A stretch of 64,000 nucleotides of DNA from Synechococcus sp. A18-25c (GTDB taxonomy: Bacteria > Cyanobacteriota > Cyanobacteriia > PCC-6307 > Cyanobiaceae): assembly GCF_014280035.1 (NCBI RefSeq), contig NZ_CP047957.1:2108001-2172000 (forward strand). Reading direction: 5' to 3'. The position numbers and the translations under genes were made by a program. The notes beneath the pieces are model-generated. The model was not told the origin of the DNA. It made no database searches and was given only the letters and a program-made list of their open reading frames with translations. This document shows, piece by piece, positions 1 to 64,000 of this stretch. How positions within the stretch are numbered: the first letter of the stretch is position 1; every line of letters begins with the position of its first letter.

Positions 1-746
1 CCGAGCGCCGATTCCCGACTATTCTCGAACGCTGTCGACAACACAACCTGAATCCCCTGGAGCAACCAATTCCCGTGGCACCAGCAGCCCACTACTGGAT
101 GGGGGGAGTCGCCACGGACCTGAGGGCCGCCACATCACTGCCGGGTCTCTATGCCGTTGGCGAAGTGGCCTGCACCGGTCTGCATGGTGCCAACCGACTG
201 GCCAGTAACTCGCTGATGGAATGCCTCGTCTTTGCCCGACAGCTTGGCGAGATCGACCTTCCCCTAGCAAGCGAAACCGACCGAAGCCACTGGAATCCTT
301 CTCAAGGTGGAAGTCAGATCACCGCGGACCGTGCCCGTAGCGAGGCCAGCATCGGTCACTTAATGCGAGAGATCGAACGGCTCAGCAAACAGTGCTGGGA
401 TGTGGCCGGCGTGGATCGTTCCGTCAATGGGATGCGGCGCCTGTTGCAAACCACCGATCAGGCGAGTTTGCAAATGCAACAAGAACAACTGCTGCAGCTG
501 GTCAAGGCACAACCTCAGGACCAGCCGCTCCAACTGGAAGAACCAAGTCGCCAGGAACTCAATCTATTGCTGGATCTTCTGCATCGCCAACGCACCAGCA
601 TCCTGTTGCTCAAGGCCTGCCTGTTCCGAACCGAAAGCCGAGGGGGGCACTACCGCAGTGATGCTCCTGCCCCTCTTCCCCAGTGGCGCCGACACAGCCG
701 TCAGGTGAGAGGGATGCCGATTCACACGCGCCAGGTCAGTGAATAA
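1..746 (+). CDS. nadB: L-aspartate oxidase, C-terminal part (cut by window edge)
   Basis: FAD-dependent oxidation of L-aspartate to iminoaspartate, which NadA converts to quinolinate in de novo NAD synthesis; cytosolic. The frame is open from base 3, so only about the last 247 residues are present and the N-terminal FAD-binding part lies outside. Visible are PAAHYWMGG and [14 protein letters not shown], the conserved FAD/substrate region of the succinate dehydrogenase/fumarate reductase flavoprotein family. A helical C-terminal domain follows, ending in [10 protein letters not shown], which is typical of NadB. The other flavoproteins of this superfamily (SdhA, FrdA) fit less well because of the short C-terminal end. 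The next gene converges on it from the minus strand. Confidence 0.93.
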
Positions 747-764
747 CGCGGCGAAGCTTGAGGC

Positions 765-1706
765 TCAGAAATTGGTATCACCCTTGAATCCCGACATCCT
801 GGCCAGTGTCTTCAAGGGTTTCACACCAGAATCAAGCCTGCCGTTGATCTCCCAAGTGGGATAACCCTCAATATTTTTGCTTTCGCAAAGCGCTCGCTGG
901 TTGTTCTGGCCGTCTGCAGCGCACTCAATGATGGTGAGTTTCTTGGCCGCTTCTTCACCGAAATCCTCCTTCTGCTCATGGCAGTGCGGACACCAATAAG
1001 CGCTGTACATCACCGCTCCGGTCGCTGTGAGGTGCTCAGCAAGCGCCACCTTGGCAGGGGTGCTTTCGGTGGTGACCAACGGCGGCGCACCAGGTCCGGT
1101 CAGTGCGGCATCGGGACGATCTGGATCCACAACTGACGACCAGATCAGGCTGCCGATGAGCACAGCCAGCGCCCAGAGAATGCCGCGGAACACCACCTGC
1201 CCGAAATCGTCCCAACCTCCACCGATCACCGCAAGAACCATCAGCAGCACCGACAGCGCCGCAGAGAGAGCGCAGAAGAAACAAAACGCCTGGATCTTGA
1301 AGACCATCAGCCCCACCAACACGAGGCTGAAGACGGCCATGCCGAGAGAGACGGTGAGCAGTCCCCACCAGGTGCGACGCGATAAATCCCCTCGGTTCTC
1401 CGCCAACCCTGGCAACAGAGGCACCAGCGCCATCACCACCACCGCCAGGTAAGCGACCAGCCCAACAAAGGACAGCGGAATGCTGAAGGTCTCGGTTTGG
1501 AGCAGCGTGCCCCAAGCACTGTTGAGCACCTTGTCGCACCCATCAGCCCCCAGCGGACAGGTGAGATCGCCGATCACCCCCCAGCGCTTCAGCGTGATCG
1601 ACCCTGTGTCGATCACGCCGACGGTTGCCAGGACCGCCATGGCGATGCGCGCCCATTTGAAACCTTGATCCTGACGACGGCGGCTGGTGAGTCGGGTGGT
1701 GCCCAT
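765..1706 (-). CDS. Vitamin K epoxide reductase (VKOR)-thioredoxin fusion
   Basis: A membrane disulfide-bond generator: the VKOR domain passes electrons to quinone and the fused thioredoxin domain oxidises lumenal or periplasmic proteins. From the start chosen at 1706 it has 313 residues. The VKOR domain (about 20-195) has several membrane segments, a conserved pair C50/C57 and the redox motif CFFC at 142-145. The thioredoxin-like domain has WCPHC at 238-242 and a later GYPTWEINGR strand (cis-Pro region). The frame is open upstream to 1886, but that start would run into rimO on the other strand, so the ATG at 1706 (MGTTRLTSRR) is preferred. In cyanobacteria and plants the homologue (LTO1) supports photosystem assembly; that role is known for the family, not shown here. 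Confidence 0.9.
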   Translation of the reverse strand: MGTTRLTSRRRQDQGFKWARIAMAVLATVGVIDTGSITLKRWGVIGDLTCPLGADGCDKVLNSAWGTLLQTETFSIPLSFVGLVAYLAVVVMALVPLLPGLAENRGDLSRRTWWGLLTVSLGMAVFSLVLVGLMVFKIQAFCFFCALSAALSVLLMVLAVIGGGWDDFGQVVFRGILWALAVLIGSLIWSSVVDPDRPDAALTGPGAPPLVTTESTPAKVALAEHLTATGAVMYSAYWCPHCHEQKEDFGEEAAKKLTIIECAADGQNNQRALCESKNIEGYPTWEINGRLDSGVKPLKTLARMSGFKGDTNF

Positions 1707-1776
1707 GTGCACTGCACTTTGCCTTCGAATTCTGGCAGGCGTCAGCGCGAGATTTATGTTGATTGATTGATCCGTC

Positions 1777-3183
1777 GTGCCCATGTCCCCGGACCAGCCC
1801 CCAGGCCGCGACGGAATTTGCACAAAGCCCACGGTGGCATTTGCCCATTTGGGCTGCGAGAAGAACCGTGTTGATACCGAGCACATGCTCGGCCTTCTAT
1901 CGCAAGCCGGTTATGGCGTGAGCAGCGATGAAAGCGACGCCAATGTCGTGGTGGTCAACACTTGCAGCTTCATCCAGGACGCCCGCGAAGAATCGGTTCG
2001 CACGCTGGTCGGCCTGGCCGAGCAGGGCAAGGAACTGATCATTGCCGGGTGCCTGGCTCAGCATTTTCAAGAGGAGCTGCTCGACTCACTGCCCGAAGCC
2101 AAAGCGATTGTCGGCACCGGGGATTACCAACACATCGTGGAGGTGTTGCAGCGCGTCGAAGCAGGTGAACGGGTCAACCGAGTCAGCCAGACGCCAACGT
2201 TTGTGGGCGATGAGAACCTGCCGCGGTACCGAACGACAGGAGAAGCGGTGGCTTATCTGAAAGTGGCCGAAGGCTGCGATTACCGCTGCGCGTTCTGCAT
2301 CATTCCCCACCTGCGTGGCGATCAGCGATCGCGCACGATCGAGTCCATCGTGGCGGAAGCCCATCAACTGGCTGAGCAGGGGGTGCAAGAGCTGGTGCTA
2401 ATCAGCCAGATCACCACCAATTACGGCCTCGACCTCTACGGACGACCACGGCTGGCAGATCTGCTACGAGCCCTGGGAGAGGTTGAGATCCCCTGGATAC
2501 GCGTGCACTACGCCTACCCAACGGGCCTCACACCTGATGTAATCGCGGCGTATCGAGACGTGCCGAACGTGCTGCCCTATCTCGATTTGCCCCTTCAGCA
2601 CAGCCACCCCCAGGTTCTGCGAGCGATGAATCGCCCCTGGCAGGCGGATGTGAATGAACGACTGATGGATCAGCTGCGGGAACAACTTCCCGATGCCGTG
2701 CTCCGGACCACTCTGATCGTGGGGTTCCCCGGTGAAACCGAAGAACAGTTCGAACATCTGGCGGGATTCCTGGAGCGCCAGCGCTTCGACCACGTGGGAG
2801 TGTTCACTTATTCCTTAGAGGAAGGAACTGCCGCGGCCACGCTTCCGAATCCGGTCCCAGCAGAGATTGCCATCGCCCGCAAGGATCGCTTGATGACCCT
2901 CCAGCAACCAATCTCTGCAGAAGCCAACAGCCGCTGGGTCGGACGCACCGTGGATGTGTTGATCGAACAGCACAACCCCAGCACCGGAGCCATGATCGGC
3001 CGATGCGCTCGCTTTGCTCCCGAGGTGGATGGCGAAGTGCAGGTGCAACCGCGGGCAGATGGTCTTCAAGCCGCACCGGGAACCATGGTCCCGGTGCGAA
3101 TCACCGGCGCTGATATCTATGACCTAACCGGCGAGATCGTCGGTGCAACTGAAATGGTTGCTTCAGCCCGGACGACTTCGTGA
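1777..3183 (+). CDS. rimO: Ribosomal protein S12 methylthiotransferase RimO
   Basis: Radical SAM enzyme that methylthiolates an aspartate of ribosomal protein S12. Domains in order: MTTase N-terminal domain beginning [13 protein letters not shown] (about residue 25), radical SAM core with C167-x3-C171-x2-C174 ([10 protein letters not shown]) binding the reactive 4Fe-4S cluster, then a C-terminal TRAM domain. HLRGDQRSR after the cysteines favours RimO over MiaB. The start is GTG at 1777 or ATG at 1783. It is divergent from the VKOR gene across about 70 bases, and its stop overlaps the next start by four bases (GTGA), so the MFS gene is probably co-transcribed. Confidence 0.95.
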
Positions 3184-4406
3184 GCGGATCTGGATCGCAC
3201 AACGGTCAACGCATCCTCTTTTTGATCGCTTCTGGCATGAGCACCGCAGGATCCTTTGCGGGGCTCACTGCCAAAGGCTGGATCCTGATGGAACAAACGG
3301 CAGATCCGATGGTGCTGGCGCTGCATTTTGCTGCGCTGTCACTTCCCACGATGCTGGTGAGTGGGCCGGCAGGCGTTCGCACGGATCGCGTGGGATGTGA
3401 ACGCGTGCTGATTCAGGCGCAATGGGCGCTGCTCGGGGCCGGTCTTCTGGCCGCTCTAGCGATCCCCATGCTGGAGGGTCAGACCCAGGTGCTGATGCTG
3501 TTAGCCAGCACACTGCTGGCGGGCGTCGCGGGCGCTTACGAACTCACGGCCAGAAACAAATACTGCGCGCTGCTCGTTGATGACACCCGCCAGCTGGCGC
3601 CCTATCTGACGAGCTTCTCCGTGGTGTTCAACGTGGGCAAGCTGGTGGGACCCCTTCTAGGCGGCTGGTTGGTCACCCTCACGGGACCAGCTCAGGCACT
3701 CACACTGGATGCCGCCACGTATCTTTTGCCTATCGCCAGTGTGATCTGGCTGCTGAAACCACGGCTGGAGCTGGAGCAGCGGAGCACGCCCGGCAAGACA
3801 GCCTCCCTGAGTGTGGCCTGGCGAGATTGTGGAAGCACCCTGCGCAACGTGCTGACGTTCACAGCTCTGATGTGCGTCGTGGGCTTTTTTCATCCTGGAC
3901 TCGGACCCTTGATCGCGGCGCGAGAACTGGGAACCGCCCCGATGGACTTGGCCCTGTTCACCAGTGTTCTGGCGCTGGGGAGCATTGCGGGAGGGATTGT
4001 GCTGCAGCGAAACAGCCATCGCTTCTGCAGCAGACCCTCATTGACGCTGGCAGGCTTCGGTCTCATCACAGCTTTGGCACAGCTGGGCATGGCGCGCGGT
4101 GGCAGCACGATCTTCGTGCTGGCCATGACGTTGCTGATCGGAGCCGGCACCGCTGGGTTACTGAGCAGCAGCAACCTCATCACGCAGGTGGGTGCGCCTC
4201 AGATTTTGCGAGGAAGGATGGCTGGCTTAAGCCAGATTGCCTTCCTGGGTGGCGGCGGTTTGAGCGGTCTCATCGCAGCACAGCTGACAATCTCCCTCGG
4301 ACTACCAACGACCTTTGCCATCACAGGAGGGATCGGAGTTGTCTTGGCGTTGTGGGAAATCTGGCGTCGTGGCGGGACGATGCTGACCGAGGTCAGATCA
4401 GCTTGA
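3180..4406 (+). CDS. MFS transporter (EntS-like, 12 TM)
   Basis: Major facilitator of 408 residues, almost entirely hydrophobic, with about 12 predicted membrane segments. The inter-helix loop after helices 2-3 reads [15 protein letters not shown], a degenerate MFS motif A. The overall pattern resembles the MFS_3 group that includes the enterobactin exporter EntS; the substrate cannot be told from sequence. It starts at a GTG overlapping the rimO stop, so translation is probably coupled. Its last 14 bases overlap the convergent petL gene on the other strand. Confidence 0.8.
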
Positions 4407-4485
4407 TGCAGCGCAACACAAAACTGATGACGGCAGCGGTGACAAGGCCGGCACCGACAAGACCCAGATAGATGACGACGCCCAT
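4393..4485 (-). CDS. petL: Cytochrome b6f complex subunit 6 (PetL)
   Basis: A 30-residue single-helix protein: short N-terminus MGVVIYLGLVG, a continuous hydrophobic stretch, then a basic end RCIKLI. Both the length and the IKLI ending match cyanobacterial PetL, a peripheral small subunit of the cytochrome b6f complex in the thylakoid membrane that helps stabilise the dimer. It lies in its own frame on the minus strand, sharing 14 bases with the 3' end of the MFS gene, and is easily missed by gene finders. Other small photosynthetic subunits (PetN, PetG, Psb30) have different conserved residues. Identification relies on a remembered family consensus. Confidence 0.75.
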   Translation of the reverse strand: MGVVIYLGLVGAGLVTAAVISFVLRCIKLI

Positions 4486-4641
4486 GGCTGTCACAAATGG
4501 CTGCAACCATTAGATCAGAAACCGAAGCTCAGATAGCCAGATCCGCTTTAAGATTCCGCACAACGAAATCAAATGGGATCGGACGGTTCTCTCCCAAGGG
4601 TCGACCGCAGGCAACAGACACTCACCTCCACGCCACGGATC

Positions 4642-6216
4642 ATGCGCACCCTTTTCATCTATCCCCTGTTCCCGAAAACCTTCTGGAGCTACGAAAAAAT
4701 TCTGGAGCTGGTGAACCGCAAGGTTCTGCTTCCTCCTTTAGGTCTCGTCACTGTGGCGGCACTGCTTCCTCAGGAATGGGACATGAAGCTGGTCGACCGC
4801 AATGTCCGTGAGATCACCGAGGCCGAGTGGGATTGGGCGGAACTGGTGGTGATTTCCGGAATGATCGTTCAGAAGGACGACATGCAGGCGCAAATTGCTG
4901 AAGCCAAGCAGCGGGGCTTGCCGGTGGCCGTGGGTGGCCCTTACGCCAGTTCCACCCCTGATGCCCCTGAAATCGCCCAAGCCGACTTCAAAGTGCTGGA
5001 CGAAGGCGAGATCACTCTTCCTCAATTCGTCGAAGCCATCCAGCGTGGTGACACCAGTGGACGCTTCAGCGCCGAAGGTGACAAACCCGATGTCACCGCA
5101 ACCCCGATTCCACGCTTCGATTTGCTTGAACTGGATGCCTACGACTCAATGAGCGTGCAGTTTTCACGGGGCTGTCCTTTCAACTGCGAGTTCTGCGACA
5201 TCATCGTTCTCTACGGACGCAAGCCACGCACCAAACATCCCGAACAGCTGATCGCCGAGCTGCAGTACCTCCACGACCTGGGATGGAGACGCTCCATCTT
5301 TTTGGTGGACGACAACTTCATCGGCAACAAGCGCAACGCCAAGCTGCTGCTTCCGCAGATCAAAACCTGGCAAGAGGAGCGGGGTTACCCCTTCAGCTTC
5401 GCCACCGAGGCATCCGTCGACCTTGCTGACGACGATGAAATGATGCGGATGATGCACGAAGCACGCTTCGAAAGTGTGTTTCTTGGCATCGAAACACCGG
5501 ATGAAGCCAGCCTGGAAACCTCACGCAAAATTCAAAACACCCGCAACCCACTGGATGCGGCGGTCGACCGGATCACCGCCAACGGTATCCGTGTGATGGC
5601 TGGATTCATCATCGGTTTCGACGGTGAAAAAGAGGGCGCAGGCCGTCGCATCGTCGAGTTCGTCACACGCACTGGCATCCCCGCCGCGATGATGGGAATG
5701 CTGCAAGCGCTTCCCAATACAGCGCTTTGGCATCGTCTTGAGAAAGAGGGCCGACTGATTCAAGACAAGGACGCCGCCAAAGGCGTTAATCAGACCAACC
5801 TGTTGAACTTCAAGCCGACGCGACCGATCCGCGACATTGCCAACGAATACGTGGAGGCGTTCTGTGAGCTCTATGAACCCAATGCCTACATGGATCGGGT
5901 GTATTCCTACTATTTGAAAATGGGAGCCCCGCGTTGGAAAGGGAGCGCATCCCTACCCACCTGGACCGACATCCGAGCTCTCTCCATCGTGGTGTGGCGC
6001 CAGGGAATGAAACGCAGCACCCGCAGCCGCTTCTGGCGCTACATGCTGAGCATGGCCCGGCGCAACCCGGCCATGCTTGAGCAATTCCTGGTGGTGCTGG
6101 CTCACAACGAGCATTTCCTCGAGTACCGCGCGATCGTTCAGCAAGAAATCCGCGAACAACTGGAATCCCTTCCGCCTGAGGAGCCCAGCGCACCCAGGGA
6201 ATTGCAACCGGCCTGA
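4642..6216 (+). CDS. B12-binding domain radical SAM protein
   Basis: A 524-residue protein with an N-terminal B12-binding-like domain (about 1-140, Rossmann type, starting MRTLFIYPLFPKTFW, with GGPYASSTPD). A radical SAM core follows: C178-x3-C182-x2-C185 in RGCPFNCEFCD, then the family-typical FLVDDNFIGNK. The C-terminal helical part resembles DUF4070. Relatives include hopanoid and bacteriochlorophyll enzymes (HpnP/HpnJ, BchE), but the reaction cannot be assigned. The start at 4642 is preferred over an in-frame ATG at 4573, because homology-like sequence begins at MRTLFIYP and the upstream residues are low-quality. Confidence 0.85.
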   Translation: MRTLFIYPLFPKTFWSYEKILELVNRKVLLPPLGLVTVAALLPQEWDMKLVDRNVREITEAEWDWAELVVISGMIVQKDDMQAQIAEAKQRGLPVAVGGPYASSTPDAPEIAQADFKVLDEGEITLPQFVEAIQRGDTSGRFSAEGDKPDVTATPIPRFDLLELDAYDSMSVQFSRGCPFNCEFCDIIVLYGRKPRTKHPEQLIAELQYLHDLGWRRSIFLVDDNFIGNKRNAKLLLPQIKTWQEERGYPFSFATEASVDLADDDEMMRMMHEARFESVFLGIETPDEASLETSRKIQNTRNPLDAAVDRITANGIRVMAGFIIGFDGEKEGAGRRIVEFVTRTGIPAAMMGMLQALPNTALWHRLEKEGRLIQDKDAAKGVNQTNLLNFKPTRPIRDIANEYVEAFCELYEPNAYMDRVYSYYLKMGAPRWKGSASLPTWTDIRALSIVVWRQGMKRSTRSRFWRYMLSMARRNPAMLEQFLVVLAHNEHFLEYRAIVQQEIREQLESLPPEEPSAPRELQPA

Positions 6217-6224
6217 GTTTCGCC

Positions 6225-6599
6225 TCAGTCCTGCACGTAGGGTTTGCCGTTGTTCAGGCAACCCTCGGCCTTCTGCAGCTCTCGCCCCAGATAAAGGGCA
6301 TGGTCAAGGCGACTGAGGGGATGGGGCCCATCACCTTCGGTGAGAGCAATCCCGAGCTCCTTGGCCGTGCGGCCGCGAAAGCTGCGGCTGGCTTGTCTCG
6401 GGCCACCACCGCGGCAGGCCAGCACTTCACCAGTCTCCGGATCTGTCGCTCGACCTTTGTCGTCCACATCATTGCTGTAATGCTCGACCACCAGTTCAGC
6501 GGCATCAGCATCCACCTTGATCAGGAAATAACCGCAGGGATCGAGGTCGATAAAGCGTTGCGACAGCTGGTCGTCAAGCGATGAAGGGACGGTTTTCAT
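6225..6599 (-). CDS. DUF4346-like conserved protein
   Basis: A soluble 124-residue protein without signal peptide or membrane helix. The segment DPCGYFLIKVDADAAELVVEHYSND looks like the DUF4346 domain, known in cyanobacteria alone or fused to pterin-binding-like domains. The end contains LSRLDHALYLGRELQKAE and LNNGKPYVQD, the latter reminiscent of thiolase or ligase tails. Function is unknown. It converges on the radical SAM gene with an 8-base gap and lies 24 bases downstream of the FemAB-like gene on the same strand, so the two may share a transcript. Confidence 0.6.
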   Translation of the reverse strand: MKTVPSSLDDQLSQRFIDLDPCGYFLIKVDADAAELVVEHYSNDVDDKGRATDPETGEVLACRGGGPRQASRSFRGRTAKELGIALTEGDGPHPLSRLDHALYLGRELQKAEGCLNNGKPYVQD

Positions 6600-6623
6600 C
6601 CAATCACCCTACAAATCGAAGTC

Positions 6624-7802
6624 TCAAAGCCCCAACGCTGGGGGATCGGATCGGAAGGGGAGCTCAGCGTTGATCGCCTCGATCTCCTCCTGCATCAGGC
6701 CGTTGGCCCGAGGCAACCAGGAGCGAATGAGAGCCTCCATGCGTGGTTCGTACCAGCGATGCAGGCTGGTGTGGGGTCTGGCCACAAAACCACGGCGGCG
6801 TTTGTGGCTGCCACCGGCCCCAGGATCGAAGCTCATGAGCCCTTGCTGCAGAGCCCACTCGATGGGGGAGTAATAACAGACCTCGAAATGAAGACAGTCA
6901 ATCTCCTCGTCGCTTCCCCAGTAGCGCCCCCAGAGATGTCGCGCATCCTGCACGCAGAGCGACATGGCTACGGGGTCAAAGGGGTCACCTCGATGGGCAC
7001 TAAACAGCACGACATGGTGAGCGAGAGCAGGCTCGATCAATTGATCGAAAAACGAGGCCTGTAGATATTTGCTTCCCCAGACCCCCCAACGCGAACAATG
7101 CTGTTCGTAGAAACCATGCATGCGCGATAGCAAGGCCGGAGTGAGAGCCTCACCAGTAATGGGAGTCACGCTGAGCCCAGCCTTGTGCACAGCTTTGCGC
7201 TCTCGCTTGATGTTGCGCCGCTGATTGGCGTTAAAACCAGCGAGATAATCGCTGAAATCAGTCTGTCCATCAGCGGTCCATAGGCTCTGCTGGTTCACCC
7301 AAGCCGCACAGCCAGCCGCCTCAGCGAGTGGCTTCCAGGTGGGATCCACATAGAGAAAATTGCAACTGAGGATCTCGTTCCGGGCAGCAAACTCATCGAT
7401 CAGGCGAAGCATCACGGCCGTGAGCTCCTGGGGATCCTCCTGTGGGTGGAGATGAAAGCGGTACCCCTGGATTGGACTGACAGGGCTCATGCCGATCAGC
7501 TTGGGGTAATAGCGAAGGCCAAGATCGCCAGCCAGACGCGCGAACGACTGATCAAAAACAAATTCGCCGTAACTGTGGCCCTTGAGATAGAGAGGGGCAA
7601 ACGCAACAAGTTGCTCCTCTCTCCACACCGAAAGGTGGAGAGGCTGCCAGCCCTGATCCGGCGCCACACTTCCGGAATGTTCAAGCGCCGCTAGCCAGCT
7701 CCATCGGTAAAAGGGACTGACGTGTTCATCCAGCAAGTTGTCCCACTGCTGCCGCGGGATCTCACGGATGCTGCGATGCCAACGAGCCGTAAGCGATGCC
7801 AT
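6624..7802 (-). CDS. FemAB-like / GNAT-fold protein (PF04339 type)
   Basis: A 392-residue cytosolic protein of the peptidoglycan-biosynthesis-like FemAB family. It begins with SIREIPRQQWDNLL and SPFYRWSWLAALE, both typical of this group, followed by NQRRNIKRERKAV in the middle and DPGAGGSHKRRRGF near the end. The family has two GNAT-like domains and is thought to transfer acyl or aminoacyl groups, but the substrate is unproven. The start is the ATG at 7802 (MASLTARWHRS). It is probably the first gene of a two-gene unit with the DUF4346-like gene downstream. Confidence 0.78.
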   Translation of the reverse strand: MASLTARWHRSIREIPRQQWDNLLDEHVSPFYRWSWLAALEHSGSVAPDQGWQPLHLSVWREEQLVAFAPLYLKGHSYGEFVFDQSFARLAGDLGLRYYPKLIGMSPVSPIQGYRFHLHPQEDPQELTAVMLRLIDEFAARNEILSCNFLYVDPTWKPLAEAAGCAAWVNQQSLWTADGQTDFSDYLAGFNANQRRNIKRERKAVHKAGLSVTPITGEALTPALLSRMHGFYEQHCSRWGVWGSKYLQASFFDQLIEPALAHHVVLFSAHRGDPFDPVAMSLCVQDARHLWGRYWGSDEEIDCLHFEVCYYSPIEWALQQGLMSFDPGAGGSHKRRRGFVARPHTSLHRWYEPRMEALIRSWLPRANGLMQEEIEAINAELPFRSDPPALGL

Positions 7803-8165
7803 CCGGGGCCAGGGTCAACGACTCAGGCTCGACCCTAACCAGCAACTTTGAAACGAGCGGCGATGGCAAGGACCGAGCTATCAGACCAAGGATGTCGTCT
7901 TGGACGATTAACTCTGTCGTCATCGTCCTACTGGACGTCTTCCCATAGTGCTGCTCGTCGTGTTTGGGACACTCCACAGCACCAACCTGCGCACCCAGGC
8001 GGGAGTGCTGAAACCGTTTCTGCAGCTGCTGCAGCCCACCGTCGACAACCACTGACGGATCAATGCTGAAGCCTGGCGGCGCGGGCGATCGACAGGGAGT
8101 GAGCCTCTGAAACATGGGTGCGCCAGGCCGCGGAATAGCCCTACCGATCACTGGCCCATCCCGGT
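7803..8165. other. Intergenic stretch without a convincing gene
   Basis: These 363 bases separate the FemAB-like and RibD-like genes, both on the minus strand. No open frame has family-like sequence. The most protein-like one is a GTG-initiated plus-strand frame of 35 codons at 7948-8055 (it reads LLVVFGTLHSTNLRTQAG early on), but it lacks a Shine-Dalgarno. No tRNA, terminator hairpin with T-run or recognisable riboswitch was seen. It may hold the promoter of the FemAB-like gene, or remnants of a lost gene. Confidence 0.5.
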
Positions 8166-8840
8166 TTAGGAACGCGTCAACCGATTGCGGCGGTAGTGCA
8201 CCAACACTTCGTTTGCACCCAGATCTCGCAGTTCATGCAGATGCCAGGCTCCTGCTTCCATCAAAGAATCTGGCAGCAAAGAGCCGTTGGCTGGCAGCCA
8301 GCTGAAGGGCCCTCCGAGCACACGGGGGCAAAGGGTCAACTGAAGTTCATCGACCACGTCCTGCGCCAAGAGGGATTGACACAGTTGGGACCCTCCCAGC
8401 AGCAGCAACTGGGTCCAGCCTTGGGCGCCCAAACGGTTCAAGGTGTCTTGCCAAGAGGGGGTCAAGCGATGGCCCGCCTGAAAACCGGGTGTGACCAGCC
8501 CCATGGGTGTCAGCAAATGCCGTTCAAAGGGTTGCTGAAAGAACGGCCACTCCAGAGGGAACTCTCCCGTGCGACTGACCACCACAGCCACCGGCTGAGG
8601 GCAACGGGTCGCCGTGATGCGTTGCTGCAGAAGATCGGTCGCACGGATCAAACAACTGCAGCGATGGGCACGCAAGGTGCCGGCACCGACCAAGACAGCA
8701 TCACTCCAGGCCAGGGCCTCTTCCAAAACACGTCGATCGCCAGATCCGCCCAGCTGGGCCGCACCACCGGATGGTGGTGCTAGGCGCCCATCAAGACTGA
8801 TCGCCAGCACGAGGCGAACGGTGATGGGCTCAGCTGGCAA
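8166..8840 (-). CDS. RibD C-terminal-type reductase
   Basis: A 224-residue protein matching the NADPH-dependent reductase domain of RibD, the family that reduces 5-amino-6-ribosylaminouracil phosphate in riboflavin synthesis and includes DHFR-like enzymes. Hallmarks are VRLVLAISLDGRLAP at the start, SDAVLVGAGTLRAH, and LLLGGSQLCQSLLAQDVVDEL in the second half. The N-terminal deaminase domain of full RibD is absent, so this is a stand-alone reductase and may act on riboflavin or on a pterin. Only 8 bases separate it from the upstream tandem PTPS gene, which supports a shared transcript and perhaps a pterin role. Confidence 0.82.
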   Translation of the reverse strand: MPAEPITVRLVLAISLDGRLAPPSGGAAQLGGSGDRRVLEEALAWSDAVLVGAGTLRAHRCSCLIRATDLLQQRITATRCPQPVAVVVSRTGEFPLEWPFFQQPFERHLLTPMGLVTPGFQAGHRLTPSWQDTLNRLGAQGWTQLLLLGGSQLCQSLLAQDVVDELQLTLCPRVLGGPFSWLPANGSLLPDSLMEAGAWHLHELRDLGANEVLVHYRRNRLTRS

Positions 8841-8848
8841 GGTCCTGA

Positions 8849-9769
8849 TCAGACCGGAGCCACCGCTTCAAGCGACGCTGGCGTCATCTCCAACAGCGGT
8901 GTTTCGGCGTACACCTCTGCCGCATTGTTGGGACTCTCCTGTAGACGGATCTTGTGCAGATGAGCACCGATGGCCTTGATGGGAGCCGACAGACGATCGG
9001 CGATGTGAAGAGCGATGTTCTCAGCGGTGGGGACGCACTCCTCAAAGAAGGGAACATCTTTATTCAAAAAGGTGTGATCGAAAGGCTCCACCACGAGGTC
9101 ATCGACCAGACGCTGCAGCGCCGAAAGGTCGCAGACCATTCCGGTGCGAGGGTCAATAGCTCCACGGACTGTCACATCCACCAGGTAGTTGTGGCCATGA
9201 CCGTGCGGGCGGGCACATTTGCCGTAGATGCGCTCGTTCTCTTCCTGGCTCAACTCCGGGCGCGCCAGTCGGTGAGCAGCTGCGAAATGGGTGCGGATGG
9301 TGAGAAAGGCGTCCATGGGATGTCCGAGGTAGTCGGCCCAGAGGCCCGGTTGTTCGTAAAGGCGTAGGGCCGTGATCGGCAGATGCGGACTCAACCGCAT
9401 CCAGATCTGACGGACCAGTGCTTCGGTGGTGGGAAGGCATCCATCTGGACGGGATACGTCGAACTCGGGCCATGCCTCGTTCAAGAAACGGAAGTCCAGT
9501 TGTCCAGTGACCTCATTGCGGATGGCGTGCTTGACCTCAGAGAGGTTGAGCACCATGCCGTCTTCATCGAGGCCTCCGGCCATGGACACGATCAATTCGT
9601 AGTTATGACCATGTCCTGGTGCCAGAGCACAGGGGCCGAACTGTGCAGCATTGTCGTCAGCGGAGAGTTCCGGCAGCCAATAACGGTGGCTGGCACTGAA
9701 GCAAGCCCGACGTGTGATGACACAACCGCGGCCACGGCCATGCCGTGCAGTCGACTTCGTTTCAGTCAT
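8849..9769 (-). CDS. Tandem 6-pyruvoyl-tetrahydropterin synthase / QueD-family protein
   Basis: A 306-residue protein containing two complete PTPS/QueD folds. Unit 1 has zinc ligands H28, H53 and H55 (GHGHNY) and the catalytic-type C47. Unit 2 has H166, H191 and H193 (again GHGHNY) and C185. Both units keep a glutamate near the end (YEQPG; IRLQES). Family members convert dihydroneopterin triphosphate to 6-pyruvoyl-tetrahydropterin or 6-carboxytetrahydropterin, feeding tetrahydrobiopterin/cyanopterin or queuosine. Normal members are 120-150 residues, so this is a fused dimer. It is divergent from aroK across 51 bases and directly precedes a RibD-type reductase. Confidence 0.9.
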   Translation of the reverse strand: MTETKSTARHGRGRGCVITRRACFSASHRYWLPELSADDNAAQFGPCALAPGHGHNYELIVSMAGGLDEDGMVLNLSEVKHAIRNEVTGQLDFRFLNEAWPEFDVSRPDGCLPTTEALVRQIWMRLSPHLPITALRLYEQPGLWADYLGHPMDAFLTIRTHFAAAHRLARPELSQEENERIYGKCARPHGHGHNYLVDVTVRGAIDPRTGMVCDLSALQRLVDDLVVEPFDHTFLNKDVPFFEECVPTAENIALHIADRLSAPIKAIGAHLHKIRLQESPNNAAEVYAETPLLEMTPASLEAVAPV

Positions 9770-9820
9770 GTGACGGTTCGGCCAGAAGGCATCCTAATGA
9801 GCTAACGGCGAATTCGAGTC

Positions 9821-10396
9821 ATGGCCGAGATCATTCCAACCCTGCGACAACGCCTGGGGGGAAGAATCCTTTATCTCGTGGGAATGATGGGAAGCGGGAA
9901 AAGCAGCACGGGCAGGCCCCTGGCGGAAAAGCTCGGATATGGCTTTGTGGACTCGGATTCGGTGATTGCGCAGCTGGCGGGTTGCTCCATTCCTGAGATC
10001 TTTCAGCGGGATGGGGAAGCGGGGTTCCGAAAACTGGAGACCCAGGTTCTGAGCGCCATCAGCGAACATCACTCTCTGGTGGTGGCAACGGGAGGCGGCG
10101 TGGTCACCCGCTCGGAAAACAGGGGGGTCATGCATCAAGGCATCGTGATCTGGCTTGATGTGGAACGCGAGCAACTGCTGAAGCGGCTTGAAGCTGACAG
10201 CACCCCACGACCACTGCTCCAAGAAGCCGATCCCGCTCAGGCTCTCGACAGGATTCTCAACGCGAGACGTCCGCAGTACGGCGAAGCCGATCTAACCGTG
10301 GTGATCGAGGAAGAAACACCGGACGTCGTGGCTGATGGCATCCTGCAGCTGCTGCCAAACCTGATCAAAGACCCGCCCAAACAACGGCCGGAATGA
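9821..10396 (+). CDS. aroK: Shikimate kinase
   Basis: ATP-dependent phosphorylation of shikimate at O3, in the chorismate pathway to aromatic amino acids and quinones. The 191 residues carry a Walker A loop [11 protein letters not shown], the shikimate-binding [17 protein letters not shown] and VVATGGGVV, all in family order; the lid and adenine-binding parts follow. Length is slightly above the usual 170-180 because of short tails. Start ATG at 9821, divergent from the tandem PTPS gene. The convergent crr7 begins 3 bases after its stop. Confidence 0.95.
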
Positions 10397-10399
10397 AGC

Positions 10400-10663
10400 T
10401 CAAGCGCTCGGCGGTTCCAGTCGGACCGCGTACCACTGCAGGGAAAAACCTGGCGAGACCTCCAGTTCACAGGCTGTGTCGAGAAGACGGGAGGCCGCCT
10501 GCTCCGGACTCGCGCACGCCTTCAGATCCGCCGGCCAAGGGTCCAGTCCGCGCAGACGCTGCGCCAGCCATGCCAGGGTGTCGACTGCACTGAGAAGCTG
10601 TTCCGGTTCTCCGGGCACCAGCACCACGTAGTGATCAAGCGATCGGATCAGAGGATCAGACAT
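10400..10663 (-). CDS. CRR7-family protein (chlororespiratory reduction 7)
   Basis: An 87-residue soluble protein resembling chloroplast CRR7, needed for NDH-1-type complex assembly in plants. The cyanobacterial family has the same plan: a short acidic protein with LLDTACELEVSPG and the diagnostic ending LQWYAVRLE. I choose the ATG at 10663 (MSDPLIRSLDHYVV), which matches family starts; an in-frame upstream start at 10696 is possible. With the chosen start, its ATG and that of the divergent next gene share two bases (CATG), leaving no intergenic DNA. The role in cyanobacteria is inferred from plants. Confidence 0.75.
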   Translation of the reverse strand: MSDPLIRSLDHYVVLVPGEPEQLLSAVDTLAWLAQRLRGLDPWPADLKACASPEQAASRLLDTACELEVSPGFSLQWYAVRLEPPSA

Positions 10664-11432
10664 GGTGAAACCGCTGTTGGCACTGTTACTCACCATGGTG
10701 CTGCAGCTTGCGCACGTCGACTCCGCAGCCGCCGACGATCGCGACCAGGTGTTTCTGGAGCAACGATTCAGCGACTGGCCCGAATGGACTTTGCCGGCTC
10801 CGTTGCCGAGACCCCGTGGCCGCCAGGATCTGATCTATCCCAAATGGTTTGACGGCACCTGGAAAGTGCGAAGCGAACAGCTCGATGACCGAGGTCATCC
10901 CCAAAGTGGAGATGAGCCGCTGAGCCATCACGCCCGCTTCCGGCTCAACCAACGTGGTGATCTGGTGGGCGACCGGGTGTTCAATGCCCATTCCGTTGGT
11001 GAAGCACTGCTAGGCACTCAGTTGCTCAGCGTTGAACAGGATCCTGATCAGGTGAACCGTCAGCTGGCCCGGCTGAAGGGAGATCTGATGCTGGAGACGA
11101 CCGTGATCGGTCGCAGAGAAAGCAACCCCAGAGAGGGTGCAGTCTTCTTCAGCGATGAGCTGGCACTGCAGGTGCTTCACGGCCCCGCAGCGCCTCGGAT
11201 CAGCCGCATCGAAACGCTCACCCGCTATGAACGGTGTGGTGCTGCGATTTGCGCCGATCAACGCCAGGTCAGCCATGCGGGTCCAGGCCTTGAGAGCGAT
11301 TCAACGCTTGAGGGGCGCAGCAGCCGATTTCAGCTCACCCTCACACCGTTGTCGCTGGATCCTGCTGGAGTAAGCGCTCCTCCAGCTGATCTCGCCAGTG
11401 GAACAACGACTGCAGTCTCGGGTGATCGCTGA
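10662..11432 (+). CDS. Secreted or lumenal protein resembling DUF6816
   Basis: A 256-residue protein with an N-terminal signal peptide (MVKPLLALLLTMVLQLAHVDSAAA, cleavage likely after the Ala run near residue 24). The mature part contains DLIYPKWFDGTWKV, which suggests a lipocalin-like barrel in a thylakoid-lumen or periplasmic protein conserved between cyanobacteria and plants. No catalytic motif is visible. One cysteine pair occurs late (RCGAAICADQR). Its start shares bases with the divergent crr7, and its last 92 bases overlap the convergent GST gene, both unusual even for this compact genome. The DUF assignment is from memory and uncertain. Confidence 0.6.
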   Translation: MVKPLLALLLTMVLQLAHVDSAAADDRDQVFLEQRFSDWPEWTLPAPLPRPRGRQDLIYPKWFDGTWKVRSEQLDDRGHPQSGDEPLSHHARFRLNQRGDLVGDRVFNAHSVGEALLGTQLLSVEQDPDQVNRQLARLKGDLMLETTVIGRRESNPREGAVFFSDELALQVLHGPAAPRISRIETLTRYERCGAAICADQRQVSHAGPGLESDSTLEGRSSRFQLTLTPLSLDPAGVSAPPADLASGTTTAVSGDR

Positions 11433-12075
11433 TCCCAGGAACGCCGCGGCCAGCCAGCGCAGAGCCTGCAGATGATGGGAAACGCAGAAGCGACAACTGC
11501 GCCGCCACCGACAGATCAGCGAGGCTCAAAGCATCGCCCACCAGTACTCCAGCGGCATCGATGGCATCAGCCATGGTGCAAAGGCTGCTGAGCATGGAGG
11601 CCCGCTGCTCCTGACCGAGCAAATCGCCAACACCACTTAGCCAACCACCGGGCAGCCCTGACATCACCTGACGAACAGGTGACGGCACATCGTCTGGAAG
11701 CAGCGCATCTCGAAGCAGTGGGTCATCCACTGCGGCCTGCAACAAGGCTGCACGAGCTGCTGCTGCCAGGGTCGTATCAGCCCAGTCCTCCATCAGTTCC
11801 ACCTGGGCACGCAGACGGGGCTCATCAGGAATCAGAGCAGGCACTGGCTCAAGCGTCTCGAGATAACGGCAAATGGCACTGGAATCGGCCACCACATGAT
11901 CACCGTCCACCAACACAGGCACCTGACGTTGCCCCGACAACCTGAACACCGCGATCTGACCGATGCCGGGAGTGACCTCCACCTCTCTAAAACTGAGTCC
12001 TTTGGACTGCAGCGCCATCCGCACCTTCAGACAGAAAGCCGAATGACGGAACTGATGAAGCTCCAGCATGTCCAC
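11341..12075 (-). CDS. Glutathione S-transferase family protein
   Basis: A two-domain GST-like protein of 244 residues. The thioredoxin-fold N-terminus reads LELHQFRHSAFCLKVRMAL, with S/C at the catalytic loop. It is followed by RQVPVLVDGDHVVADSSAICRYLE, containing the cis-Pro VPVL and the glutathione gamma-glutamyl contact DSSAI. The all-helical C-terminal domain runs from about residue 90. The substrate is unknown; conjugation, or dehydration or isomerisation of small molecules, is typical. Start is MDMLEL at 12075 or 12069. The 3' end overlaps the secreted protein gene by 92 bases. Confidence 0.82.
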   Translation of the reverse strand: MDMLELHQFRHSAFCLKVRMALQSKGLSFREVEVTPGIGQIAVFRLSGQRQVPVLVDGDHVVADSSAICRYLETLEPVPALIPDEPRLRAQVELMEDWADTTLAAAARAALLQAAVDDPLLRDALLPDDVPSPVRQVMSGLPGGWLSGVGDLLGQEQRASMLSSLCTMADAIDAAGVLVGDALSLADLSVAAQLSLLRFPSSAGSALAGRGVPGISDHPRLQSLFHWRDQLEERLLQQDPATTV

Positions 12076-12128
12076 GCCGGGTCAAGAGCCGGCAGAGTAG
12101 CCATCAAGTCCTGCCTCTCGCCATCGCC

Positions 12129-12335
12129 ATGCGCGATTTTTTCCTCAACGTGACGCGATACCCGCGCTATCTGATCACCTTTGGCCTCGGTGTCATCACT
12201 TCCGTCGCAGAGCCGCTGGCACGACGACGCAGCAATCCGATCACTGCCGTCGCTTTGATCGGGGCGCTGATCAGCGGCTTCCTCAGCGTGAGTTTCGTGC
12301 TGCGTGCCATGGTGTCTTCAGCACCACAACTCTGA
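12129..12335 (+). CDS. ycf33: Ycf33 (DUF751) small membrane protein
   Basis: A 68-residue protein with two predicted membrane helices (about 15-35 and 40-62), beginning [21 protein letters not shown]. This is the DUF751/Ycf33 pattern found in cyanobacteria and red-lineage plastids. Function is unknown, though studies in Synechocystis have linked family members to cyclic electron flow. The stop at 12333-12335 is one base from the rbfA ATG at 12337, so the two are almost certainly co-transcribed and translation-coupled. Confidence 0.85.
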
Positions 12336-12336
12336 A

Positions 12337-12759
12337 ATGGCCCCCGGACGTCGGGTTGAACGCGTGGCCGCCCTGATCCGTCGGGAGACCAGCGAACTGC
12401 TGATTAACGGCATCCGGGACGAGCGGGTGCACCAGGGCATGGTGAGCATCACCAACGTGGAGGTGAGCGGCGACCTTCAGCACTGCAAGATCTTCGTCAG
12501 TGTTTTGGCTGATGGAGAAGCCCGCAGCCAAGTGATGGACGGACTTGAGGCCGCCAGTGGTTATTTGCGCGGCGAGCTTGGCCGTCGACTACAGATGCGT
12601 CGCGCCCCCGAAGTGGTGTTTCAACTCGACCGTGGTCTTGAAAAAGGCACCTCCGTGTTGAGCCTTCTCGGTGAACTGGAGCGTGAGAGACAGATCCGAG
12701 GAGAGATTCCCGTCGGCAGTGATGACAATTCCGGACAAACCGGAAATGAACACAGCTGA
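12337..12759 (+). CDS. rbfA: Ribosome-binding factor A
   Basis: A KH-like fold protein that binds the 30S subunit and matures the 5' end of 16S rRNA. The 140 residues contain [17 protein letters not shown] at the start, [19 protein letters not shown] and [14 protein letters not shown], the standard RbfA blocks. The ATG at 12337 follows the ycf33 stop by one base; a longer frame from 12304 has no support. The C-terminal tail ([13 protein letters not shown]) is short and hydrophilic. The start of the next gene, nagZ-like, lies inside this gene. Confidence 0.94.
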
Positions 12760-14362
12760 ACGCCGCCGGGCTGTCGCCCAGCTGCTGGTGGTTCGAGCCA
12801 GTGGCCATGCGAGTGACAGGCAACGGCGCTACCCCCGCTGGGAACTCAACAACGCTGCCCTGCAAGAGCTGCTGGAAGCTGGTGTGGGGGGAGTGATCCT
12901 CCTGGGGGGAAGCGCCACGGATCTCCAGCAGCGTTGCCGAAGTTTGCGCCACTGGGCTGGTCACTCCGACCTGCTGCTGTGCGCCGATGTCGAGGAAGGC
13001 GTGGGCCAGCGGTTTGAAGGCGCTTCATGGCTTGTGCCGCCCATGGCGCTGGGACGGCTGCAGACGAAAGAGCCCGACAAAGCCGTGGCTTTGGCCGAAC
13101 GCTATGGACGCATCACGGGAGAGCAGGCCAAACGCTGCGGGCTGAACTGGGTACTGGGCCCGGTCTGCGACGTCAACAGCAACCCGGCCAACCCTGTGAT
13201 CAATGTGCGGGCCTGGGGGCAGAACGCACACGGGGTCGCCGATCTAGCGGAGGCGTTTCAACGGGGCCTGCGCAGCAGCGGGGTTCTGGGATGTGCAAAA
13301 CATTTCCCCGGACACGGTGACACCGCACAGGACTCCCATCTGGAGCTGCCGGTGATCTGCCACTCCCGCGAGCGCTTGAAACAGCTGGAGCTGATTCCCT
13401 TTCAACGACTGATCGCCGCTGAGGTCGCCTCCGTGATGACGGCCCATCTGCTGGTGCCGTCCTTGGATGACCAACAACCTGCCACGCTCTCCAAGCCAGT
13501 CCTGACCGATCTGTTGCGGCAGGACCTGGGCTTCCAGGGGCTTGTGGTGACCGATGCCTTAGTCATGGAAGCCATCAGCCGACATGTGGGACCTGGAGAA
13601 GCGGCGGTGCAGGCCTTTGAAGCAGGTTCCGATCTGATCCTGATGCCTGCGGATGCCCATGCGGCGATCGATGCCATCTGTGCCGCCCTCGACAGCGGAA
13701 GGATTCCCGAATCACGCCTGCACGAATCGATGCAGAGGCGTCAGGAGGCTCTCAAGAGCTGTTCAAAGCTGGAGCCTGGAACGCCTGGCCATGCAATCGA
13801 AACCGAAGCCGACCATGCCTTGGCAATGGAGTTGGTGGAACGCTCCCTGGAAACCCAAGGTCCTTCACTTTCACCCACAGCACAGCAGGCAGGCATGAAC
13901 CTCATCCGGGTGGATGGCGTGCTGCCCTGCCCGGTGCTGCGGGCTGATTCAGCAGCGGTCACAGCGCCGGAGAGCCTTGGCTACGAAACTCGGATCTGCC
14001 ACGACAAGGGACTGTCGCCATGGGCAGATCACGGTGATCCAAACGAACCCCTGGACCTGGTGGCACTGGGAGATGGCGTGGTCTTTCTGCAGTTGTTCCT
14101 GCGCGGCAATCCCTTCCGGGGCGCTCAGGAACGCAGCGAGCCTTGGGCGGAAGCCATTGAGCAACTCCTCCGGCATGAACGCCTGGCAGGACTGATCGTT
14201 TACGGGTGTCCCTACCGCTGGGATGCACTGCGAAGCCTTTTACCAGCGTCCACACCCGCTGGTTATAGCCCCGGGCAAATGCCCGAAGCTCAGGAATGCC
14301 TGCTCACTAAGATGATGGGCACGACACCTGCACAGACTGGAATCAGGGACTTCACCGACTGA
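12722..14362 (+). CDS. Glycoside hydrolase family 3 (beta-N-acetylhexosaminidase-like)
   Basis: A 546-residue enzyme of family GH3. [16 protein letters not shown] carries the His-Asp catalytic loop typical of Nag[13 protein letters not shown] has the nucleophile Asp. [10 protein letters not shown] is the following conserved strand. NagZ removes N-acetylglucosamine from muropeptides in cell-wall recycling. Bacterial NagZ is about 340 residues; here a further ~190-residue C-terminal domain follows, as in two-domain GH3 proteins. The start is uncertain: ATG at 12722 or 12746, both overlapping rbfA, with 12746 (MNTAERRR) also plausible. Confidence 0.87.
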
Positions 14363-14438
14363 ACGCCGCACGACGAGTCTGTGGCAGAACGACGGGAGGA
14401 ATATCCCCTTAATCTCAGCGCCAGTGTTCAGGGCCGCC

Positions 14439-15650
14439 ATGCTCAGCCTCTCGATGATCGTGCGCGATGAAGCGACGCGGATCGAGGCCTGCCTGCGCTC
14501 CGTGCAGGACTTTGTCGATGAGATGGTCGTCGTCGACACCGGGTCCACGGACGAGACGGTGGCATTGGCGCAAGCCTGCGGAGCCCGCGTGGAGCACCTG
14601 ACATGGCCGGGTGACTTTGCACCCGCACGGAATGCAGCACTGGAACATGTGAAGGGGGATTGGGTGCTGGTGCTCGATGCCGACGAGCAGCTCCGCACAG
14701 AAGCGATTCCCAAGTTGAAAGCCCTGATGGCCCAGCCGGATGTGCTGGTGATCAATCTGCTCAGGCATGAGCTGGGTGCGGCGATGGCGCCTTACTCCAA
14801 TGTGAGCCGCCTGTTCCGAAGACATCCCCGCATTCAATGGAGCAGGCCTTATCACTCCATGATCGATGAGAGCGTCGTAGCTCTGATGAGCGACGAGCCC
14901 CAGTGGCGCATTGCCAATTGCGCCGAACCGGCACTCCTCCATGACGGCTATCGCCCCGAGCTCCTCTCGGGCACCGACAAGGCTGAGCGTCTGCGTCAAT
15001 CGATGGAACGGTGGCTGGAGGACCAACCCAGTGATCCCTATGCCTCCGCCAAACTCGGCGCCTTAGAAGTGAGTGAAGGGAATCGCGATCGAGGCATCAC
15101 GCTGCTGCGCCAAGGCTTGAAGACGCTGCCAGGAGGCGAGGCCTTCATTGCCGAGCGCTATGAACTGCTCCTCAACCTGGGCATCGCCTTGGCAGCCGAC
15201 GACCGCGATGCCGCCGTGGGCTGTTACCGAGAGGCTTTGGACTTGCCTTTGGACACGCGGCTCAGCCTTGGTGCCCGCTTGAATCTGGCAGCCCTGCTGA
15301 TGCAGCAGAACGAACTGGAGGAAGCCATCCAGCTCACGACCACCGCCTGCCAGCGCGCTCCCGAAGTCGCACTGGCCTGGTACAACCTTGGCTTGATGGA
15401 ACGGCATCGCGGCGATCTGTTGGCCGCGATCAAGGCCTACGAGCATTCGATCAACCTTGACCCTTCCCATGCTGAAAGCCATCAGAACCTGGCCGTGGCC
15501 CGTCTGATGGGTGGAGATATCGACGGTGCTCGATCCGGATTTAGTCAAGCCATTGCCGTTCTGAATGCGCAGCAGCGCCAGCAGGAAGCTGCAGCCCTGA
15601 AGGCGCAGGTCAGTGGCCTGGTGAAACTGGACGACACTCCAGGCGCATGA
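14439..15650 (+). CDS. Glycosyltransferase family 2 fused to TPR repeats
   Basis: A 403-residue protein. The N-terminal GT-A domain (about 1-200) begins MLSLSMIVRDEATRIEACL, then VVVDTGSTDETV and the nucleotide-sugar metal site VLDADEQ. From about residue 205, tetratricopeptide repeats follow, with ALAWYNLGLMERHRGDLLAA and DPSHAESHQNLAVARL as clear units. GT2-TPR proteins of this type occur in many bacteria, where the TPR may recruit an acceptor. The substrate is unknown. The start at 14439 matches the family; an upstream in-frame ATG-like start at 14424 adds only MFRAA. It overlaps hemD by 4 bases. Confidence 0.88.
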   Translation: MLSLSMIVRDEATRIEACLRSVQDFVDEMVVVDTGSTDETVALAQACGARVEHLTWPGDFAPARNAALEHVKGDWVLVLDADEQLRTEAIPKLKALMAQPDVLVINLLRHELGAAMAPYSNVSRLFRRHPRIQWSRPYHSMIDESVVALMSDEPQWRIANCAEPALLHDGYRPELLSGTDKAERLRQSMERWLEDQPSDPYASAKLGALEVSEGNRDRGITLLRQGLKTLPGGEAFIAERYELLLNLGIALAADDRDAAVGCYREALDLPLDTRLSLGARLNLAALLMQQNELEEAIQLTTTACQRAPEVALAWYNLGLMERHRGDLLAAIKAYEHSINLDPSHAESHQNLAVARLMGGDIDGARSGFSQAIAVLNAQQRQQEAAALKAQVSGLVKLDDTPGA

Positions 15651-16456
15651 CTTCCGTGCAACATCAGCCACTGCAGGGAAGCACGGTGGTGATCACGCGT
15701 GCCCAGGAGCAGCAAAGTGAGGGACGGCGGATGCTGGAATCTCTTGGCGCCAGGGTTCTTGAGCTGCCAGCCCTAGAGATCGGACCTCCAGACACCTGGG
15801 CCCCCCTCGACGATGCACTCGCCGATCTGGAAAACTTTCACTGGATGATCCTGTCCAGCGCCAATGGCGTGGATGCAGTGGAAGCACGGCTCCAGATGAC
15901 AGGTCGGTGTTTAGCCAGACGCCCTGAGAACCTCAAGATCGCAGCCGTAGGTCGCAAGACAGCCCAGCGCCTGGAAGACCTCGGCGTTCCTGCCGACTTC
16001 GTCCCACCCACGTTCGTGGCCGACAGCCTGATCGAGCATTTCCCCGTGTCGGGTTGGGGGCTGCGCATCCTCTTGCCAAGGGTTCAGAGCGGCGGGCGAA
16101 CGCTGCTCGCGGAGGCCTTCGGCGATGCCGGCTCAAGAGTGGTGGAAGTCGCGGCCTATGAATCGCGCTGCCCTGACACGATTCCAAGCGAGACACTCCA
16201 AGCCCTCGAAGCCAGGGAGGTGGATGCCATCAGTTTCAGTAGTGGGAAAACCGTGAGCCACACCGTTGCTCTCCTGACCAAGGCCATCGGTGACCAACGG
16301 ATGGCCTTGGTGTTTCAAAATCCTGCCGTGGTGTCAATCGGTCCCCAGACCAGCCAGCGCTGCATGGAGCTGCTGGGTCGTGTCGACGCAGAAGCCTCCC
16401 CCCATGACCTCGATGGGCTGGTCGAGGCGTGCGTTCAAGCCATACAGCGACGCTGA
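15647..16456 (+). CDS. hemD: Uroporphyrinogen-III synthase
   Basis: Cyclises hydroxymethylbilane to uroporphyrinogen III with inversion of ring D, leading to heme, chlorophyll, bilins and B12. The 269-residue two-domain protein has ITRAQEQQSEG at the start, DWMILSSANGVDAV-like MILSSANGVDAVE, IAAVGRKTAQRLEDLG, LLPRVQSGGRTLLAEAF and DAISFSSGKTVSH, all in family order. Sequence conservation in HemD is low, but this set is characteristic. It is preceded by, and coupled to, the GT2-TPR gene (4-base overlap). Its end overlaps the convergent small lipoprotein gene by 22 bases. Confidence 0.92.
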   Translation: MTSVQHQPLQGSTVVITRAQEQQSEGRRMLESLGARVLELPALEIGPPDTWAPLDDALADLENFHWMILSSANGVDAVEARLQMTGRCLARRPENLKIAAVGRKTAQRLEDLGVPADFVPPTFVADSLIEHFPVSGWGLRILLPRVQSGGRTLLAEAFGDAGSRVVEVAAYESRCPDTIPSETLQALEAREVDAISFSSGKTVSHTVALLTKAIGDQRMALVFQNPAVVSIGPQTSQRCMELLGRVDAEASPHDLDGLVEACVQAIQRR

Positions 16457-16989
16457 GCCTGACCCGAGACCATCACCTCGAGACATCCTCGGCGTAGATC
16501 AATGCCTTGAACACTCCAACCCGAGGGCAGAAGAGCTGCTGCATCCCCCGGGCAACGGCCACGCGGTCCAATACACACCGTCCCAGCACCCGAGGCTGTT
16601 TGAACCAGAGCGCGGAGCTCACCACCCACTTGCAACACGCCCTGAACCCTCACATCCGGTGCGGAGGTTGCATCAGCGTCAGTGGAACTCATGCTGGCTT
16701 GGCTCGATTCCAACACCCCTGCATGCGGCAGCACAGGTGCAAAGGGATCCGATCGCCCTTCCGGCACGGATGCCAGAACCTGGTCCCGACTAGGGAGAGG
16801 GGTCAATCCTGATGCTGATTCCAAGCCAGGGGATACTTCAGGTGGCACGTCGACTGCCACAACCGGAGCTGCAGCAGGGGACGGGGACTGGGAGAGATCA
16901 GGCGCAGTCGCACGACCACAAGCTGAAAGCCCCACTAGCACAAGGGGAAGGCAACGCTTCAACACGGGGAGTACCGGCGAACAGGGCAC
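16435..16989 (-). CDS. Putative lipoprotein, Pro/Ser-rich
   Basis: A 184-residue protein of unknown family. The N-terminus (KRCLPLVLVGLSACGRA) is a signal sequence with a lipobox-like LSAC, suggesting a lipid-anchored protein. A low-complexity Pro/Ala/Ser linker follows (about 30-70), then GRSDPFAPVLP, VQGVLQVGGELRALVQT and two later Cys. GRSDPF plus a small beta module is reminiscent of type IV pilus PilP-like proteins, but that resemblance is weak. It lies 6 bases upstream of nothing in particular: the SRPBCC gene precedes it on the same strand by 6 bases. Confidence 0.5.
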   Translation of the reverse strand: MPCSPVLPVLKRCLPLVLVGLSACGRATAPDLSQSPSPAAAPVVAVDVPPEVSPGLESASGLTPLPSRDQVLASVPEGRSDPFAPVLPHAGVLESSQASMSSTDADATSAPDVRVQGVLQVGGELRALVQTASGAGTVCIGPRGRCPGDAAALLPSGWSVQGIDLRRGCLEVMVSGQAQRRCMA

Positions 16990-16995
16990 AGCAAT

Positions 16996-17445
16996 TCAGG
17001 CGTGAGCGGCTCCGCCCTGTTCCACCAAGTCTCGGAAGCGATCAAGGTTGGCCTGCAGTTCTTTCGTCACAATCCCTCCAAGGATGGTCGGTTCCATCAA
17101 CGGTGCCAAGACCCCTGGGAGCTCGTAGGTCACCGTGAGCTTCACCGCTGTGCGATCAGGTTGTTCGACATAGAAGCGGACCCCTCCTTTGGTCGGAAGG
17201 CCTCCAACCGATTCCCAATGAAGCTGCTGAGCTTCCACACGCTGTGTGATTCGCGCTTTCCAGTGAAAACGGAATCCCTGCGCCGCCAGGGTCCAATCTG
17301 TGAGGTCAGGATCATCGAGAGTTTTCACCGACTCAATCCAGCGCATCCATTTGGGCATGGCTTCCAGGTCGCTCCAGACCGCCCAGACCCGATCCACCGG
17401 TGCTTTGACCTCCGTGGTCACCGAATGTTCAAGCCAACGTCCCAT
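16996..17445 (-). CDS. SRPBCC-family (START-like) protein
   Basis: A 149-residue single-domain protein of the Bet v1/polyketide cyclase fold: EVKAPVDRVWAVWSDLEAMPKWM, then alternating strands and a final long helix (KELQANLDRFRDLVEQ). The fold binds hydrophobic ligands. Its ATG overlaps the stop of crtQ by one base, so it is co-transcribed with zeta-carotene desaturase; this neighbourhood is common in picocyanobacteria and hints at carotenoid or lipid handling, but this is inference. Confidence 0.82.
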   Translation of the reverse strand: MGRWLEHSVTTEVKAPVDRVWAVWSDLEAMPKWMRWIESVKTLDDPDLTDWTLAAQGFRFHWKARITQRVEAQQLHWESVGGLPTKGGVRFYVEQPDRTAVKLTVTYELPGVLAPLMEPTILGGIVTKELQANLDRFRDLVEQGGAAHA

Positions 17446-18911
17446 CAGGCCACCGCCGCATTCGTGGCCAGCTGCACTGGTCGTTTGAGAATTTCCGCAG
17501 CTGCGAGATGTCCACTCATCGTGGCTCCTTCCATGGAGTCGATGTAATCCTGACGTGTGTAACTGCCCGCCAAGAAAAAGTTTCGAACCGGTGTGCGCTG
17601 CTCGGGTCGATAGGGCTCCATGCCCGGTGCCTCGCGGTAGAGCGATTGAGCCAGTTTCACCACATTGCTCCAGGTGAGAGTGAGATGACGGGCCGAGGGG
17701 AACAGCTCACGGACCTGACGGTCGGTATGGGCAACGATCTCGTCGACAGACTTGGGAATCCAGGGGTCCCCTGGTGTGAGGACACACTGCAGCAACGACC
17801 CCTCACCAGGCTTGCGGTAGTCCTCCGGACTGGCCAAGGCCAGATCGGCGAAGCAGCTGAAATCAGCGTCAGCGGTGTAAAGGAGGTTATTAAGCCCTGC
17901 GGGCTGATCCACATCCCGACGGCGGTGCTCTTGATCGTCTCCAAGTTCCGTCACCCAACCGTCATAGCGAAGTTGAACCGTTGCCACAGGAACAGCTTCC
18001 AGCTTGTGAATTGCCGCGAACTGAGGAAAACGCTTCCATTCCTCAGGGAGGAGTCTCTGAATGCCGGGAACATCACAAGCGGCGAGATAGGCATCCGCTT
18101 CAACACGGACATCACCATCAGGCGTCGTCAACTGAAGCGCCTTGACCTCGGGTTGGTCACCAGCACTGAACTCCACTTGCTTGACGCGGTGGCGAAGGTG
18201 GAGCTTTCCACCTCGCGCCTGGATGTAATCCAGGATCGGTCCAGTGAGCCAACGATGGGGGGACCCTTTGAGCAGGTTGAGTTTTGAAGCTTCGGTTTTG
18301 GCAGCAAACATCATGAAGATGGTCAGCATGCACCGGGCCGAGATCGCTTCGCAATCGATGAACCCGAGCGCGTAGGCAATCGGATTCCACATGCGCCGGA
18401 TGCTTTCCATGCTGCCGCCATGGCCCACAAACCAATCCTGGAAACTGACGGAATCCAGAGCGCGGATCGTGCGCATCGCCCCTTCGTAGTCCACCAGGCC
18501 CCGAACAATGGGGCTCGTGCCCAGCGCCAGAGCATTGCGCAGTTTGTCGATCCAGGTGAGCTGAGGCGTGGTGAAGAAGGCCTTCAAGCCGTTAAACGGA
18601 GCACCGATCGGAAAACGGAAATCGAGCTCACGCAGATCACCGCCTTTGTTGCAAAACAGATGGGTGTGATTCTTGGGAAGAAGATTTTCGAAAGCGCCCA
18701 CCTTGCGCATCAGAGCGAAGAGATTGGCGTAGTTAAAGAAAAACACGTGCAACCCCATCTCGATGTGATTGCCTTCGGGATCCACCCAACTGCCCACTTT
18801 TCCGCCCATGAACGGGCGGGCCTCGTAAAGGTTCACCTCATGGCCGGCATCCACCAAATCCACCGCAGCAGACAGGCCTGCCAGACCGGAACCAACAATC
18901 GCGACCCGCAC
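17445..18911 (-). CDS. crtQ: 9,9'-di-cis-zeta-carotene desaturase
   Basis: Plant-type desaturase that converts zeta-carotene to lycopene isomers with quinone as acceptor; peripheral thylakoid or plasma membrane protein. The 488 residues start with the dinucleotide-binding [19 protein letters not shown] and continue with [31 protein letters not shown] and, near the C-terminus, [19 protein letters not shown], which ends the FAD-binding site. The closest alternative is phytoene desaturase (crtP). The MGLHVFF region and the [10 protein letters not shown] block favour zeta-carotene desaturase. Start ATG at 18911. The Fe-S carrier gene is divergent. Confidence 0.93.
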
Positions 18912-19021
18912 TATCTGGCGTGCAACTCAACCGACTCTATGAAGAGACCTGTCAGCACTGCTTTAGGCGACAGGCCTGAGGCATTCATAAAATGGCAGTG
19001 GATCTCGCGCCAGAGCCTGCA

Positions 19022-19447
19022 ATGTCCAGCTCCGAAGCCACCGCTGAAACCGCAGCAACTGCAGTGCCAGTGACGGCCCAATCCCACACCTCACGGGACG
19101 GCAAAGGCATCCTGATCACCGAACCAGCCATGCAGCAACTGGCCAAGTTGTGCGCGGATCAGGGAGAGAACAAGGTGCTACGCGTAGGAGTGCGCTCCGG
19201 TGGCTGCAGCGGCATGAGCTACACGATGGATTTTGTGCCGGCATCCGAAACGCTTGAAGATGACGAGAGCTATGACTACGAGGCTCCTGATGGCGCCAGT
19301 TTCACGGTGATCTGCGATCCCAAGAGCCTGCTTTACATCTACGGGATGCAGCTCGACTTCAGCACAGCACTGATCGGTGGTGGTTTCAATTTCACCAATC
19401 CGAACGCAACGCAAACCTGTGGCTGCGGAAGCTCTTTCGCTGTCTGA
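19022..19447 (+). CDS. A-type iron-sulfur cluster carrier (IscA/SufA/ErpA family)
   Basis: A 141-residue protein whose first ~28 residues are a low-complexity Ala/Thr extension. The conserved domain follows: ITEPAMQQLAKL, LRVGVRSGGCSGMSY with the first cluster Cys, then the C-terminal TCGCGSSF with the other two. It receives or delivers 2Fe-2S or 4Fe-4S clusters for apoproteins such as photosystem I or ferredoxins. The ATG at 19022 (MSSSEATAETA) is preferred; 18992 also gives an in-frame start. It is divergent from crtQ across 110 bases. Confidence 0.92.
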   Translation: MSSSEATAETAATAVPVTAQSHTSRDGKGILITEPAMQQLAKLCADQGENKVLRVGVRSGGCSGMSYTMDFVPASETLEDDESYDYEAPDGASFTVICDPKSLLYIYGMQLDFSTALIGGGFNFTNPNATQTCGCGSSFAV

Positions 19448-19514
19448 GCGCGTCTCCGAACCCGCTAGGGCTTTTGTGGGAATCTGAAGGGATTGCTTGA
19501 AGGACCAACACTTC

Positions 19515-19934
19515 ATGGAGTCCAGCCAGGAAAGTCTGTTTCAGCAGGCGATGAGCCGCTATCAGCAAGGTGCTCCGGCCCAGGATCTGCTGGCAGATTT
19601 TGAAGCGATCACCGCATCAGCACCGCGTCAATCGGCGGGATGGACTTGCCTGGCCTGGCTGCAGCTGCTCTGCGACCAATCCGATGCCGCTCTGCGATCA
19701 GCCAGGATGGCCGTGAAGCTCAATGGACAGGACCCTCAGGCCCGCATCAATCTCTGTTTGGCGATGCTGGAAACGAAGGCCAAGGGCGTGAGAGATCACA
19801 TTGAAGTGGTTCAGCAGGTGCTGGCGCTGGCTCCCGATGTAGGTGCAGAACTGAAGGAATCCATCGACGACGGGCTCAAGCGGCGGCCTGAATGGCCGGC
19901 TCTTCTCAAAGTGAAGGCCTGGCTGGAGCTCTGA
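19515..19934 (+). CDS. Small TPR-like protein
   Basis: A 139-residue helical protein with two to three degenerate tetratricopeptide repeats: SAGWTCLAWLQLLCDQSDAA then LRSARMAVKLNGQDPQARINL. There is no signal or membrane segment. TPRs mediate protein-protein contacts; the partner is unknown. Conserved small proteins of this type are common in marine Synechococcus and Prochlorococcus. The ATG at 19515 (MESSQES) is preferred, while a TTG at 19497 would add six residues. Only one base separates its stop from the next gene, so the two are co-transcribed. Confidence 0.7.
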   Translation: MESSQESLFQQAMSRYQQGAPAQDLLADFEAITASAPRQSAGWTCLAWLQLLCDQSDAALRSARMAVKLNGQDPQARINLCLAMLETKAKGVRDHIEVVQQVLALAPDVGAELKESIDDGLKRRPEWPALLKVKAWLEL

Positions 19935-19935
19935 A

Positions 19936-21141
19936 GTGGGCAGGCTGCTGTTGCTGAGCAATGGTCATGGAGAGGATCTCTCCGGTGCCTTGCTGGGCCG
20001 CGCGCTACAGACTGAGGGACACGTCGTTGAAGCACTTCCGCTGGTGGGGAAAGGCCAGCCCTACCGCGATGCAGGCATTGGCCTGATCGGGGGGACGCAG
20101 GAGTTCAGCACCGGCGGGCTTGGTTACACAAGCCTGCGAGGGCGCCTGACCGAATTGGCGCAAGGACAGGTGATCTATCTGCTCAGACGGCTGATCCGCC
20201 TGCTGCGCATTGCCAAGCGTTACGACCTAGTGGTGGTGATCGGTGATGTGATTCCAGTGATGGCGGCCTGGCTGAGCAGACGTCCTGTGGCCACTTACCT
20301 GGTGGCCTATTCCAGTCACTACGAAGGGCGCCTACGCCTGCCATGGCCTTGCAGTGACTGTCTGCGCAGTCCGCGTTTCAAAGCGATCTTCAGCCGAGAC
20401 CAACTGAGTGCCGACGATCTCAGCATCCAATTGCAACGGCACGTCAATTTTCTCGGCAACCCTTTCATGGATCCTGTGCTGAGCGACGCCCAGCGGCTGC
20501 CACCGGCCCATCGCCGGCTAGGGCTATTGCCGGGCAGCCGCCGCCCGGAACTGGAACAGAACCTGCTGCTGTTGCTGCGGGTGATCGATCAGTTGCCGGA
20601 GGCTTGGCGCGACAACGGTGAGCTTCAGCTAGAGCTGGCGCTGGTGTCGTCTCTCCAAGATGTGGAGCTCTCTGCATTGGTCGCACAAGGCCAGTGGCAT
20701 TTGGAGGCTGGGTCGGACAACAAACCTTCGGCCTTGCGTCGAGGCGGCTGCCGCATTTGGATCCGACGCGGCAACTTCGGCGCAGTACTGCATAGTTCCG
20801 ACCTACTGCTTTGCATGGCCGGAACAGCCGCGGAACAGGCCGTGGGATTGGCACGACCCGTGCTGCAACTGGTGGGACAGGGCCCGCAGTTCACAGAAGG
20901 CTTTGCTGAAGCCCAACGACGCCTGCTGGGACCCACCGTGTTTTGTGCCCCTGGCGAGGCTGGTGATCCAGTCACGCTCGCACGCACAGCTCAGATGGTG
21001 TTGGACCTCGTCGAGCGAATCCACCAGGACGCCGATCTGAAATCCGTCTGTGACAGAGAGGCTGTGAACCGTCTCGGCCCAGCGGGTGGTGGGGGCAGGA
21101 TGGCGGCGAGCATCTCCCGACTGCTGACGTTGCCCCGATGA
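19936..21141 (+). CDS. Lipid-A-disaccharide synthase-like protein
   Basis: A 401-residue protein of the cyanobacterial group annotated as LpxB-related. It begins RLLLLSNGHGEDLSGALLG, typical of that group and different from true LpxB. A GT-B-like second half contains FLGNPFMDPVL, LGLLPGSRRPELEQNLLLL (nucleotide-sugar binding) and LLCMAGTAAEQAVGLARPVLQL. It is probably a glycosyltransferase acting in the envelope; the substrate is unproven, and a true lpxB may be elsewhere. Start GTG at 19936. It overlaps the small membrane protein gene downstream by 4 bases. Confidence 0.8.
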   Translation: MGRLLLLSNGHGEDLSGALLGRALQTEGHVVEALPLVGKGQPYRDAGIGLIGGTQEFSTGGLGYTSLRGRLTELAQGQVIYLLRRLIRLLRIAKRYDLVVVIGDVIPVMAAWLSRRPVATYLVAYSSHYEGRLRLPWPCSDCLRSPRFKAIFSRDQLSADDLSIQLQRHVNFLGNPFMDPVLSDAQRLPPAHRRLGLLPGSRRPELEQNLLLLLRVIDQLPEAWRDNGELQLELALVSSLQDVELSALVAQGQWHLEAGSDNKPSALRRGGCRIWIRRGNFGAVLHSSDLLLCMAGTAAEQAVGLARPVLQLVGQGPQFTEGFAEAQRRLLGPTVFCAPGEAGDPVTLARTAQMVLDLVERIHQDADLKSVCDREAVNRLGPAGGGGRMAASISRLLTLPR

Positions 21142-21413
21142 GCGCCCCGACGCGTCAACCGATCTGGAAGATTTGGCTGGATCGCCTGCTGGTGGTCAAT
21201 GTCTTTCTTGTGATGGGAGGCGCTGGCTGGTTTGGACTGGCCGTGGTGAGCAGCAGCCAGGGGCTAGAAGCACCGATGCGTCAGTTCATGCGGCTTTGGG
21301 AGCCGCTGTTCACCCCTGCCATTGGGGTCTTGATGGGCGCAGCTCTGGTCAACGGCGTCTGGAGCTGGTGGCAACGTCAAGTGCAACGGGCAAAGTCGGA
21401 CAGCGGAAGCTGA
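21138..21413 (+). CDS. Small two-helix membrane protein
   Basis: A 91-residue protein with two predicted membrane segments (about 18-38, LLVVNVFLVMGGAGWFGLAVV, and 55-75, PAIGVLMGAALVNGVWSW) and basic ends. No family was recognised with certainty; similar small proteins are conserved in marine picocyanobacteria beside the LpxB-like gene. Its ATG overlaps the upstream stop (ATGA), so it is translation-coupled, perhaps as a partner of that putative glycosyltransferase. Its 3' end overlaps the convergent epimerase gene by 65 bases. Confidence 0.65.
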   Translation: MSAPTRQPIWKIWLDRLLVVNVFLVMGGAGWFGLAVVSSSQGLEAPMRQFMRLWEPLFTPAIGVLMGAALVNGVWSWWQRQVQRAKSDSGS

Positions 21414-22293
21414 AGCCCACTGACTCAAGACGGGTGGAGCTGACATGCTGCCCCTCAAGAACAACCTTGGCGCCGTCCCCGAGCAACAGCTGCAGCATTG
21501 GCCCAGGAACGGGCAGCAGACTGGGCCGACCAAGACAACGTCCCAGACTGCTGGCAAAGGTCGCCATGGAGACGGGTTGAGGCGCGACGGCATTGAATGC
21601 CCCGGACCAAGAGTCCGATTCCAGTGCCGTCTGAATCATCGTGCAGAGATCACTGCGCTCGATCCAGCTCATCCACTGACGCCCCGAGCCGATCGGACCA
21701 CCGAAACCGGCACGGAACACCGGAAGCATCTTGGCCAGTGCGCCACCGTCGGCCGACAGCACAATGCCGATGCGCAGCTGCACCAGACGCATGGACGCTG
21801 GCTTAGCGGCAGCGGCCTGTTCCCAGCCTTGACAAAGCTGTGCCAGGAAATCGGCGCCGGCAGCACTGGCTTCATCGAAGCGAGCCTCTGCGCTTGTGCC
21901 GTAAAAACCCACAGCCGAGGCATTGACCAAAACCGAAGGTGGATGATCCAGCGTGGCCATGGCAGCAACCAGATAGCGGGTCGTGTCCAGGCGACTGCTT
22001 TCGAGCAACAAACGATGCTGGGCTGTCCAGCGCTGTTCCGCGATCGGTTCACCAGCCAGATTCACAACGCCATCACATAACTTCAGCGCCTCATACAGGG
22101 GCGTGGATGGCTCCCAACTGGCCGCCGTTGCAGGGTCGAGTTGGATCCAATCGAGCTGCGCAGCCTGAGCTGAGGCCAATCCCGCTGGTGATGGCCGGCG
22201 ACTCACCACAGTGAGTTGATGGCCTGCCGCTTGAAGCTGAGGAACCAGACCACGGCCCACCAGACCGGTGCAACCAATCAGCAGGAGGCGCAT
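21349..22293 (-). CDS. TIGR01777-type NAD-dependent epimerase
   Basis: A 314-residue extended short-chain dehydrogenase of the SulA/SDR39U1 group. The start MRLLLIGCTGLVGRGLVPQL gives the TGxxGxxG-like nucleotide site. DGVVNLAGEPIAEQRWTA is the hallmark of TIGR01777. NASAVGFYGTS carries the active-site Tyr region (YxxxK variant). The C-terminal DUF1731-type tail has LLPVPGPMLQLLLGD. Substrate unknown; plant homologues sit in plastids. It overlaps the small membrane protein gene by 65 bases. Confidence 0.88.
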   Translation of the reverse strand: MRLLLIGCTGLVGRGLVPQLQAAGHQLTVVSRRPSPAGLASAQAAQLDWIQLDPATAASWEPSTPLYEALKLCDGVVNLAGEPIAEQRWTAQHRLLLESSRLDTTRYLVAAMATLDHPPSVLVNASAVGFYGTSAEARFDEASAAGADFLAQLCQGWEQAAAAKPASMRLVQLRIGIVLSADGGALAKMLPVFRAGFGGPIGSGRQWMSWIERSDLCTMIQTALESDSWSGAFNAVAPQPVSMATFASSLGRCLGRPSLLPVPGPMLQLLLGDGAKVVLEGQHVSSTRLESVGFSFRCPTLPVALDVATSSRRR

Positions 22294-22381
22294 GGGGGAT
22301 GGCGTTAAAGACAGTTGACGTTAAGCAGCGAGCGTCGAATCGGGGGCCGCCGATGCACGTGATGCCGCCAACGAAGCATCG

Positions 22382-23635
22382 TCACGATGGGATGGACATC
22401 TCAGGAGCGTCGTCCGGCAGGGTGAGATTCAACTTGCGCGCTAATGGCACCAGCGCAAAGCCCTGAATGAACAGTCCGTAGAGAACCACGGCAAGTGCAA
22501 TCGGAGGCATGGAGGCGCCCCAGCTCACCCCAGAGGACCAAGCCGTGATGGCCATGGCGATGGGCACTGCACCACGGAGGCCGGCCCAGCACACAAAGAT
22601 TCGCTCCCCAGCGCTGAAAGGAGTCCGCCACAGGAAGAGATGCACCATCAGCAAGCGCACCAGCTGCATCACGAGGAACAACAACAACGCAAGCGCTGCT
22701 GAATGGACGACGTCCTGGGGGTTCACCACCAGGCCCATGCAGAGGAACAGAAGCAACTCAGCCATTTTCGCGTAGCTGGAATGGGCCTCGGCAAGACGAT
22801 CTTGATCAAGATTCTTGCTGTTGCCGAGCACCAACCCAGCCACATAAGCAGCCAGCAAGGGGCTTCCGCCCAGCAGCGATGTGCCTCCACTCAGCACCAT
22901 CAGCAACGCCAGGCTGACCACGGGCAACATCGCTGATTGGTTGAGCCCCATCCGTGTCCCCAGCAACTGGACGGTCAAACTGCCGCCGAAAAAACCGATC
23001 AGGATGCCGAGCAGGAACTGACGCACGAGGTCCGTCACAAGCGATCCAGCTTCCATGCCGGAACCACCGGCCAGGGCTAACGCAAGACCAGCCAAGACAA
23101 CAGCCATTGGGTCGTTGAAGCCCGACTCACACTCGATCAGATCAATCAGGGGCTTGGGCAAGCGTCCCTGCAAAGGCCTCAGCAAGGCGAGGACCGCCGA
23201 GGCGTCAGTGCTCGCCACCATGGCTCCAACAAACAGACATTTCGGCAACAGTGCCGCCATCGACCTCTCACCCTGGGCCAGGCCAAGCCCAAGGGCCACC
23301 AGCGTGATCAGCGCCGCGGTCATCAGCACGCCAATCGTGGCCAATCGACCCGCTGGTTTAATCACGCCACGCACGGATTGCCAATTGGTGGTGAGCCCGC
23401 CGAAGAACAGCACCAGCACGAGGGCCGCTTCCGTGATCTGCTGCGCTTGATCGAGGTTCAGCAGGGTGATCTGCTTGGTGCCGACCACATCCACATGGTT
23501 GTCAATCAGCAAGCCGAGCAAGAGCACCATGAGGATGCCCGGCACACGAACCCGTGCCGCCAGATCATCGAGGAGCACCGCCACGAGCAGCAATCCCCCG
23601 AAAGCCACCAGATAGAGCGACAGGCCATTGTCCAA
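22382..23635 (-). CDS. Cation:proton antiporter (CPA1-type)
   Basis: Membrane antiporter of about 417 residues with 11-13 predicted helices, beginning LSLYLVAFGGLLLVAVLLDDLAARV. Characteristic pieces are VGAMVASTDASAVLALL and ECESGFNDPMAVVLAGL, containing the ND pair used for ion binding, and CWAGLRGAVPIAMAI. This is the NhaP/Na+-H+ exchanger type; cation and direction cannot be told. The start is uncertain: a TTG at 23635 begins the first helix; longer frames up to 23737 run into ndhO and give unconvincing sequence. It is divergent from ndhO. Confidence 0.85.
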   Translation of the reverse strand: MDNGLSLYLVAFGGLLLVAVLLDDLAARVRVPGILMVLLLGLLIDNHVDVVGTKQITLLNLDQAQQITEAALVLVLFFGGLTTNWQSVRGVIKPAGRLATIGVLMTAALITLVALGLGLAQGERSMAALLPKCLFVGAMVASTDASAVLALLRPLQGRLPKPLIDLIECESGFNDPMAVVLAGLALALAGGSGMEAGSLVTDLVRQFLLGILIGFFGGSLTVQLLGTRMGLNQSAMLPVVSLALLMVLSGGTSLLGGSPLLAAYVAGLVLGNSKNLDQDRLAEAHSSYAKMAELLLFLCMGLVVNPQDVVHSAALALLLFLVMQLVRLLMVHLFLWRTPFSAGERIFVCWAGLRGAVPIAMAITAWSSGVSWGASMPPIALAVVLYGLFIQGFALVPLARKLNLTLPDDAPEMSIPS

Positions 23636-23693
23636 GTGGAGTGCAGTTGCGGTTTGAAAGGGTTCTAGCCTGCCGCAAATACAACGTCCTGTG

Positions 23694-23951
23694 ATGGCCG
23701 AGACACCGTCGAGCCCTGCACCAGCTGCCAAGGCCAAACCGGCCCTAAAGAAGGGTGCTCTGGTGCGGGTGAACCAATCCGCCTATGCGGGCAGCCTCGA
23801 AGCAGGAGCCAGTGATCCCCAACCTCCTGCCTACATCTTGGAAGGGCCGGGTGAAGTGCTGGTTGTGAAAGGTGACTACGCCCAAGTGCGTTGGCGTCGC
23901 CCGGTTCCTGACGTTTGGCTGCGGATGGATCAGCTGGAACCGTTCTCCTGA
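23694..23951 (+). CDS. ndhO: NAD(P)H-quinone oxidoreductase subunit O
   Basis: An 85-residue stromal/cytosolic-side subunit of cyanobacterial NDH-1, which takes electrons from ferredoxin to plastoquinone in cyclic flow and respiration. After an Ala/Pro-rich stretch come [37 protein letters not shown] and the ending [12 protein letters not shown], which are diagnostic of NdhO. The ATG at 23694 (MAETPSSP) is used; a GTG three bases earlier is possible. It overlaps the convergent membrane glycosyltransferase by 22 bases. Confidence 0.95.
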
Positions 23952-26026
23952 GGGTTGAGAGCGTCTTCAACGCTGGACACGGCTGCCGGCACCGACTGAA
24001 TCGCTTCAGGCAGTCTCCAGAGCGCTCCGCCAAGAACAGCCGACAACGATTCCAGGCTGTCGAGAATCGGTTCAGAACCGTGGCGCACCCTGGCCTGAGC
24101 CGCTGTTGAAGCAGCTAGCCAGGGGTTCCATCCCGCCAACAGCACAACACTGCGGTACGCACTGGGCCATGGATTCTCGGGTAGTAAGGCTTCCAGTGCT
24201 TCAAATTGCCGAGCAGCCTCCTCAGGACGATTCCCAAGGACGGCGAGCAAAGCCAAATTCCAGCGTGCCTGAACATCGGATGAATTTTGCGCCAGGCGAT
24301 CCATCGACTCCGCTTGCACCACTTGCCGATAGTTGAAATGGCCGTCAAGCATGTGCTCAGTGGCCACACTGCTGAACACGGGATCAAGACCTTGGGGCCC
24401 AACTGCCATCCCTGATGCGAGCTCAGGGAAACGGTGTTCGAAACCGACCGGTGCAGGCGCACTCGCACGGCGACGCCACAACGAATAACTGCCACCTTCC
24501 GGCCTGGGGAACACCTCCACCTGCTGAAAGACCCCGCTGTCGCGGATGGCCTGATCGAAGACTCGGGCAGCTTTGCGAACCGAACCTTGGTTGCCCTCCG
24601 CCAATAACACCCAGGTGGCGTGACGCAAAGCCGGCTGAATGTGATCAGGACTGCCACCGAGCTGGCGGCCAACCAGCTGCCCGCCGTTGCGGCGACCGTA
24701 ATAACTCACATTGTGTTGATTGAGGTCAGGCGTGCTGGGCACCACGATCAGGGTTGCCGGTTCGGCAGTGGGATCGGCTCCACCGGCCCGAGCAACGATG
24801 GCCTCGAGGGGTTGCGCGTTGGTGAGGCGAAGACGAGCGCTTTGGGTCAGCCAAGACGATGCCAGCACCGCCAAACCACCTGCGGCTAAGGCAACGCCAG
24901 GAAGCCAGTGCGACCGGGAAGGCCAGCGCTGACGGATCGACTCCCCCCACTGCCACCAACCACGCGTGAGCAAGAGCAGCAAGGACGGCAACAGCGGTGC
25001 GATGTAACGCGCATCCTTGTTGGGACTGAGGTTCGTGACCAGCCATCCCAACAGCAACGTTCCGATCAACCAGCACCAGGCATCACGGCAATCCGTTCCC
25101 AGGGTCACAGAGGAAGCCCCTCTGAGACGCTGCTTCCAAATCCACACCAGCACCCCAGCGATCCCTAGGCAGAGCACCACCCAACCGATCTGACCGGGCA
25201 GCACACGCAAGTACCACAACCAGCCCTCAAGACTGAACACAGCAGGATCTCCCTCACGGGCCGCTGACTCGATCACTGCGCGGTTGGTGCCGCCAAGAGT
25301 GGTAATCCAGTTGTGACGCAGCCATGGGAGCACAGCCAGCAGCACCAAGCCGAAACCAGCCATTGCCTGCAGTCGTCGGCCCTTGCCGATGCGCTGCGCC
25401 GTCAACAGACACCACCCCAGAGCGGGCAGAAGCACCAGCAGGGAGCTCTGTTTGACCAGAAGCGCTGCGGCCACAGCGGCGGCGGCCAACCCGGCTTGCC
25501 ACCAGCGGCCACCACCCTGGGGAGCCCACCAGGCACCCAGCCGCCAAAGCGCCAGCGTGACCATGGCCATCAATGGCAGTTCAAGGACGTAATCGGTCCG
25601 CAACTCCAACAGCATCGGAGCCAGCACCACTGCCGAAACAGCCAGCAAGGCGAATGCCCTTGCCTTCCGCAACGGTCGCAGTAACTGGAGGGCCCAACCC
25701 GCTGTTGCGACGAGGAGTAACGCATTCCAGAGACTCAGACTCCAGGCGGCCTGCGAGGGTGAATCTCCCGCCAAGGCCATCACGGAACCGTTCACCAGCG
25801 AGGCCAACGGCGGAATCTTCGGCGATAGATCCAGCAAAGCGTTCCAACCCTGCCAATCACCCCCTGCCAGAACACCCAAAGCACGACCATGATCCAGCGC
25901 GCTGTTGAGGTAGTCGGCCTGGTCCCAGGAGGGAAGAGCCGTGTGTTGACTCCACCAAAGCCGATCCGCCGCTGTCGCCATCAGCCAGAGCAGCAGCAGC
26001 CCTAAGCGAAACCCAACCAACCCCAT
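23930..26026 (-). CDS. GT39-like membrane glycosyltransferase with TPR-like tail
   Basis: A 698-residue protein. The N-terminal ~420 residues hold about 10-11 membrane helices, and [16 protein letters not shown] lies in the first lumenal loop, the place where GT39/ArnT-like enzymes carry the catalytic Asp-Asp or Asp-Glu. A long soluble C-terminal part (about 420-698) contains [25 protein letters not shown], a TPR-like helical pair. Such enzymes use polyprenyl-phosphate sugars on the outer face of the inner membrane. Target unknown. It is directly downstream of the DnaJ gene (overlapping TGATG) and converges on ndhO. Confidence 0.75.
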
Positions 26027-26742
26027 CAGACGATCTCCAGGCGACGGCGTTCGTCTTGCAGCCGTTTGCGACGCTGCCGCGCTTCCCGCAGCATCTCCCG
26101 GCCATCGTGAAGGTAGTTGTCGACATACCCCATCGTGTACCGCTCAAGCTCCGCAATGGCGTCTTCCACCTGAGAGAGACAGTGATAGACGCTCAAACCG
26201 AAACCGTTCGCAGAGGGTGGTGTGGGAAGCGACTGAAAAAGCGTCTTGACTTTGTCGAGACGGATACGGCTCTGTTCGAGATAGTTGCAAAACGCTTCCA
26301 TCAGCGCATCGTCATAGGGGTCAGCCGACAGGGCGCGCAGTTCCCCGGCAAACGGATTGATCACCTGACCGAGCAACCGGTCAATAGGGACATAGACCTT
26401 CTGAAGCCAGGTGGCCAGCTCCTGATCAGCACTGGCACCCTGTCCTGAAGCGCGTCGCGCCGCCTGACTGGCGCGCGCGTTGCGCGCCCCGCGGGCACGG
26501 GCTTCGTCACGGGCCAAACCACTCTGCCGATCGAAAGCACGACGGCTCTGCGGATCTCCGAGCTGCTCCCAGGCAGCATTAAGAGCAAGGATGGTTTCCT
26601 CATCGCCACCCGCATCGGGATGGTGCTGTTTCACCAAGCGGCGATACGCTGCTTTCAACTCCTCCTGCGTGGCACTCGACGCCACCTGGAGCACGGCATA
26701 AGGGTCAGTAGATGGGTCGTGGCCCGCAGCGTTGAAGCTCAA
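26026..26742 (-). CDS. DnaJ-domain protein
   Basis: A 238-residue protein with an N-terminal J domain (about 14-75): [34 protein letters not shown] includes the HPD loop that stimulates Hsp70 ATPase. No Gly/Phe or zinc-finger domain follows. Instead there is an Arg/Ala-rich linker and a helical C-terminal region with a coiled-coil-like ending [18 protein letters not shown]. It is a class C J-protein, likely recruiting DnaK to a specific client. Its ATG overlaps the cysK stop by 4 bases, and its own stop overlaps the membrane glycosyltransferase start. Confidence 0.9.
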
Positions 26743-27707
26743 AGCTGACCATCCCGCCGGGCCGGCAGGACCGAGGCAGCACTGAACATCGGTGTCGAGA
26801 GATAGCGCTCTCCAAAGCTGGCAAGAATCACCACGATGCGACGACCCTCCATCGAAGGTCGCTGGCCTAGACGCAGTGCGGCGGCCACAGCGGCACCACT
26901 GCTCACTCCGGACAGCAATCCTTCTTCTCTGGCCAGACGACGACCAATGTCCATGGCTTGGTCATCGGAAATGGTCATCACCTCATCAATCAGATCAGGA
27001 TCAAGCACGGGAGGAACAAATCCAGCCCCAATGCCCTGGATGCGATGGGGACCGGCGGATCCACCCGACAGAACCGGACTGGCTGCGGGCTCAACTGCAA
27101 CAACCTGCAGATTCGGCTGACGCTCCCGCAGCACCCTTGCACAACCGGTGATGGTGCCACCGGTTCCAACACCGGCGACGAAGGCATCGAGAGAACCACC
27201 AGTGTCGCTCCAGATCTCTTCAGCGGTGGACTGCGCATGCACGGCTGGATTCGCCGGATTGTCGAACTGCTGCAGCAGATACGCACCTGGGATTTCGTTC
27301 ACCAACTCACGGGCCAACGTGATGGCACCCTGCATGCCCTCACTGCCTGGGGTGAGCTGAAGCTCGGCGCCGTAGGCGCGAAGCATCGATCGCCGCTCCG
27401 TGCTCATCGTGTCGGGCATCGTGAGGATGAGCCGGTAACCACGGGCTGCAGCCACCATGGCTAACGCGATGCCCGTGTTGCCACTGGTGGGCTCCACCAA
27501 CACGGTTTGCCCGGGTTCGATGGTGCCGTCACGCTCGGCAGCCTCCACCATGGCGCCAGCAATTCGATCCTTTACCGAGGCCGTCGGATTAAAGCTTTCG
27601 AGCTTCGCGAGAATCTCAGCCTTGCAATCAAAGGCCTGAGGCAAACGGTTCAGCCTCACCAGAGGGGTGCGTCCCACAAGCGCGGTGATGTCAGGAGCGA
27701 TGGGCAT
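26739..27707 (-). CDS. cysK: Cysteine synthase (O-acetylserine sulfhydrylase)
   Basis: PLP enzyme that forms cysteine from O-acetylserine and sulfide. 322 residues. Visible are [11 protein letters not shown], the PLP lysine motif [22 protein letters not shown] (phosphate/substrate loop), [16 protein letters not shown] and [12 protein letters not shown], all diagnostic. The ATG at 27707 ([15 protein letters not shown]) fits the family length; in-frame starts at 27737 and 27785 would only add poorly conserved residues. It is the first gene of a probable cysK-dnaJ-glycosyltransferase unit. CysM-type alternatives differ at the substrate loop but cannot be fully excluded. Confidence 0.93.
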
Positions 27708-27828
27708 GCGGGTCGGGTGACTGAGGCTCCTTGACATCCACTCATGATCGAGGCAACAGCTCACGGATCCAGGTGGAGATGTCAACAGCGATCTGAATCG
27801 TCAGCGTAAGCAATGACGACAGTCATGA

Positions 27829-27860
27829 AGCGGACGGCCTGATCCAGGAGGCCGTCCGCT
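27829..27860. repeat. 11-bp perfect inverted repeat beyond the porin terminator
   Basis: An 11-base stem (27829-27839 with 27850-27860, arm AGCGGACGGCC) around a 10-base loop. It is not followed by a T-run on either strand, so it is unlikely to be a simple intrinsic terminator. It lies 17 bases beyond the porin terminator, in the space before cysK. It could block read-through or exonucleases, or belong to a short RNA. Confidence 0.7.
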
Positions 27861-27876
27861 CTTGAGCCCAAAGGCC

Positions 27877-27903
27877 AAAAAAAAGCCCCCTCGTTGAGGG
27901 GGC
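27877..27903 (-). terminator. Intrinsic terminator of the porin gene
   Basis: Read on the minus strand, a perfect 8-bp stem (GCCCCCTC/GAGGGGGC) with a 3-base loop is followed by eight T. It sits 24 bases after the porin stop codon. Confidence 0.92.
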
Positions 27904-27926
27904 CGATCAAGCTGATCAGGAGGTGA

Positions 27927-29600
27927 TCAGAACTTGAAGGTGGTCTTGATGAGACCGCCGAAGTTGGAGAAGGTGTTGTCGTTGTCGCCGACGGGCTCAC
28001 CGTCAGGTCCGAGGCCACCGCCGCCAAGGCCAGCAGTTCCTTGTCCGAGAGGACGGCTCAGGTAGAAGAGCGCAGGAGTCACAGAGATGTTGTCGGTGAC
28101 TTGGAACATGTACCACCATTCCCAGGCGTAGTTGCCATCGCCGATGAACTCGCTGCCTTCGTAGTCGGAGTCGAAGTCGACGCCGGTGATGAAGGTGGAC
28201 TGGCCGACGGCCATACCAGCGGCATTGCCTTTCAGGAAGACATCAGACCACTGCAGACCCACGTACCAAGACTGGGAAGTGGCGCTGTCAGCGAAGGTGC
28301 TGGAGTCGTTATCGATGTTGGTGGTGTTGATACCCCAACCGGTGCTGATGCTCGGGAACCAGCTGGCTGATTCAGGAGACCAGTAAGCACTCAGGCCGAA
28401 GGAATTGGTGACTCCAAGGCCAGCGAAAGAAACGGCTGCAGGAGTGCCGTTGCCGCTGTAGATGCCAATTCCGTTATCGCCGGAAGCGTAGTTGTACGCA
28501 GCAGCGATACCCCAGTTGTCATCGGTGTAAGCGATCTGCACGGTGCCGTTAGAGGCAGCGCAATCGGTACCGATACCACCACAGTTGTCGGTGAAGTCTT
28601 CGCCGATGAAGTCGTCGTCATCGCTGACGAACAGACCAGGATTGGGGTCGGAAACGAAGCCGTTAGCGCTGACATAGTTAGCGCTGATGCTGAAACCATC
28701 TTTCGCCCAGCTCAGGCCACCACCTTGACCCAGGGCCAGGTTGTAGGCACCAGGTGCACCGGCGTAGGTGAAGAAGTCGAGAACAGTGTCAGCGGGGTAT
28801 GCGCTGGGCCAAACAGCCAGCATGTCGTCCTGACGAACCAAGCCACCAACAGTTGCGGTGAAGTTCTCACCGATGGGGAACTGGTACCAGACGCGGTTGA
28901 TGGTGACGCTGTTGGGACCGGAGGGCTCTTCGAAAGCCGTCTCCATGGTGGTCATGCCGTTGCCGAACACGGAAGAACCGAAGTTGCCGGCACGCAGCAT
29001 GGTGCGCAGCAGGTCCTTACCCGTGAAGCTGGTGTCCAGGAACAGACGGGTGTCGTAGTTGAAGGTGGTGGCGCCCTGAGTGGCAGCGTAGAAATCGGCA
29101 GCGCCGTCCACGTTGCTGGACGCAGTGGAAGCACCGATCACGAAGGTGGTTTGACCCTTCAGCTTGGTGGTGGTGGAGAACTGAGTGGCTTCCAGTTCGC
29201 CCACGCGAGCTTCCAGACCGTCAACACGGCCCTTGAGGATTGCGAGCTCTTTCTCGAACTCCATCACAAGTCGCTTCACCTCGTCGGTCACTTCGGTGAC
29301 GCGGTCGAGACAAGCGTTCAGGAGTGCGGCCGCTTCGAAGCGGGTCATCGCACGGTTACCGCGGTAGGAACCGTCGGGGTAGCCAGCGACGCAGCCGTAG
29401 CGCTCGATCAGGTTGCTCAGAGCCTGATAAGCCCAGTCCGTCGGGTAGACGTCAGAGAACTGATCGATGCTGGTGACCTGCTCGCCAGTAGAGGCGTAGT
29501 CGGCGACACCAGCAACATTGACCTCAGTTGCACCAACAGCGACAGGAGCCAGCAGGCCCAGGGCAGCAGGAGCAACCAGCAGTTGCTTGAAAAGTTTCAT
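27927..29600 (-). CDS. SLH-domain outer membrane porin (SomA/SwmB-like, carbohydrate or iron-uptake type)
   Basis: An abundant outer membrane protein of 557 residues, plan typical of cyanobacterial Som porins. Signal peptide MKLFKQLLVAPAALGLLAPVAVGA, then an S-layer-homology domain (about 50-115: QFSDVYPTDWAYQALSNLIER, GYPDGSYRGNRAMTRFEAAALL) that anchors to peptidoglycan-linked pyruvylated glycan. A coiled-coil segment follows (VMEFEKELAILKGRVDGLEARV), then a beta-barrel ending GLIKTTFKF, with terminal Phe. The chosen ATG at 29600 starts the signal peptide; a start at 29618 adds MRTLLP. An acidic, Gly/Asn-rich barrel and Cys pair occur mid-sequence. The 5' region shows a possible Yfr1 site. 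Confidence 0.93.
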   Translation of the reverse strand: MKLFKQLLVAPAALGLLAPVAVGATEVNVAGVADYASTGEQVTSIDQFSDVYPTDWAYQALSNLIERYGCVAGYPDGSYRGNRAMTRFEAAALLNACLDRVTEVTDEVKRLVMEFEKELAILKGRVDGLEARVGELEATQFSTTTKLKGQTTFVIGASTASSNVDGAADFYAATQGATTFNYDTRLFLDTSFTGKDLLRTMLRAGNFGSSVFGNGMTTMETAFEEPSGPNSVTINRVWYQFPIGENFTATVGGLVRQDDMLAVWPSAYPADTVLDFFTYAGAPGAYNLALGQGGGLSWAKDGFSISANYVSANGFVSDPNPGLFVSDDDDFIGEDFTDNCGGIGTDCAASNGTVQIAYTDDNWGIAAAYNYASGDNGIGIYSGNGTPAAVSFAGLGVTNSFGLSAYWSPESASWFPSISTGWGINTTNIDNDSSTFADSATSQSWYVGLQWSDVFLKGNAAGMAVGQSTFITGVDFDSDYEGSEFIGDGNYAWEWWYMFQVTDNISVTPALFYLSRPLGQGTAGLGGGGLGPDGEPVGDNDNTFSNFGGLIKTTFKF

Positions 29601-29611
29601 AGGAAGAAGGG

Positions 29612-29620
29612 TCCTCACAC
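29612..29620 (-). promoter_or_regulatory. Possible Yfr1 small-RNA target / Shine-Dalgarno of the porin mRNA
   Basis: On the mRNA strand the nine bases GUGUGAGGA are exactly complementary to UCCUCACAC, part of the conserved loop (ACUCCUCACAC) of the cyanobacterial sRNA Yfr1. GAGGA is also the best Shine-Dalgarno, ending 11 bases before the ATG at 29600, so pairing would hide it. In Prochlorococcus MED4, Yfr1 is reported to repress porin mRNAs in this way. The loop sequence is recalled from memory. Confidence 0.55.
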
Positions 29621-29828
29621 AGACCGACGCATAGCGTCAGCTGCACCCTGATTGGGCCCCGACCTCGAATCCATTGGTCGTGTGACACAAGCAACCCTGG
29701 CCTGTATCAAACGACACACTACAAAAAAGTTCAGCTCGATACCAAACTGACTCTATTGTCGAGCTCTGCACCATGTGGCCGCGATCAAGCATGGATAGAT
29801 AAGGCAGGCTGAGGATGCTCTATCAAAA

Positions 29829-29859
29829 CGATGCCCCCGGCCGAAGTACGGTCGGGGGC
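29829..29859 (-). terminator. Intrinsic terminator upstream of the porin
   Basis: On the minus strand a 10-bp stem (29833-29842 paired with 29850-29859, one G-U) with a 7-base loop is followed by CATCGTTTTG. The T-run is short (four). It lies 56 bases after the 17-codon ORF and about 230 bases before the porin start, so it would end, or attenuate, transcription that began further upstream. Confidence 0.75.
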
Positions 29860-29914
29860 TCTCGCCGGGTCCGCTCTGGCGCGGAACCGATTGATCAGTC
29901 AGAAAATGGTGCCG

Positions 29915-29968
29915 TCAGCCGGCGTTCTCCGCGATCAGCAGACCCTGCATCAAAGAACTGGAACTCAT
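29915..29968 (-). CDS. 17-residue peptide ORF with strong Shine-Dalgarno
   Basis: Read on the minus strand, a near-perfect AGGAGGAGGTG ends 4 bases before an ATG that opens 17 codons (MSSSSLMQGLLIAENAG) and a TGA. Four consecutive serine codons follow the start (AGT TCC AGT TCT), and an intrinsic terminator lies 56 bases downstream. The layout is that of an independent micropeptide gene or a leader-peptide attenuator ahead of the porin. No family is recognised, and no promoter was identified. The neighbouring plus-strand glycosyltransferase starts 156 bases away in the other direction. Confidence 0.45.
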   Translation of the reverse strand: MSSSSLMQGLLIAENAG

Positions 29969-30123
29969 GGACACCTCCTCCTGAAGGATTGTGAATGCCG
30001 GCAACGCCTTCGAAATCAACCTCACTCCGAAGAGTGAAGCCCGATCTCACGCCACTGCATCCCGTACAAACCAACCCTACCTAGATCCAACGGGACTGTG
30101 GACCCTCTGTACGCTCCGAGGCC

Positions 30124-31710
30124 ATGGCCCACACGTTCCCCTGGCGCCTGCTGCTGATTCTTTGGGTCACAGCAGCACTGCTTTCCTGCATTGGCCTTGG
30201 CAACCTGCCGCTGAAAGATTTCGATGAAGCCACCGTCGCCCGTGTGGCGCTGGAGTTTCATCAGGGCACAGGCGAAGCCCCACTGCTTCCAGTTCTCTGG
30301 AATGAGCCGTATCTCAACAAGGCACCCGGCCTGCACCTGATCATCGCAACGCTGATCGGCATGACGAACTCACAGGGTCTTCCCTCGGAATGGGTGATCC
30401 GCATCGCGCCAGCTTTGCTTTCAAGCTTGATCGTGCCGCTGGGCGGATTGCTGCAGTGGCAGCTGCGCCCCGGCGATCGCGACAGCTGCCTTGGCACCAG
30501 CGCAATTTTGCTGTCACTCCTGCCGATCGCCCGCCATGGACGACTGGCGATGCTGGACGGCACCCAACTCACCGTGATGGCTGTGTTGTGGATCGGCTTG
30601 CTTCGCCTGCATCGGACACGCCATCCCGCGGGAATCAGCTTGTTGACTGGGCTTGCAGCCAGCGGAATGCTCCTGCTGAAGGCCCCATTGCTGTTACCGG
30701 CCGCTGCCGCCGGCCTGGCTGCCGTAGGGCTGGGCCAGGAATGGCGGCATTGGCGATTGACCACCGCAGCCCCAACCCTGCTGATCGGCGTCCTTCCCGG
30801 CATCGCTTGGCATCTTTGGCATGCCTGGCACCGGGGCGCCTCTGCGCTTTGGCTTTGGGGAGGCGATGGCGCCGGCCGTGTCCTGCTAGAAGCAGGTGAA
30901 GGGAGTGACCTCGGCTGGCGGGTGCCCTTGATCGAGCTCTTGGAGGGGGGATGGCCCTGGCTCCTGCTCTTCCCGATCGCCCTCTTTGGGGCCTGGCATG
31001 CACGCCAATCACGCTGGGGCTATTGGAGCCTGAGCACCCTGGCGGTTCTTGCTGCAGCAATCCTGCCACTACGCACCCAGTTGCCCTGGTACAGCCATCC
31101 CCTCTGGCTTCCATTCGCACTGCTGTGCGCACCACTACTGGCATGGATGGTCAACCGAATGCCCTGGCCATCAGGCGCAGTGCCGATGCGCAGGATCCTG
31201 GCTGTGATCCCAGCACTGTGGGCAGGCCTTGGAGGACTTCTCTTGATTGCGGGAGTGGCCAGCCTGACGCCGGCCGCTCAAGCCCTCATCGATTACCGGT
31301 CACCTGCTTTGGCAGTTGGGGCTGGCTGGTGCACCGGCGGAATCTTGCTGATGCAGAACACACAGAGCAGACGACAACTGGGTGCCTTGAGCTTGGTGAT
31401 CGGCAACGTGACCGCTCTCGCGATCGTCTTTCACTCTCCTCTCTGGCTGTGGGAACTCAACGAAAGCTGGCCCGTCAGGCCCGTAGCCGGGATCACAGCG
31501 AGCACAAGCCTGTCTCCGATCCGCCTCAAGGGCTTCGATGAACGCCCAAGCCTGAACTGGTACGCCGAACAAAGGATTCGCCGCGAGCAATCGAACGACG
31601 GCAAAAACCTTCGACTCAGTGATCAGCCACAACCCAACTGCAAAATCCTTGCCAACACAGGCGACTGGACCTTGTCTGACTGCGATAACATGAGCATGAA
31701 GAACGAATAA
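30124..31710 (+). CDS. GT39-type membrane glycosyltransferase (ArnT-like)
   Basis: A 528-residue protein with about 10-12 membrane helices. The first extracytoplasmic loop has LPLKDFDEATVARVALEF, in which DFDEA is the catalytic Asp-Glu motif of PMT/ArnT-like enzymes, and LWNEPYLNKAPGLHLI follows as in that family. They move sugars from polyprenyl phosphate to lipid or protein outside the inner membrane. The last ~70 residues are soluble. Substrate unknown. It lies one base before the GT2-GtrA gene, which could make the polyprenyl-phosphate-sugar donor; the pair plausibly works in sequence (inference). Confidence 0.85.
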   Translation: MAHTFPWRLLLILWVTAALLSCIGLGNLPLKDFDEATVARVALEFHQGTGEAPLLPVLWNEPYLNKAPGLHLIIATLIGMTNSQGLPSEWVIRIAPALLSSLIVPLGGLLQWQLRPGDRDSCLGTSAILLSLLPIARHGRLAMLDGTQLTVMAVLWIGLLRLHRTRHPAGISLLTGLAASGMLLLKAPLLLPAAAAGLAAVGLGQEWRHWRLTTAAPTLLIGVLPGIAWHLWHAWHRGASALWLWGGDGAGRVLLEAGEGSDLGWRVPLIELLEGGWPWLLLFPIALFGAWHARQSRWGYWSLSTLAVLAAAILPLRTQLPWYSHPLWLPFALLCAPLLAWMVNRMPWPSGAVPMRRILAVIPALWAGLGGLLLIAGVASLTPAAQALIDYRSPALAVGAGWCTGGILLMQNTQSRRQLGALSLVIGNVTALAIVFHSPLWLWELNESWPVRPVAGITASTSLSPIRLKGFDERPSLNWYAEQRIRREQSNDGKNLRLSDQPQPNCKILANTGDWTLSDCDNMSMKNE

Positions 31711-31711
31711 C

Positions 31712-32833
31712 GTGTCTTACAGCGCAACAGACCATGCCGATAAGAATCAAGGACTTTCAATTATCCTGCCCACATTTAATGAGTCAGGATCAATCAAGGG
31801 GGTCATTACCTCTCTCCTGAATCACACCAAGAGTCATGCTGTTGAACTCCTGATTGTCGACGACGATTCGGCTGATGGCACAGCAGACATCGTTCGAACG
31901 CTCGCCAGGCAGGATTCAAGAATTCGCATCATTCAACGGGTCGGCCGCTCAGGCCTTGCCAGCGCCATCAAAGAGGGGCTGATCGCAGCCGTTCATCCGA
32001 TCGCCATCGTCATGGATAGCGATGGCCAGCACGAACCTTCATCTGTGCAGATGGCCTTCAAAGCGTTAAGCGCGAACAATGACCTGGTCGTGGGCAGTCG
32101 CTTTCTGGACCAGTCAGAAATCCGTGGACTGAGCAGCCGTCGCACCGATGGCTCAACCATGGCCAACCGCATGGCACGGTGGAGTCTTCCCAAGAGCTAT
32201 GCACACCTCACGGATTACATGAGTGGTTTCATCGCGCTCAAGGTTGAGCGCTGTCTTCCATTCATACGCAAGGTCGATGTCAATGGTTTCAAGTTTCTCT
32301 ATGAATTACTGGCCATCAGCAAAGGTCAGCTTTCTATCGTTGAAATCCCCCTACATTTTCAGCCACGACTGTATGGAAGTTCAAAGCTTGACTATGCCGT
32401 GCTTTGGGACTTCGTGATCTCTTTAATCCACACATCGACGTTTCGGATTTTGCCGAGACGTGCTATCAGCTTTGGCCTCGTCGGCGCATCAGGCGTGGTG
32501 ATTCAATTGCTGAGCACGTTCATCCTGATGACGATCGGGTTGAGTTTTCCGCAATCTCTTCCCCTTGCCGTCATCACGGCGGCAAGCTCCAATTATCTCA
32601 TCAACAACATCCTTACCTTTGGAGATCGACGCCAGAAAGGGCGTCAACTGATTAAAGGTCTGTTGAAATTTTTGCTGGTTGCCTCACTGCCTTCTCTGGC
32701 CAATGTGGGCTTGGCAACAGGGTTTTACAACATGATTCAATCCCATGCTGTTCTGGCGCAGCTAGCGGGAATCATTGTGGTTTACATCTGGAATTACGCC
32801 GCGTCCTCCCGCTTTGTGTGGAACACACCCTGA
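31712..32833 (+). CDS. Polyprenyl-phosphate glycosyltransferase (GT2) with GtrA domain
   Basis: A 373-residue fusion. The GT-A domain (about 14-235) has LSIILPTFNESGSIKGVI, LLIVDDDSADGTAD and the metal site IAIVMDSDGQHEPS, close to dolichol/polyprenyl-phosphate mannose synthases. From about residue 245, four membrane segments form a GtrA-like domain (FGLVGASGVVIQLLSTFI), proposed to flip the lipid-linked sugar. It starts with GTG at 31712, immediately after the GT39 stop. The stretch is visibly more AT-rich than its neighbours, a possible sign of transfer. Confidence 0.88.
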   Translation: MSYSATDHADKNQGLSIILPTFNESGSIKGVITSLLNHTKSHAVELLIVDDDSADGTADIVRTLARQDSRIRIIQRVGRSGLASAIKEGLIAAVHPIAIVMDSDGQHEPSSVQMAFKALSANNDLVVGSRFLDQSEIRGLSSRRTDGSTMANRMARWSLPKSYAHLTDYMSGFIALKVERCLPFIRKVDVNGFKFLYELLAISKGQLSIVEIPLHFQPRLYGSSKLDYAVLWDFVISLIHTSTFRILPRRAISFGLVGASGVVIQLLSTFILMTIGLSFPQSLPLAVITAASSNYLINNILTFGDRRQKGRQLIKGLLKFLLVASLPSLANVGLATGFYNMIQSHAVLAQLAGIIVVYIWNYAASSRFVWNTP

Positions 32834-32845
32834 ATCGCGACCTGG

Positions 32846-34390
32846 ATGACCTCGAGTGACGGGACACAGACCAGATCGAGCCAGGCACCAGCTGGCATCT
32901 GGGCGCCGGTGCTGCTGGGGGTGGTTCTGCGTTTGGTGCACATCTGGATGCCCGTGGTGGGCATCCACAGCTGGCGGCAAGCGGACACTGCTGCCATGGC
33001 CAGGCACTTTGCTGGATTTGACACGCCGATCTGGTTGCCACAGATCGATTGGGGAGGAGCGTCACCCGGGTACGTGGAATCGGAATTTCCGCTGTTCCCC
33101 TTCCTGACGGGTCAGATCTATCAACTGTTCGGGGTGCACGAATGGATTGGCCGTGGCCTCTCGGTGCTGTTCAGTGCGCTCACCATTTGGCTCGTAATCC
33201 GACTGGGTCGACGTTGGTTCAATCCAGCGGCCGGGTGGTGGGGTGGCATGGCTCTGGCGGTGGCCCCGCTCGGTGTTTACTACGGCCGCGCCTTTCAAGC
33301 GGAGGCTCTGCTGCTGTTCTGTGCAGCAGGAGCGTTGGAAGCCCACAGCCTCTGGGTGGAACGGCGGGCCTCGTGGGCACTCGCTTTGAGCTGGTTGTGC
33401 TTCACAGGAGCTGCCTTGATCAAAGTGATTCCCTTGCTTTGGCTTGGCCTTCCCCTACTGCTTCTCCATCTCACCCCATCCCCTCAAGCGGCGGCAGACC
33501 CCCCTCAACAGACGCTGCAACGACTGCTGCGTTTGCTGCTTAATCCTTGGTTCTGGGTTTACACAACCACCGCTCTAGCGGTGACTTCAGCCTGGTATTT
33601 GCATGCCTACCAATTGGGCGAGAGCAGCGGTCTGACCTTTGGCTTTTGGGGAGAGGACAGCGATCGCAGCAACATTCAACTGGTGCTGAATGGGTCGAGC
33701 TGGTTAAACCTCGCCATCCGTGTCGGGCTTCGAGCACTGCTCGTAGTGGGGATTCCCTTCCTGATGATCGGCGCCATTCGCGGCTGGAGCGTTGGTGGTG
33801 GGCGCATCGCCCTCGGAGGTGGAATCGGACTTTTGTTCTGCACCGTGGCGACCATGCGATCCAGCACGGTGCATGAGTACTACCAGTTCCCGTTGTTGCT
33901 GTTCAGCTCGCCCCTTGTGGGACTGGGATGGCAAACCTGGCACTCCCATCAGCGTCGCTGGTTGGTCCGAACGTTGCTCTGCATCACCTTGCTCATCAGT
34001 GTGATGGTGCTGTCGCTCGACTACTGGGCGGTGGAAGCGAGGCAACGCAGGATCTGGATGCCGCTCGCTGAGACCATTCGACGCGAGCTCCCCGCAGACG
34101 CTCGCATTGTGAGTGTCACCGGACCGGATCCAACTCTGCTCAACCTGGCACGTCGCCAAGGTTGGCTGATCGCCAGCCAAAAGCTCACCCCAGAGCGCAT
34201 CCAGAAGTTGAGAGATGCCGGAGCCAGCCATCTGGCAGGCAGTTTCCTGTGGCAGGAGACCTACAGCCCACTGACTGACAAACAACGAGCCAGGCTGGAA
34301 CAGCTGGCCGTTTCCAGCACAGCCCCTTGGATCGGCCCACAGAAGCAGACTTATTTGCTTCCGATCGAGGATCTACCAGGCGACTTCTGA
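32846..34390 (+). CDS. GT39-type membrane glycosyltransferase
   Basis: A 514-residue membrane protein with about 10-11 helices. The early loop reads HSWRQADTAAMARHFAGF, where HSWRQADT is a recurrent GT39 pattern with the catalytic Asp. SPGYVESEFPLFPFLTGQIY, also family-like, lies in the same loop, followed by GVHEWIGRGLSVLFSAL. The end (from about 390) is soluble, with DARIVSVTGPDPTLL and RQGWLIASQKL. The acceptor is unknown. It follows the GT2-GtrA gene by 12 bases, forming a likely three-gene operon with the upstream GT39. Confidence 0.84.
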   Translation: MTSSDGTQTRSSQAPAGIWAPVLLGVVLRLVHIWMPVVGIHSWRQADTAAMARHFAGFDTPIWLPQIDWGGASPGYVESEFPLFPFLTGQIYQLFGVHEWIGRGLSVLFSALTIWLVIRLGRRWFNPAAGWWGGMALAVAPLGVYYGRAFQAEALLLFCAAGALEAHSLWVERRASWALALSWLCFTGAALIKVIPLLWLGLPLLLLHLTPSPQAAADPPQQTLQRLLRLLLNPWFWVYTTTALAVTSAWYLHAYQLGESSGLTFGFWGEDSDRSNIQLVLNGSSWLNLAIRVGLRALLVVGIPFLMIGAIRGWSVGGGRIALGGGIGLLFCTVATMRSSTVHEYYQFPLLLFSSPLVGLGWQTWHSHQRRWLVRTLLCITLLISVMVLSLDYWAVEARQRRIWMPLAETIRRELPADARIVSVTGPDPTLLNLARRQGWLIASQKLTPERIQKLRDAGASHLAGSFLWQETYSPLTDKQRARLEQLAVSSTAPWIGPQKQTYLLPIEDLPGDF

Positions 34391-34423
34391 TCCCAGCGCC
34401 GTTCAGGATGATCAGGCAATCGT

Positions 34424-36052
34424 TCAGTTCAACGATGAACAGGAGCGAGGCTCAATTGCCATCTCAGCTGAGGCTGCAATCTCGGCAGACGCACGCTGCA
34501 AGACCACCGTGCCTGCACGACAGTGCACCAATCGGTAGTCCCCGGATTCAACAAGGCGCGTGAGCTTGCGCCGGATCAAGCGTTGCTGATTGCGCTCAAG
34601 CTCAAACACAGGCGCCAACGGCCCATAGTGACCAGGAAATGCCACCACCCAATCGACCGACTGAGGCTCATCGGAACGATCGAGATACTGGATGGACTTG
34701 GGGAAACGGATCAGCACCTCCCGCTGCGCCAGCGAAGGTAAAACAGGCGTATCAGCCGACACACTGGCCTGGTCAGGAATCAAGGCAACAGCTTCCCGCA
34801 GCGCAGCACGGCGTTCGAGCATCGCAGCTGGGGAGACATGAACCCAGGGTGAAAAGCTGTCGGGCACAAGCGCCGAGAGGCTGCGATGGGGATTCGCCAC
34901 CAGGGTCAGAGTGAGACCGAGTCCCAGAGCACCCACCCAGCAGCGACGGATCCAACGCTTCGACCAGAGCGAGAGGTGGCGCTGCCACCACAGAACAGAA
35001 CCTAGGTAGAGACCGGGCACCAGAGCCAGCACGTAGCGGAGCGTGACGGAGAGTGCCGAGCGACCTTGCGACACCAGTGCAATCAGGAGGGGGGCCGCCA
35101 CCAGCAAGGCTGAATCCACCGACAGCAATGGAATCAGCAGCAGAGGCAGACTGAGCGCCAAGAGAAAACCCAAAGTGGCAGCAGGGGGAGACACAATCGC
35201 CTGCAGCAGCGCCAGAGGATGCCGCAGCATGGCGAGCAGCACCGACAGGGTGCCTCCCGACACGTCATCCACGAGATGGCCGAACTTTTCCTGAAGAAAA
35301 CGGTCGGACAGAGAGGAATCAACGGCCGGTTGGATCCAGCCGGTAACCAGTAGCACCCACAGAAAAGACGCTGCCATCAGACCGACTCCGCTCCAGCGTG
35401 CACCGGGCTGACGCACCAGGGCCCAAAGGCCCAACGAGAACAAGACAAGACCGCTGTCTTCCCGCACCAGCAGAAGCATCACGGCGACAAGCACCAGCTG
35501 ACGCCGGCGCTGCTCCAAGAGTGCTTCCACCACAAGGAATCCGAGCAAAGGAAGCCAGATCAGATCATGAAAGTTTTCAAGAGCCGGGCCGATCACGGCA
35601 CCACTGAGGTAGTAGGCAGCGGTCAGCCGGATCGCCAGTGACGCCGGGAGTCTCCGGACGGCAATCCTCCAAAGCACCAGGCCTGCGGCCGTCAACACGA
35701 CCACCTGGACCAGGGGAAGCGCCCAGCTCCCGATCAGAGCCACCAGTGGAGCGATGAGCAACGTGAGGAAATTGGCGTGTTGGCCGAGATGCAGATAAGC
35801 CACCGACGGCAGTTCACCGCCCACTTTCACAGCCGCAGACAAAACCGATGACAGGCTGCTTTCAAACGGACGCCCCTGAGCCGTTGACCAGAGTTCTTGC
35901 AGAAAGAGCGCCTGGTCATAGGTGGCACTGAGACTCTCCAGCCGCCAGATCTGAATCGCCAAACACACCAGAAAGAAACCTGCCGCCAGAGCCTTCACCC
36001 CTCCTGGCATCGGACCTTGTGATGGAACCGCAGATGCGGTGGATTCACTCAT
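34424..36052 (-). CDS. DUF2079 membrane protein
   Basis: A 542-residue polytopic protein (about 11 helices) of the DUF2079 family, distantly related to GT-C glycosyltransferases. The first loop reads SATYDQALFLQELWSTAQGRPFESSL, where DQ in place of the usual D[DE] is the family signature. LHLGQHANFLTLLIAPL follows, carrying the conserved GxHxNF-like motif. The C-terminal ~160 residues are soluble. Probably an envelope glycan enzyme; substrate unknown. It converges on the GT39 gene and lies downstream of another membrane gene on the same strand. Confidence 0.85.
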   Translation of the reverse strand: MSESTASAVPSQGPMPGGVKALAAGFFLVCLAIQIWRLESLSATYDQALFLQELWSTAQGRPFESSLSSVLSAAVKVGGELPSVAYLHLGQHANFLTLLIAPLVALIGSWALPLVQVVVLTAAGLVLWRIAVRRLPASLAIRLTAAYYLSGAVIGPALENFHDLIWLPLLGFLVVEALLEQRRRQLVLVAVMLLLVREDSGLVLFSLGLWALVRQPGARWSGVGLMAASFLWVLLVTGWIQPAVDSSLSDRFLQEKFGHLVDDVSGGTLSVLLAMLRHPLALLQAIVSPPAATLGFLLALSLPLLLIPLLSVDSALLVAAPLLIALVSQGRSALSVTLRYVLALVPGLYLGSVLWWQRHLSLWSKRWIRRCWVGALGLGLTLTLVANPHRSLSALVPDSFSPWVHVSPAAMLERRAALREAVALIPDQASVSADTPVLPSLAQREVLIRFPKSIQYLDRSDEPQSVDWVVAFPGHYGPLAPVFELERNQQRLIRRKLTRLVESGDYRLVHCRAGTVVLQRASAEIAASAEMAIEPRSCSSLN

Positions 36053-36079
36053 GCAAGCCTGACGTCCAATGGGAGCAGA

Positions 36080-37039
36080 TTAAGGAGCCTCTGCCTCGCT
36101 CCCAGGTGCATGCCATTCAGCCGTTCCCAACAGAACCCGCGTGCGCAGAAGCAGAAGCAAGGCCGATCCATAAAGCACAAGCTCGCCCCACTCCTGATCA
36201 CGGTTATGGAGCAGTTCAGAAAAGGATTGCGTCGCAACGCAGTAAGCAATCACGGCCACGAATAGAAACAGGGGCCAGCTGTACGAGGCTGGCAACAGAG
36301 CCAAAACAAGCGAGCGTTGCTCGGGAGACTGATGGCGAAGCAATCTCCGGGCGACCTGCGGAGCCAGCACCACAGTCAGCAACACAACCAGCATCGCCAA
36401 AAACGTGAAGCCATCCAGACGATCCTGAAACCAGCCGATGTTGTGCAGGGTTGTTTCCTGCTGAGCGTTGATCGTTCGGATCGCTTCTGGGGTCTGCCAG
36501 CTAAAGATCACCTGCCCCCAGGCCAGTTCCTCCAGAAGCAACAGCCCCAGAAGAGCAACAAAGCCTCTGGCCAGCCAACCAGGGCGCGCATCATCGAGCC
36601 GGCGGAACAGGTCATCGCCAATCAGCCAGCTCACACGGATTGCCGCGACGAGGAGCAGCACTTGCCCCCACTCGACCAGACCACCTTCGCCGAAGACCAG
36701 GCGCTTATAAGCATCGAGGTCTGGGGAACTGAGCTTCAGCCCCATGATCAACAGCACCATCGCGACAACCAGAAGCCACACCGCGACTTGCCGGGCGCGA
36801 TTCGCCCCAGGATCGTCATCGGCAAGAAGGCGAACCAACACACCCGACGCGCGTCCCCAGACGCCGAAAGCAAGCAGCACCAGAGCAAGAACCCACCAGC
36901 CTGAATCAGCTGCTGTGCCCCTGATGATCCACAACACCAGCTGAATGAAGGCCACAAGACCACACACACCGCCAATACCGAGAAGGCCGTTCAGGAACCA
37001 GCTCTTCAAACGGACTCCCCTGACGTAGCGAAGCGACAC
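36080..37039 (-). CDS. Uncharacterised polytopic membrane protein
   Basis: A 319-residue protein with about eight predicted helices (near 15-35, 45-62, 83-105, 125-145, 155-175, 220-240, 255-275 and 285-300). LLLLEELAWGQVIFSWQTPE in the middle is a recurrent motif (EExxWGQ) in an uncharacterised bacterial membrane family. No catalytic residues can be assigned beyond those Glu residues. It lies just downstream of the psbD terminator and 27 bases upstream of the DUF2079 gene on the same strand, so it likely belongs with the envelope-glycan block rather than with psbD. Confidence 0.6.
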   Translation of the reverse strand: MSLRYVRGVRLKSWFLNGLLGIGGVCGLVAFIQLVLWIIRGTAADSGWWVLALVLLAFGVWGRASGVLVRLLADDDPGANRARQVAVWLLVVAMVLLIMGLKLSSPDLDAYKRLVFGEGGLVEWGQVLLLVAAIRVSWLIGDDLFRRLDDARPGWLARGFVALLGLLLLEELAWGQVIFSWQTPEAIRTINAQQETTLHNIGWFQDRLDGFTFLAMLVVLLTVVLAPQVARRLLRHQSPEQRSLVLALLPASYSWPLFLFVAVIAYCVATQSFSELLHNRDQEWGELVLYGSALLLLLRTRVLLGTAEWHAPGSEAEAP

Positions 37040-37084
37040 GCAATAGCTCTCACGATGAAGTGGAAGTTAAGCGCCGAAGCCAAC

Positions 37085-37108
37085 AAAAAAGGGGCCCCAA
37101 GGGGCCCC
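37085..37108 (-). terminator. Intrinsic terminator of psbD
   Basis: The sequence is GGGGCCCC-AA-GGGGCCCC on the plus strand: each arm is itself palindromic and the two arms pair perfectly as an 8-bp all-GC stem, followed on the minus strand by six T. It lies 21 bases after the psbD stop and ends transcription before any psbC. Confidence 0.93.
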
Positions 37109-37129
37109 AAATCGAGAGGATTCGTCCGA

Positions 37130-38185
37130 TCAGAGGGCGTTGCCGCGGGGCAGAACCTCTTCAGGGAAGACGAAGTTTTCGTGCGGCTGGTCAGCCGGTG
37201 CCATCCAGGCACGCAGACCTTCATTCAGAAGAATGTTCTTGGTGTAGAAGGTCTCGAATTCGGGATCTTCTGCAGCGCGGATTTCCTGGGACACGAAGTC
37301 ATAGGCGCGCAGGTTGAGAGCCAGACCGATGATGCCGATGGAGCTGGTCCACAGGCCCATCACAGGCACGAACAACATGAAGAAGTGCAGCCAGCGCTTG
37401 TTGGAGAAGGCGATCCCGAAGATCTGGCTCCAGAAGCGGTTGGCGGTGACCATGGAATAGGTCTCTTCTTCCTGGGTGGGCTCGAACGCCTTGAAGGTGT
37501 TGGCCTGCTCGCCATCCTCAAACAAGGTGTTTTCCACGGTGGCGCCGTGAATGGCGCAGAGCAGTGCACCGCCGAGAATGCCGGCGACGCCCATCATGTG
37601 GAAAGGATTCAGGGTCCAGTTGTGGAAGCCCTGAAGGAAGAGGAGGAAGCGGAAGATCGCGGCCACACCAAAGGAGGGCGCGAAGAACCAGCTGCTCTGG
37701 CCGAGGGGATACATCAGGAAGACACTGACGAACACTGCAATCGGACCGGAGAAGGCGATGGCGTTGTAAGGACGAATGCCGACCAGACGTGCAATTTCGA
37801 ACTGACGCAGCATGAAGCCGATCAGAGCGAAGGCACCGTGCAGCGCCACGAAGGCCCAGAGGCCGCCGAGCTGACACCAGCGCACGAAATCGCCTTGGGC
37901 CTCAGGGCCCCAAAGCAGCAGGAGGCTGTGACCCATCGCATCAGCGGGGGTTGAAACAGCAGCAGTCAGGAAGTTGCAACCTTCCAGGTACGACGAGGCG
38001 ATGCCGTGGGTGTACCAGGAGGTGACAAAGGTGGTGCCTGTCAGCCAGCCACCAATGGCCAGATAGGCCGTCGGGAAGAGAAGGATGCCGGACCAGCCGA
38101 CAAAAACGAAGCGGTCGCGCTTGAGCCAGTCATCGAGGACGTCAAACCATCCCCGCTGTGGCGCACGTCCTACAGCGATCGTCAT
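37130..38185 (-). CDS. psbD: Photosystem II D2 protein
   Basis: D2 is one of the two reaction-centre core proteins of photosystem II; it binds the special-pair chlorophylls, pheophytin and plastoquinone QA in the thylakoid membrane. The 351 residues match the family length and order: [21 protein letters not shown] at the N-terminus, [41 protein letters not shown] (iron and chlorophyll His) and [20 protein letters not shown] at the end. In most cyanobacteria psbD overlaps psbC, but this copy stands alone with a terminator right after it, so it is probably the second (light-induced) copy; another psbDC locus should exist elsewhere. Confidence 0.98.
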
Positions 38186-38343
38186 GAGAAGAGCTTCATG
38201 AAGCTTTACGCGCCGAGCCTAGTTGGCGCCAGAGATTCTGTGGGCACCAGACGTGGAATTAAAGGCAGACATGAGTAGAAATGCTCACGACTTCAGGAGC
38301 AGCTTCCATCCGCGAAGATGGCGAGAGAAATAAGGATGCCTCT

Positions 38344-38607
38344 GTGTACGTGATTGAGCTGGCTCTTCGCATGAGCCCCATGCCGGTGTCCGTGCAACGC
38401 AAGGAAAGCGAGGCCGCTGAAGCCCTCTATCAGCAGGTGCGCACTGCACTTGAGCAGGGACAGCCTCGCCTGCTTGAACTCACCTGTGAAAAGGTTGAAG
38501 GCAAACGCCTCAGCGTGCTCACCAGCGATCTGCTGGCTGTTCAGATCTACGAAAAGACAGCCGCTACCGGTGGCACCAAACGTCCAGGGTTTTCATTCGA
38601 AGCCTGA
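38344..38607 (+). CDS. UPF0367 family protein
   Basis: An 87-residue conserved cyanobacterial protein of unknown function. [50 protein letters not shown] and the terminal KRPGFSFEA match the family closely. I prefer GTG at 38344, because family members begin M-Y-[TV]-I-E-L; an open frame extends further upstream to 38281 without family-like sequence. It is divergent from psbD across 158 bases and directly abuts the ABC ATPase gene, whose ATG follows its stop, so the two are an operon. Confidence 0.88.
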
Positions 38608-39306
38608 ATGCCTGTGCAACATGGAGCCGGGCAAGCGGGACTGCGGTTTGAGCGGGTCAGCTACAGCTGGCCCTGCGGCACCCGTGCGCTTGATCGCTGC
38701 AGCTTTCAGATTTCCGGTCCAGGCCTCTGGATGCTGGTGGGCAGCAATGGCAGCGGCAAAAGCACGTTATTTCGGATTTTGAGTGGTCTGATCAAGCCCC
38801 AATCGGGGCACATTGATTGCAAGCTTCGCCCGGCACTGGTGTTCCAGAACCCGGACCACCAACTTTTGCTTCCCAGTTGCGGCAGCGAAGTGCTGCTGAA
38901 CTTGCCCCCTGGGCTCGATCAAACGATGCAGCGACGCAGGATCAAACATCTCTTGGAACAAGTGGGGATGGCGGGCATGGCATCACGCCCTATTCACACA
39001 CTCAGCGGAGGACAAAAACAACGGCTTGCCATCGCTAGCGCCCTGGCCAGTGACGCCAACCTGCTGCTGCTTGACGAGCCCACTGCGCTGCTCGACCCCA
39101 CCAGCCAGACCGCGATCCTCACCACCGTCCAACAGCTTTGCCACCGATCCAGCAATCCCTTAACAGCACTTTGGATCACCCATCGACTCGGCGAACTTGA
39201 CCATGCCGACGGAGCCGCCCAAATGGAACGGGGTCGCATCGGTCACTGGCAGAACGGCCCGGCTCTGCGTCGCCGGCTTGAACCCCTTGCCGGACGGCAG
39301 GGCTGA
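38608..39306 (+). CDS. ABC transporter ATP-binding protein (ECF/CbiO-like)
   Basis: A 232-residue ATPase subunit. Walker A VGSNGSGKST, the Q-loop region VFQNPDHQLLLPS, signature LSGGQKQRLAIA, Walker B LLLLDEPTALLDP and the switch His WITHR are all in place. The FQNPDHQ Q-loop is typical of energy-coupling-factor and cobalt/biotin-type importers. No membrane subunit is next to it, so it must pair with proteins encoded elsewhere. In plants and cyanobacteria a single-ATPase relative (NAP-type, ABCI) is plausible too. tRNA-Asn starts 24 bases after its stop. Confidence 0.9.
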   Translation: MPVQHGAGQAGLRFERVSYSWPCGTRALDRCSFQISGPGLWMLVGSNGSGKSTLFRILSGLIKPQSGHIDCKLRPALVFQNPDHQLLLPSCGSEVLLNLPPGLDQTMQRRRIKHLLEQVGMAGMASRPIHTLSGGQKQRLAIASALASDANLLLLDEPTALLDPTSQTAILTTVQQLCHRSSNPLTALWITHRLGELDHADGAAQMERGRIGHWQNGPALRRRLEPLAGRQG

Positions 39307-39329
39307 GGGGTAAGTTCTTCCCGTCACAT

Positions 39330-39401
39330 TCCTCGGTAGCTCAGCGGTAGAGCGGTCGACTGTTAATCGATTGGTCGCAGGTTCGAATCCCGCCCGGGGA
39401 G
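39330..39401 (+). tRNA. trnN: tRNA-Asn (GTT)
   Basis: A 72-nt cloverleaf. Acceptor arms TCCTCGG and CCGGGGA pair (one U-G) with discriminator G. The D arm has AGCTCAGCGGTAGAGC. The anticodon loop is CTGTTAA, giving anticodon GTT (39362-39364). The T arm GCAGGTTCGAATCCCGC is perfect. CCA is not encoded. Confidence 0.97.
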
Positions 39402-39417
39402 TTTCATGGTCAACAGG

Positions 39418-39448
39418 CCGCGTCTGAAGTCCTCAGGCGCGGTTTTTT
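39418..39448 (+). terminator. Intrinsic terminator after tRNA-Asn
   Basis: A 10-bp stem (CCGCGTCTGA with TCAGGCGCGG, one U-G) with a 5-base loop is followed by six T. It ends the tRNA transcript, perhaps together with the UPF0367-ABC operon. Confidence 0.9.
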
Positions 39449-39766
39449 ATCTGTGAAATCAAATCCATCCATCGGGATGACGCCGACGCGCCAATCGCAG
39501 CACGCGTGCGCATTGGCTCAAAAAAGCCTCGAGCAATAGATTTTCTGTCACAAAGCCCCATGGAAAGCGAAGACTTTCTATAGAGGCCGACCCAAGCATC
39601 GATGGCCACAGAAGGCCAAATCGCTTTCAGCGCAAGGGATCAGCAGCGATTTCACCCACCCCTTCCCGATTACCCGATCAATGCAGGAGGTATGGAACCT
39701 TGAGAGAATCTGTCAAGCCATGACGCGGCCTAACCACGTCCACCACGTTCTCTTGCCGGCAAGTCG
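39449..39766 (+). promoter_or_regulatory. Long leader/promoter region of rpaA
   Basis: 318 bases without a gene. It must hold the rpaA promoter and 5' leader. No clear -10 box or RpaB-type HLR1 direct repeat was found. At 39692-39703 an ATG GAA CCT TGA mini-frame follows a strong GCAGGAGGT, 72 bases before rpaA; it may affect ribosome loading on the leader, or be coincidence. Confidence 0.5.
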
Positions 39767-40564
39767 ATGAAGCCCTGCATTTTGTTAATCGAAGATGACA
39801 GGGACATGCGCGAGTTGGTGGGTGGTCACCTGGAGCACAGCGGCTTTGATGTGCAAAGCGCTGACGACGGCATCAAAGGGCAAGCATTAGCTCTTCAATA
39901 CAGCCCCGACCTAATTCTGTTGGATTTAATGCTGCCCAAGGTCGACGGTCTCACGCTTTGTCAGCGCCTGAGACGCGACGACCGCACTGCCGCAATCCCG
40001 ATCCTGATGCTGACGGCCCTGGGTGGCACCAAAGACAAAGTCAGCGGTTTCAATTCAGGCGCTGATGATTACCTCACCAAACCGTTCGATCTCGAAGAGC
40101 TCCAAGTTCGCATCAAAGCACTGCTTCGCCGCAGCGATCGGGCTCCGGTTGGCACCAGCGGCAACCACCACGAAATTCTTAGTTACGGCCCGCTCACGCT
40201 CGTTCCGGAGCGCTTTGAAGCCATTTGGTTTGACAAGCCGGTGAGGCTCACCCACCTGGAGTTTGAACTGCTGCACTGTCTGTTGCAGCGGCATGGCCAG
40301 ACCGTGGCTCCTTCGCTGATTCTGAAAGAGGTCTGGGGCTATGAACCAGACGACGATATTGAAACGATCCGCGTGCACGTGCGTCACCTGCGCACCAAGC
40401 TCGAGCCTGATCCCCGCAAGCCCCGCTTCATCAAGACGGTGTACGGAGCTGGTTACTGCCTTGAGCTCCCAACAGGTGCTCAGCTTGAAGGTCTTCAAGA
40501 CGTGCTAGCCCAGGCGCGCCAAGATCGGGACCATAAAGATCAGGACAGTCGCGCCAGCGCTTGA
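39767..40564 (+). CDS. rpaA: Response regulator RpaA (circadian output)
   Basis: OmpR-type transcription factor that carries KaiABC clock output (via SasA and CikA in freshwater species) and influences phycobilisome coupling. Receiver domain 1-120 with acidic pocket ED10-D11 and phosphoacceptor D53 ([12 protein letters not shown]), conserved T/K (LMLTALG; YLTKPFD). The winged helix is at about 140-245: [45 protein letters not shown]. The phrases [14 protein letters not shown] and [10 protein letters not shown] are RpaA-specific. The C-terminal tail of about 20 residues is an addition. It is convergent with holB and lies about 6 kb from rpaB. Confidence 0.93.
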
Positions 40565-40578
40565 TCTCTCCGACGTTG

Positions 40579-41541
40579 TCAGGCCTGACTGAGATTGAGC
40601 AAGGCCACCTCCCAGGCAAGTCTGGGTTGAACAAAGGACAGCAGGTGTTGCCGAAGACGGTCAAGCCTGACAAGGAGCTCTTGCCGACCATGAGAGCGCC
40701 AAAGATGTTGCTGCCACCAGCCAATCAGCCACAGTTGCTGTTCGCCCTCCAGTTGATCGCTGAGGTCTCGGGCTAGCGCCATCGCCTCAACCGGCGTTAG
40801 CGGAAGAGTCTGAAGCCGTTGCTTGAGATCGTCGGGAATGGACCTCCAGATCCGCACATGTTCCAGAAGCGCCCCTGGAGAACCCGCAGCCAGGGCCATT
40901 AATTCAGGCTGACTGGAGGCCAGAGTCAAAGCCTGATCACCCTCCTTGTTGGGAAGACTGTCCAGCACCGAAGCCATGCAAGCTTCGGTGAGCCGGGTGA
41001 AACGGATCTGCTGACAACGCGAACGAATGGTTGTGAGCAACCGTTCAGGCGCAGCGCTGAGCAGGATCAGCAGTCCATGACCCGGTTCCTCCAGCGTTTT
41101 CAACAAAGCATTGGCCGCACCTTCCGCCATGGCCTCCGGCTGCTCAAGGATCACCAAGCCTCGGGGGGATTCGAGGGGCTGCCGTGCCAGGAACTGACTC
41201 AACCCACGAATCTGCTCCAGCCGCACCTGCGGTGGTGTGCGACGACTCACGCCGGCCGCTTCCGCCTCTGATCGAGGGATCAGGCGTCCCTGATGGCTAT
41301 AGGTGGGCTCCACCCACAACAGGTCAGGGTGGTTGCGTTCTTCCAAGCGGCGACGCTCGCGGGCGTCCGATCCGCCCCCACTCAGTAACCCCTCCAGGAA
41401 ACGCTGTGCCGCAAGGCGGCGTCCGACCCCATCCGGACCACTGAACAGATAGGCCGGAGCGAGTCGCTGCTGATCCAAAGCAGCCTCAAGAAGCTGTTGT
41501 GCCAATGGCTGCCCCTGCAGATCTGCGAACAACCCCCGCAT
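40579..41541 (-). CDS. holB: DNA polymerase III delta' subunit
   Basis: Clamp-loader subunit of the replicative polymerase. A 320-residue AAA+ protein with LFADLQGQPLAQQLLEAAL, PAYLFSGPDGVGRRLAAQRF (Walker A modified, GPDGVGRR lacking the usual GKT), ANALLKTLEEPGHGLLILLS and SRCQQIRF, all normal for delta', which does not hydrolyse ATP. The zinc motif of enteric HolB is not seen. The ATG at 41541 (MRGLFADL) overlaps the last base of tmk, so the two are coupled. It converges on rpaA. Confidence 0.92.
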   Translation of the reverse strand: MRGLFADLQGQPLAQQLLEAALDQQRLAPAYLFSGPDGVGRRLAAQRFLEGLLSGGGSDARERRRLEERNHPDLLWVEPTYSHQGRLIPRSEAEAAGVSRRTPPQVRLEQIRGLSQFLARQPLESPRGLVILEQPEAMAEGAANALLKTLEEPGHGLLILLSAAPERLLTTIRSRCQQIRFTRLTEACMASVLDSLPNKEGDQALTLASSQPELMALAAGSPGALLEHVRIWRSIPDDLKQRLQTLPLTPVEAMALARDLSDQLEGEQQLWLIGWWQQHLWRSHGRQELLVRLDRLRQHLLSFVQPRLAWEVALLNLSQA

Positions 41542-42182
41542 CAGATCCAACCTTGTGCCGCTTTGGCCTCAACCTGCGCTCGGATACTTCGCTGCACCTG
41601 CTCTGGCGTGCGATCAGCCGCCACTGCAGCCCAACCACGTTCGCCGGCCAGGGTCCGGAAACCTTCAGCGACCCGGGCCAGAAATGCGGTTCCTTCCGCC
41701 TCAATCCGATCAGCCATCTGCTCCTGGCGACGACGAAGACTGACGGCAATGGGAAGGTCCAGCCAAAGGGTGAGATCCGGTGTCACTCCGGCCGTCGCAA
41801 TCCGTTCTAAATCGCGAATTGTGGACGCATCCAAACCACGACCATCGCCCTGATACGCCAGGGTTGAACCACTGAATCGGTCGCTGAGAACCCAGTCGCC
41901 CCTATCCAAAGCGGGCCGAATCAAGTGCTCCACATGCTGAGCGCGGTCAGCCGCGTACATCAGCAGTTCGGCAGTGGGCGAAGGCGCCGAATCTTGGGGG
42001 GGATGGAGCAACAACTCCCGCAAGGCCTTCCCCAGAGGGGTCCCCCCTGGTTCCCGGGTAAGAAGCAAGGTTGCTCCTGCAGGCATGAGGCCACTGCCGG
42101 GCAACCATTGCGAGAGCAGCTTCAGTTGCGTGGTCTTACCGCAACCATCAATGCCCTCAAGCACCAGAAAACGTCCGGCCAT
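41541..42182 (-). CDS. tmk: Thymidylate kinase
   Basis: Phosphorylates dTMP to dTDP for DNA synthesis. 213 residues with FLVLEGIDGCGKTTQLKLL (Walker A at about 7-16), the DRX/TMP-binding LLTREPGGTPLGKALRELLL, ADRAQHVEHLIRPAL and VLSDRFSGSTLAYQGDGRGLD. It resembles the type with the catalytic Arg in the lid (RRRQEQMADRIEAEG). Start ATG at 42182, two bases after the copper-ATPase stop. It is translationally coupled to holB by a one-base overlap, a common tmk-holB pairing. Confidence 0.95.
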   Translation of the reverse strand: MAGRFLVLEGIDGCGKTTQLKLLSQWLPGSGLMPAGATLLLTREPGGTPLGKALRELLLHPPQDSAPSPTAELLMYAADRAQHVEHLIRPALDRGDWVLSDRFSGSTLAYQGDGRGLDASTIRDLERIATAGVTPDLTLWLDLPIAVSLRRRQEQMADRIEAEGTAFLARVAEGFRTLAGERGWAAVAADRTPEQVQRSIRAQVEAKAAQGWI

Positions 42183-42184
42183 GG

Positions 42185-44539
42185 TTAACGCAGGCGAAGG
42201 CTCAGAGCATTCAGCACCACGGTCACAGAACTGAGGGCCATCAGCAACGCGGCCAGAGGTGGGGAGAGCAGCAGGTTGAAACTCGGTAGCAATACACCTG
42301 CCGCCACAGGGAGGGCGATGAGGTTGTAACCAAAGGCCCAGAAGAGGTTCTGACGGATCTTGGCCATGGTGCGGCGGGCCAGGGTCAAAGCCTCCGGCAG
42401 CGCTTCGAGACGATCTCCGAGCAACACCAGATCCGCTGTGTCTTGCGCGATCTGCGTGCCAGTTCCCACAGCGATGCCGAGATCAGCAGCAGCGAGAGCC
42501 GGGGCATCATTAATGCCATCGCCGACCATGCCCACGGCTTCCTTGGCTTTCCAGCGCTCGAGACGCTCGAGCTTCTGCGCCGGGAGCAACTGCCAGGCCA
42601 GTTCATCATGCGTGAAACCAAGGGCCTGGCCAACCTCCTCAACAGCACGACGACGGTCTCCACTCAACATGGCCAGCGAGAGACCCTGAGTGCGCAGACG
42701 TTGCAAAGCAACAACGGCATCCGGACGCAGGCCGTCATCAATGGCGACCAGACCCAGCGGCTCGTGATCCACAGCAACCGCCACCAACGTCTGACCACGC
42801 TTGAGGGCGGCCTGCACAACCAACTGCTGCGCAGACGACCAGGCCACGCCTTCGGCTTGCATCCATTCTGGAGAGCCGACCCTGACCTCGCCCTGAAGAG
42901 TGTCCAAGGTGCCCTGCATGCCAGCCCCAGGGAACGTTCGACTGGCCTGCACGGGAAGAAGCGGGATGTTGCGCCGCTGCGCTTCCTGCATCAAGGCATG
43001 AGCCAGGGGATGACGACTGGTCTGTTCCAGACTCGCTCCAAACTGAATGACTCGTGCCGCATCCTCCGTGGCCAATACGTCATCCACCAAGGGACGTCCC
43101 AGGGTGAGGGTGCCGGTTTTGTCAAACACCATGCGTTTGACAGAGGCGGCCTGCTCGATCACATCACCACCCCTAAACAACCAGCCCTGGCGAGCGGCCA
43201 GTCCCGAGGAGACGGTAATCACCGTGGGGGTGGCCAGACCCAGGGCACAGGGACAAGCCACCACAAGCACAGCGATCGCAAGCTGCAATCCCAGACCGAA
43301 AGGCGTCTGAGCGCCAGCCCCAAGCCCACCATGCAAGCCATGGCCTGAACCGTGGTCCATCATCACCACAGGCACCTCCAGCACCTGGGGCCAGAGACGA
43401 CTTCCCAGCTGCCACCAAAACAGGAACGTCACCACCGCCAGACTGACCACGCCGTAGCAAAAGCGGCCCGCCACACGGTCCGCGAGGCCCTGGATCGGTG
43501 CTCGCCTTGCTTGGGCTTGCTCCACCAGAGCAATGATCCGAGCCAGAGCGGTATCGCTACCGACCCGCTGCACCTCCAGCTCCAAGGTGCCCTCGAGATT
43601 CAGGCACCCGGAACTGAGCTCGGTACCCGGCTCAGCATCCAGGGGGAGAGGTTCCCCAGTGAGGCTGGACAAATCGACCGCTGATCGCCCCTCACACACC
43701 ACACCGTCGACCGGAATCCGATCGCCTGCCAAGAGCTGAATGCGTTCACCAGGGCGCAACAAAGACACGGGCACCTCACGCACAGTGGCATCCGCCATTA
43801 GCAAACGTGCCGTGTTGGGCTGCAGCGCTGCGAGCTCCTGCAGGGCCCGGCCGGTGCGCCTGCGCGCACGCTCTTCCAGGAAGCGCCCCAACAGAACGAA
43901 ACCCAGCAGCATCACGGGTTCATTGAAGAAACAGGGCCAGCCCACTCGCGGCCAGATGAGCGCGACGATGCTGGCCAAATAAGCGCTGCCGACACCAAGG
44001 CTCACCAGGGTGTCCATGCTCGGAACACCGCTACGGAGGGCCTTCCATCCACCGCTCAAAATCGGACGCCCAGGGCCGAACAACGCCACGGTCGCCAGTC
44101 CGGCATGAAACGGAAGACTGCCAATCAACGGCAGCGACAGTGTCCCTCCCTCGGCCAAATGGCCAAGACCGGAGAGAAGCAGCAGCACCAAGGCCACCAT
44201 CAGCTGACGCCACTGACGCCACCACCCCCAGGCCTGTTCCGGCGTATCGGTCTGACCAACGACACCGCTCGGGCGCAATTTGGCGGGAAAACCCCTGTTT
44301 TGGAGCGCTTCCAGAACACCCTCGAGAGACTGAGGTGACTCCGGAGGGGGTTCACCCTCCAGGCGAAGCCATGCGCTGCGAGTGACCAGATTGACGCTGG
44401 CATCCGCCACTCCAGGCTGATCCAGCAAAGTGCGTTCCACCGCGCGCACACAGCCACCACATTTCATCCCGTCGATGTCGAGAAGCACCGCGTGGGAAGG
44501 GGCGGATGAAGCAGATGAGTGGGGTGCGGAAGCAGACAC
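42185..44539 (-). CDS. Copper-transporting P-type ATPase (P1B)
   Basis: A 784-residue heavy-metal pump, located in the plasma or thylakoid membrane. An N-terminal HMA domain holds the metal site GMKCGGC (C27, C30). Eight membrane helices follow; the ion site CPC lies in VVACPCALGLATP, and the phosphorylation site is FDKTGTLTLGR. SRHPLAHALM has the P1B-specific HP, and MVGDGINDAPALAAADLGIAV is the hinge. CPC with GMxCxxC points to Cu+, either PacS/CtaA-like supply to plastocyanin and cytochrome oxidase or CopA-like efflux. A Ser/Ala-rich tip precedes the HMA domain. It shares a promoter region with ycf3. Confidence 0.93.
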   Translation of the reverse strand: MSASAPHSSASSAPSHAVLLDIDGMKCGGCVRAVERTLLDQPGVADASVNLVTRSAWLRLEGEPPPESPQSLEGVLEALQNRGFPAKLRPSGVVGQTDTPEQAWGWWRQWRQLMVALVLLLLSGLGHLAEGGTLSLPLIGSLPFHAGLATVALFGPGRPILSGGWKALRSGVPSMDTLVSLGVGSAYLASIVALIWPRVGWPCFFNEPVMLLGFVLLGRFLEERARRRTGRALQELAALQPNTARLLMADATVREVPVSLLRPGERIQLLAGDRIPVDGVVCEGRSAVDLSSLTGEPLPLDAEPGTELSSGCLNLEGTLELEVQRVGSDTALARIIALVEQAQARRAPIQGLADRVAGRFCYGVVSLAVVTFLFWWQLGSRLWPQVLEVPVVMMDHGSGHGLHGGLGAGAQTPFGLGLQLAIAVLVVACPCALGLATPTVITVSSGLAARQGWLFRGGDVIEQAASVKRMVFDKTGTLTLGRPLVDDVLATEDAARVIQFGASLEQTSRHPLAHALMQEAQRRNIPLLPVQASRTFPGAGMQGTLDTLQGEVRVGSPEWMQAEGVAWSSAQQLVVQAALKRGQTLVAVAVDHEPLGLVAIDDGLRPDAVVALQRLRTQGLSLAMLSGDRRRAVEEVGQALGFTHDELAWQLLPAQKLERLERWKAKEAVGMVGDGINDAPALAAADLGIAVGTGTQIAQDTADLVLLGDRLEALPEALTLARRTMAKIRQNLFWAFGYNLIALPVAAGVLLPSFNLLLSPPLAALLMALSSVTVVLNALSLRLR

Positions 44540-44612
44540 ATCAACGGTTCACACCACACCACGCTAAGCAGTGCCCATTGGGTTCAGGATGGGGACAACC
44601 GTCCGGCTCTCC

Positions 44613-45134
44613 GTGCCCCGCAGCAATCGCAACGACAACTTCATCGACAAAAGCTTCACGGTGATGGCCGATCTGATCGTGAAGCTGCTGCCGATCAACC
44701 CCAGAGCCAAAGAGGCTTATGTGTATTACCGCGATGGCTTATCCGCTCAAAACGATGGTGACTACGCCGAAGCCCTTGAAAACTACGAAGAAAGCCTGAA
44801 GCTCGAGGAGAACCCGATCGACCGTGGTGAAACCCTCAAAAACATGGCGATCATCTACATGAGCAATGGCGAAGAAGATCGAGCAATCGAGACTTATCTC
44901 AAGGCTCTCGAAGAGAATCCGAAGCAGCCGTCATGCCTCAAAAACATGGGGCTCATCTACGAAAAACGTGGTCGGATGGCTGAAGAGGAGGGCCGACGCG
45001 ATGAGGCCGACGGCTGGCTCGACAAGGCCGCCGAGGCATGGACTCAAGCTGTGCGTCTGAATCCCGGTGGTTACCTGGACATCGAAAACTGGCTCAAGTC
45101 CAGTGGTCGCAGCAATGTTGACGTGTATTTCTGA
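44613..45134 (+). CDS. ycf3: Photosystem I assembly protein Ycf3
   Basis: A TPR chaperone needed to assemble photosystem I subunits. Family members begin M-P-R-S-x-R-N-D-N-F-I-D-K, so the GTG at 44613 (read [14 protein letters not shown]) is chosen over the longer frame that begins upstream (44571). The 173 residues carry three TPRs: [41 protein letters not shown] and [13 protein letters not shown], then [11 protein letters not shown] at the end. It is divergent from the copper ATPase (73 bases), and its 3' end faces radA, five bases away. Confidence 0.95.
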
Positions 45135-45139
45135 CGCGT

Positions 45140-46537
45140 TCAGAGGCTGTCGTCATCAGGTCCGACCCCAAGCCCCAGCACAAGAGCTTCGGTGATCGAA
45201 CCAGCCTCGAGCAGCGCAAGATCAAGCCTTGCGGCCACCGGATCGAGACCGCTGCCCCGCGGCACCACAGCACGACGAAAACCCAGTCGCACAGCCTCTT
45301 GCAAACGCAGCTCCAGCTGCCCGACCGGTCGGAGCTGTCCGCCCAGGCCCAGTTCACCAAGGAGCACAGTGCCGGCTGGAAGCGTGAGGTCGCGATAGCT
45401 GGCGACTACAGCCGCGGCCACGCCGAGATCCGCAGCAGGCTCTTCCACATCCAACCCTCCAGCCACTGCCAGATAACAGTCAAAACGCGACAGCGGCAGA
45501 CCCATGTGCTTTTCCAGCACCGCCAAGATCTGATGGAGTCGATTCACAGCAATGCCCGTGGCCGTGCGACGCGGACTGGCATAGCTGGTGGTGCTGACCA
45601 GTGCTTGCAGATCCACCACCAGTGGGCGCGTGCCTTCGCAAGCCACGATCGTGGCCACGCCGCTGGCCCGCTCGCCGCTGAGAAACAGCTCACTGGGATT
45701 GCCAACCTCCGCCAGCCCCTGGCCCCGCATCTCGAACACGCCCAATTCGTGGGTGGCGCCAAAGCGATTCTTCACTGCGCGAAGCAGGCGATGACTGGCG
45801 AATCGATCGCCTTCGAAGGTCAACACCGCATCCACCAGGTGTTCCAACACTTTCGGGCCAGCCAGAACGCCTTCTTTGGTGACATGGCCAACCAGCAAGA
45901 GAGCCGTGTTCTGACGCTTGGCCAGACGCTGTAGAGCAGCGGCACATTCCCGGACCTGAGCCACAGACCCTGGAGCACTCGAAAGATCGGCGTCATGAAG
46001 CGCCTGGATGCTGTCGATCACTGCCACATCGGGCCGCAGCGCTTCCAGTTCCTCAAGAACCAACTCCAGATCGGTCTCCGCCAGAAGCTGGAGGTCACTG
46101 CGTTCCGCCGTCAGGCGTTGCCAGCGCAGCTTCACCTGCTGAGCTGACTCCTCGGCACTCACGTACAGAACAGAGCGGTCGCGGGCCATAGACGACGCAC
46201 TCTGTAAAAGCAGCGTGCTTTTGCCGATGCCAGGGTCTCCCCCCACCAGCACCAAGGACCCAGGCACGAGTCCTCCGCCAAGCACGCGATCAAGCTCGTC
46301 ATAGCCACTGGGAAGCCGCTGCAGAGGTTGATCCCCAAGCGAGGCCATCGCCGTGGAGCGGCGAGGCTTCGGAGCGACTGCAGGATCAGCGGCTGCCCGC
46401 CGCCGCCGACCATCATCTTTTGGTGCTGTCTGTTCAACGAGCGAATTCCAACTTCCGCAGCTGTTGCATCGCCCAAAGAACTGGCGCGTCTGGGCACCGC
46501 AGCTCTGGCAGACGTAGAGAGTGACAGATCGGGGCAC
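45140..46537 (-). CDS. radA: DNA repair protein RadA (Sms)
   Basis: RecA-like helicase that processes branched recombination intermediates. 465 residues: N-terminal C4 zinc finger (CQSCGAQTRQFFGRCNSCGSW), RecA-like core with Walker A GGDPGIGKST and the RadA motif KNRFGATHELGVF, and a C-terminal Lon-protease-like domain (from about 300: ASPRRTATGIAVNRLHQI, QLRPVGQLELRLQEAVRLGF). All the expected landmarks are present. Start ATG at 46537, 90 bases from the divergent rpaB, with which it shares the promoter region. Confidence 0.96.
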   Translation of the reverse strand: MPRSVTLYVCQSCGAQTRQFFGRCNSCGSWNSLVEQTAPKDDGRRRRAAADPAVAPKPRRSTAMASLGDQPLQRLPSGYDELDRVLGGGLVPGSLVLVGGDPGIGKSTLLLQSASSMARDRSVLYVSAEESAQQVKLRWQRLTAERSDLQLLAETDLELVLEELEALRPDVAVIDSIQALHDADLSSAPGSVAQVRECAAALQRLAKRQNTALLLVGHVTKEGVLAGPKVLEHLVDAVLTFEGDRFASHRLLRAVKNRFGATHELGVFEMRGQGLAEVGNPSELFLSGERASGVATIVACEGTRPLVVDLQALVSTTSYASPRRTATGIAVNRLHQILAVLEKHMGLPLSRFDCYLAVAGGLDVEEPAADLGVAAAVVASYRDLTLPAGTVLLGELGLGGQLRPVGQLELRLQEAVRLGFRRAVVPRGSGLDPVAARLDLALLEAGSITEALVLGLGVGPDDDSL

Positions 46538-46627
46538 GTCGAATAATGAAGAAAGTTGGCTGAGCGTGAACGAATGAACCTGTCAATCACCTATTTGTGA
46601 TCACGAGTAACGCTTTTTGCCGGCGCC

Positions 46628-47374
46628 ATGACGGCCTCAGCACCTTCCAAAGAAACCATTCTCGTGGTGGATGACGAGGCCAGCATCCGCAGGATCCTCG
46701 AGACCCGCCTCTCGATGATCGGCTACAACGTGGTCACCGCCAGCGACGGGACGGAAGCTCTCGAGAAATTTCCAAACTGCAACCCTGACCTCGTCGTCCT
46801 CGACGTGATGATGCCGAAACTGGATGGCTATGGGGTCTGCCAGGAACTACGCAAGGAATCAGACGTCCCGATCGTGATGCTCACGGCCCTTGGTGACGTG
46901 GCTGACCGCATCACAGGCCTGGAACTTGGCGCCGATGACTACGTGATCAAACCCTTCAGCCCCAAGGAGCTGGAGGCCAGGATCCGCTGCGTTCTCCGCC
47001 GCGTGGAAAAAGAGCAGGCGGCAGGAATCCCTAACTCAGGTGTCATCCAGGTGTCGGACCTGCGCATCGACACCAACAAACGTCAGGTCTTCCGCAACGA
47101 CGAACGCATTCGCCTGACCGGAATGGAGTTCAGCCTCCTCGAGCTGCTGGTCAGCCGTTCAGGAGAACCCTTCAGCCGTGGAGAAATCCTCAAGGAAGTT
47201 TGGGGCTACACCCCTGAGCGTCATGTAGACACTCGCGTGGTGGATGTTCATATTTCCCGGCTTCGTTCCAAACTGGAAGATGACCCGGCCAACCCCGAGC
47301 TGATTCTCACGGCTCGCGGCACCGGCTACCTGTTCCAGCGCATCGTCGATTCCGTTGCCTCCGAAGGACCCTGA
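46628..47374 (+). CDS. rpaB: Response regulator RpaB
   Basis: Essential OmpR-type regulator (plastid Ycf27) that controls high-light genes and photosystem genes through HLR1 sites. The 248 residues have a receiver domain with D59 as phosphoacceptor (VVLDVMMPKLDGYGVCQEL), and the nearby C after GYGV may be the redox-sensing cysteine reported for relatives. DNA-binding domain at about 140-240: LTGMEFSLLELLVSRSGEPFSR, VWGYTPERHVDTRVVDVHISRLRSKLE, ILTARGTGYLF. It is divergent from radA. Its 3' end overlaps plsX by 20 bases, linking regulation and lipid synthesis on one transcript. Confidence 0.95.
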   Translation: MTASAPSKETILVVDDEASIRRILETRLSMIGYNVVTASDGTEALEKFPNCNPDLVVLDVMMPKLDGYGVCQELRKESDVPIVMLTALGDVADRITGLELGADDYVIKPFSPKELEARIRCVLRRVEKEQAAGIPNSGVIQVSDLRIDTNKRQVFRNDERIRLTGMEFSLLELLVSRSGEPFSRGEILKEVWGYTPERHVDTRVVDVHISRLRSKLEDDPANPELILTARGTGYLFQRIVDSVASEGP

Positions 47375-48695
47375 TCACTCCCCGGACGTTGCGCCGAGGA
47401 TCAAAGCCCGCCGATCAAAAGCGGTTCGGCGCCTGGTGATTTGGTACCGGCGCAATGCTGCCGTGACCAGTCTGGTGGACACGGCCACAACCTCGGCGAG
47501 CGCCGCAGGCAACGTTGCCGGTTCCGTGACCTCCATGGCCGGCACGGTTGTGAACAGTGCTGGGAATATGGCGGGATCCGTGCTGCAGCCAGTAATGGAT
47601 CCCTTGCGACGTTTGCAAGGCGGGGTTCCTGGCTTCGAGGAGCCCATTAACGACGACGACCGCGTTTGGGTGGCCGTCGATGGCATGGGCGGCGACCATG
47701 CCCCAGGACCGATTCTGGAGGGATGCCTACAGGCGATTGAACGCCTGGCGGTGAAGATCCGTTTTGTGGGCGAGACCGATCGGGTGCTCGAAGCAGCTGC
47801 GGCAACGGGCTTATCGCAAGCACTCAACACCGTCATTGATGCCGGTCATCTTGAGCTGATCACCAGCGGGCCCTCTGTCCAGATGCATGAGGAGGCCACG
47901 GTGGTGCGCCGCAAACGCGACGCGAGCATCAACGTGGCTATGGACCTCGTCAAACGCGGCGAAGCCCAGGCGGTGTATTCGGCTGGAAACTCCGGTGCCG
48001 TGATGGCCTCAGCGATCTTCCGTCTCGGTCGTCTGGCCGGGATTGACCGGCCGGCCATTGGAGCCCTTTTCCCCACCAAGGATCCTGGACAGCCGGTGCT
48101 GGTGCTCGATGTAGGCGCCAACATGGATTGCAAACCCTCCTATCTGCACCAATTCGCTCTGCTGGGAAACATCTACAGCCGTGATGTGTTGCAGGTCAGC
48201 CAGCCCCGAATCGGCCTTCTCAACATTGGAGAAGAGGAATGCAAAGGCAATGATCTTGCTGTTCGCACCCATGCGCTCCTCCGCGATGAATCACGCTTCC
48301 ACTTCGCGGGAAATTGTGAAGGAAGGGATGTGCTGTCGGGCGAGTTCGACGTGGTGGTTTGCGATGGTTTCACGGGCAACGTCCTGCTCAAATTTCTGGA
48401 ATCAGTCGGCAGTGTCTTGCTGGGGGTCTTGAGGGCCGAATTGCCGCGTGGACGCCGAGGCAAGGTGGGTTCCGCGTTTCTGCGTAGCAACCTGAAGCGC
48501 ATCAAGAAACGATTGGACCACGCCGAACATGGCGGTGCACTTCTGCTTGGCGTCAATGGCATCTGCGTGATCGGCCACGGCAGCAGCAAAGCCCTCTCGG
48601 TGGTGAGCGCTCTACGCCTGGCCCACTCCGCTGCCAGTCACGGCGTCATGGACGATCTCGCTCAGCTGGGAGCGCAAGTGGTCTCGAAGGCCTGA
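47355..48695 (+). CDS. plsX: Phosphate acyltransferase PlsX with N-terminal extension
   Basis: Makes acyl-phosphate from acyl-ACP, the first step of phospholipid synthesis in bacteria using PlsY. The catalytic part (from about residue 98, WVAVDGMGGDHAPGPILEG) has EEATVVRRKRDASINVAMDLV, YSAGNSGAVMASA and FVGNCEGRDVLSGEFDVVVCDGFTGN-type blocks in family order. The first ~95 residues are an unusual extension: a basic stretch (RIKARRSKAVRRLVIWYRR), then a Ser/Ala/Gly/Val-rich repetitive segment (SAAGNVAGSV, NSAGNMAGSV). Start ATG-less: the frame opens within rpaB at 47355 and overlaps it by 20 bases, so translation is likely coupled. Confidence 0.94.
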   Translation: MPPKDPDHSPDVAPRIKARRSKAVRRLVIWYRRNAAVTSLVDTATTSASAAGNVAGSVTSMAGTVVNSAGNMAGSVLQPVMDPLRRLQGGVPGFEEPINDDDRVWVAVDGMGGDHAPGPILEGCLQAIERLAVKIRFVGETDRVLEAAAATGLSQALNTVIDAGHLELITSGPSVQMHEEATVVRRKRDASINVAMDLVKRGEAQAVYSAGNSGAVMASAIFRLGRLAGIDRPAIGALFPTKDPGQPVLVLDVGANMDCKPSYLHQFALLGNIYSRDVLQVSQPRIGLLNIGEEECKGNDLAVRTHALLRDESRFHFAGNCEGRDVLSGEFDVVVCDGFTGNVLLKFLESVGSVLLGVLRAELPRGRRGKVGSAFLRSNLKRIKKRLDHAEHGGALLLGVNGICVIGHGSSKALSVVSALRLAHSAASHGVMDDLAQLGAQVVSKA

Positions 48696-48752
48696 GCGTC
48701 GCCACCAATCCAAAGATTGCGCTGCAGGGCTGTGATTGACTGACGCCACCGC

Positions 48753-49778
48753 TTGGATCTTCTCTTGGCTGGAGCATCACCGCACTCCCGTGGCGTCGCC
48801 CTAATCGGCTGCGGTAGCGCTCAGGCTGAACAGGTGATCAGCAACGACCAGCTGGGTCTGCGTGTGGAGACCAGTGATGAATGGATCCGGACCCGAACAG
48901 GAATCGGCAGTCGGCGGGTCAGCAGCCCACAGGAAAGCCTCACCGACTTGGCGACCAAGGCGGGGAATTCGGCCCTGGAGATGGCCGGCTGGTCGGCAGA
49001 CACCCTTGACCTGGTGCTGCTCGCCACCTCCACCCCCGACGATCTCTTCGGCTCTGCACCTCGCGTCCAAGCCGCCCTCGGTGCCAGCCATGCCGTCGCT
49101 TTTGATCTGACAGCGGCCTGCAGTGGCTTTCTGTTCGCACTGGTCACTGCGTCCCAGTACCTGCGCACCGGTGCCATGCGCAGGGTTCTGGTGATTGGAG
49201 CCGACCAGTTGAGTCGATTTGTCGACTGGGACGACCGGCGCAGCTGTGTACTGTTCGGCGATGGTGCAGGGGCCCTGGCCCTAGAAGCCAGCGACGGCGA
49301 TGGGCTCCATGGCTTCCTGCTGCGCAGCGATGGCATCCGTGGAGGCGTGCTCAATCTCCCCGCTCTTGACACTGCGGCTCCACTGGCTGGCCAAGCGAAG
49401 CACCGCCAGGGTGGTTACCGGCCGATTGCAATGAACGGCCAAGAGGTCTACAAATTCGCTGTTCGCGAAGTCCCCGCCATCCTGCAGTCGCTACTGGCCC
49501 AATGCGATGTCGGCCCTAACGAGATCGACTGGCTGCTGCTGCACCAGGCCAACCAACGCATTCTGGATGCCGTGGCCGATCGCTTCTCGATTCCCCACGA
49601 GAAGGTGCTCAGCAACCTGGCCCATTACGGCAACACATCGGCAGCCACGATTCCTTTAGTGCTCGATGAAGCTGTGCGCGACGGACGCATCCGCCGGGGC
49701 CACCTGCTGGCCAGCAGTGGATTCGGCGCAGGGTTGAGTTGGGGAGCAGCGCTGTTGCGGTGGCAGGGTCCCGCGTAG
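48753..49778 (+). CDS. fabH: 3-oxoacyl-ACP synthase III (KAS III)
   Basis: Condenses acetyl-CoA with malonyl-ACP to start type II fatty acid synthesis. 341 residues; catalytic triad C123 (LTAACSGF), H264 (LLHQANQRI) and N294 (HYGNTSAA) at expected spacing, and TSDEWIRTRTGI at the start. The start at 48753 is TTG (LDLLLAG read as M); other in-frame starts are inside the conserved core. It is preceded by plsX with a 57-base gap and followed by fabD in the same direction: a plsX-fabH-fabD-plsC cluster. Confidence 0.96.
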   Translation: MDLLLAGASPHSRGVALIGCGSAQAEQVISNDQLGLRVETSDEWIRTRTGIGSRRVSSPQESLTDLATKAGNSALEMAGWSADTLDLVLLATSTPDDLFGSAPRVQAALGASHAVAFDLTAACSGFLFALVTASQYLRTGAMRRVLVIGADQLSRFVDWDDRRSCVLFGDGAGALALEASDGDGLHGFLLRSDGIRGGVLNLPALDTAAPLAGQAKHRQGGYRPIAMNGQEVYKFAVREVPAILQSLLAQCDVGPNEIDWLLLHQANQRILDAVADRFSIPHEKVLSNLAHYGNTSAATIPLVLDEAVRDGRIRRGHLLASSGFGAGLSWGAALLRWQGPA

Positions 49779-49805
49779 GCTCCCGGAACCATTGCGGCGG
49801 AGTGC

Positions 49806-50702
49806 ATGTCGATAGCCTGGGTGTTTCCTGGTCAGGGGTCTCAGAAAATCGGCATGGCCGATTCGATCCTGAGCCTTCCCGGAGCCGAAGAGCGCTTCGA
49901 TCTGGCATCCCAGCGTCTGGGAAGGGATCTCCTCGCCATCTGCAAAGGAGAAGCCGGTGAGAGCGTTACACCTGCGGATCTAAACGACACCCGCAACACC
50001 CAGCCAGCGTTGTTCGTCGTCGAATCCCTGATCGTCGATGAGCTAGTGCGCCAGGGCCGTGAGCCCTCTTTGGTGGCAGGTCACAGTTTGGGCGAACTGG
50101 TGGCGCTGTATGCCGCGGGCGTTTTCGATGCCGCCACGGGCTTAGAGCTGATGCAGCGCCGCTCCGAACTCATGTCCACTGCAGGTGGAGGTGCCATGAC
50201 GGCGGTCATCGGATTTGACCGCGATCAACTGAATGCGCTTGTAGCCGACACAGCGGATGTGGTGATTGCCAACGACAACAGCGAAGCCCAGGTGGTTCTA
50301 TCCGGCAGTCCTGAGGCTGTCGGCAGTGTCAGCGAGGCACTCACCTGCAAACGGGCCATCCCCCTTGCGGTGTCAGGCGCCTTCCACTCACCCTTCATGG
50401 CTGATGCGGCTGAGGCCTTCTCAGCGCATCTCGACACGCTCACGTTTGCCGATGCGCGCATGCCGGTGCTGAGCAACACCGATCCCACGCCCAGCAGCGA
50501 TGGCAGCGAACTCAAACAACGACTGCGCCAGCAGATGACCACCGGTGTGCGCTGGAGAGAAACGATGGAAGCCCTTGCAGCCGCAGGTGTCGACACCCTG
50601 GTGGAGATTGGCCCAGGCAACGTGCTCAGTGGCCTCGCAAAGCGTTCAATGCGCGGCGTCACCAGCCATCAGCTGGCCAATGCCGGCGATCTCGGCCTTT
50701 GA
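49806..50702 (+). CDS. fabD: Malonyl-CoA:ACP transacylase
   Basis: Transfers malonyl from CoA to acyl carrier protein for fatty acid elongation. 298 residues with WVFPGQGSQKIGM at the start, DTRNTQPALFVV, the nucleophile S94 in VAGHSLGELVALYA, GAMTAVIGF and the histidine of SGAFHSPFM (H194). EIGPGNVLSGLAKR ends the domain. Start ATG at 49806. It overlaps plsC by 4 bases, and the two are co-translated. Confidence 0.96.
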   Translation: MSIAWVFPGQGSQKIGMADSILSLPGAEERFDLASQRLGRDLLAICKGEAGESVTPADLNDTRNTQPALFVVESLIVDELVRQGREPSLVAGHSLGELVALYAAGVFDAATGLELMQRRSELMSTAGGGAMTAVIGFDRDQLNALVADTADVVIANDNSEAQVVLSGSPEAVGSVSEALTCKRAIPLAVSGAFHSPFMADAAEAFSAHLDTLTFADARMPVLSNTDPTPSSDGSELKQRLRQQMTTGVRWRETMEALAAAGVDTLVEIGPGNVLSGLAKRSMRGVTSHQLANAGDLGL

Positions 50703-51388
50703 GCGTGCGCACTTCCAAGATCACGACCGCCAACACGGCTGCCCTCGAGGGGCTGTCAGCACCGTCTCCAAGTGTTGTCTACCGGCTGGTGAGCGCCTTG
50801 CTGGTGTTTCCCCTCTTCCGTTTGGTGTTCCGGGGACGGACCACTGGCAACACGCGCGTGCCAATGCACGGTCCGCTCGTGGTGGTGGCGAACCATGGCT
50901 CCCACCTAGACCCACCCTTGCTGGGTCATGGCCTCGGACGACCAGTGGCCTTCATGGCCAAAGCCGAACTGTTTCGAATTCCATTATTGGGTCGACTGAT
51001 CCGGGCCTGTGGTGCTTACCCCGTCAACCGAGGGGCAAGCGATCGGGAGGCGATCCGCACCGCGACCGCCAAGCTGCAGGAAGGCTGGGCGATTGGCGTG
51101 TTTCTTGACGGCACACGTCAGCCCGATGGCCGGGTCAACAACCCCATGCCAGGCGCGGCTCTGCTGGCGGCGCGATCCGGCGCACCTCTCCTGCCCGTTG
51201 CCATCTTGAACAGCCATCGTGCCCTCGGTAGCGGGCAAACCCTTCCTCGGCTGGTGCCGCTGTTTCTGCGCATCGGGGAACCCGTGCCGCCTCCTGCGAG
51301 CCGACGTAAACCCGACCTCGAAGCCACCACACGCGAACTGCAGCGTCGCATCAACGCGATGCTCGATCAGGGTTCCGTAAACACCTGA
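50699..51388 (+). CDS. plsC: 1-acyl-glycerol-3-phosphate acyltransferase
   Basis: Adds the second acyl chain to lysophosphatidic acid, giving phosphatidic acid for membrane lipids. 229 residues, a possible short membrane-associated helix (ALLVFPLFRLVF), and the motif I NHGSHLDP (H66-x4-D71), motif II-like region FRIPLLGRLIRACGAYPVNR, and motif III FLDGTRQPDGR (the usual EGTR is DGTR here). The start is TTG at 50699 (LSVRTSK) or GTG at 50705. It forms an operon with fabD; its last 22 bases overlap the convergent YdcF-like gene. Confidence 0.93.
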   Translation: MSVRTSKITTANTAALEGLSAPSPSVVYRLVSALLVFPLFRLVFRGRTTGNTRVPMHGPLVVVANHGSHLDPPLLGHGLGRPVAFMAKAELFRIPLLGRLIRACGAYPVNRGASDREAIRTATAKLQEGWAIGVFLDGTRQPDGRVNNPMPGAALLAARSGAPLLPVAILNSHRALGSGQTLPRLVPLFLRIGEPVPPPASRRKPDLEATTRELQRRINAMLDQGSVNT

Positions 51389-51957
51389 GGCCAGTGAAGG
51401 CGCGCCAAAGGTTTGAGATCTTTGCCAGTTGCGACCCAAGCCACCGCTCGCAAACCATCGCCAACGCGCTTGCCCAGGCCTTCTTCGCGACAGTGGTCCG
51501 CACAGCTCACAGGGATCCCTGTCAAACGGATCCCACGGCTCCCGGCGACGATGCCACCGACGGTCATGGCACGAGGCAGGTGATCTGCACTGGTCACCAG
51601 CAGCAGATGACGGATACCCTCACGGTGAAGTTCGTCGACGAGCGACGTGAAATTGCCGAGGGTGTCCTGCGCGCGGTAATCGAGACGAACACGGTCTGGC
51701 TCAAGTCCAGCATCCTGCATCAACCACTGGGCGTACTCGGGATTGGTCCCACCGCTCACCACAAGTGGAAGGTTCATGCGGCGGGCAAGATTTAAGCCAA
51801 CGCGCTCTCGATCGGCATCACCTCCTAACACCAGGATGCGCTGGGGCTCATGGTTGGTTAGCGCAGCCTCCAGGAAAGGGCGCAACGGACCTGCCACGCC
51901 TGCAGCCAGTAGAAAAGCCGAGCACAACAACAACGAGCGGCCGCCCAGAGCCATCAA
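51367..51957 (-). CDS. YdcF/DUF218-like protein
   Basis: A 196-residue protein with an N-terminal hydrophobic segment that may be a signal or anchor (SLLLCSAFLLAAGVAG). The DUF218 core follows: RILVLGGDADRERVGLNLARR, LVVSGGTNPEYA and LLVTSADHLPRAMTVGGIV. In the family this fold binds an anionic ligand and acts in the envelope; the substrate is unknown. It is the last gene of a minus-strand run ycf34-tsaB-ydcF (overlaps of 4 bases). Confidence 0.85.
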   Translation of the reverse strand: MMALGGRSLLLCSAFLLAAGVAGPLRPFLEAALTNHEPQRILVLGGDADRERVGLNLARRMNLPLVVSGGTNPEYAQWLMQDAGLEPDRVRLDYRAQDTLGNFTSLVDELHREGIRHLLLVTSADHLPRAMTVGGIVAGSRGIRLTGIPVSCADHCREEGLGKRVGDGLRAVAWVATGKDLKPLARLHWPQVFTEP

Positions 51958-52571
51958 ACCGTGCCCACTGGGGACGTGGGATAGATCGGGAGCACTGGAT
52001 CCCAGGGACCGGCACGCTGCGCGTCATGGAAAAAACGGCAACAGCGCAGTAGCTGCAACACATCCGCCGGTACATCCACCGTCATGGATACAGCAGGAGA
52101 AGGCTGCTCATCAGGACCGAGCAATCGCGGCACCTCAAGTTCATCTGCCATCCCATCAACGATGCGATAGCGGCCTGCCACCTGCCCCCGCCGGGGCAAC
52201 GTCTGAATGATGGAGAATGGACTGCTTCGCTCAGACTCTGGCAGCGCTCGGCACAGTCGCGGGGCCATCAACGCAAAGCTGCTGATGCCATGCAGTGGAA
52301 CATTGAGTTGCTGGGCCAAGGTCCGCGCCAGCACCACGGTCAGACGGGTGCCTGTGAAACCTCCGGGTCCGGTAGCGACAGCCAATCTGGTGATTTGCGA
52401 CCACTGCTGAGTTGGCAGCAGGTCCTGAACAGAGCACACCAGTTCATTGGTGAGGGCGCGCCCCAAGGAGCGGCATTGCACCTGGGCATGATCGATGGAC
52501 AAACGCGCATCCACGAGAGCCATCCCGAGAGTTTCCGTGGAGCTGTGCAGGGCTAGCAACCACTCGCTCAT
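51954..52571 (-). CDS. tsaB: tRNA threonylcarbamoyladenosine biosynthesis protein TsaB
   Basis: Partner of TsaD in making t6A37 on ANN-reading tRNAs. 205 residues with LLALHSSTETLGMALVDAR at the start, LAVATGPGGFTGTRLTVVLARTLAQQLNVPLHGI and other Hsp70-actin-like fold elements; the ASKHA core is degenerate, as usual for TsaB. Start ATG at 52571, overlapping the ycf34 stop by 4 bases. Confidence 0.92.
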   Translation of the reverse strand: MSEWLLALHSSTETLGMALVDARLSIDHAQVQCRSLGRALTNELVCSVQDLLPTQQWSQITRLAVATGPGGFTGTRLTVVLARTLAQQLNVPLHGISSFALMAPRLCRALPESERSSPFSIIQTLPRRGQVAGRYRIVDGMADELEVPRLLGPDEQPSPAVSMTVDVPADVLQLLRCCRFFHDAQRAGPWDPVLPIYPTSPVGTV

Positions 52572-52819
52572 CGCGGCAACTCCTGTCCTGGCCTGAGCCG
52601 AAGCCAGCGGCCGGCATCACGCTCAAACGAGCCACAGGCGCGCACATCCCACTCAACGCCGACCTGTGCATCAGGGAGATCCATCACACTGATGTGAATC
52701 CTGGGATCAACGGGTTTCAGATCCGGGGTCTCCGCCAGGTGAGGGGCACCATGCTGCCTCTCCACCGCGTGATAGGCCTGGCATCGGTCCACCCAGCGGC
52801 AGTCCACGCAAATGCACAT
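52568..52819 (-). CDS. ycf34: Ycf34 (Fe-S protein of photosynthesis)
   Basis: An 83-residue protein whose N-terminus MCICVDCRWVDRCQAYHAVERQH has Cys at 2, 4, 7 and 13, a clustered set described as an Fe-S binding site in Synechocystis Ycf34, which helps maintain photosynthetic electron transport. The ATG at 52819 fits the family exactly; an upstream start at 52864 would add MRSPVRMGADPERGG. It overlaps tsaB by 4 bases and is divergent from the CCA-enzyme gene across about 49 bases. Confidence 0.9.
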   Translation of the reverse strand: MCICVDCRWVDRCQAYHAVERQHGAPHLAETPDLKPVDPRIHISVMDLPDAQVGVEWDVRACGSFERDAGRWLRLRPGQELPR

Positions 52820-52868
52820 GCCTCCCCGTTCCGGATCGGCACCCATTCTGACGGGGGACCTCACCCAG

Positions 52869-54098
52869 ATGGCTTCTCAGCTCTGGAGCAGTCTTCAACC
52901 AGAACGCTGGCCGCTGGGTATCGACCAGCTTCCAACCGGCGCTGTACTGGTGGGAGGCGCGGTGCGCGACGGGCTGCTCGGCAGGCTGCCCGACACTCCA
53001 GATCTTGATTTCATCGTTCCCGAAAAGGCTCTCGCCAGTGCGCGCCGGTTGGCTGAGGAGCATGGAGGAGCCTGCATCGTGCTGGATGCCGGACGAGACA
53101 TGGCTCGCGTCGCCCTGAAGGGATGGACCATCGACCTGGCCAGACAAGACGGTGCAACGCTGAACGAGGATCTGAACCGACGCGATTTCCGCCTCAACGC
53201 CATCGGTCTCAAGCTGGACGACGCGATCCCTCGTCTGCAAGATCCCACGGGAGGACTGAAGGATCTGCGGGAGGGCAGGATCGTCGCCGTTCAGGAGAAA
53301 AACCTTCAAGACGATCCCCTGAGACTGCTCAGAGGGATTCGGCTGATGGCGGAACTCGACATGACGATGGACTCACGGACGCTGGAAATGATTCAGCGCA
53401 ACCGAGAGTTGCTCAAAGATGCAGCCCCCGAAAGGATTCAGGCCGAAGTGCTCCGACTGGTCGCGGCACCCGCCGCAGATTGCGCGATTCGAACCGCAAG
53501 GGAGATAGACCTCTTGCACCCCTGGAGCACAAGGGACGCCATGGCGTTCTCCCAGGGTTCAGAAGCGGTCAGCGCTGGCTCTGCACTGCTGACAGCCAAC
53601 GAACGCGATCAAGCACTTCCCTTGGCTCGACTCACGGCCCTGCTGACAGACGCTGGACTTAAGCAGCTCCGCTGCAGCCGTCAACAAATGCATCGATGTG
53701 AGCGGCTTCGCCATTGGTGGGCGCAGACGCTGGGACAAGAGCCCTGCGTCCATCCCGATCAGCTGTCGGAACAGGATCGACTCAAGCTTCATCAAGATCT
53801 TGAAAACGATCTCCCAGCCTTCATTCTCACCCTGCCGGGACCTGAGCAACAGCACTGGCTAAGGCGTTGGAGAAATCCTGAGGACCCGCTATTCCATCCA
53901 CGACCACCGATCGATGGCAACAGCCTCCAGCAAGACCTTAAAGTGACTCCAGGGCCGATCTTGGGCGCGCTGATCAGACACCTGACCCTAGAGCGCGCGT
54001 ATGGTCGTCTCACTAACCGCGAGCAGGCGCTCAGCGCAGCGCGATCCTGGCTTTCCCATCACTCGGTTTCAACCGCTACGAATGGGTCCTGTGATTAA
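52869..54098 (+). CDS. CCA tRNA nucleotidyltransferase / poly(A) polymerase-type
   Basis: Class II nucleotidyltransferase. The 409 residues have VLVGGAVRDGLLGRLPDTPDLDFIV, containing the GG helix and the DxD metal pair, then RRDFRLNAIGLKLDD and LRLLRGIRLMAELD, typical of the class. Cyanobacteria may split CCA and A addition between paralogs, and this protein lacks clear discriminating residues. tRNA-Asn here lacks an encoded CCA, so CCA addition is needed. The ATG at 52869 (MASQLWSSL) is preferred over one at 52812. It is divergent from ycf34. Confidence 0.88.
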   Translation: MASQLWSSLQPERWPLGIDQLPTGAVLVGGAVRDGLLGRLPDTPDLDFIVPEKALASARRLAEEHGGACIVLDAGRDMARVALKGWTIDLARQDGATLNEDLNRRDFRLNAIGLKLDDAIPRLQDPTGGLKDLREGRIVAVQEKNLQDDPLRLLRGIRLMAELDMTMDSRTLEMIQRNRELLKDAAPERIQAEVLRLVAAPAADCAIRTAREIDLLHPWSTRDAMAFSQGSEAVSAGSALLTANERDQALPLARLTALLTDAGLKQLRCSRQQMHRCERLRHWWAQTLGQEPCVHPDQLSEQDRLKLHQDLENDLPAFILTLPGPEQQHWLRRWRNPEDPLFHPRPPIDGNSLQQDLKVTPGPILGALIRHLTLERAYGRLTNREQALSAARSWLSHHSVSTATNGSCD

Positions 54099-54162
54099 CT
54101 GCCCTTGCAGCGACGACAACGATCGGCCTGACACGCAGTTTTTCTTTCCCCTTCCCCGTTTC

Positions 54163-54591
54163 ATGAGCGTGCGTCTTTACATCGGCAATCTGCCGCAGAA
54201 TTTTGAGAGCAAAGAGCTTGAAGCTCAGCTCGCCAACGTCGGGGAGGGGATTCGCTTCAAGGCCGTTCTCGACCGCGAAACCGGCGCTTGTCGCGGGTTT
54301 GGTTTCGCGAACATCGACGACGAGAAGGTCGCTGATGCCGTGATTGAACAGTTCAACGGCAAGGAGTTCGGAGGCAATGCTCTTCGCGTCGAGCGTTCTG
54401 AGCGGCGCGACAACAACGCTGGCGGCGGTCGCCGGGGTCAGAACAACGGCCACGCACCGGGCTCCGCGCGCAAAGCCGTGAACAAGGTTGTTCACAGTGA
54501 TGCCAAAGCTGAGGAAGCCCCTGACCCACGCTGGGCTGGCGAACTTTCAAAGCTCAAAGATCTTCTGGCCAATCAGAAAACCGCTGTCTGA
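54163..54591 (+). CDS. RNA-binding protein (RRM, Rbp-type)
   Basis: A 142-residue protein with one RNA-recognition motif (1-80): RNP2 RLYIGNLPQNF and RNP1 CRGFGFANID. A Gly/Asn/Arg-rich linker (about 85-105: NAGGGRRGQNNGH) follows, then a C-terminal tail with RWAGELSKLKDLLANQ. Cyanobacterial Rbp proteins bind mRNA and help localise photosynthetic transcripts to the thylakoid membrane or act in cold response. ATG at 54163 (MSVRLYIGN) fits; the longer frame upstream overlaps the CCA enzyme. Confidence 0.92.
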   Translation: MSVRLYIGNLPQNFESKELEAQLANVGEGIRFKAVLDRETGACRGFGFANIDDEKVADAVIEQFNGKEFGGNALRVERSERRDNNAGGGRRGQNNGHAPGSARKAVNKVVHSDAKAEEAPDPRWAGELSKLKDLLANQKTAV

Positions 54592-54620
54592 CGAGCGAGA
54601 CGAGTGAACCCCTCCATCAA

Positions 54621-54650
54621 AAAGCAGGCCATCACTGACCTGCTTTTTTT
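54621..54650. terminator. Bidirectional intrinsic terminator
   Basis: AAAAAGCAGG ... CCTGCTTTTTTT forms a stem with a run of T in the plus direction after the RRM gene, and a run of five T in the minus direction after the small membrane protein gene that ends at 54671. It can serve both convergent genes. Confidence 0.88.
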
Positions 54651-54670
54651 ATGGGATTTTTTGGGGGAGC

Positions 54671-54850
54671 TCAAGGAAGCAAGGCGGCGATTCCGATCAC
54701 ACCAACAAAAATCCCAAGAAACAGAAAACCCATTTTGGTCATCTTGGATTCATGGTCATCGACACCTTCCTCGACTGCCTCTTGCAGGTCGGCGCGAAAC
54801 TCATCAATGGCTTTCGACTTTTCGGCATCGCTGGGGATCTGACGAGGCAT
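54671..54850 (-). CDS. Small tail-anchored membrane protein with HES motif
   Basis: A 59-residue protein: a charged N-terminal half (about 1-38, DAEKSKAIDEFRADLQEAVEEG) and a single C-terminal membrane helix (about 40-58, GFLFLGIFVGVIGIAALL), i.e. tail-anchored. The juxtamembrane R-x13-HES-K-x2-K (HES at 33-35) recurs in the neighbouring cyclic-nucleotide-binding protein at identical spacing. Function unknown. The ATG at 54850 (MPRQIPSD) follows usual length; an in-frame start at 54871 adds seven residues. It is 33 bases downstream of the CNB gene, so both probably form one transcript ended by the bidirectional terminator. Confidence 0.6.
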   Translation of the reverse strand: MPRQIPSDAEKSKAIDEFRADLQEAVEEGVDDHESKMTKMGFLFLGIFVGVIGIAALLP

Positions 54851-54883
54851 CGTTTCGCTGACAAGGGACAAATGGTGAGCCGA

Positions 54884-55402
54884 CTAGGCGCGATGGAAGA
54901 ACCAGTAAGACGCGCCAGCTAAGAGCACCAGCAGAATAATCGGCACGGCGATGGCAGCCATACCGTTGTGGCTTTTCACCACGCGAGATTCATGGGCCAC
55001 GACGGCATCACGAATGCTGACGTGCATCTCCTCGCGAAGACGTTCGAGGTCAGAATCCAGAGAAGCATCGTCATACAGCGCCTTTAGGTGCTCGAACGTT
55101 GATTTCCCAAGCATCAAGCTTTTCTCTGGCTTGACGTAGAGAATTTCCATGAGCTCCTCTCTGGGAATCTCGATGAGCTGACAGGCTTTGGCAGCGCGGG
55201 CGCTGGCGATTCGAGGACGGCTATCAATAATTTCAACTTCTCCGAACACATGCCCGGGGCCATGGGTTGAATCGACGCCTTCGCCCGTCTCGGGATATTG
55301 CGTTGTCATCTCAATCATGCCCGCTTTCACGAGATAGATGGCACTGCTGGCATCTTCCGAGTGGTAGATGTAGTCGCCTTTATCGACAGCGAACTTGCGC
55401 AT
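54884..55402 (-). CDS. Cyclic-nucleotide-binding domain protein with C-terminal membrane anchor
   Basis: A 172-residue protein: a cNMP-binding beta-roll (about 1-100) beginning MRKFAVDKGDYIYHSEDASS and containing VKAGMIEMTT and GPGHVFGEVEIIDSRPRIASARA, the phosphate-binding cassette (FGE followed by R near xRxAS). An amphipathic linker (about 110-145) has LREEMHVSIRDAVVAHESR and precedes a single helix (about 147-169, AIAVPIILLVLLAGASYWFF) and FHRA tail. No helix-turn-helix is present, so it is not a Crp/Fnr transcription factor; it could bind cAMP at a membrane. The ATG at 55402 is chosen over a longer, poorly conserved frame. Confidence 0.8.
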   Translation of the reverse strand: MRKFAVDKGDYIYHSEDASSAIYLVKAGMIEMTTQYPETGEGVDSTHGPGHVFGEVEIIDSRPRIASARAAKACQLIEIPREELMEILYVKPEKSLMLGKSTFEHLKALYDDASLDSDLERLREEMHVSIRDAVVAHESRVVKSHNGMAAIAVPIILLVLLAGASYWFFHRA

Positions 55403-55479
55403 TTCCGAGGACCAAAGCGGCGCCCATCTTATCCAGACATAGCTTAAAGTGCTGCGCCAAACCTGACGTAGGACCGACG

Positions 55480-56382
55480 ATGGCGAGCCAGCCCAACAAT
55501 CGCCACGCACTCCGAAAAGGTCTCATCATTGCTGGGGTTGTCGCTGCTGGTGCCATCGGCTGGAGCGTTCTCAAGCCAAAGCCCAGCCCTCCTCCGGTTG
55601 TCAGCCAACCCAAAGAAGTCACAGCGCTCGGCCGTCTGACACCTGAGGGAAGCCTTGTTCCTCTTTCCATTCCGGCAGGAACCGCTGGTGGGAATGAGAT
55701 CGTTAAGCGTTGGTTTGTCGGCGAGGGCGACACGATCACCAAGGGGCAAGTGCTCGTCAGACTCAGCAGTTACGACGAATTGCAATCGGCACTGGCACAA
55801 GCTGAATCCAAATTGAAGTCGACAGGTGCGCTGTTGCCCTTTTTGAAGGTCAGCCAAAACCGCGGCAAAGAACTTTTCCAGGACGGTGCCATTTCTGAGG
55901 AAGAACTGGCCAAAACCACCGCCAGCATCCTGGAACGGCAAGCTGACGTCGCTGCCGCTAAGGCGTCCGTCGAGCAGGCCCGTAGCCAATTGTCGTCAGC
56001 GGAGGTTCGCTCTCCGCTCGACGGTCAGCTGATCAGGATCTACAGCTGGCCAGGAATGAAGCAGACCGATGAAGGATTAGCAGTCATCGGCCGCACCAAT
56101 TCGATGCAAGTTTGGGCGCAGGTTTTTCAGACCGACGTCAATCGATTGCGCATTGGCCAATTAGCAACCGTCAAAGCCGAAACCGGAGGTTTTGAAGGTG
56201 AAGTGCAGGCCACGCTGAAATCGATTATCGGCAAAGTATCCCAGAGAGACTTATTTGCAGTAGCAGCCAACAACGATGTCAATGCTCGCGTCATTCTTGT
56301 GAAACTTGACATCGCCCCTGAATACCAACAGCAGCTGTCCAATCTGAGCGGCTTGAACGTCATCGTTCGCTTCAAGCCATGA
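55480..56382 (+). CDS. DevB-type ABC exporter membrane fusion protein
   Basis: A 300-residue periplasmic adaptor (HlyD family). N-terminal membrane segment LIIAGVVAAGAIGWSVL, a lipoyl-like half (LVPLSIPAGTAGGNEIVKRWFV, GDTITKGQVLVRLSSYDELQ), a helical hairpin (SALAQAESKLKS ... AKASVEQARSQLSSAEVRSPLDGQLIR) and beta-barrel. It resembles DevB of heterocyst glycolipid export, which links DevCA to the TolC-like HgdD. This organism does not make heterocysts, so the substrate is different and unknown. Start ATG at 55480, divergent from the CNB protein gene; its stop overlaps devC by 4 bases. Confidence 0.88.
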   Translation: MASQPNNRHALRKGLIIAGVVAAGAIGWSVLKPKPSPPPVVSQPKEVTALGRLTPEGSLVPLSIPAGTAGGNEIVKRWFVGEGDTITKGQVLVRLSSYDELQSALAQAESKLKSTGALLPFLKVSQNRGKELFQDGAISEEELAKTTASILERQADVAAAKASVEQARSQLSSAEVRSPLDGQLIRIYSWPGMKQTDEGLAVIGRTNSMQVWAQVFQTDVNRLRIGQLATVKAETGGFEGEVQATLKSIIGKVSQRDLFAVAANNDVNARVILVKLDIAPEYQQQLSNLSGLNVIVRFKP

Positions 56383-57578
56383 GCCAAATCACATCTTGGT
56401 TTCAGAGGTTAAATCTCAACGACCTACCTCTAGCTTGGCTGCAACTCAAACGACAACCAGTGCGCTACTTGGTTGCCGTCACGGGAATCGGATTTGCCGC
56501 TTTGTTGATGTACATGCAGCTTGGCTTTCAATCCGGCCTTCTGAAAAGCGCCACCAAGTTCTACAACGCACTTGAAACAGATCTCGTGCTGATTAGCCCT
56601 GCGACAGTGAATAGCGGCAGTTTTCAGCAGTTTCCTCAATCACAGCTTTTTCAAGCACTGGGCATCGAAGGCATTCGCGAAACCATTCCGCTTTATATCG
56701 CCAACATCAATGCACAACAACTCGACGGGATCAAGCCAACATCCCTTCGGATGATTGGATACGACCCTGATCTCCAGGTTCTGAATGTCCAAGCCATTAA
56801 TGACCAAAGCGGCAAACTGAAGACTCCTGGTTTTGTTCTGTTCGACACCCTTGGATCAAGGATTAAGACAGGTCCAGTTGGGAAAACTTTTGAAGCTGAC
56901 GGGCCTCTCGACATGATCTCATCAGACTTTGAAAAGACGTTCAGAATCAAAGGCTTATTCTCACTTGGCTCAACCTTCGTCGCCGACAGCAATCTGATTG
57001 GCAGCGAAGCAACAGCGCTACAGCTTGCATCAAGACAAATCAATCTTGGCGAAATTTCCCTAGGTCTGATTCGAGTCGACAAACCCACTGATGTTCCGAG
57101 AGTTCAGGCCGATCTTCGCGCGCTCTACGGCGATGAAATCCAAGTTTTGACGAAGCCGCAGCTTATTAAGCAAGAAAGAGACTACTGGAACAATGTTTCA
57201 TCTTTCGGCGTCATCTTTGGTTTCGGAACTATTATGGGTTTACTGGTAGGGGGTGTCGTTGTTTACCAGGTTCTCTACACCGATGTCAGCGACCACCTCA
57301 AGGAATACGCAACCTTGAAGGCGATGGGCTTTTCAAGCCAATTCATCCTCATCGTGGTGATTCAAGAAGCCATTCTCTTGGGCGTGTCAGCATTCATCCC
57401 TGCGACCATTGTGAGTGCAGCTCTTTACGCAGGTTTGAGTGCTGTGTCAGGCATTGAACTGCAAATGACGCCTGACAAATCTCTACTGGTTGGCGCTTTA
57501 ACCATCAGCACCTGCGCCATTGCCTCTGCAATCGCGATCCGCAAGCTCAGTGATGCCGACCCCGCATCCGTCTTCTAA
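56379..57578 (+). CDS. DevC-type ABC exporter permease
   Basis: A 399-residue permease with FtsX/MacB-like topology: an N-terminal helix (LVAVTGIGFAALLMYMQLGF), a large extracytoplasmic domain (about 65-270) and three C-terminal helices (GVIFGFGTIMGLLVGGVVVY, ILIVVIQEAILLGVSAF, LLVGALTISTCAIASAIAIR). The DHLKEYATLKAMGFSS stretch is the FtsX-type coupling segment. It works with DevA and DevB as one exporter. Overlaps devB (4 bases) and precedes devA by 24 bases. The gene is visibly more AT-rich than the window average. Confidence 0.9.
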   Translation: MSQITSWFQRLNLNDLPLAWLQLKRQPVRYLVAVTGIGFAALLMYMQLGFQSGLLKSATKFYNALETDLVLISPATVNSGSFQQFPQSQLFQALGIEGIRETIPLYIANINAQQLDGIKPTSLRMIGYDPDLQVLNVQAINDQSGKLKTPGFVLFDTLGSRIKTGPVGKTFEADGPLDMISSDFEKTFRIKGLFSLGSTFVADSNLIGSEATALQLASRQINLGEISLGLIRVDKPTDVPRVQADLRALYGDEIQVLTKPQLIKQERDYWNNVSSFGVIFGFGTIMGLLVGGVVVYQVLYTDVSDHLKEYATLKAMGFSSQFILIVVIQEAILLGVSAFIPATIVSAALYAGLSAVSGIELQMTPDKSLLVGALTISTCAIASAIAIRKLSDADPASVF

Positions 57579-57602
57579 CGCCACATGCACGACGACATCA
57601 CG

Positions 57603-58304
57603 ATGAAACCCGTCATCAGCACTCAAAATCTCTGCCACAGCTATGGGAAAGGCGAGCTGAGAACAGAAATTCTGCACAACTTAAATTTTGATGTTTACAG
57701 CGGTGAAATCACACTGCTTGTGGGGCCCTCAGGCAGTGGGAAGAGCACGCTTTTGACGCTGCTTGGAGCCTTGCGATCCGTCGAAGAAGGGTCCATTCAG
57801 GTTCTCAACCAAGAATTGAACGGAGCCAGTGAAGACGTGCTAATGCAGACGCGACGTCGCATTGGTTTTATTTTTCAAAGCCACAACCTCGTCTCGTCAC
57901 TGACGGTTCTGCAGAATGTGCAAATTCTGCTTCAGCTCACTGAAGCTAATCCGCAGAAACGTCGTGATAAAGCTTGTGAATTACTCGAAGCCGTCGGACT
58001 CAGCCATCGACTCAATCACTACCCAGAAGAGCTCTCCGGTGGTCAGCGTCAACGCGTTGCGATTGCACGGGCTTTAGCACCAGAGCCTGATCTCATCTTG
58101 GCTGATGAGCCAACAGCATCCTTGGACAGTCAGTCTGGTCAGGACGTGGTTGAACTGCTCGGCAAACTTGCACGCGATCGAGGCAGTGCTGTGCTTCTCG
58201 TCACCCACGATCTGCGTCTTCTGAAAGATGCTGATCGTATCTGGGCCATCGAAGACGGCCGCATCAATCCTTGGGATGAATCCAAAAACAGCTCAGCCCA
58301 CTAA
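57603..58304 (+). CDS. DevA-type ABC exporter ATPase
   Basis: A 233-residue ATPase: Walker A LLVGPSGSGKSTLLTLLGAL, Q-loop IGFIFQSHNLVSSLTVLQNV, signature LSGGQRQRVAIARALA, Walker B LILADEPTASLD and switch H (VTHDLR). This set is the LolD/MacB/DevA subgroup. ATG at 57603 (MKPVISTQNL) is preferred; 57585 (MHDDIT) is also in frame. It completes the devBCA-like exporter and is followed by the hydrolase gene after 11 bases, suggesting one operon of five genes with the MFS. Confidence 0.93.
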   Translation: MKPVISTQNLCHSYGKGELRTEILHNLNFDVYSGEITLLVGPSGSGKSTLLTLLGALRSVEEGSIQVLNQELNGASEDVLMQTRRRIGFIFQSHNLVSSLTVLQNVQILLQLTEANPQKRRDKACELLEAVGLSHRLNHYPEELSGGQRQRVAIARALAPEPDLILADEPTASLDSQSGQDVVELLGKLARDRGSAVLLVTHDLRLLKDADRIWAIEDGRINPWDESKNSSAH

Positions 58305-58315
58305 CACAAGATCTC

Positions 58316-59296
58316 ATGCCAGCTCAGGACACAACATCCCATTCAGCAGCATCCATTTATCCTCAAGAGTGGCTGGATGAGTGGAACTGGGGCGATCACA
58401 GGATCAGCTTCGTCAGAACGTCAAACACCACCAATGCCCAAACCGCTGTGCTGATCCATGGCTTTGGGGCTTGCAAGGAGCACTGGCGCCACAACGTCTC
58501 AGCACTGACAGAGCAGTTCAATGTGGCAGCGGTCGATCTTCTGGGATTTGGGTCAAGCGATAAGCCTCAATCCCGACTTGCATCCGAGCCGGAAGTTGAC
58601 GGCAGCACGCTCTATTGCATCGATTTATGGGCTCAGCAGGTGGTGAGCTTTCTCGACGCTTACAAACTTCAAAACGTGCAGCTTGTCGGCAACTCCATCG
58701 GTGGCGTCGTCGCACTGCGTGCAGCTGAAATGCTTGAGACCCGATCCACACCCGCAGAAGGTGTCGTTCTGATCGACTGCGCTCAACGCGCCATTGACGA
58801 CAAACGTGTGGCAGAACAACCGCCATTCCGTGCACTGGGCAGACCGTTGCTCAAACAACTGGTGAGACAACGCTGGATCACCGGTCCCTTGTTTCGCAGC
58901 CTCGCGCGACCATCCATCATCCGCAAAGTTTTGGAACTGGCTTATCCCACCGGAGCAGGCGTCGATGACCAACTGGTGTCCGTTCTCCATCGGGCAACCA
59001 CAGATTCGGGAGCGCTGGAATCATTCCGAGGCTTTATCAACTTGTTCCAGGATCACCTTGCACCTGAGCTTCTTGAGAGGCTCACAACGCCTGTGCGTGT
59101 GATCTGGGGAGAAGCTGATCCCTGGGAGCCGGTGGAACAGGCCCAACGATGGACGGCTTTTGAGAGTGTCTATGAACTGAAAACAGTCCCATGCCTGGGC
59201 CACTGCCCCCATGACGAAGCCCCTGACCAGATCAACCCGATCCTGATCAATATGCTCTGCACCGCAATCAGCAACACCACAGGAGAACCCGAATGA
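58316..59296 (+). CDS. Alpha/beta-fold hydrolase
   Basis: A 326-residue serine hydrolase: oxyanion-hole loop LIHGFGACKEHW, nucleophile elbow LVGNSIGGVVALRA, acid VIWGEADPWEP and histidine CLGHCPHDEAPDQ, all in order. The family includes lipases, esterases, C-C hydrolases and haloalkane dehalogenases; the substrate cannot be told. No signal peptide is visible, so it is cytosolic. It is downstream of devBCA and overlaps the MFS gene by 4 bases; it might tailor the exported compound. Confidence 0.88.
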   Translation: MPAQDTTSHSAASIYPQEWLDEWNWGDHRISFVRTSNTTNAQTAVLIHGFGACKEHWRHNVSALTEQFNVAAVDLLGFGSSDKPQSRLASEPEVDGSTLYCIDLWAQQVVSFLDAYKLQNVQLVGNSIGGVVALRAAEMLETRSTPAEGVVLIDCAQRAIDDKRVAEQPPFRALGRPLLKQLVRQRWITGPLFRSLARPSIIRKVLELAYPTGAGVDDQLVSVLHRATTDSGALESFRGFINLFQDHLAPELLERLTTPVRVIWGEADPWEPVEQAQRWTAFESVYELKTVPCLGHCPHDEAPDQINPILINMLCTAISNTTGEPE

Positions 59297-60495
59297 ACAA
59301 GCGTGTCTTGATCATTCTCTGCTTGGTGGTGGCCGTCGACTCCGCCAGCTTTGGCTTGCTTCTCCCTGTTGTTCCGTTCTTTGTGGATCAGCTGACGGGA
59401 TCCTTCAATGCAATCGCCGTCACCAGTGTGACAGCAACCTATTCCGGGCTTCAGTTTCTAGGTGCCCCCGTGATCGGCCGGCTCTCAGATCGCTGGGGTC
59501 GTCGTGGAATCCTCACCGTCGCAGTCGGCATTAGTGCCCTTGCACTGATTGGCCAGGGGCTCTCCACTTCACTCACGATGTTGCTGCTGTTTTCAGCTCT
59601 GAACGGTGCCTCATCAGGCGTCTTTGCGGTTTCACAAGCAATGGTGGCCGACGCCGTTGAAGACCGAGACCAACGAACGGTGGGGTTCGGAGCCATCGGG
59701 GCTGCACTTGGGCTGGGATTCATCATTGGACCAGGGCTGGGAGGTGCTCTCGGGGCATTGAATCCGCGCTATCCGTTTGTGGTGGCGGCAGCCTTCTGCA
59801 TCATCAACGTGATCCTGATCCGCCTCCACCTTCCAGAATCACGTCAACGCAAATCTCCAACGGAGCTTGATCAACAGCGCCAACCCAACCCTCTGCTGAC
59901 GAGCGGATCGGGCCGCCTGCGCAAACTGATCTCCATCTATTTCCTCTTCTATCTCGGCTTCAGCGCATTCTCGGGAATTTTCGTGCTCGCAGCAAAGGAT
60001 CGCTTCAACTGGGGACCCCAACCCACGTCCCTAGTTTTGGTGTATGTCGGAGTCGTGGCTGTGATCGTTCAGGGAGCGCTGCTCCCTCGTCTGCTGAAGC
60101 GATTGCGACCTGATCGTCTGTCCATGATCGGCCTCACGCTGGTTGCCATCGCGATGTTTGGCGTTTCAGTGATCAAACAAGGCAGCAGTCTTTACATCAC
60201 ACAACTCCTGTTTGCTGGTGGTGTCGGTCTCAGCACACCTGGGCTTCGCTCGTCGATGTCGCTGTGCGTTTCAGAAGATCAACAGGGTGTGCTTGGTGGG
60301 CTCTCCCAATCCGTGGTCAGCCTGACATCCCTCGTGGGACCTCTGCTCGCCGGACAGTTGTTCGAACGTGCTGGCTACAGCGCGACGTTTCAAGTTCAGG
60401 CTTACCTGGTGATTGGAGCCATTGCACTACTCATCTCGATGCCGAGGATCCCTTCACAAACTCACCCTCAAGAGGTGAAAACACCCTCGGCATAG
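59293..60495 (+). CDS. MFS transporter (TetA/multidrug-like, 12 TM)
   Basis: A 400-residue MFS protein. The start MNKRVLIILCLVVAVDSASFGLLLPVVPFF, motif A (GRLSDRWGRRGIL) and FIIGPGLGGALGAL (motif C-like, GxxxGPxxGG) mark a proton-driven antiporter of the DHA family (tetracycline/multidrug). It is coupled to the hydrolase gene by a 4-base overlap and is the last gene of the plus-strand run. Its last 28 bases overlap the convergent VOC gene. Together with devBCA it gives two different exporters in one operon. Confidence 0.88.
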   Translation: MNKRVLIILCLVVAVDSASFGLLLPVVPFFVDQLTGSFNAIAVTSVTATYSGLQFLGAPVIGRLSDRWGRRGILTVAVGISALALIGQGLSTSLTMLLLFSALNGASSGVFAVSQAMVADAVEDRDQRTVGFGAIGAALGLGFIIGPGLGGALGALNPRYPFVVAAAFCIINVILIRLHLPESRQRKSPTELDQQRQPNPLLTSGSGRLRKLISIYFLFYLGFSAFSGIFVLAAKDRFNWGPQPTSLVLVYVGVVAVIVQGALLPRLLKRLRPDRLSMIGLTLVAIAMFGVSVIKQGSSLYITQLLFAGGVGLSTPGLRSSMSLCVSEDQQGVLGGLSQSVVSLTSLVGPLLAGQLFERAGYSATFQVQAYLVIGAIALLISMPRIPSQTHPQEVKTPSA

Positions 60496-60884
60496 CCAAT
60501 CAATTCAATTTGATGCCCATCGGGATCTGAAATGAACAGGGCGCGACAACGAGGTCCATAATCAAACCCCGTCACTGCAAGACCTCGCTCTTCCAGTGAT
60601 TGTTGAACCTTGGCCATCGATTCATAAGTCACGCGAAAGGCGACATGGCGCATGGCAACAGTGCTGTGATCCGGAACAGACTTCATCGGAACGGAATCAG
60701 AGGGAAACAAGTTCAAATAATTCCCTTCTGCCACACGAAGGAGGTAAGGAGGGCCTTGCTTAAGACCTTCCATCGATGCGGGCTTGAAACCAAGAATGTC
60801 CTGGTACCACTGCATCGAACGATCAGGATCACTGACCGTAAGCGCAACATGGTCGAGAGCTTCAATTGGAAGACGTTTGGTCAT
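60468..60884 (-). CDS. VOC/glyoxalase-like protein
   Basis: A 138-residue vicinal-oxygen-chelate protein with two beta-alpha-beta-beta-beta halves: ALDHVALTVSDPDRSMQWYQDILGF (metal H in LDHVAL), VAMRHVAFRV (H) and FISDPDGHQIELIGY (E). These are the standard VOC metal ligands of glyoxalase I, fosfomycin-resistance and ring-cleavage dioxygenases; the role is unknown. It lies 43 bases downstream of the Rieske gene on the same strand, a context suggesting work on an aromatic or oxidised compound. Confidence 0.85.
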   Translation of the reverse strand: MTKRLPIEALDHVALTVSDPDRSMQWYQDILGFKPASMEGLKQGPPYLLRVAEGNYLNLFPSDSVPMKSVPDHSTVAMRHVAFRVTYESMAKVQQSLEERGLAVTGFDYGPRCRALFISDPDGHQIELIGYAEGVFTS

Positions 60885-60927
60885 TGATTCGTGTTCGTTG
60901 ATAGATCAGAAACCTGCAGAATTAAAA

Positions 60928-61977
60928 TCAGATCAGCAGACCATCGTTACGCTTTTGGCGAAGCATGCGACGAAGAGCCAAGGTCGATACATCACTGGCC
61001 ACCAAGAGATCCCCATGACCATCAAGATCAGGCATGGCTGGAGTCAGCGTTTCAACAGTGCGTTGATCTTCAGCCATGAACCGATCCACACGTCCTCGAG
61101 CATTGCCATCGGCAAGTGGGCTGCGGAGGAAAGAACGGAAGTGACGCCATAAATTTCGCGTGGTGCCATCACCCATGGGCACATGGGCGGTCATCAACGA
61201 AATCTGAAAATCACCAAAGACCACCCGAACCAAGGACACATTGGCCAACCAGAGCTGGATGTGCTGTTCACCAGCATCATCGGACTCCTGATCAACGCCC
61301 TTCTCATCCGCCTGGTTGAACCAGGCACGCAGACCACGCCCTTGGTCGGCACGGTAGTGACGATCGCGAGGTGCAATCACACGCTCGTAGACGCTGTCAT
61401 CGCGACACCATTGATCCACTGGCATCAACTGATCAGGGGCCATCGCCCCGAAACTGCCGCTGTGAACAAATGGTGCATGGGTTAGATCCATGAATGCTTC
61501 CAGCACCCGCAACCAATGGGCTTGCCAGACGACGGTTCCTTCTAGAGAGCGCCAGCCACTGTCATCTGATTCTGGAATGGGGCCAACACCAGGCAAAGCT
61601 GGCAAGTCATCAGCCGCAGATTGCCCTGTGGGATCCCACCAGATCCAGATGTATCCATACTGCTCACGACAGGGCAACCCACCCAGTGTTGCGCGACGCG
61701 GAATTGGATTGTCATCGCCCTGAGCGGGAATTTTGGCGCAATCCCCATCTGACTGGAAGCACCAACCGTGATAGGGGCATGACAGACCCTGTTCACCGAC
61801 ATTGCCCGCACTCAGGCTGGCTCCCTTGTGGGGACAGCGATCTGGAACAATCGAGACTTTGCCATCGAGGGATCTCCAGATCGCAAAAACCTCGCCATGG
61901 AAATGGAGTTTCTGGACGCTGCCTTCGGAGACTGCCGAAGAGAGCTCAACGGCATACCAAGCACGGATCAGCTGCAT
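60928..61977 (-). CDS. Rieske-type ring-hydroxylating oxygenase (PAO/TIC55-like)
   Basis: A 349-residue oxygenase. The N-terminal Rieske domain holds C-x-H in DRCPHKGASLSAGN and C-x2-H in LSCPYHGWCFQSDG for the 2Fe-2S cluster. The catalytic domain has AFMDLTHAPFVHSGSFG, giving the D-x2-H-x4-H mononuclear-iron motif. The layout is that of the plant-type pheophorbide oxygenase/choline-monooxygenase-like group (PAO, CAO, TIC55). Substrate unknown: chlorophyll derivatives, pterins, aromatics and others are possible. Soluble, no obvious membrane anchor at the C-terminus. It follows a small unknown gene by 15 bases. Confidence 0.88.
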   Translation of the reverse strand: MQLIRAWYAVELSSAVSEGSVQKLHFHGEVFAIWRSLDGKVSIVPDRCPHKGASLSAGNVGEQGLSCPYHGWCFQSDGDCAKIPAQGDDNPIPRRATLGGLPCREQYGYIWIWWDPTGQSAADDLPALPGVGPIPESDDSGWRSLEGTVVWQAHWLRVLEAFMDLTHAPFVHSGSFGAMAPDQLMPVDQWCRDDSVYERVIAPRDRHYRADQGRGLRAWFNQADEKGVDQESDDAGEQHIQLWLANVSLVRVVFGDFQISLMTAHVPMGDGTTRNLWRHFRSFLRSPLADGNARGRVDRFMAEDQRTVETLTPAMPDLDGHGDLLVASDVSTLALRRMLRQKRNDGLLI

Positions 61978-61992
61978 GAAAACGTTGATGGA

Positions 61993-62271
61993 TCAGGGAC
62001 CGAGATGCGTCTTCCAGAGGTCTGCGTCCTGAGACTGCATAAACCAACGACGCTCACGCAAGGCGCAGAGAAGTTCGGAAGCAGATTCGCTCTCTAAGTC
62101 GAAGCCCCAATCACTGTCAAGGCAAGTACGCAACCCATCGGTGCTGAGGCCCCGACGAAGACCTTTCTTCAGCAGGCGTCGGAGCGGAGCAGGCTCGAGC
62201 TCCACCATCAGCGCCATGGTGAGAGGCGTCCGTGGAAGGGCATCGTAATCCAGTTGATCCACAGTGATCAA
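61993..62271 (-). CDS. Unknown 92-residue protein
   Basis: A soluble, helical, acidic protein without a recognised family: EPAPLRRLLKKGLRRGLSTDGL in the middle and CALRERRWFMQSQDADLW near the end; one Cys pair. Starts ATG at 62271, overlapping the ParA-like stop by 4 bases, and ends 15 bases before the Rieske gene. This tight coupling suggests it serves one of those two proteins. Confidence 0.6.
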   Translation of the reverse strand: MITVDQLDYDALPRTPLTMALMVELEPAPLRRLLKKGLRRGLSTDGLRTCLDSDWGFDLESESASELLCALRERRWFMQSQDADLWKTHLGP

Positions 62272-63035
62272 TCGCCGGGAGACTCGAGTAGAACGGTCGC
62301 CAGGTCACGGACAGCATCAGTCCAGGCGTGGTTGGGAAACTCAAGAACAGCCAAACCGCCACTTGCCAACGTCAGAAGATCCTCACTGAGAGGAAGAATT
62401 GACCCGATGGAAACCTCATAACTTTCCTGCATCCGCAGACGCACCTCATCACGACTGAATTGACTGGGGAGTTTGTTCATCACAAGTTGAATATTCATCA
62501 CATCAAGACGCTGAGCCACCTCAATCGCAACCGCGGTTCCCAAATAATCCTGACTGTCTGGACGCATCACCATGATCAAATGATCAGCAATAGCTGCAGA
62601 AAGCAGAGTTTCTTCATTAATCCCTGGGTGAGTATCAACAAGGACAAAATCAAGCTTTAAGTCATCAGCAATAGAGAACATTGCGTCATTCAGCTTTTCA
62701 ACCTGATAGCCCTCGCGCAGAAGACGAGCAATTCGATCACTGTCAAGAGAAGCAGGCAAAAGGAAGATGCGACCCCTTGCTGACTTCACAGGGTCAGGTG
62801 TCACCTCATGCACACAATCACGGATTTGCACATCTTCCTGCAGATAATCGTTCAGACATCGATCACCCTCAGAGAGAGAAAAATCAAACAGAACATGAAT
62901 CCCAGGGGATGCCAGATCAGTATCTAAGATGGCAACGCGCTTGCCTTGAAGGGCCAACGCAGTTGAAAGGTTGGCCGTCAGGTTTGATTTACCAGTACCG
63001 CCTCGGAACGAATGAATTGCAATGATCTGCGTCAT
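62268..63035 (-). CDS. ParA/MinD-like ATPase
   Basis: A 255-residue P-loop ATPase with the deviant Walker A FRGGTGKSNLTANLS (MinD/ParA lysine pattern altered to RGGTGKS), ILDTDLASPGIHVLF and FVLVDTHPGINEETLLSA. The pattern fits the subgroup sometimes associated with type VI-like, TolC or exopolysaccharide loci rather than chromosome partition. It may position or energise the export apparatus. ATG at 63035 (MTQIIAI); two residues longer is possible. It is downstream of the TolC-like gene and overlaps the small unknown gene. Confidence 0.85.
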   Translation of the reverse strand: MTQIIAIHSFRGGTGKSNLTANLSTALALQGKRVAILDTDLASPGIHVLFDFSLSEGDRCLNDYLQEDVQIRDCVHEVTPDPVKSARGRIFLLPASLDSDRIARLLREGYQVEKLNDAMFSIADDLKLDFVLVDTHPGINEETLLSAAIADHLIMVMRPDSQDYLGTAVAIEVAQRLDVMNIQLVMNKLPSQFSRDEVRLRMQESYEVSIGSILPLSEDLLTLASGGLAVLEFPNHAWTDAVRDLATVLLESPGD

Positions 63036-63135
63036 GATCAATTCGCCCTGAGGACGAAATGGGGTGTGAGTCGGGCTTCAGATTACCTCGATATCAGCCC
63101 AGGAACCGTTTTGAACCTGGGTCTTAAAATTAGAT

Positions 63136-64000
63136 TCAGTCGTCAGAGTCAGACTGGGCCCTCTGCAGCACGGAACTCAAACCAACTGCAGCGAGTGGAT
63201 CACCAACCTGGGCGAGCAAGTCTGGGTCGTTTTGGTAGGACAAGCCACTAGCACGGGCCAGATTGACCAAGGCAAGGTTGTAATCAGCCAATTGCTCGAT
63301 GTAGGAACTCACAGCTTCCGTGAGATCTTGCTGAGATTGAACAACATCTGTAATCGTGCCGTAACCAGCATTGAACCTCTGGGACTGCAACTTGAGAGCC
63401 GACGAAGCGGCTTGCACTCGCCCTGAGGCGACAAGAACGGCCTCGCGACCATCCGTGGACTGCGCAAAGTATTCGCGGACTTCCTCAATCACGGAATTGA
63501 TCGACTGACGAGCCGCTAACTGTGCAGCAGCAGCCCGCTTTCTCGCCGCCGCTGCATCCATCCGAGCACGGCCACCATCAAAGCCAGTCAATGTAATCTG
63601 CAACACAGATTCTGAGTTCCAAAGATCACTACGGCCTGTATCAACGATGTATGGTTCACCGCTATTTGGATAGCCAAGATTCTTCGTCCAATACAAGGAA
63701 TTCACAAGCTCAATCGTTGGCCTGTAAATTGCAAGATCAATCTCCGCTTGCAACTCATTCTGCTTCACACGAGAGAGATTTTTGACAATGACCTGCCGAT
63801 ATTCGAGTGCAGAGTCAATGGTTTCTTGCAATGAGGAAGCCCACGATCCCAAAGGACTCAACGCTTCACTGGGCTGAATCTCCATGGAACGTGGATCATT
63901 CAGAAGTTGAGCCAACTCCGCTTGCGCAACTAACGAATCACGCTTTGCGTTGACAAGGTTGACCTCGTCTGTGCGGAGCACAGTGATCTGTTTGGCGACA
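63136..64000 (-). CDS. TolC-family outer membrane efflux protein (C-terminal part)
   Basis: The frame is open to the right edge, so the N-terminal part with the signal peptide lies outside. The 287 visible residues are mostly long amphipathic helices, with YRQVIVKNLSRVKQNELQAEID, LQITLTGFDGGRARMDAAAARKRA and FNAGYGTITDVVQSQQDLTEAVSSY. The last is the typical TolC/OEP repeat-end motif. TolC-like proteins form the outer membrane duct for tripartite exporters; the DevB-type adaptor in this window is a plausible partner (inference). The next gene (ParA-like) follows after about 100 bases on the same strand. Confidence 0.9.
   Translation of the reverse strand, partial: VAKQITVLRTDEVNLVNAKRDSLVAQAELAQLLNDPRSMEIQPSEALSPLGSWASSLQETIDSALEYRQVIVKNLSRVKQNELQAEIDLAIYRPTIELVNSLYWTKNLGYPNSGEPYIVDTGRSDLWNSESVLQITLTGFDGGRARMDAAAARKRAAAAQLAARQSINSVIEEVREYFAQSTDGREAVLVASGRVQAASSALKLQSQRFNAGYGTITDVVQSQQDLTEAVSSYIEQLADYNLALVNLARASGLSYQNDPDLLAQVGDPLAAVGLSSVLQRAQSDSDD

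Follow-up and report, generated by a model that had tools for sequence, protein, structure and literature searches.

Many cyanobacteria make cAMP and cGMP, and the known receptors for these second messengers are mostly transcription factors. In cyclic nucleotide-binding (CNB) domains generally, the phosphate-binding cassette contributes a Glu and an Arg, and the Arg is usually followed by Ser, Thr or Ala. Proteins that pair CNB domains with export are represented in cyanobacteria by the bacteriocin-type transport-associated proteins of TIGR03896, which carry two CNB domains and are encoded beside export genes. The DevBCA exporter of Anabaena works with TolC in the export of heterocyst glycolipids, and AcrZ provides an example of a small membrane protein that regulates a pump. 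In PMC3516471, Synechocystis slr0593 bears the name "cAMP binding membrane protein".

We analyzed a stretch of 64,000 nucleotides from Synechococcus sp. A18-25c (NZ_CP047957.1), hereafter the window, in which a CNB protein with a C-terminal membrane anchor is encoded next to a 59-residue membrane protein. The CNB protein has the roll fold and the FGE...R pocket (E55 and R64) of CRP/FNR proteins, PKA and PKG regulatory domains and CNG channels. Unlike these, it ends in a stalk followed by a single membrane helix, and in a Pfam search PF00027 was its sole credible match, with no helix-turn-helix, kinase or channel domain found. It shares the CNB fold with the TIGR03896 proteins, whereas it has one CNB domain plus a membrane anchor and scores 25.3 bits against that model, below the cut-off of 161.05. 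The window also encodes a DevBCA exporter whose devA, devB and devC products all pass their NCBIfam cut-offs; it is a second copy in picocyanobacteria. In outline the small protein recalls AcrZ, being a single short helix with, in some lineages, pump genes nearby; it differs in that its stalk recurs in a sensor protein. For slr0593, the name alone suggests a protein of a kind similar to the window CNB protein. We found no description of this pair in the literature searched, whose coverage left most subscription journals and preprints outside. The CNB fold is well known, and the comparison suggests that what is new is the pairing of a membrane-anchored cNMP-type receptor with a dedicated stalk partner that lacks the sensor.

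A conserved stalk common to both proteins

The CNB gene (54884..55402, minus strand, 172 residues) lies upstream of the small gene (54671..54850, minus strand), from which 33 nt separate it. The CNB protein matches PF00027 at 59.9 bits (cut-off 27.5, E 2.4e-16). AlphaFold2 predicts this roll up to about residue 111, followed by one continuous helix (residues 112-171) that includes R123, H137-E138 and the C-terminal hydrophobic segment (mean pLDDT 80.1, with pLDDT of 59-74 in the stalk blocks; pTM 0.57). The roll (residues 1-111) aligns to MtbCRP 3i54 with a Z score of 15.9 and 2.6 Å over 103 residues, and it also matches other CNB proteins. The small protein has a short polar N-terminus, an amphipathic helix with R19 and H33-E34, and a C-terminal hydrophobic helix; it is predicted as a single helix spanning residues 8-57 (mean pLDDT 91.7).

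The preliminary description had reported the motif R-x13-HES-[KR]-x2-K in both neighbours, ahead of a single C-terminal helix. In its literal form the motif indeed occurs once per protein, at residues 19-39 of the small protein (54734..54796, minus strand, counting codons from 54850) and residues 123-143 of the CNB protein (54974..55036, minus strand, counting from 55402), and each protein has one strong hydrophobic segment, which is C-terminal (best 19-residue stretches at 40-58 and 147-165, respectively). We then aligned relatives of both proteins, beginning with 25 small and 26 CNB members and ending, after distant cyanobacteria had been added, with selections of 33 small and 21 CNB rows; the shorter CNB proteins of four genomes (L197-L200), which are without the HE stalk, were excluded. 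R, H, E and M show no variation among the 33 small proteins, every one of which has R-x13-HE. In the 21 CNB proteins the H, the E and a later V are invariant, and the Arg is present in 20, with Gln in the remaining one. The lasting core is therefore R-x13-HE-x2-[MV], a form missing from the preliminary description. The original spelling was too narrow, because its third letter, S, and its final K vary in relatives; the strict HES-[KR]-x2-K version is, judged from these alignments, lineage-specific.

The resemblance between the two stalks exceeds chance at the level of the window pair, since 42 of 20,000 shuffled versions of the small stalk reach at least the same score, and it becomes stronger when the families are compared. 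Profile against profile, the best placement puts R19 on R123 with a score of 18.0, the next-best placement reaching 2.1. No column shuffle out of 20,000 attains the family-profile score, and only one does so after R, H and E have been removed. The two families also align by hhalign over 52 columns (93.3%, E 2.6e-7). The alignment needs a gap after the stalk, because the CNB membrane helix begins about 7 residues further from HE than its counterpart in the small protein. Run against six-frame translations of 388 genomes, the small-family model gave five matches at E<=0.01 outside the small proteins themselves. Each of the five is a CNB-family stalk, the one in genome G508 being a fragment at a contig end. 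Mean hydrophobicity along the two stalks correlates at 0.77. In each stalk the motif His nearly coincides in direction with the hydrophobic moment (offsets of 6 and -11 degrees) and so marks the centre of the face that is more hydrophobic, although the moment of the CNB stalk by itself is not significant (p 0.24). On its own, such sequence similarity is compatible with common descent or with convergence and does not separate them.

Searches with the small protein of the window against Pfam, NCBIfam, PADLOC and PHROGs returned nothing at the cut-offs used; PADLOC gave a weak CNB-type match only, for the CNB protein. All 33 small members lacked a credible match to a library model. A DUF896 match in 2 of the 33 (best 3.8e-6) was judged to be chance, and the viral contigs scanned yielded no relative of the small family. 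The small proteins share the stalk region of the CNB protein and lack its PF00027 effector domain, as a microprotein would, with the stalk as the putative interaction domain.

The pocket residues E55 and R64 are invariant in the 21 aligned CNB rows. The residue after the invariant Arg is Ser or Thr in 14 of these, and Ile in the window protein. Class III cyclases (PF00211) gave no separation at E<=1e-10, occurring in 28 of 30 genomes with both genes and 28 of 35 without; the other two pair-positive genomes had no class III cyclase at this cut-off. The cAMP/cGMP step is the weakest of our proposal because of the Ile after the key Arg and because of these two genomes. We therefore refer to cNMP binding by the window CNB protein as putative.

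Co-occurrence and arrangement of the two genes

We scanned 388 Cyanobacteriia genomes (completeness of at least 90% requested), accepting CNB-family members at E<1e-50 and small-family members at E<1e-15. Matches to the CNB model above 1e-50, like those to the small model from 1e-15 to 0.01, were not counted, being regarded as members of other families or as cross-matches, and weak matches up to E 1 were counted as noise in one of the scans. Both genes were found in 30 genomes and neither in 356, so that the family totals are 30 for CNB and 31 for small proteins, with 30 in common. The remaining two genomes are a small-only case (G543), in which the gene is at the edge of its contig, so that a convergent neighbour would be missing from the assembly, and G508, in which the CNB fragment at the contig end is accompanied by no small gene. 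The 30 pair-positive genomes span eight family labels (f1, f7, f11, f12, f15, f24, f26 and f35). Fisher's test gives p 1.7e-42 with relatedness ignored, a value that overstates the evidence because the genomes are related.

The two genes are same-strand neighbours in 9 of the 30 genomes and convergent neighbours in 8. In the other 13 they are non-adjacent: 6 genomes have them at distances of 3-33 kb, and 7 have them far from each other or on different contigs. The unlinked and convergent cases indicate that the co-occurrence is more than operon transport. The preliminary description proposed one transcription unit with a shared terminator. A terminator-like hairpin (~54619..54648; 13-bp stem, z = -3.0) lies 3' of the small gene, between it and a convergent RNA-binding-protein gene; it is missing from the list of one other scan. 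Same-strand adjacency, found in Cyanobiaceae, is absent in most other lineages.

Among 300 Cyanobiaceae, 27 have the CNB gene and the same 27 have an intact small gene; all 26 positives recur between the CNB and small scans, whose samples we take as one draw. Of the 27 CNB proteins, 26 are full-length and one, that of G314, is truncated by the end of its contig. The small gene falls within the fetched 3.5 kb at 24 of these 26 full-length loci; at the other two, those of G116 and G106, the distance is 3-6 kb. A match of the small model in G031 (E 1e-3, in a 289-residue frame) was taken as chance. One genome without a CNB gene (G019) retains a decayed small gene (L013:1501-1647) with four stops and the motif His changed to Tyr; it is flanked by genes that we take to be phytoene synthase-like and desaturase-like.

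A scan of 84,980 species returned 39 CNB loci, 33 with the full-length type, of which 32 are cyanobacterial by title and one comes from a MAG titled "bacterium TMED88". Of the other six, one is a tail fragment in a Vulcanococcus MAG, and five, which come from other phyla, are CNB matches that are both weak and partial. The TMED88 locus (L176) is picocyanobacterium-like at 74% identity and is probably cyanobacterial DNA in the bin. The pair is present in Synechococcus WH7803 (L144). The preliminary description's view of an undescribed membrane pair with a common stalk gains from these results, in that both families conserve the stalk, their profiles match, and their co-occurrence is near-perfect over eight family labels. 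The outcome that it named as refuting, homologues of each protein without the motif, did not arise. Its observation is confirmed overall, and its interpretation partly supported.

Copy number varies at a few loci. One genome (G556, L094:4766-5637) carries the small gene in two identical copies 0.7 kb apart, and in L190 and L191 (~4800-6280) two tandem HE-stalk CNB paralogues adjoin an alpha/beta hydrolase gene, with the small gene far off.

An exporter link within Cyanobiaceae

The link to an exporter was absent from the preliminary description. In the window, devB (55480..56382, plus strand; TIGR02971, 152.5 bits, cut-off 129) is divergent from the CNB gene across a 77-nt gap and is followed by devC (56379..57578, plus strand; TIGR01185, 313.4 bits, cut-off 290.35) and devA (57585..58304, plus strand; TIGR02982, 301.8 bits, cut-off 295.8). 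This second-copy DevBCA follows the pair among the Cyanobiaceae tested, being present in 10/10 pair-positive and 0/27 pair-negative genomes. A devC at least 67% identical to that of the window occurs in all 10 of the former, whereas the latter have only a devC paralogue of at most 40%, and DevB parallels DevC (at most 34% in the same 27). This link does not extend to all lineages, since none of the nine pair-positive genomes tested from outside Cyanobiaceae yielded a window-type devC (best 37-42%). The exporter and the pair are thus one cassette within Cyanobiaceae, and elsewhere the pair is linked to other DevBCA copies or to none.

The neighbourhoods, in whose comparison some family labels of named loci are guesses, vary accordingly. 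The CNB gene of Cyanobiaceae is usually divergent from devB, and at some Cyanobium-type loci the two are ~5 kb apart with Rieske and MFS genes between them. In Nodosilinea-type genomes (L162-L166) the two genes converge, and devBCA comes next, in divergent orientation to the small gene. The small gene lies immediately 5' of devBCA at four f24 loci (L087-L090), and at L184 and L185 it is again first before devBCA, with the CNB gene ~10 kb or more off. Two Rieske genes intervene before devBCA in three f15 genomes, and at the fetched f7, f11, f26 and f35 loci devBCA was found near neither gene. In a DevB tree, all linked DevB proteins fall on one side of a branch that cuts off 27 of the 28 unlinked rows, the exception (L233) being long-branched; given the long branches in this tree, we do not claim a single origin of the linkage.

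Genes for a Rieske/VanA_C oxygenase, an MFS carrier, an alpha/beta hydrolase and a ParA-like ATPase recur near the pair in distant cyanobacteria, and all are present at 58316-63041 of the window. According to the neighbourhood comparison, the hydrolase (58316..59296, plus strand) is a recurrent neighbour of the CNB gene and the MFS transporter (59293..60495, plus strand) is likewise recurrent, while the Rieske/VanA_C oxygenase (60928..61977, minus strand), which recurs beside the small gene in other lineages, belongs to the window's cassette weakly. These four genes may constitute a pathway for an exported hydrophobic compound. Hydrolase homologues at E<=1e-30 number three in each of the 5 pair-positive genomes of the window's genus and two in each of its 19 pair-negative genomes; this link is weaker than that of devC because the three other pair-positive Cyanobiaceae tested have only two homologues. 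A TolC-family outer-membrane efflux protein (PF02321) encoded near the ParA-like gene (63136-63981, minus strand) is a possible outer partner for DevBCA. At f24- and f12-type CNB loci (L168-L169, L172, L175 and L185) a ParA-like gene and, beside it, a gene for a weakly MarR-like protein of ~100 residues stand divergent to the CNB gene.

A candidate mechanism and its alternatives

We consider it an even bet (probability roughly 0.5) that the two proteins assemble in the membrane into a heteromer, packed via the common stalk, and act there on a client, in many cases the DevBCA exporter; the contact, the ligand and the client are the parts that we infer. The CNB protein would place a cytoplasmic cNMP-type roll on a long helix that runs unbroken into the C-terminal membrane helix, with its N-terminus presumably in the cytoplasm. 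The small protein would supply the same stalk and membrane helix without a sensor, and the two stalks would pack side by side and in register, through the face centred on the invariant His. In such an assembly, the helix leaving the roll would carry the signal into the membrane, where the small protein contributes a stalk and helix to match. Once ligand is bound, the heteromer would pack differently and thereby gate the client, for which the second-copy DevBCA encoded next door would be the best candidate in Cyanobiaceae. More tentatively, and with the odds somewhat against it, the small protein might be a dedicated membrane microprotein that caps or completes a cNMP receptor in the membrane and couples the second messenger to a DevBCA-type exporter.

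The same gene arrangements could be read differently if each protein docked by the common stalk on one third membrane partner, such as the DevC permease, without contacting the other. That the genes are often non-adjacent, that the small gene can head devBCA with the CNB gene far away, and that DevC co-occurs with the pair in Cyanobiaceae would all be accommodated by such docking. We nevertheless regard it as rather doubtful, as there are four family labels whose loci have DevBCA near neither gene and we found no other partner that follows the pair everywhere. Still less probable, in our estimate, is that the small protein, as a CNB-less relative of the stalk, turns the CNB receptor down by forming non-productive heterodimers. 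An antagonist of this type would be expected to possess the stalk and helix without the sensor and to co-occur strictly with its target, and the duplicated small gene of G556 would fit dosage control. However, lasting co-retention and co-loss fit an obligate partner too, and the position of the small gene 5' of devBCA in the f24 loci suggests that it has a role of its own.

We consider it quite improbable that the likeness is fortuitous or generic, reflecting nothing more specific than amphipathic juxtamembrane helices encoded by two genes of one mobile cassette. The patchy distribution is in line with a mobile cassette, as is the observation that devBCA travels too in Cyanobiaceae, together with a hydrolase copy within the window's genus. 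Against this stand the survival of the profile match without its R, H and E, the persistence of co-occurrence where the genes are unlinked, and the finding that genome-wide scans with the small-family model return no outside matches other than CNB stalks below E 0.01.

If the small protein is indeed a membrane microprotein that caps or completes the receptor, two-chain, stalk-matched control would represent a new layout for cNMP signalling. A co-inherited pair consisting of a sensor and a sensor-less partner with a common stalk would provide cyanobacteria with a non-transcriptional outlet for the cAMP/cGMP signal.

Follow-up and report, generated by a model that had tools for sequence, protein, structure and literature searches.

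A picocyanobacterial genomic island combining a DevBCA-type exporter and its own TolC with a ParA-like ATPase, sensors and exchangeable Rieske oxygenases

The closest described relatives of the pump reported here are DevBCA-HgdD of Anabaena, a heterocyst glycolipid exporter in which HgdD is the TolC component, and MacAB-TolC. Adaptors dock to TolC through a motif at their hairpin tip, R-x3-L-x6-S. Picocyanobacteria have no heterocysts. A second group of relatives are the ParA/MinD positioning systems McdAB, ParC/ParP, FlhG and BcsQ. The genes of ParA/MinD ATPases often lie near those of their cargo, and basic disordered N-terminal termini of their partners contact them (PMC10241942). The Rieske oxygenases SxtT/SxtDIOX, NdmA and DdmC form a third. 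A literature search found no paper on the locus described below, nor on the combination of a pump, modifying enzymes and a sensor-controlled ParA; the 'devB' of the WH7803 paper is a 6-phosphogluconolactonase.

The window analysed is a stretch of 64,000 nucleotides from Synechococcus sp. A18-25c. Towards its right end devB-devC-devA-hydrolase-MFS on the plus strand converges on TolC-ParA-small gene-Rieske-VOC on the minus strand. All ten genes of the initial annotation exist, at the position and on the strands reported there, and Pfam and NCBIfam identify them. The features are:

54671..54871, minus strand: 66-aa protein with one TM helix
54884..55402, minus strand: cNMP-binding domain protein with C-terminal TM anchor, 172 aa (PF00027, E 2.4e-16), divergent from devB
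55483..56382, plus strand: DevB-type periplasmic adaptor (TIGR02971)
56379..57578, plus strand: DevC permease, MacB/FtsX type (TIGR01185)
57585..58304, plus strand: DevA ATPase (TIGR02982), Walker A and LSGGQ present
58316..59296, plus strand: alpha/beta hydrolase (PF12697)
59293..60495, plus strand: MFS transporter, MFS1 type (PF07690, Tet-like)
60468..60884, minus strand: VOC (glyoxalase-fold) protein (PF00903)
60928..61977, minus strand: Rieske oxygenase with VanA_C domain (PF00355, PF19112)
61993..62271, minus strand: 92-aa protein, winged helix in the AlphaFold model, probable ParA cognate
62268..63041, minus strand: ParA/MinD-like ATPase with RGGTGKSN P-loop (PF10609 and others above cut-off)
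63136..64000, minus strand: TolC-type outer-membrane channel, C-terminal part (PF02321, OEP), continuing to 64758

The convergent layout of two runs stands as annotated, while the plus-strand genes are packed somewhat more tightly than the 4-24 bases initially given (joints of -4, +6, +11 and -4 bases). The 3' ends of the MFS and VOC genes overlap by 28 bases. The TolC gene runs over the right edge of the window; in full it spans L005:11136-12758, with its other end at window position 64758. Missed earlier were the cNMP-binding membrane protein and the 66-aa TM protein on the left side and, past the right edge, crtB, two receiver genes and a Cache hybrid kinase, all of which travel with the ten-gene run.

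Concerning the pump, curated models assign DevB (TIGR02971, 152 bits, cut-off 129), DevC (TIGR01185, 313 bits, cut-off 290) and DevA (TIGR02982, 302 bits, cut-off 296). Adaptor, FtsX-type permease and ATPase belong to the same curated families as those of DevBCA-HgdD and MacAB-TolC, and the tip motif for TolC docking and a TolC-type channel are shared as well. The DevB tip reads [RK]xxxLxxxxxxS in 16/16 orthologues, in the R form in seven (G000, WH7803, HJ21, GreenBA, G009, G069, G051) and in the K form in the other nine. Whereas the known systems use one shared channel, the TolC encoded in the island is a dedicated one. It does not belong to another adaptor, its orthologue being limited to island genomes, and G000 encodes two ordinary TolC relatives at other loci. 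The DevC orthologue is likewise restricted to island genomes. The pump further differs from the described systems in its linkage to ParA, a winged helix, a cNMP protein, a phosphorelay, a hydrolase, an MFS carrier and Rieske enzymes. Elsewhere in G000 a paralogue of the hydrolase adjoins an RND pump. Heterocyst-glycolipid export as the default function was rejected, as heterocysts are absent and no glycolipid genes were seen.

The island is seen whole in 16 genomes, including Synechococcus WH7803, and in part in five, and a layout conserved to this extent is far beyond chance. Its site is always the same, between ndhM-pds and RRM-cca. In 20/20 island-free genomes sampled, pds-crtB-(hydrolase)-RRM are directly joined, and these empty sites define the ends of the insert; a hydrolase relative stands alone at the site in 11 of the 20. 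Orthologues of DevC (at least 66% identity), TolC (at least 45%) and ParA (at least 60%) occur in the same 9 of 101 genomes of the family. In two genomes with a gap in this set (G022, G087) the locus stops at a contig edge, and the outlier G054 keeps only a diverged ParA of the three. Comparison of synteny bears out the linkage of the two runs, as orthologues of the key genes share the same genomes and stand in one order in the 16 whole islands. Simple vertical inheritance is contradicted by MED650 and by G009/G092. The island is one inherited-and-swapped unit of about twenty picocyanobacteria.

Exchange, as read from the sequences, affects the Rieske and VOC genes most: other islands carry two or three different Rieskes and no VOC, which is limited to islands with the Rsk1-type Rieske. 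In G054 an AcrB-type (RND) pump and its adaptor replace DevBCA ahead of hydrolase-MFS with unchanged topology, and this island also holds three Rieskes, the cNMP protein, ParA and a sensor. The 66-aa TM protein, which has no Pfam match, is present in every island seen whole (48-72% identity) and at ParA-DevBCA loci of Nodosilinea-type cyanobacteria (33-35%); in G034 the crtB-RRM distance of ~30 bp leaves no space for its gene. The cNMP-binding protein is conserved in all islands seen whole and recurs beside ParA in distant cyanobacteria (46-48%). At the Nodosilinea-type loci a ParA of the same type lies beside the cNMP protein, the small TM protein, the winged helix and DevBCA, without a Rieske.

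The site, a fixed exchange locus, might also have brought together an unrelated ParA signalling module and an exporter which share a recombination hotspot between pds-crtB and cca, and the ParA-tail module is indeed found without the pump. However, no sampled Cyanobiaceae genome has only one of the two units at the site, distant cyanobacteria again show ParA linked to DevBCA, between other flanks, and the pump of another kind in G054 is retained in the same relative place. We regard such a chance neighbourhood as improbable. Even harder to credit is a carotenoid island, in which the Rieskes would oxidise a carotenoid for subsequent export. It would account for crtB lying inside the island, adjoining TolC in most cases, and for its unusual divergence in G000 and WH7803 (branch 0.68; GC3 0.51 versus 0.75 for pds). 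Yet all 20 island-free genomes have crtB in its usual place next to pds, and its position is therefore inherited; moreover, island crtB mostly matches the species pattern of pds, and the islands showed no further gene for carotenoids.

The Rieske oxygenase of the window has intact CPH-x-CPYH and ExxxDxxHxxxxH motifs, and the motifs of the CxH-CxxH cluster and the mononuclear iron site are present in all four island Rieske types. With SxtT/SxtDIOX, NdmA and DdmC the island enzymes share the Rieske plus VanA_C-type architecture of 330-370 aa, but the likeness lies mostly in the N-terminal half and is too distant for substrate assignment. The closest solved structures are SxtDIOX and SxtT; a saxitoxin-like pathway was rejected in view of this distant similarity, and the island showed no other gene of the saxitoxin type. 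Nor were enzymes seen that would build a scaffold (PKS, NRPS, or a terpene synthase except crtB), which counts against the exporter reading proposed below.

The same genes could serve defence or detoxification, with sensors detecting a foreign compound, the Rieske, VOC and hydrolase enzymes degrading it, and the MFS carrier and DevBCA-TolC expelling it. The MFS protein is nearest to tetracycline-efflux models and the VOC protein to fosfomycin-resistance and glyoxalase models, although every one of these scores is far under the curated cut-offs. Dicamba and methylxanthine demethylases are among the PDB relatives of the Rieske, but the serial three-Rieske cassettes look like stepwise tailoring. 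Patchy presence and frequent exchange of the island fit a resistance trait, and some DevBCA paralogues of Anabaena give drug resistance (PMC8277102), whereas it would be unusual for a drug island to bring its own TolC along with ParA, a winged helix and a cNMP protein. We consider detoxification unlikely, if less so than the two alternatives above. Anti-phage defence was rejected after PADLOC gave only partial domain-level, generic ATPase or receiver matches.

The ParA protein exceeds the cut-offs of the Pfam models ParA (56.2 bits, cut-off 27.1), AAA_31 (52.8, 27) and CbiA (50.7, 25.4). With McdAB, ParC/ParP, FlhG and BcsQ it has in common the ATPase superfamily and an adjoining small probable cognate and candidate cargo. 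It differs from them by RGGTGKSN in place of KGGxGK[ST], by its winged-helix partner, by sensors sharing a basic C-terminal tail and by a tripartite pump as neighbour. The signature Lys is Arg in 8/8 sequences (alignment A1), the P-loop Lys being kept; this substitution counts against our best explanation. ParA and the small gene had been given no special role by the initial annotation; they turn out to be the most widely conserved core. The 92-aa product is modelled by AlphaFold (pLDDT 90.6, pTM 0.81) as a winged helix and is a probable cognate of ParA. Its structural matches are generic wHTH folds with Z of at most 6, and Foldseek found no match among solved folds at E<=0.001. Homologues adjoin the ParA of other cyanobacteria, and Chloroflexota have small proteins that resemble it.

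The basic C-terminal tail marks sensors next to ParA of this type in Cyanobacteria and Chloroflexota. Within the Cyanobiaceae it occurs in 15 of the 16 genomes with this ParA and in none of the 85 others, every match being near a ParA. In ten further genomes 12 of 22 tail matches lie within 10 kb of a ParA, but in large genomes some tail proteins are far from any ParA, which counts against the link. Fourteen tails gave just scattered weak matches to Pfam and no known tail domain. Its C-terminal position, unlike the N-terminal termini of known ParA partners, also counts against the best explanation. In Chloroflexota the set of ParA, winged helix and tail occurs without DevBCA, so that the pump is not a necessary target of ParA.

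As best explanation we propose, with a probability of roughly 0.6, that the locus is a single island for export, encoding a tripartite exporter controlled by signals and organised by ParA, with tailoring enzymes that can be swapped. DevA and DevC would form a MacB-type pump which DevB docks to the island's TolC, moving a small metabolite, probably hydrophobic or amphipathic, through the inner and the outer membrane. Its modification may fall to the hydrolase and the Rieske enzymes, together with VOC or additional Rieskes, and its handling at the inner membrane to the MFS carrier. The gene set supports the initial idea of small-molecule modification and tripartite export, the processes themselves being our inference. 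The Cache-domain hybrid kinase would hand phosphate to the DHp-receiver protein, whose basic coiled C-terminal tail would dock on the ParA/MinD-like ATPase; this ATPase and its winged-helix partner might then position or gate the export machinery, with second-messenger control added by the cNMP-binding membrane protein. More tentative is the general form of this proposal, that a distinct RGGTGKS branch of ParA/MinD with a winged-helix partner takes its input from environmental and cyclic-nucleotide sensors by way of a shared tail, in Cyanobacteria and Chloroflexota, and in this island positions or gates the pump.

If true, this would be, to our knowledge, the first case of a tripartite pump whose placement depends on a ParA system. 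The island is a defined, testable unit: of sister species some have it and others lack it, its enzyme cassette comes in two interchangeable versions, and the laboratory strain WH7803 carries it. It offers a candidate answer to the role of DevBCA pumps in cyanobacteria without heterocysts, and its uncatalogued C-terminal tail may explain a signal route to ParA-type ATPases in two phyla.

Ten genes, at the positions and with the identities proposed in the initial annotation, were confirmed on the sequence of G000, the genome of Synechococcus sp. A18-25c, in which the window spans G000:C1:2108001-2172000. The plus-strand run and the TolC gene, the latter in local coordinates of the extracted locus L005, are:

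55483-56382, plus strand, devB
56379-57578, plus strand, devC
57585-58304, plus strand, devA
58316-59296, plus strand, alpha/beta hydrolase
59293-60495, plus strand, MFS transporter
L005:11136-12758, TolC, 540 aa, extends past the window edge

Successive joints in the plus run measure -4, +6, +11 and -4 bases, and it meets the minus run (VOC, Rieske, 92-aa protein, ParA-like, TolC-like) tail to tail with an overlap of 28 bases. Upstream of TolC, beyond the window edge, lie crtB, a DHp-receiver protein (344 aa), a second receiver protein (123 aa), a Cache hybrid histidine kinase (904 aa) and pds. The neighbour on the left of devB, divergent from it, encodes a cNMP-binding protein that ends in a TM helix; a 66-aa TM protein, RRM and cca follow. 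The pump, the ATPase and the oxygenases are each of a known kind; in the literature open to searching we found no description of the gene combination, of its dedicated TolC, of the ParA branch with the Arg signature or of the C-terminal tail shared by the sensors (see below). Many DevBCA paralogues of Anabaena have a single channel, HgdD, in common (PMC8277102), so the island's own TolC counts as a difference.

A common set of 101 Cyanobiaceae genomes (G numbers) was searched for ParA, DevC, TolC and Rieske. DevC orthologues (66-72% identity) occur in G000, G005, G009, G022, G051, G064, G069 and G090, all remaining matches being at most 41% identical. TolC orthologues (45-54%; remaining matches at most 32%) show the same distribution except that G087 is added and G022 is missing, and ParA at 60% or more occurs in the union of the two sets. 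DevC, TolC and ParA orthologues therefore occupy matching genomes, as the joint-system idea requires, the gaps being G022 and G087, whose islands are cut by contig ends. G054 has a ParA at 52% and three Rieskes and lacks orthologous DevC and TolC; G034 and G075, both from the window's own genus, have no orthologue of DevC, TolC or ParA. A ParA-alignment scan of genome contigs extended the sample to Synechococcus WH7803 (ParA 82%), HJ21-Hayes, GreenBA-s, CS-1332, BO 8801, MED650, Vulcanococcus limneticus, Cyanobium N.Huapi, two Aphanothece and others. There are 16 whole and 5 partial islands.

As far as contigs extend, every island sits between ndhM-pds and the RRM-cca-tsaB neighbourhood. In MED650 (L058) the usual order is rearranged, with crtB at the opposite island end adjoining the small TM gene. 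All 20 island-free genomes examined, including G054, whose module sits away from the site, keep the order ndhM-pds-crtB-RRM-cca-tsaB, with a hydrolase before RRM in 11; in G034 the crtB-RRM gap of about 30 bases marks a clean empty site. Pairwise distances of island genes and pds agree broadly (Spearman 0.64-0.85), and at least eight island gains or losses are required on the pds tree. Close relatives differ in the island (G009/G092, G069/G023, MED650/G061). The hydrolase is of island type in G009 and of resident type in its sister G092, evidence that alleles have been exchanged here, and the 79% identity between the G023 and G069 hydrolases indicates island loss with a remnant left. The pds of MED650 is 94% identical to that of G000, yet its island is of type B. 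GC3 is 0.40-0.51 for ParA, kinase, receivers, TolC and crtB and 0.75 for pds; these low values are also consistent with import. The crtB of G000 (L005:12763-13710) and WH7803 (L054) has a very long branch (0.68) and pds an ordinary one, reflecting either faster evolution of crtB or its replacement together with the island.

One C-terminal stretch of about 60 residues, roughly FxxMxxxVxxRExxLxxxIxxLxIEIDxxxxxxQVxEIxxxxxFxxLxxxAxxMRxR, is common to the DHp-receiver protein of G000 and the HAMP sensor that other islands carry; it has no counterpart in Pfam. The 344-aa protein is modelled with moderate confidence as DHp helices, receiver, long coiled coil and terminal basic helix. The tail occurs in 15 of the 101 genomes, all 15 with ParA and every match near one; the locus of the sixteenth ParA genome, G022, breaks off at a contig end. 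By our own count, 12 of 22 tail matches in ten further genomes have a ParA no more than 10 kb away. N-terminal domains of tail proteins are receiver, HAMP, Cache, GAF, PrsW and cNMP-binding, and class III cyclases stand at some tail loci (L049, L080). We infer that the tail is a docking part for ParA. ParA/MinD ATPases are often encoded near their cargo and contacted by basic disordered termini of their partners (PMC10241942), a rule with which the island tail and ParA agree except for the side: the known termini are N-terminal, whereas the island tail is C-terminal.

The P-loop FRGGTGKSN is found in all eight aligned ParA proteins, with the P-loop Lys present and the family's signature Lys replaced by Arg. 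The contig scan found relatives at 45-54% in Chloroflexota, other cyanobacteria and one planctomycete. In Nodosilinea PCC 7104, LEGE 06152 and two filamentous isolates, ParA adjoins a cNMP-TM protein (about 48%), a small TM protein and a DevBCA set, of which only DevB is within view in LEGE 06152; in three other cyanobacterial genomes (L095, L103, L110) it adjoins the cNMP-TM protein and relatives of the hydrolase and MFS2. Rieske is absent at all these loci. The 92-aa protein is predicted with high confidence to be a winged helix, structure comparison finding no close solved relative, and small winged-helix-like proteins adjoin ParA in Chloroflexota too. At L080, L078 and other loci of that phylum, genes resembling a sigma factor and a DNA ligase adjoin the pair, as does a class III nucleotidyl cyclase. 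G051 and G084 (L046:5891-9959, L047:4990-8869) contain a second ParA of the same branch, adjoining a gene that is glutaminase-like by sequence and a Cache-type sensor with the same tail. A third Cyanobiaceae arrangement (L048-L053) comprises ParA, a cNMP-binding tail protein and a membrane protein of about 300 aa, with a CHASE2-adenylate cyclase as well at L049.

From the observed gene content, linkage, motifs and co-occurrence we infer a pathway with binding, localisation and substrate steps. The Cache kinase would respond to a ligand on the outer side of the cytoplasmic membrane and signal to the receiver proteins, and the tail would pass the signal to ParA; ParA and the winged helix would place or gate the machinery. 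The hydrolase and Rieskes would modify a small molecule, and MFS and DevBCA-TolC would remove it from the cell; all 16 DevB orthologues carry the TolC-docking tip motif [RK]xxxLxxxxxxS. The strongest rival to export of an own product is detoxification.

Islands carry two enzyme cassettes, and the iron-ligand motifs are kept in all four Rieske types (Rsk1-Rsk4). Type A, with Rsk1, VOC and, where visible, MFS1, occurs in G000, WH7803, HJ21-Hayes, V. limneticus, GreenBA-s, G009, G069 and others; type B, with Rsk4 and Rsk3, often Rsk2, plus MFS2, in G064, G005, G090, MED650, CS-1332, BO 8801, Aphanothece and others. G051 holds pieces of both, separated by a transposase remnant. In G054, which is without island DevBCA, hydrolase-MFS2 comes directly after an adaptor of AcrA type and a pump of AcrB type (PF00873, 904 bits), and this run faces Rieskes, cNMP protein and ParA; the tailoring/ParA part has thus joined another pump there. 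Upstream of the adaptor lies a short protein, KaiB-like by eye (L045:303-665). An RND pump followed by a paralogue of the island hydrolase (51%) lies elsewhere in G000 (G000:C1:142471-146235; L002, L154). The G054 pair looks orthologous to it (RND 57%, hydrolase 59%). Coupling to envelope pumps thus occurs in more than one case for the island hydrolase family, which seems tied to them.
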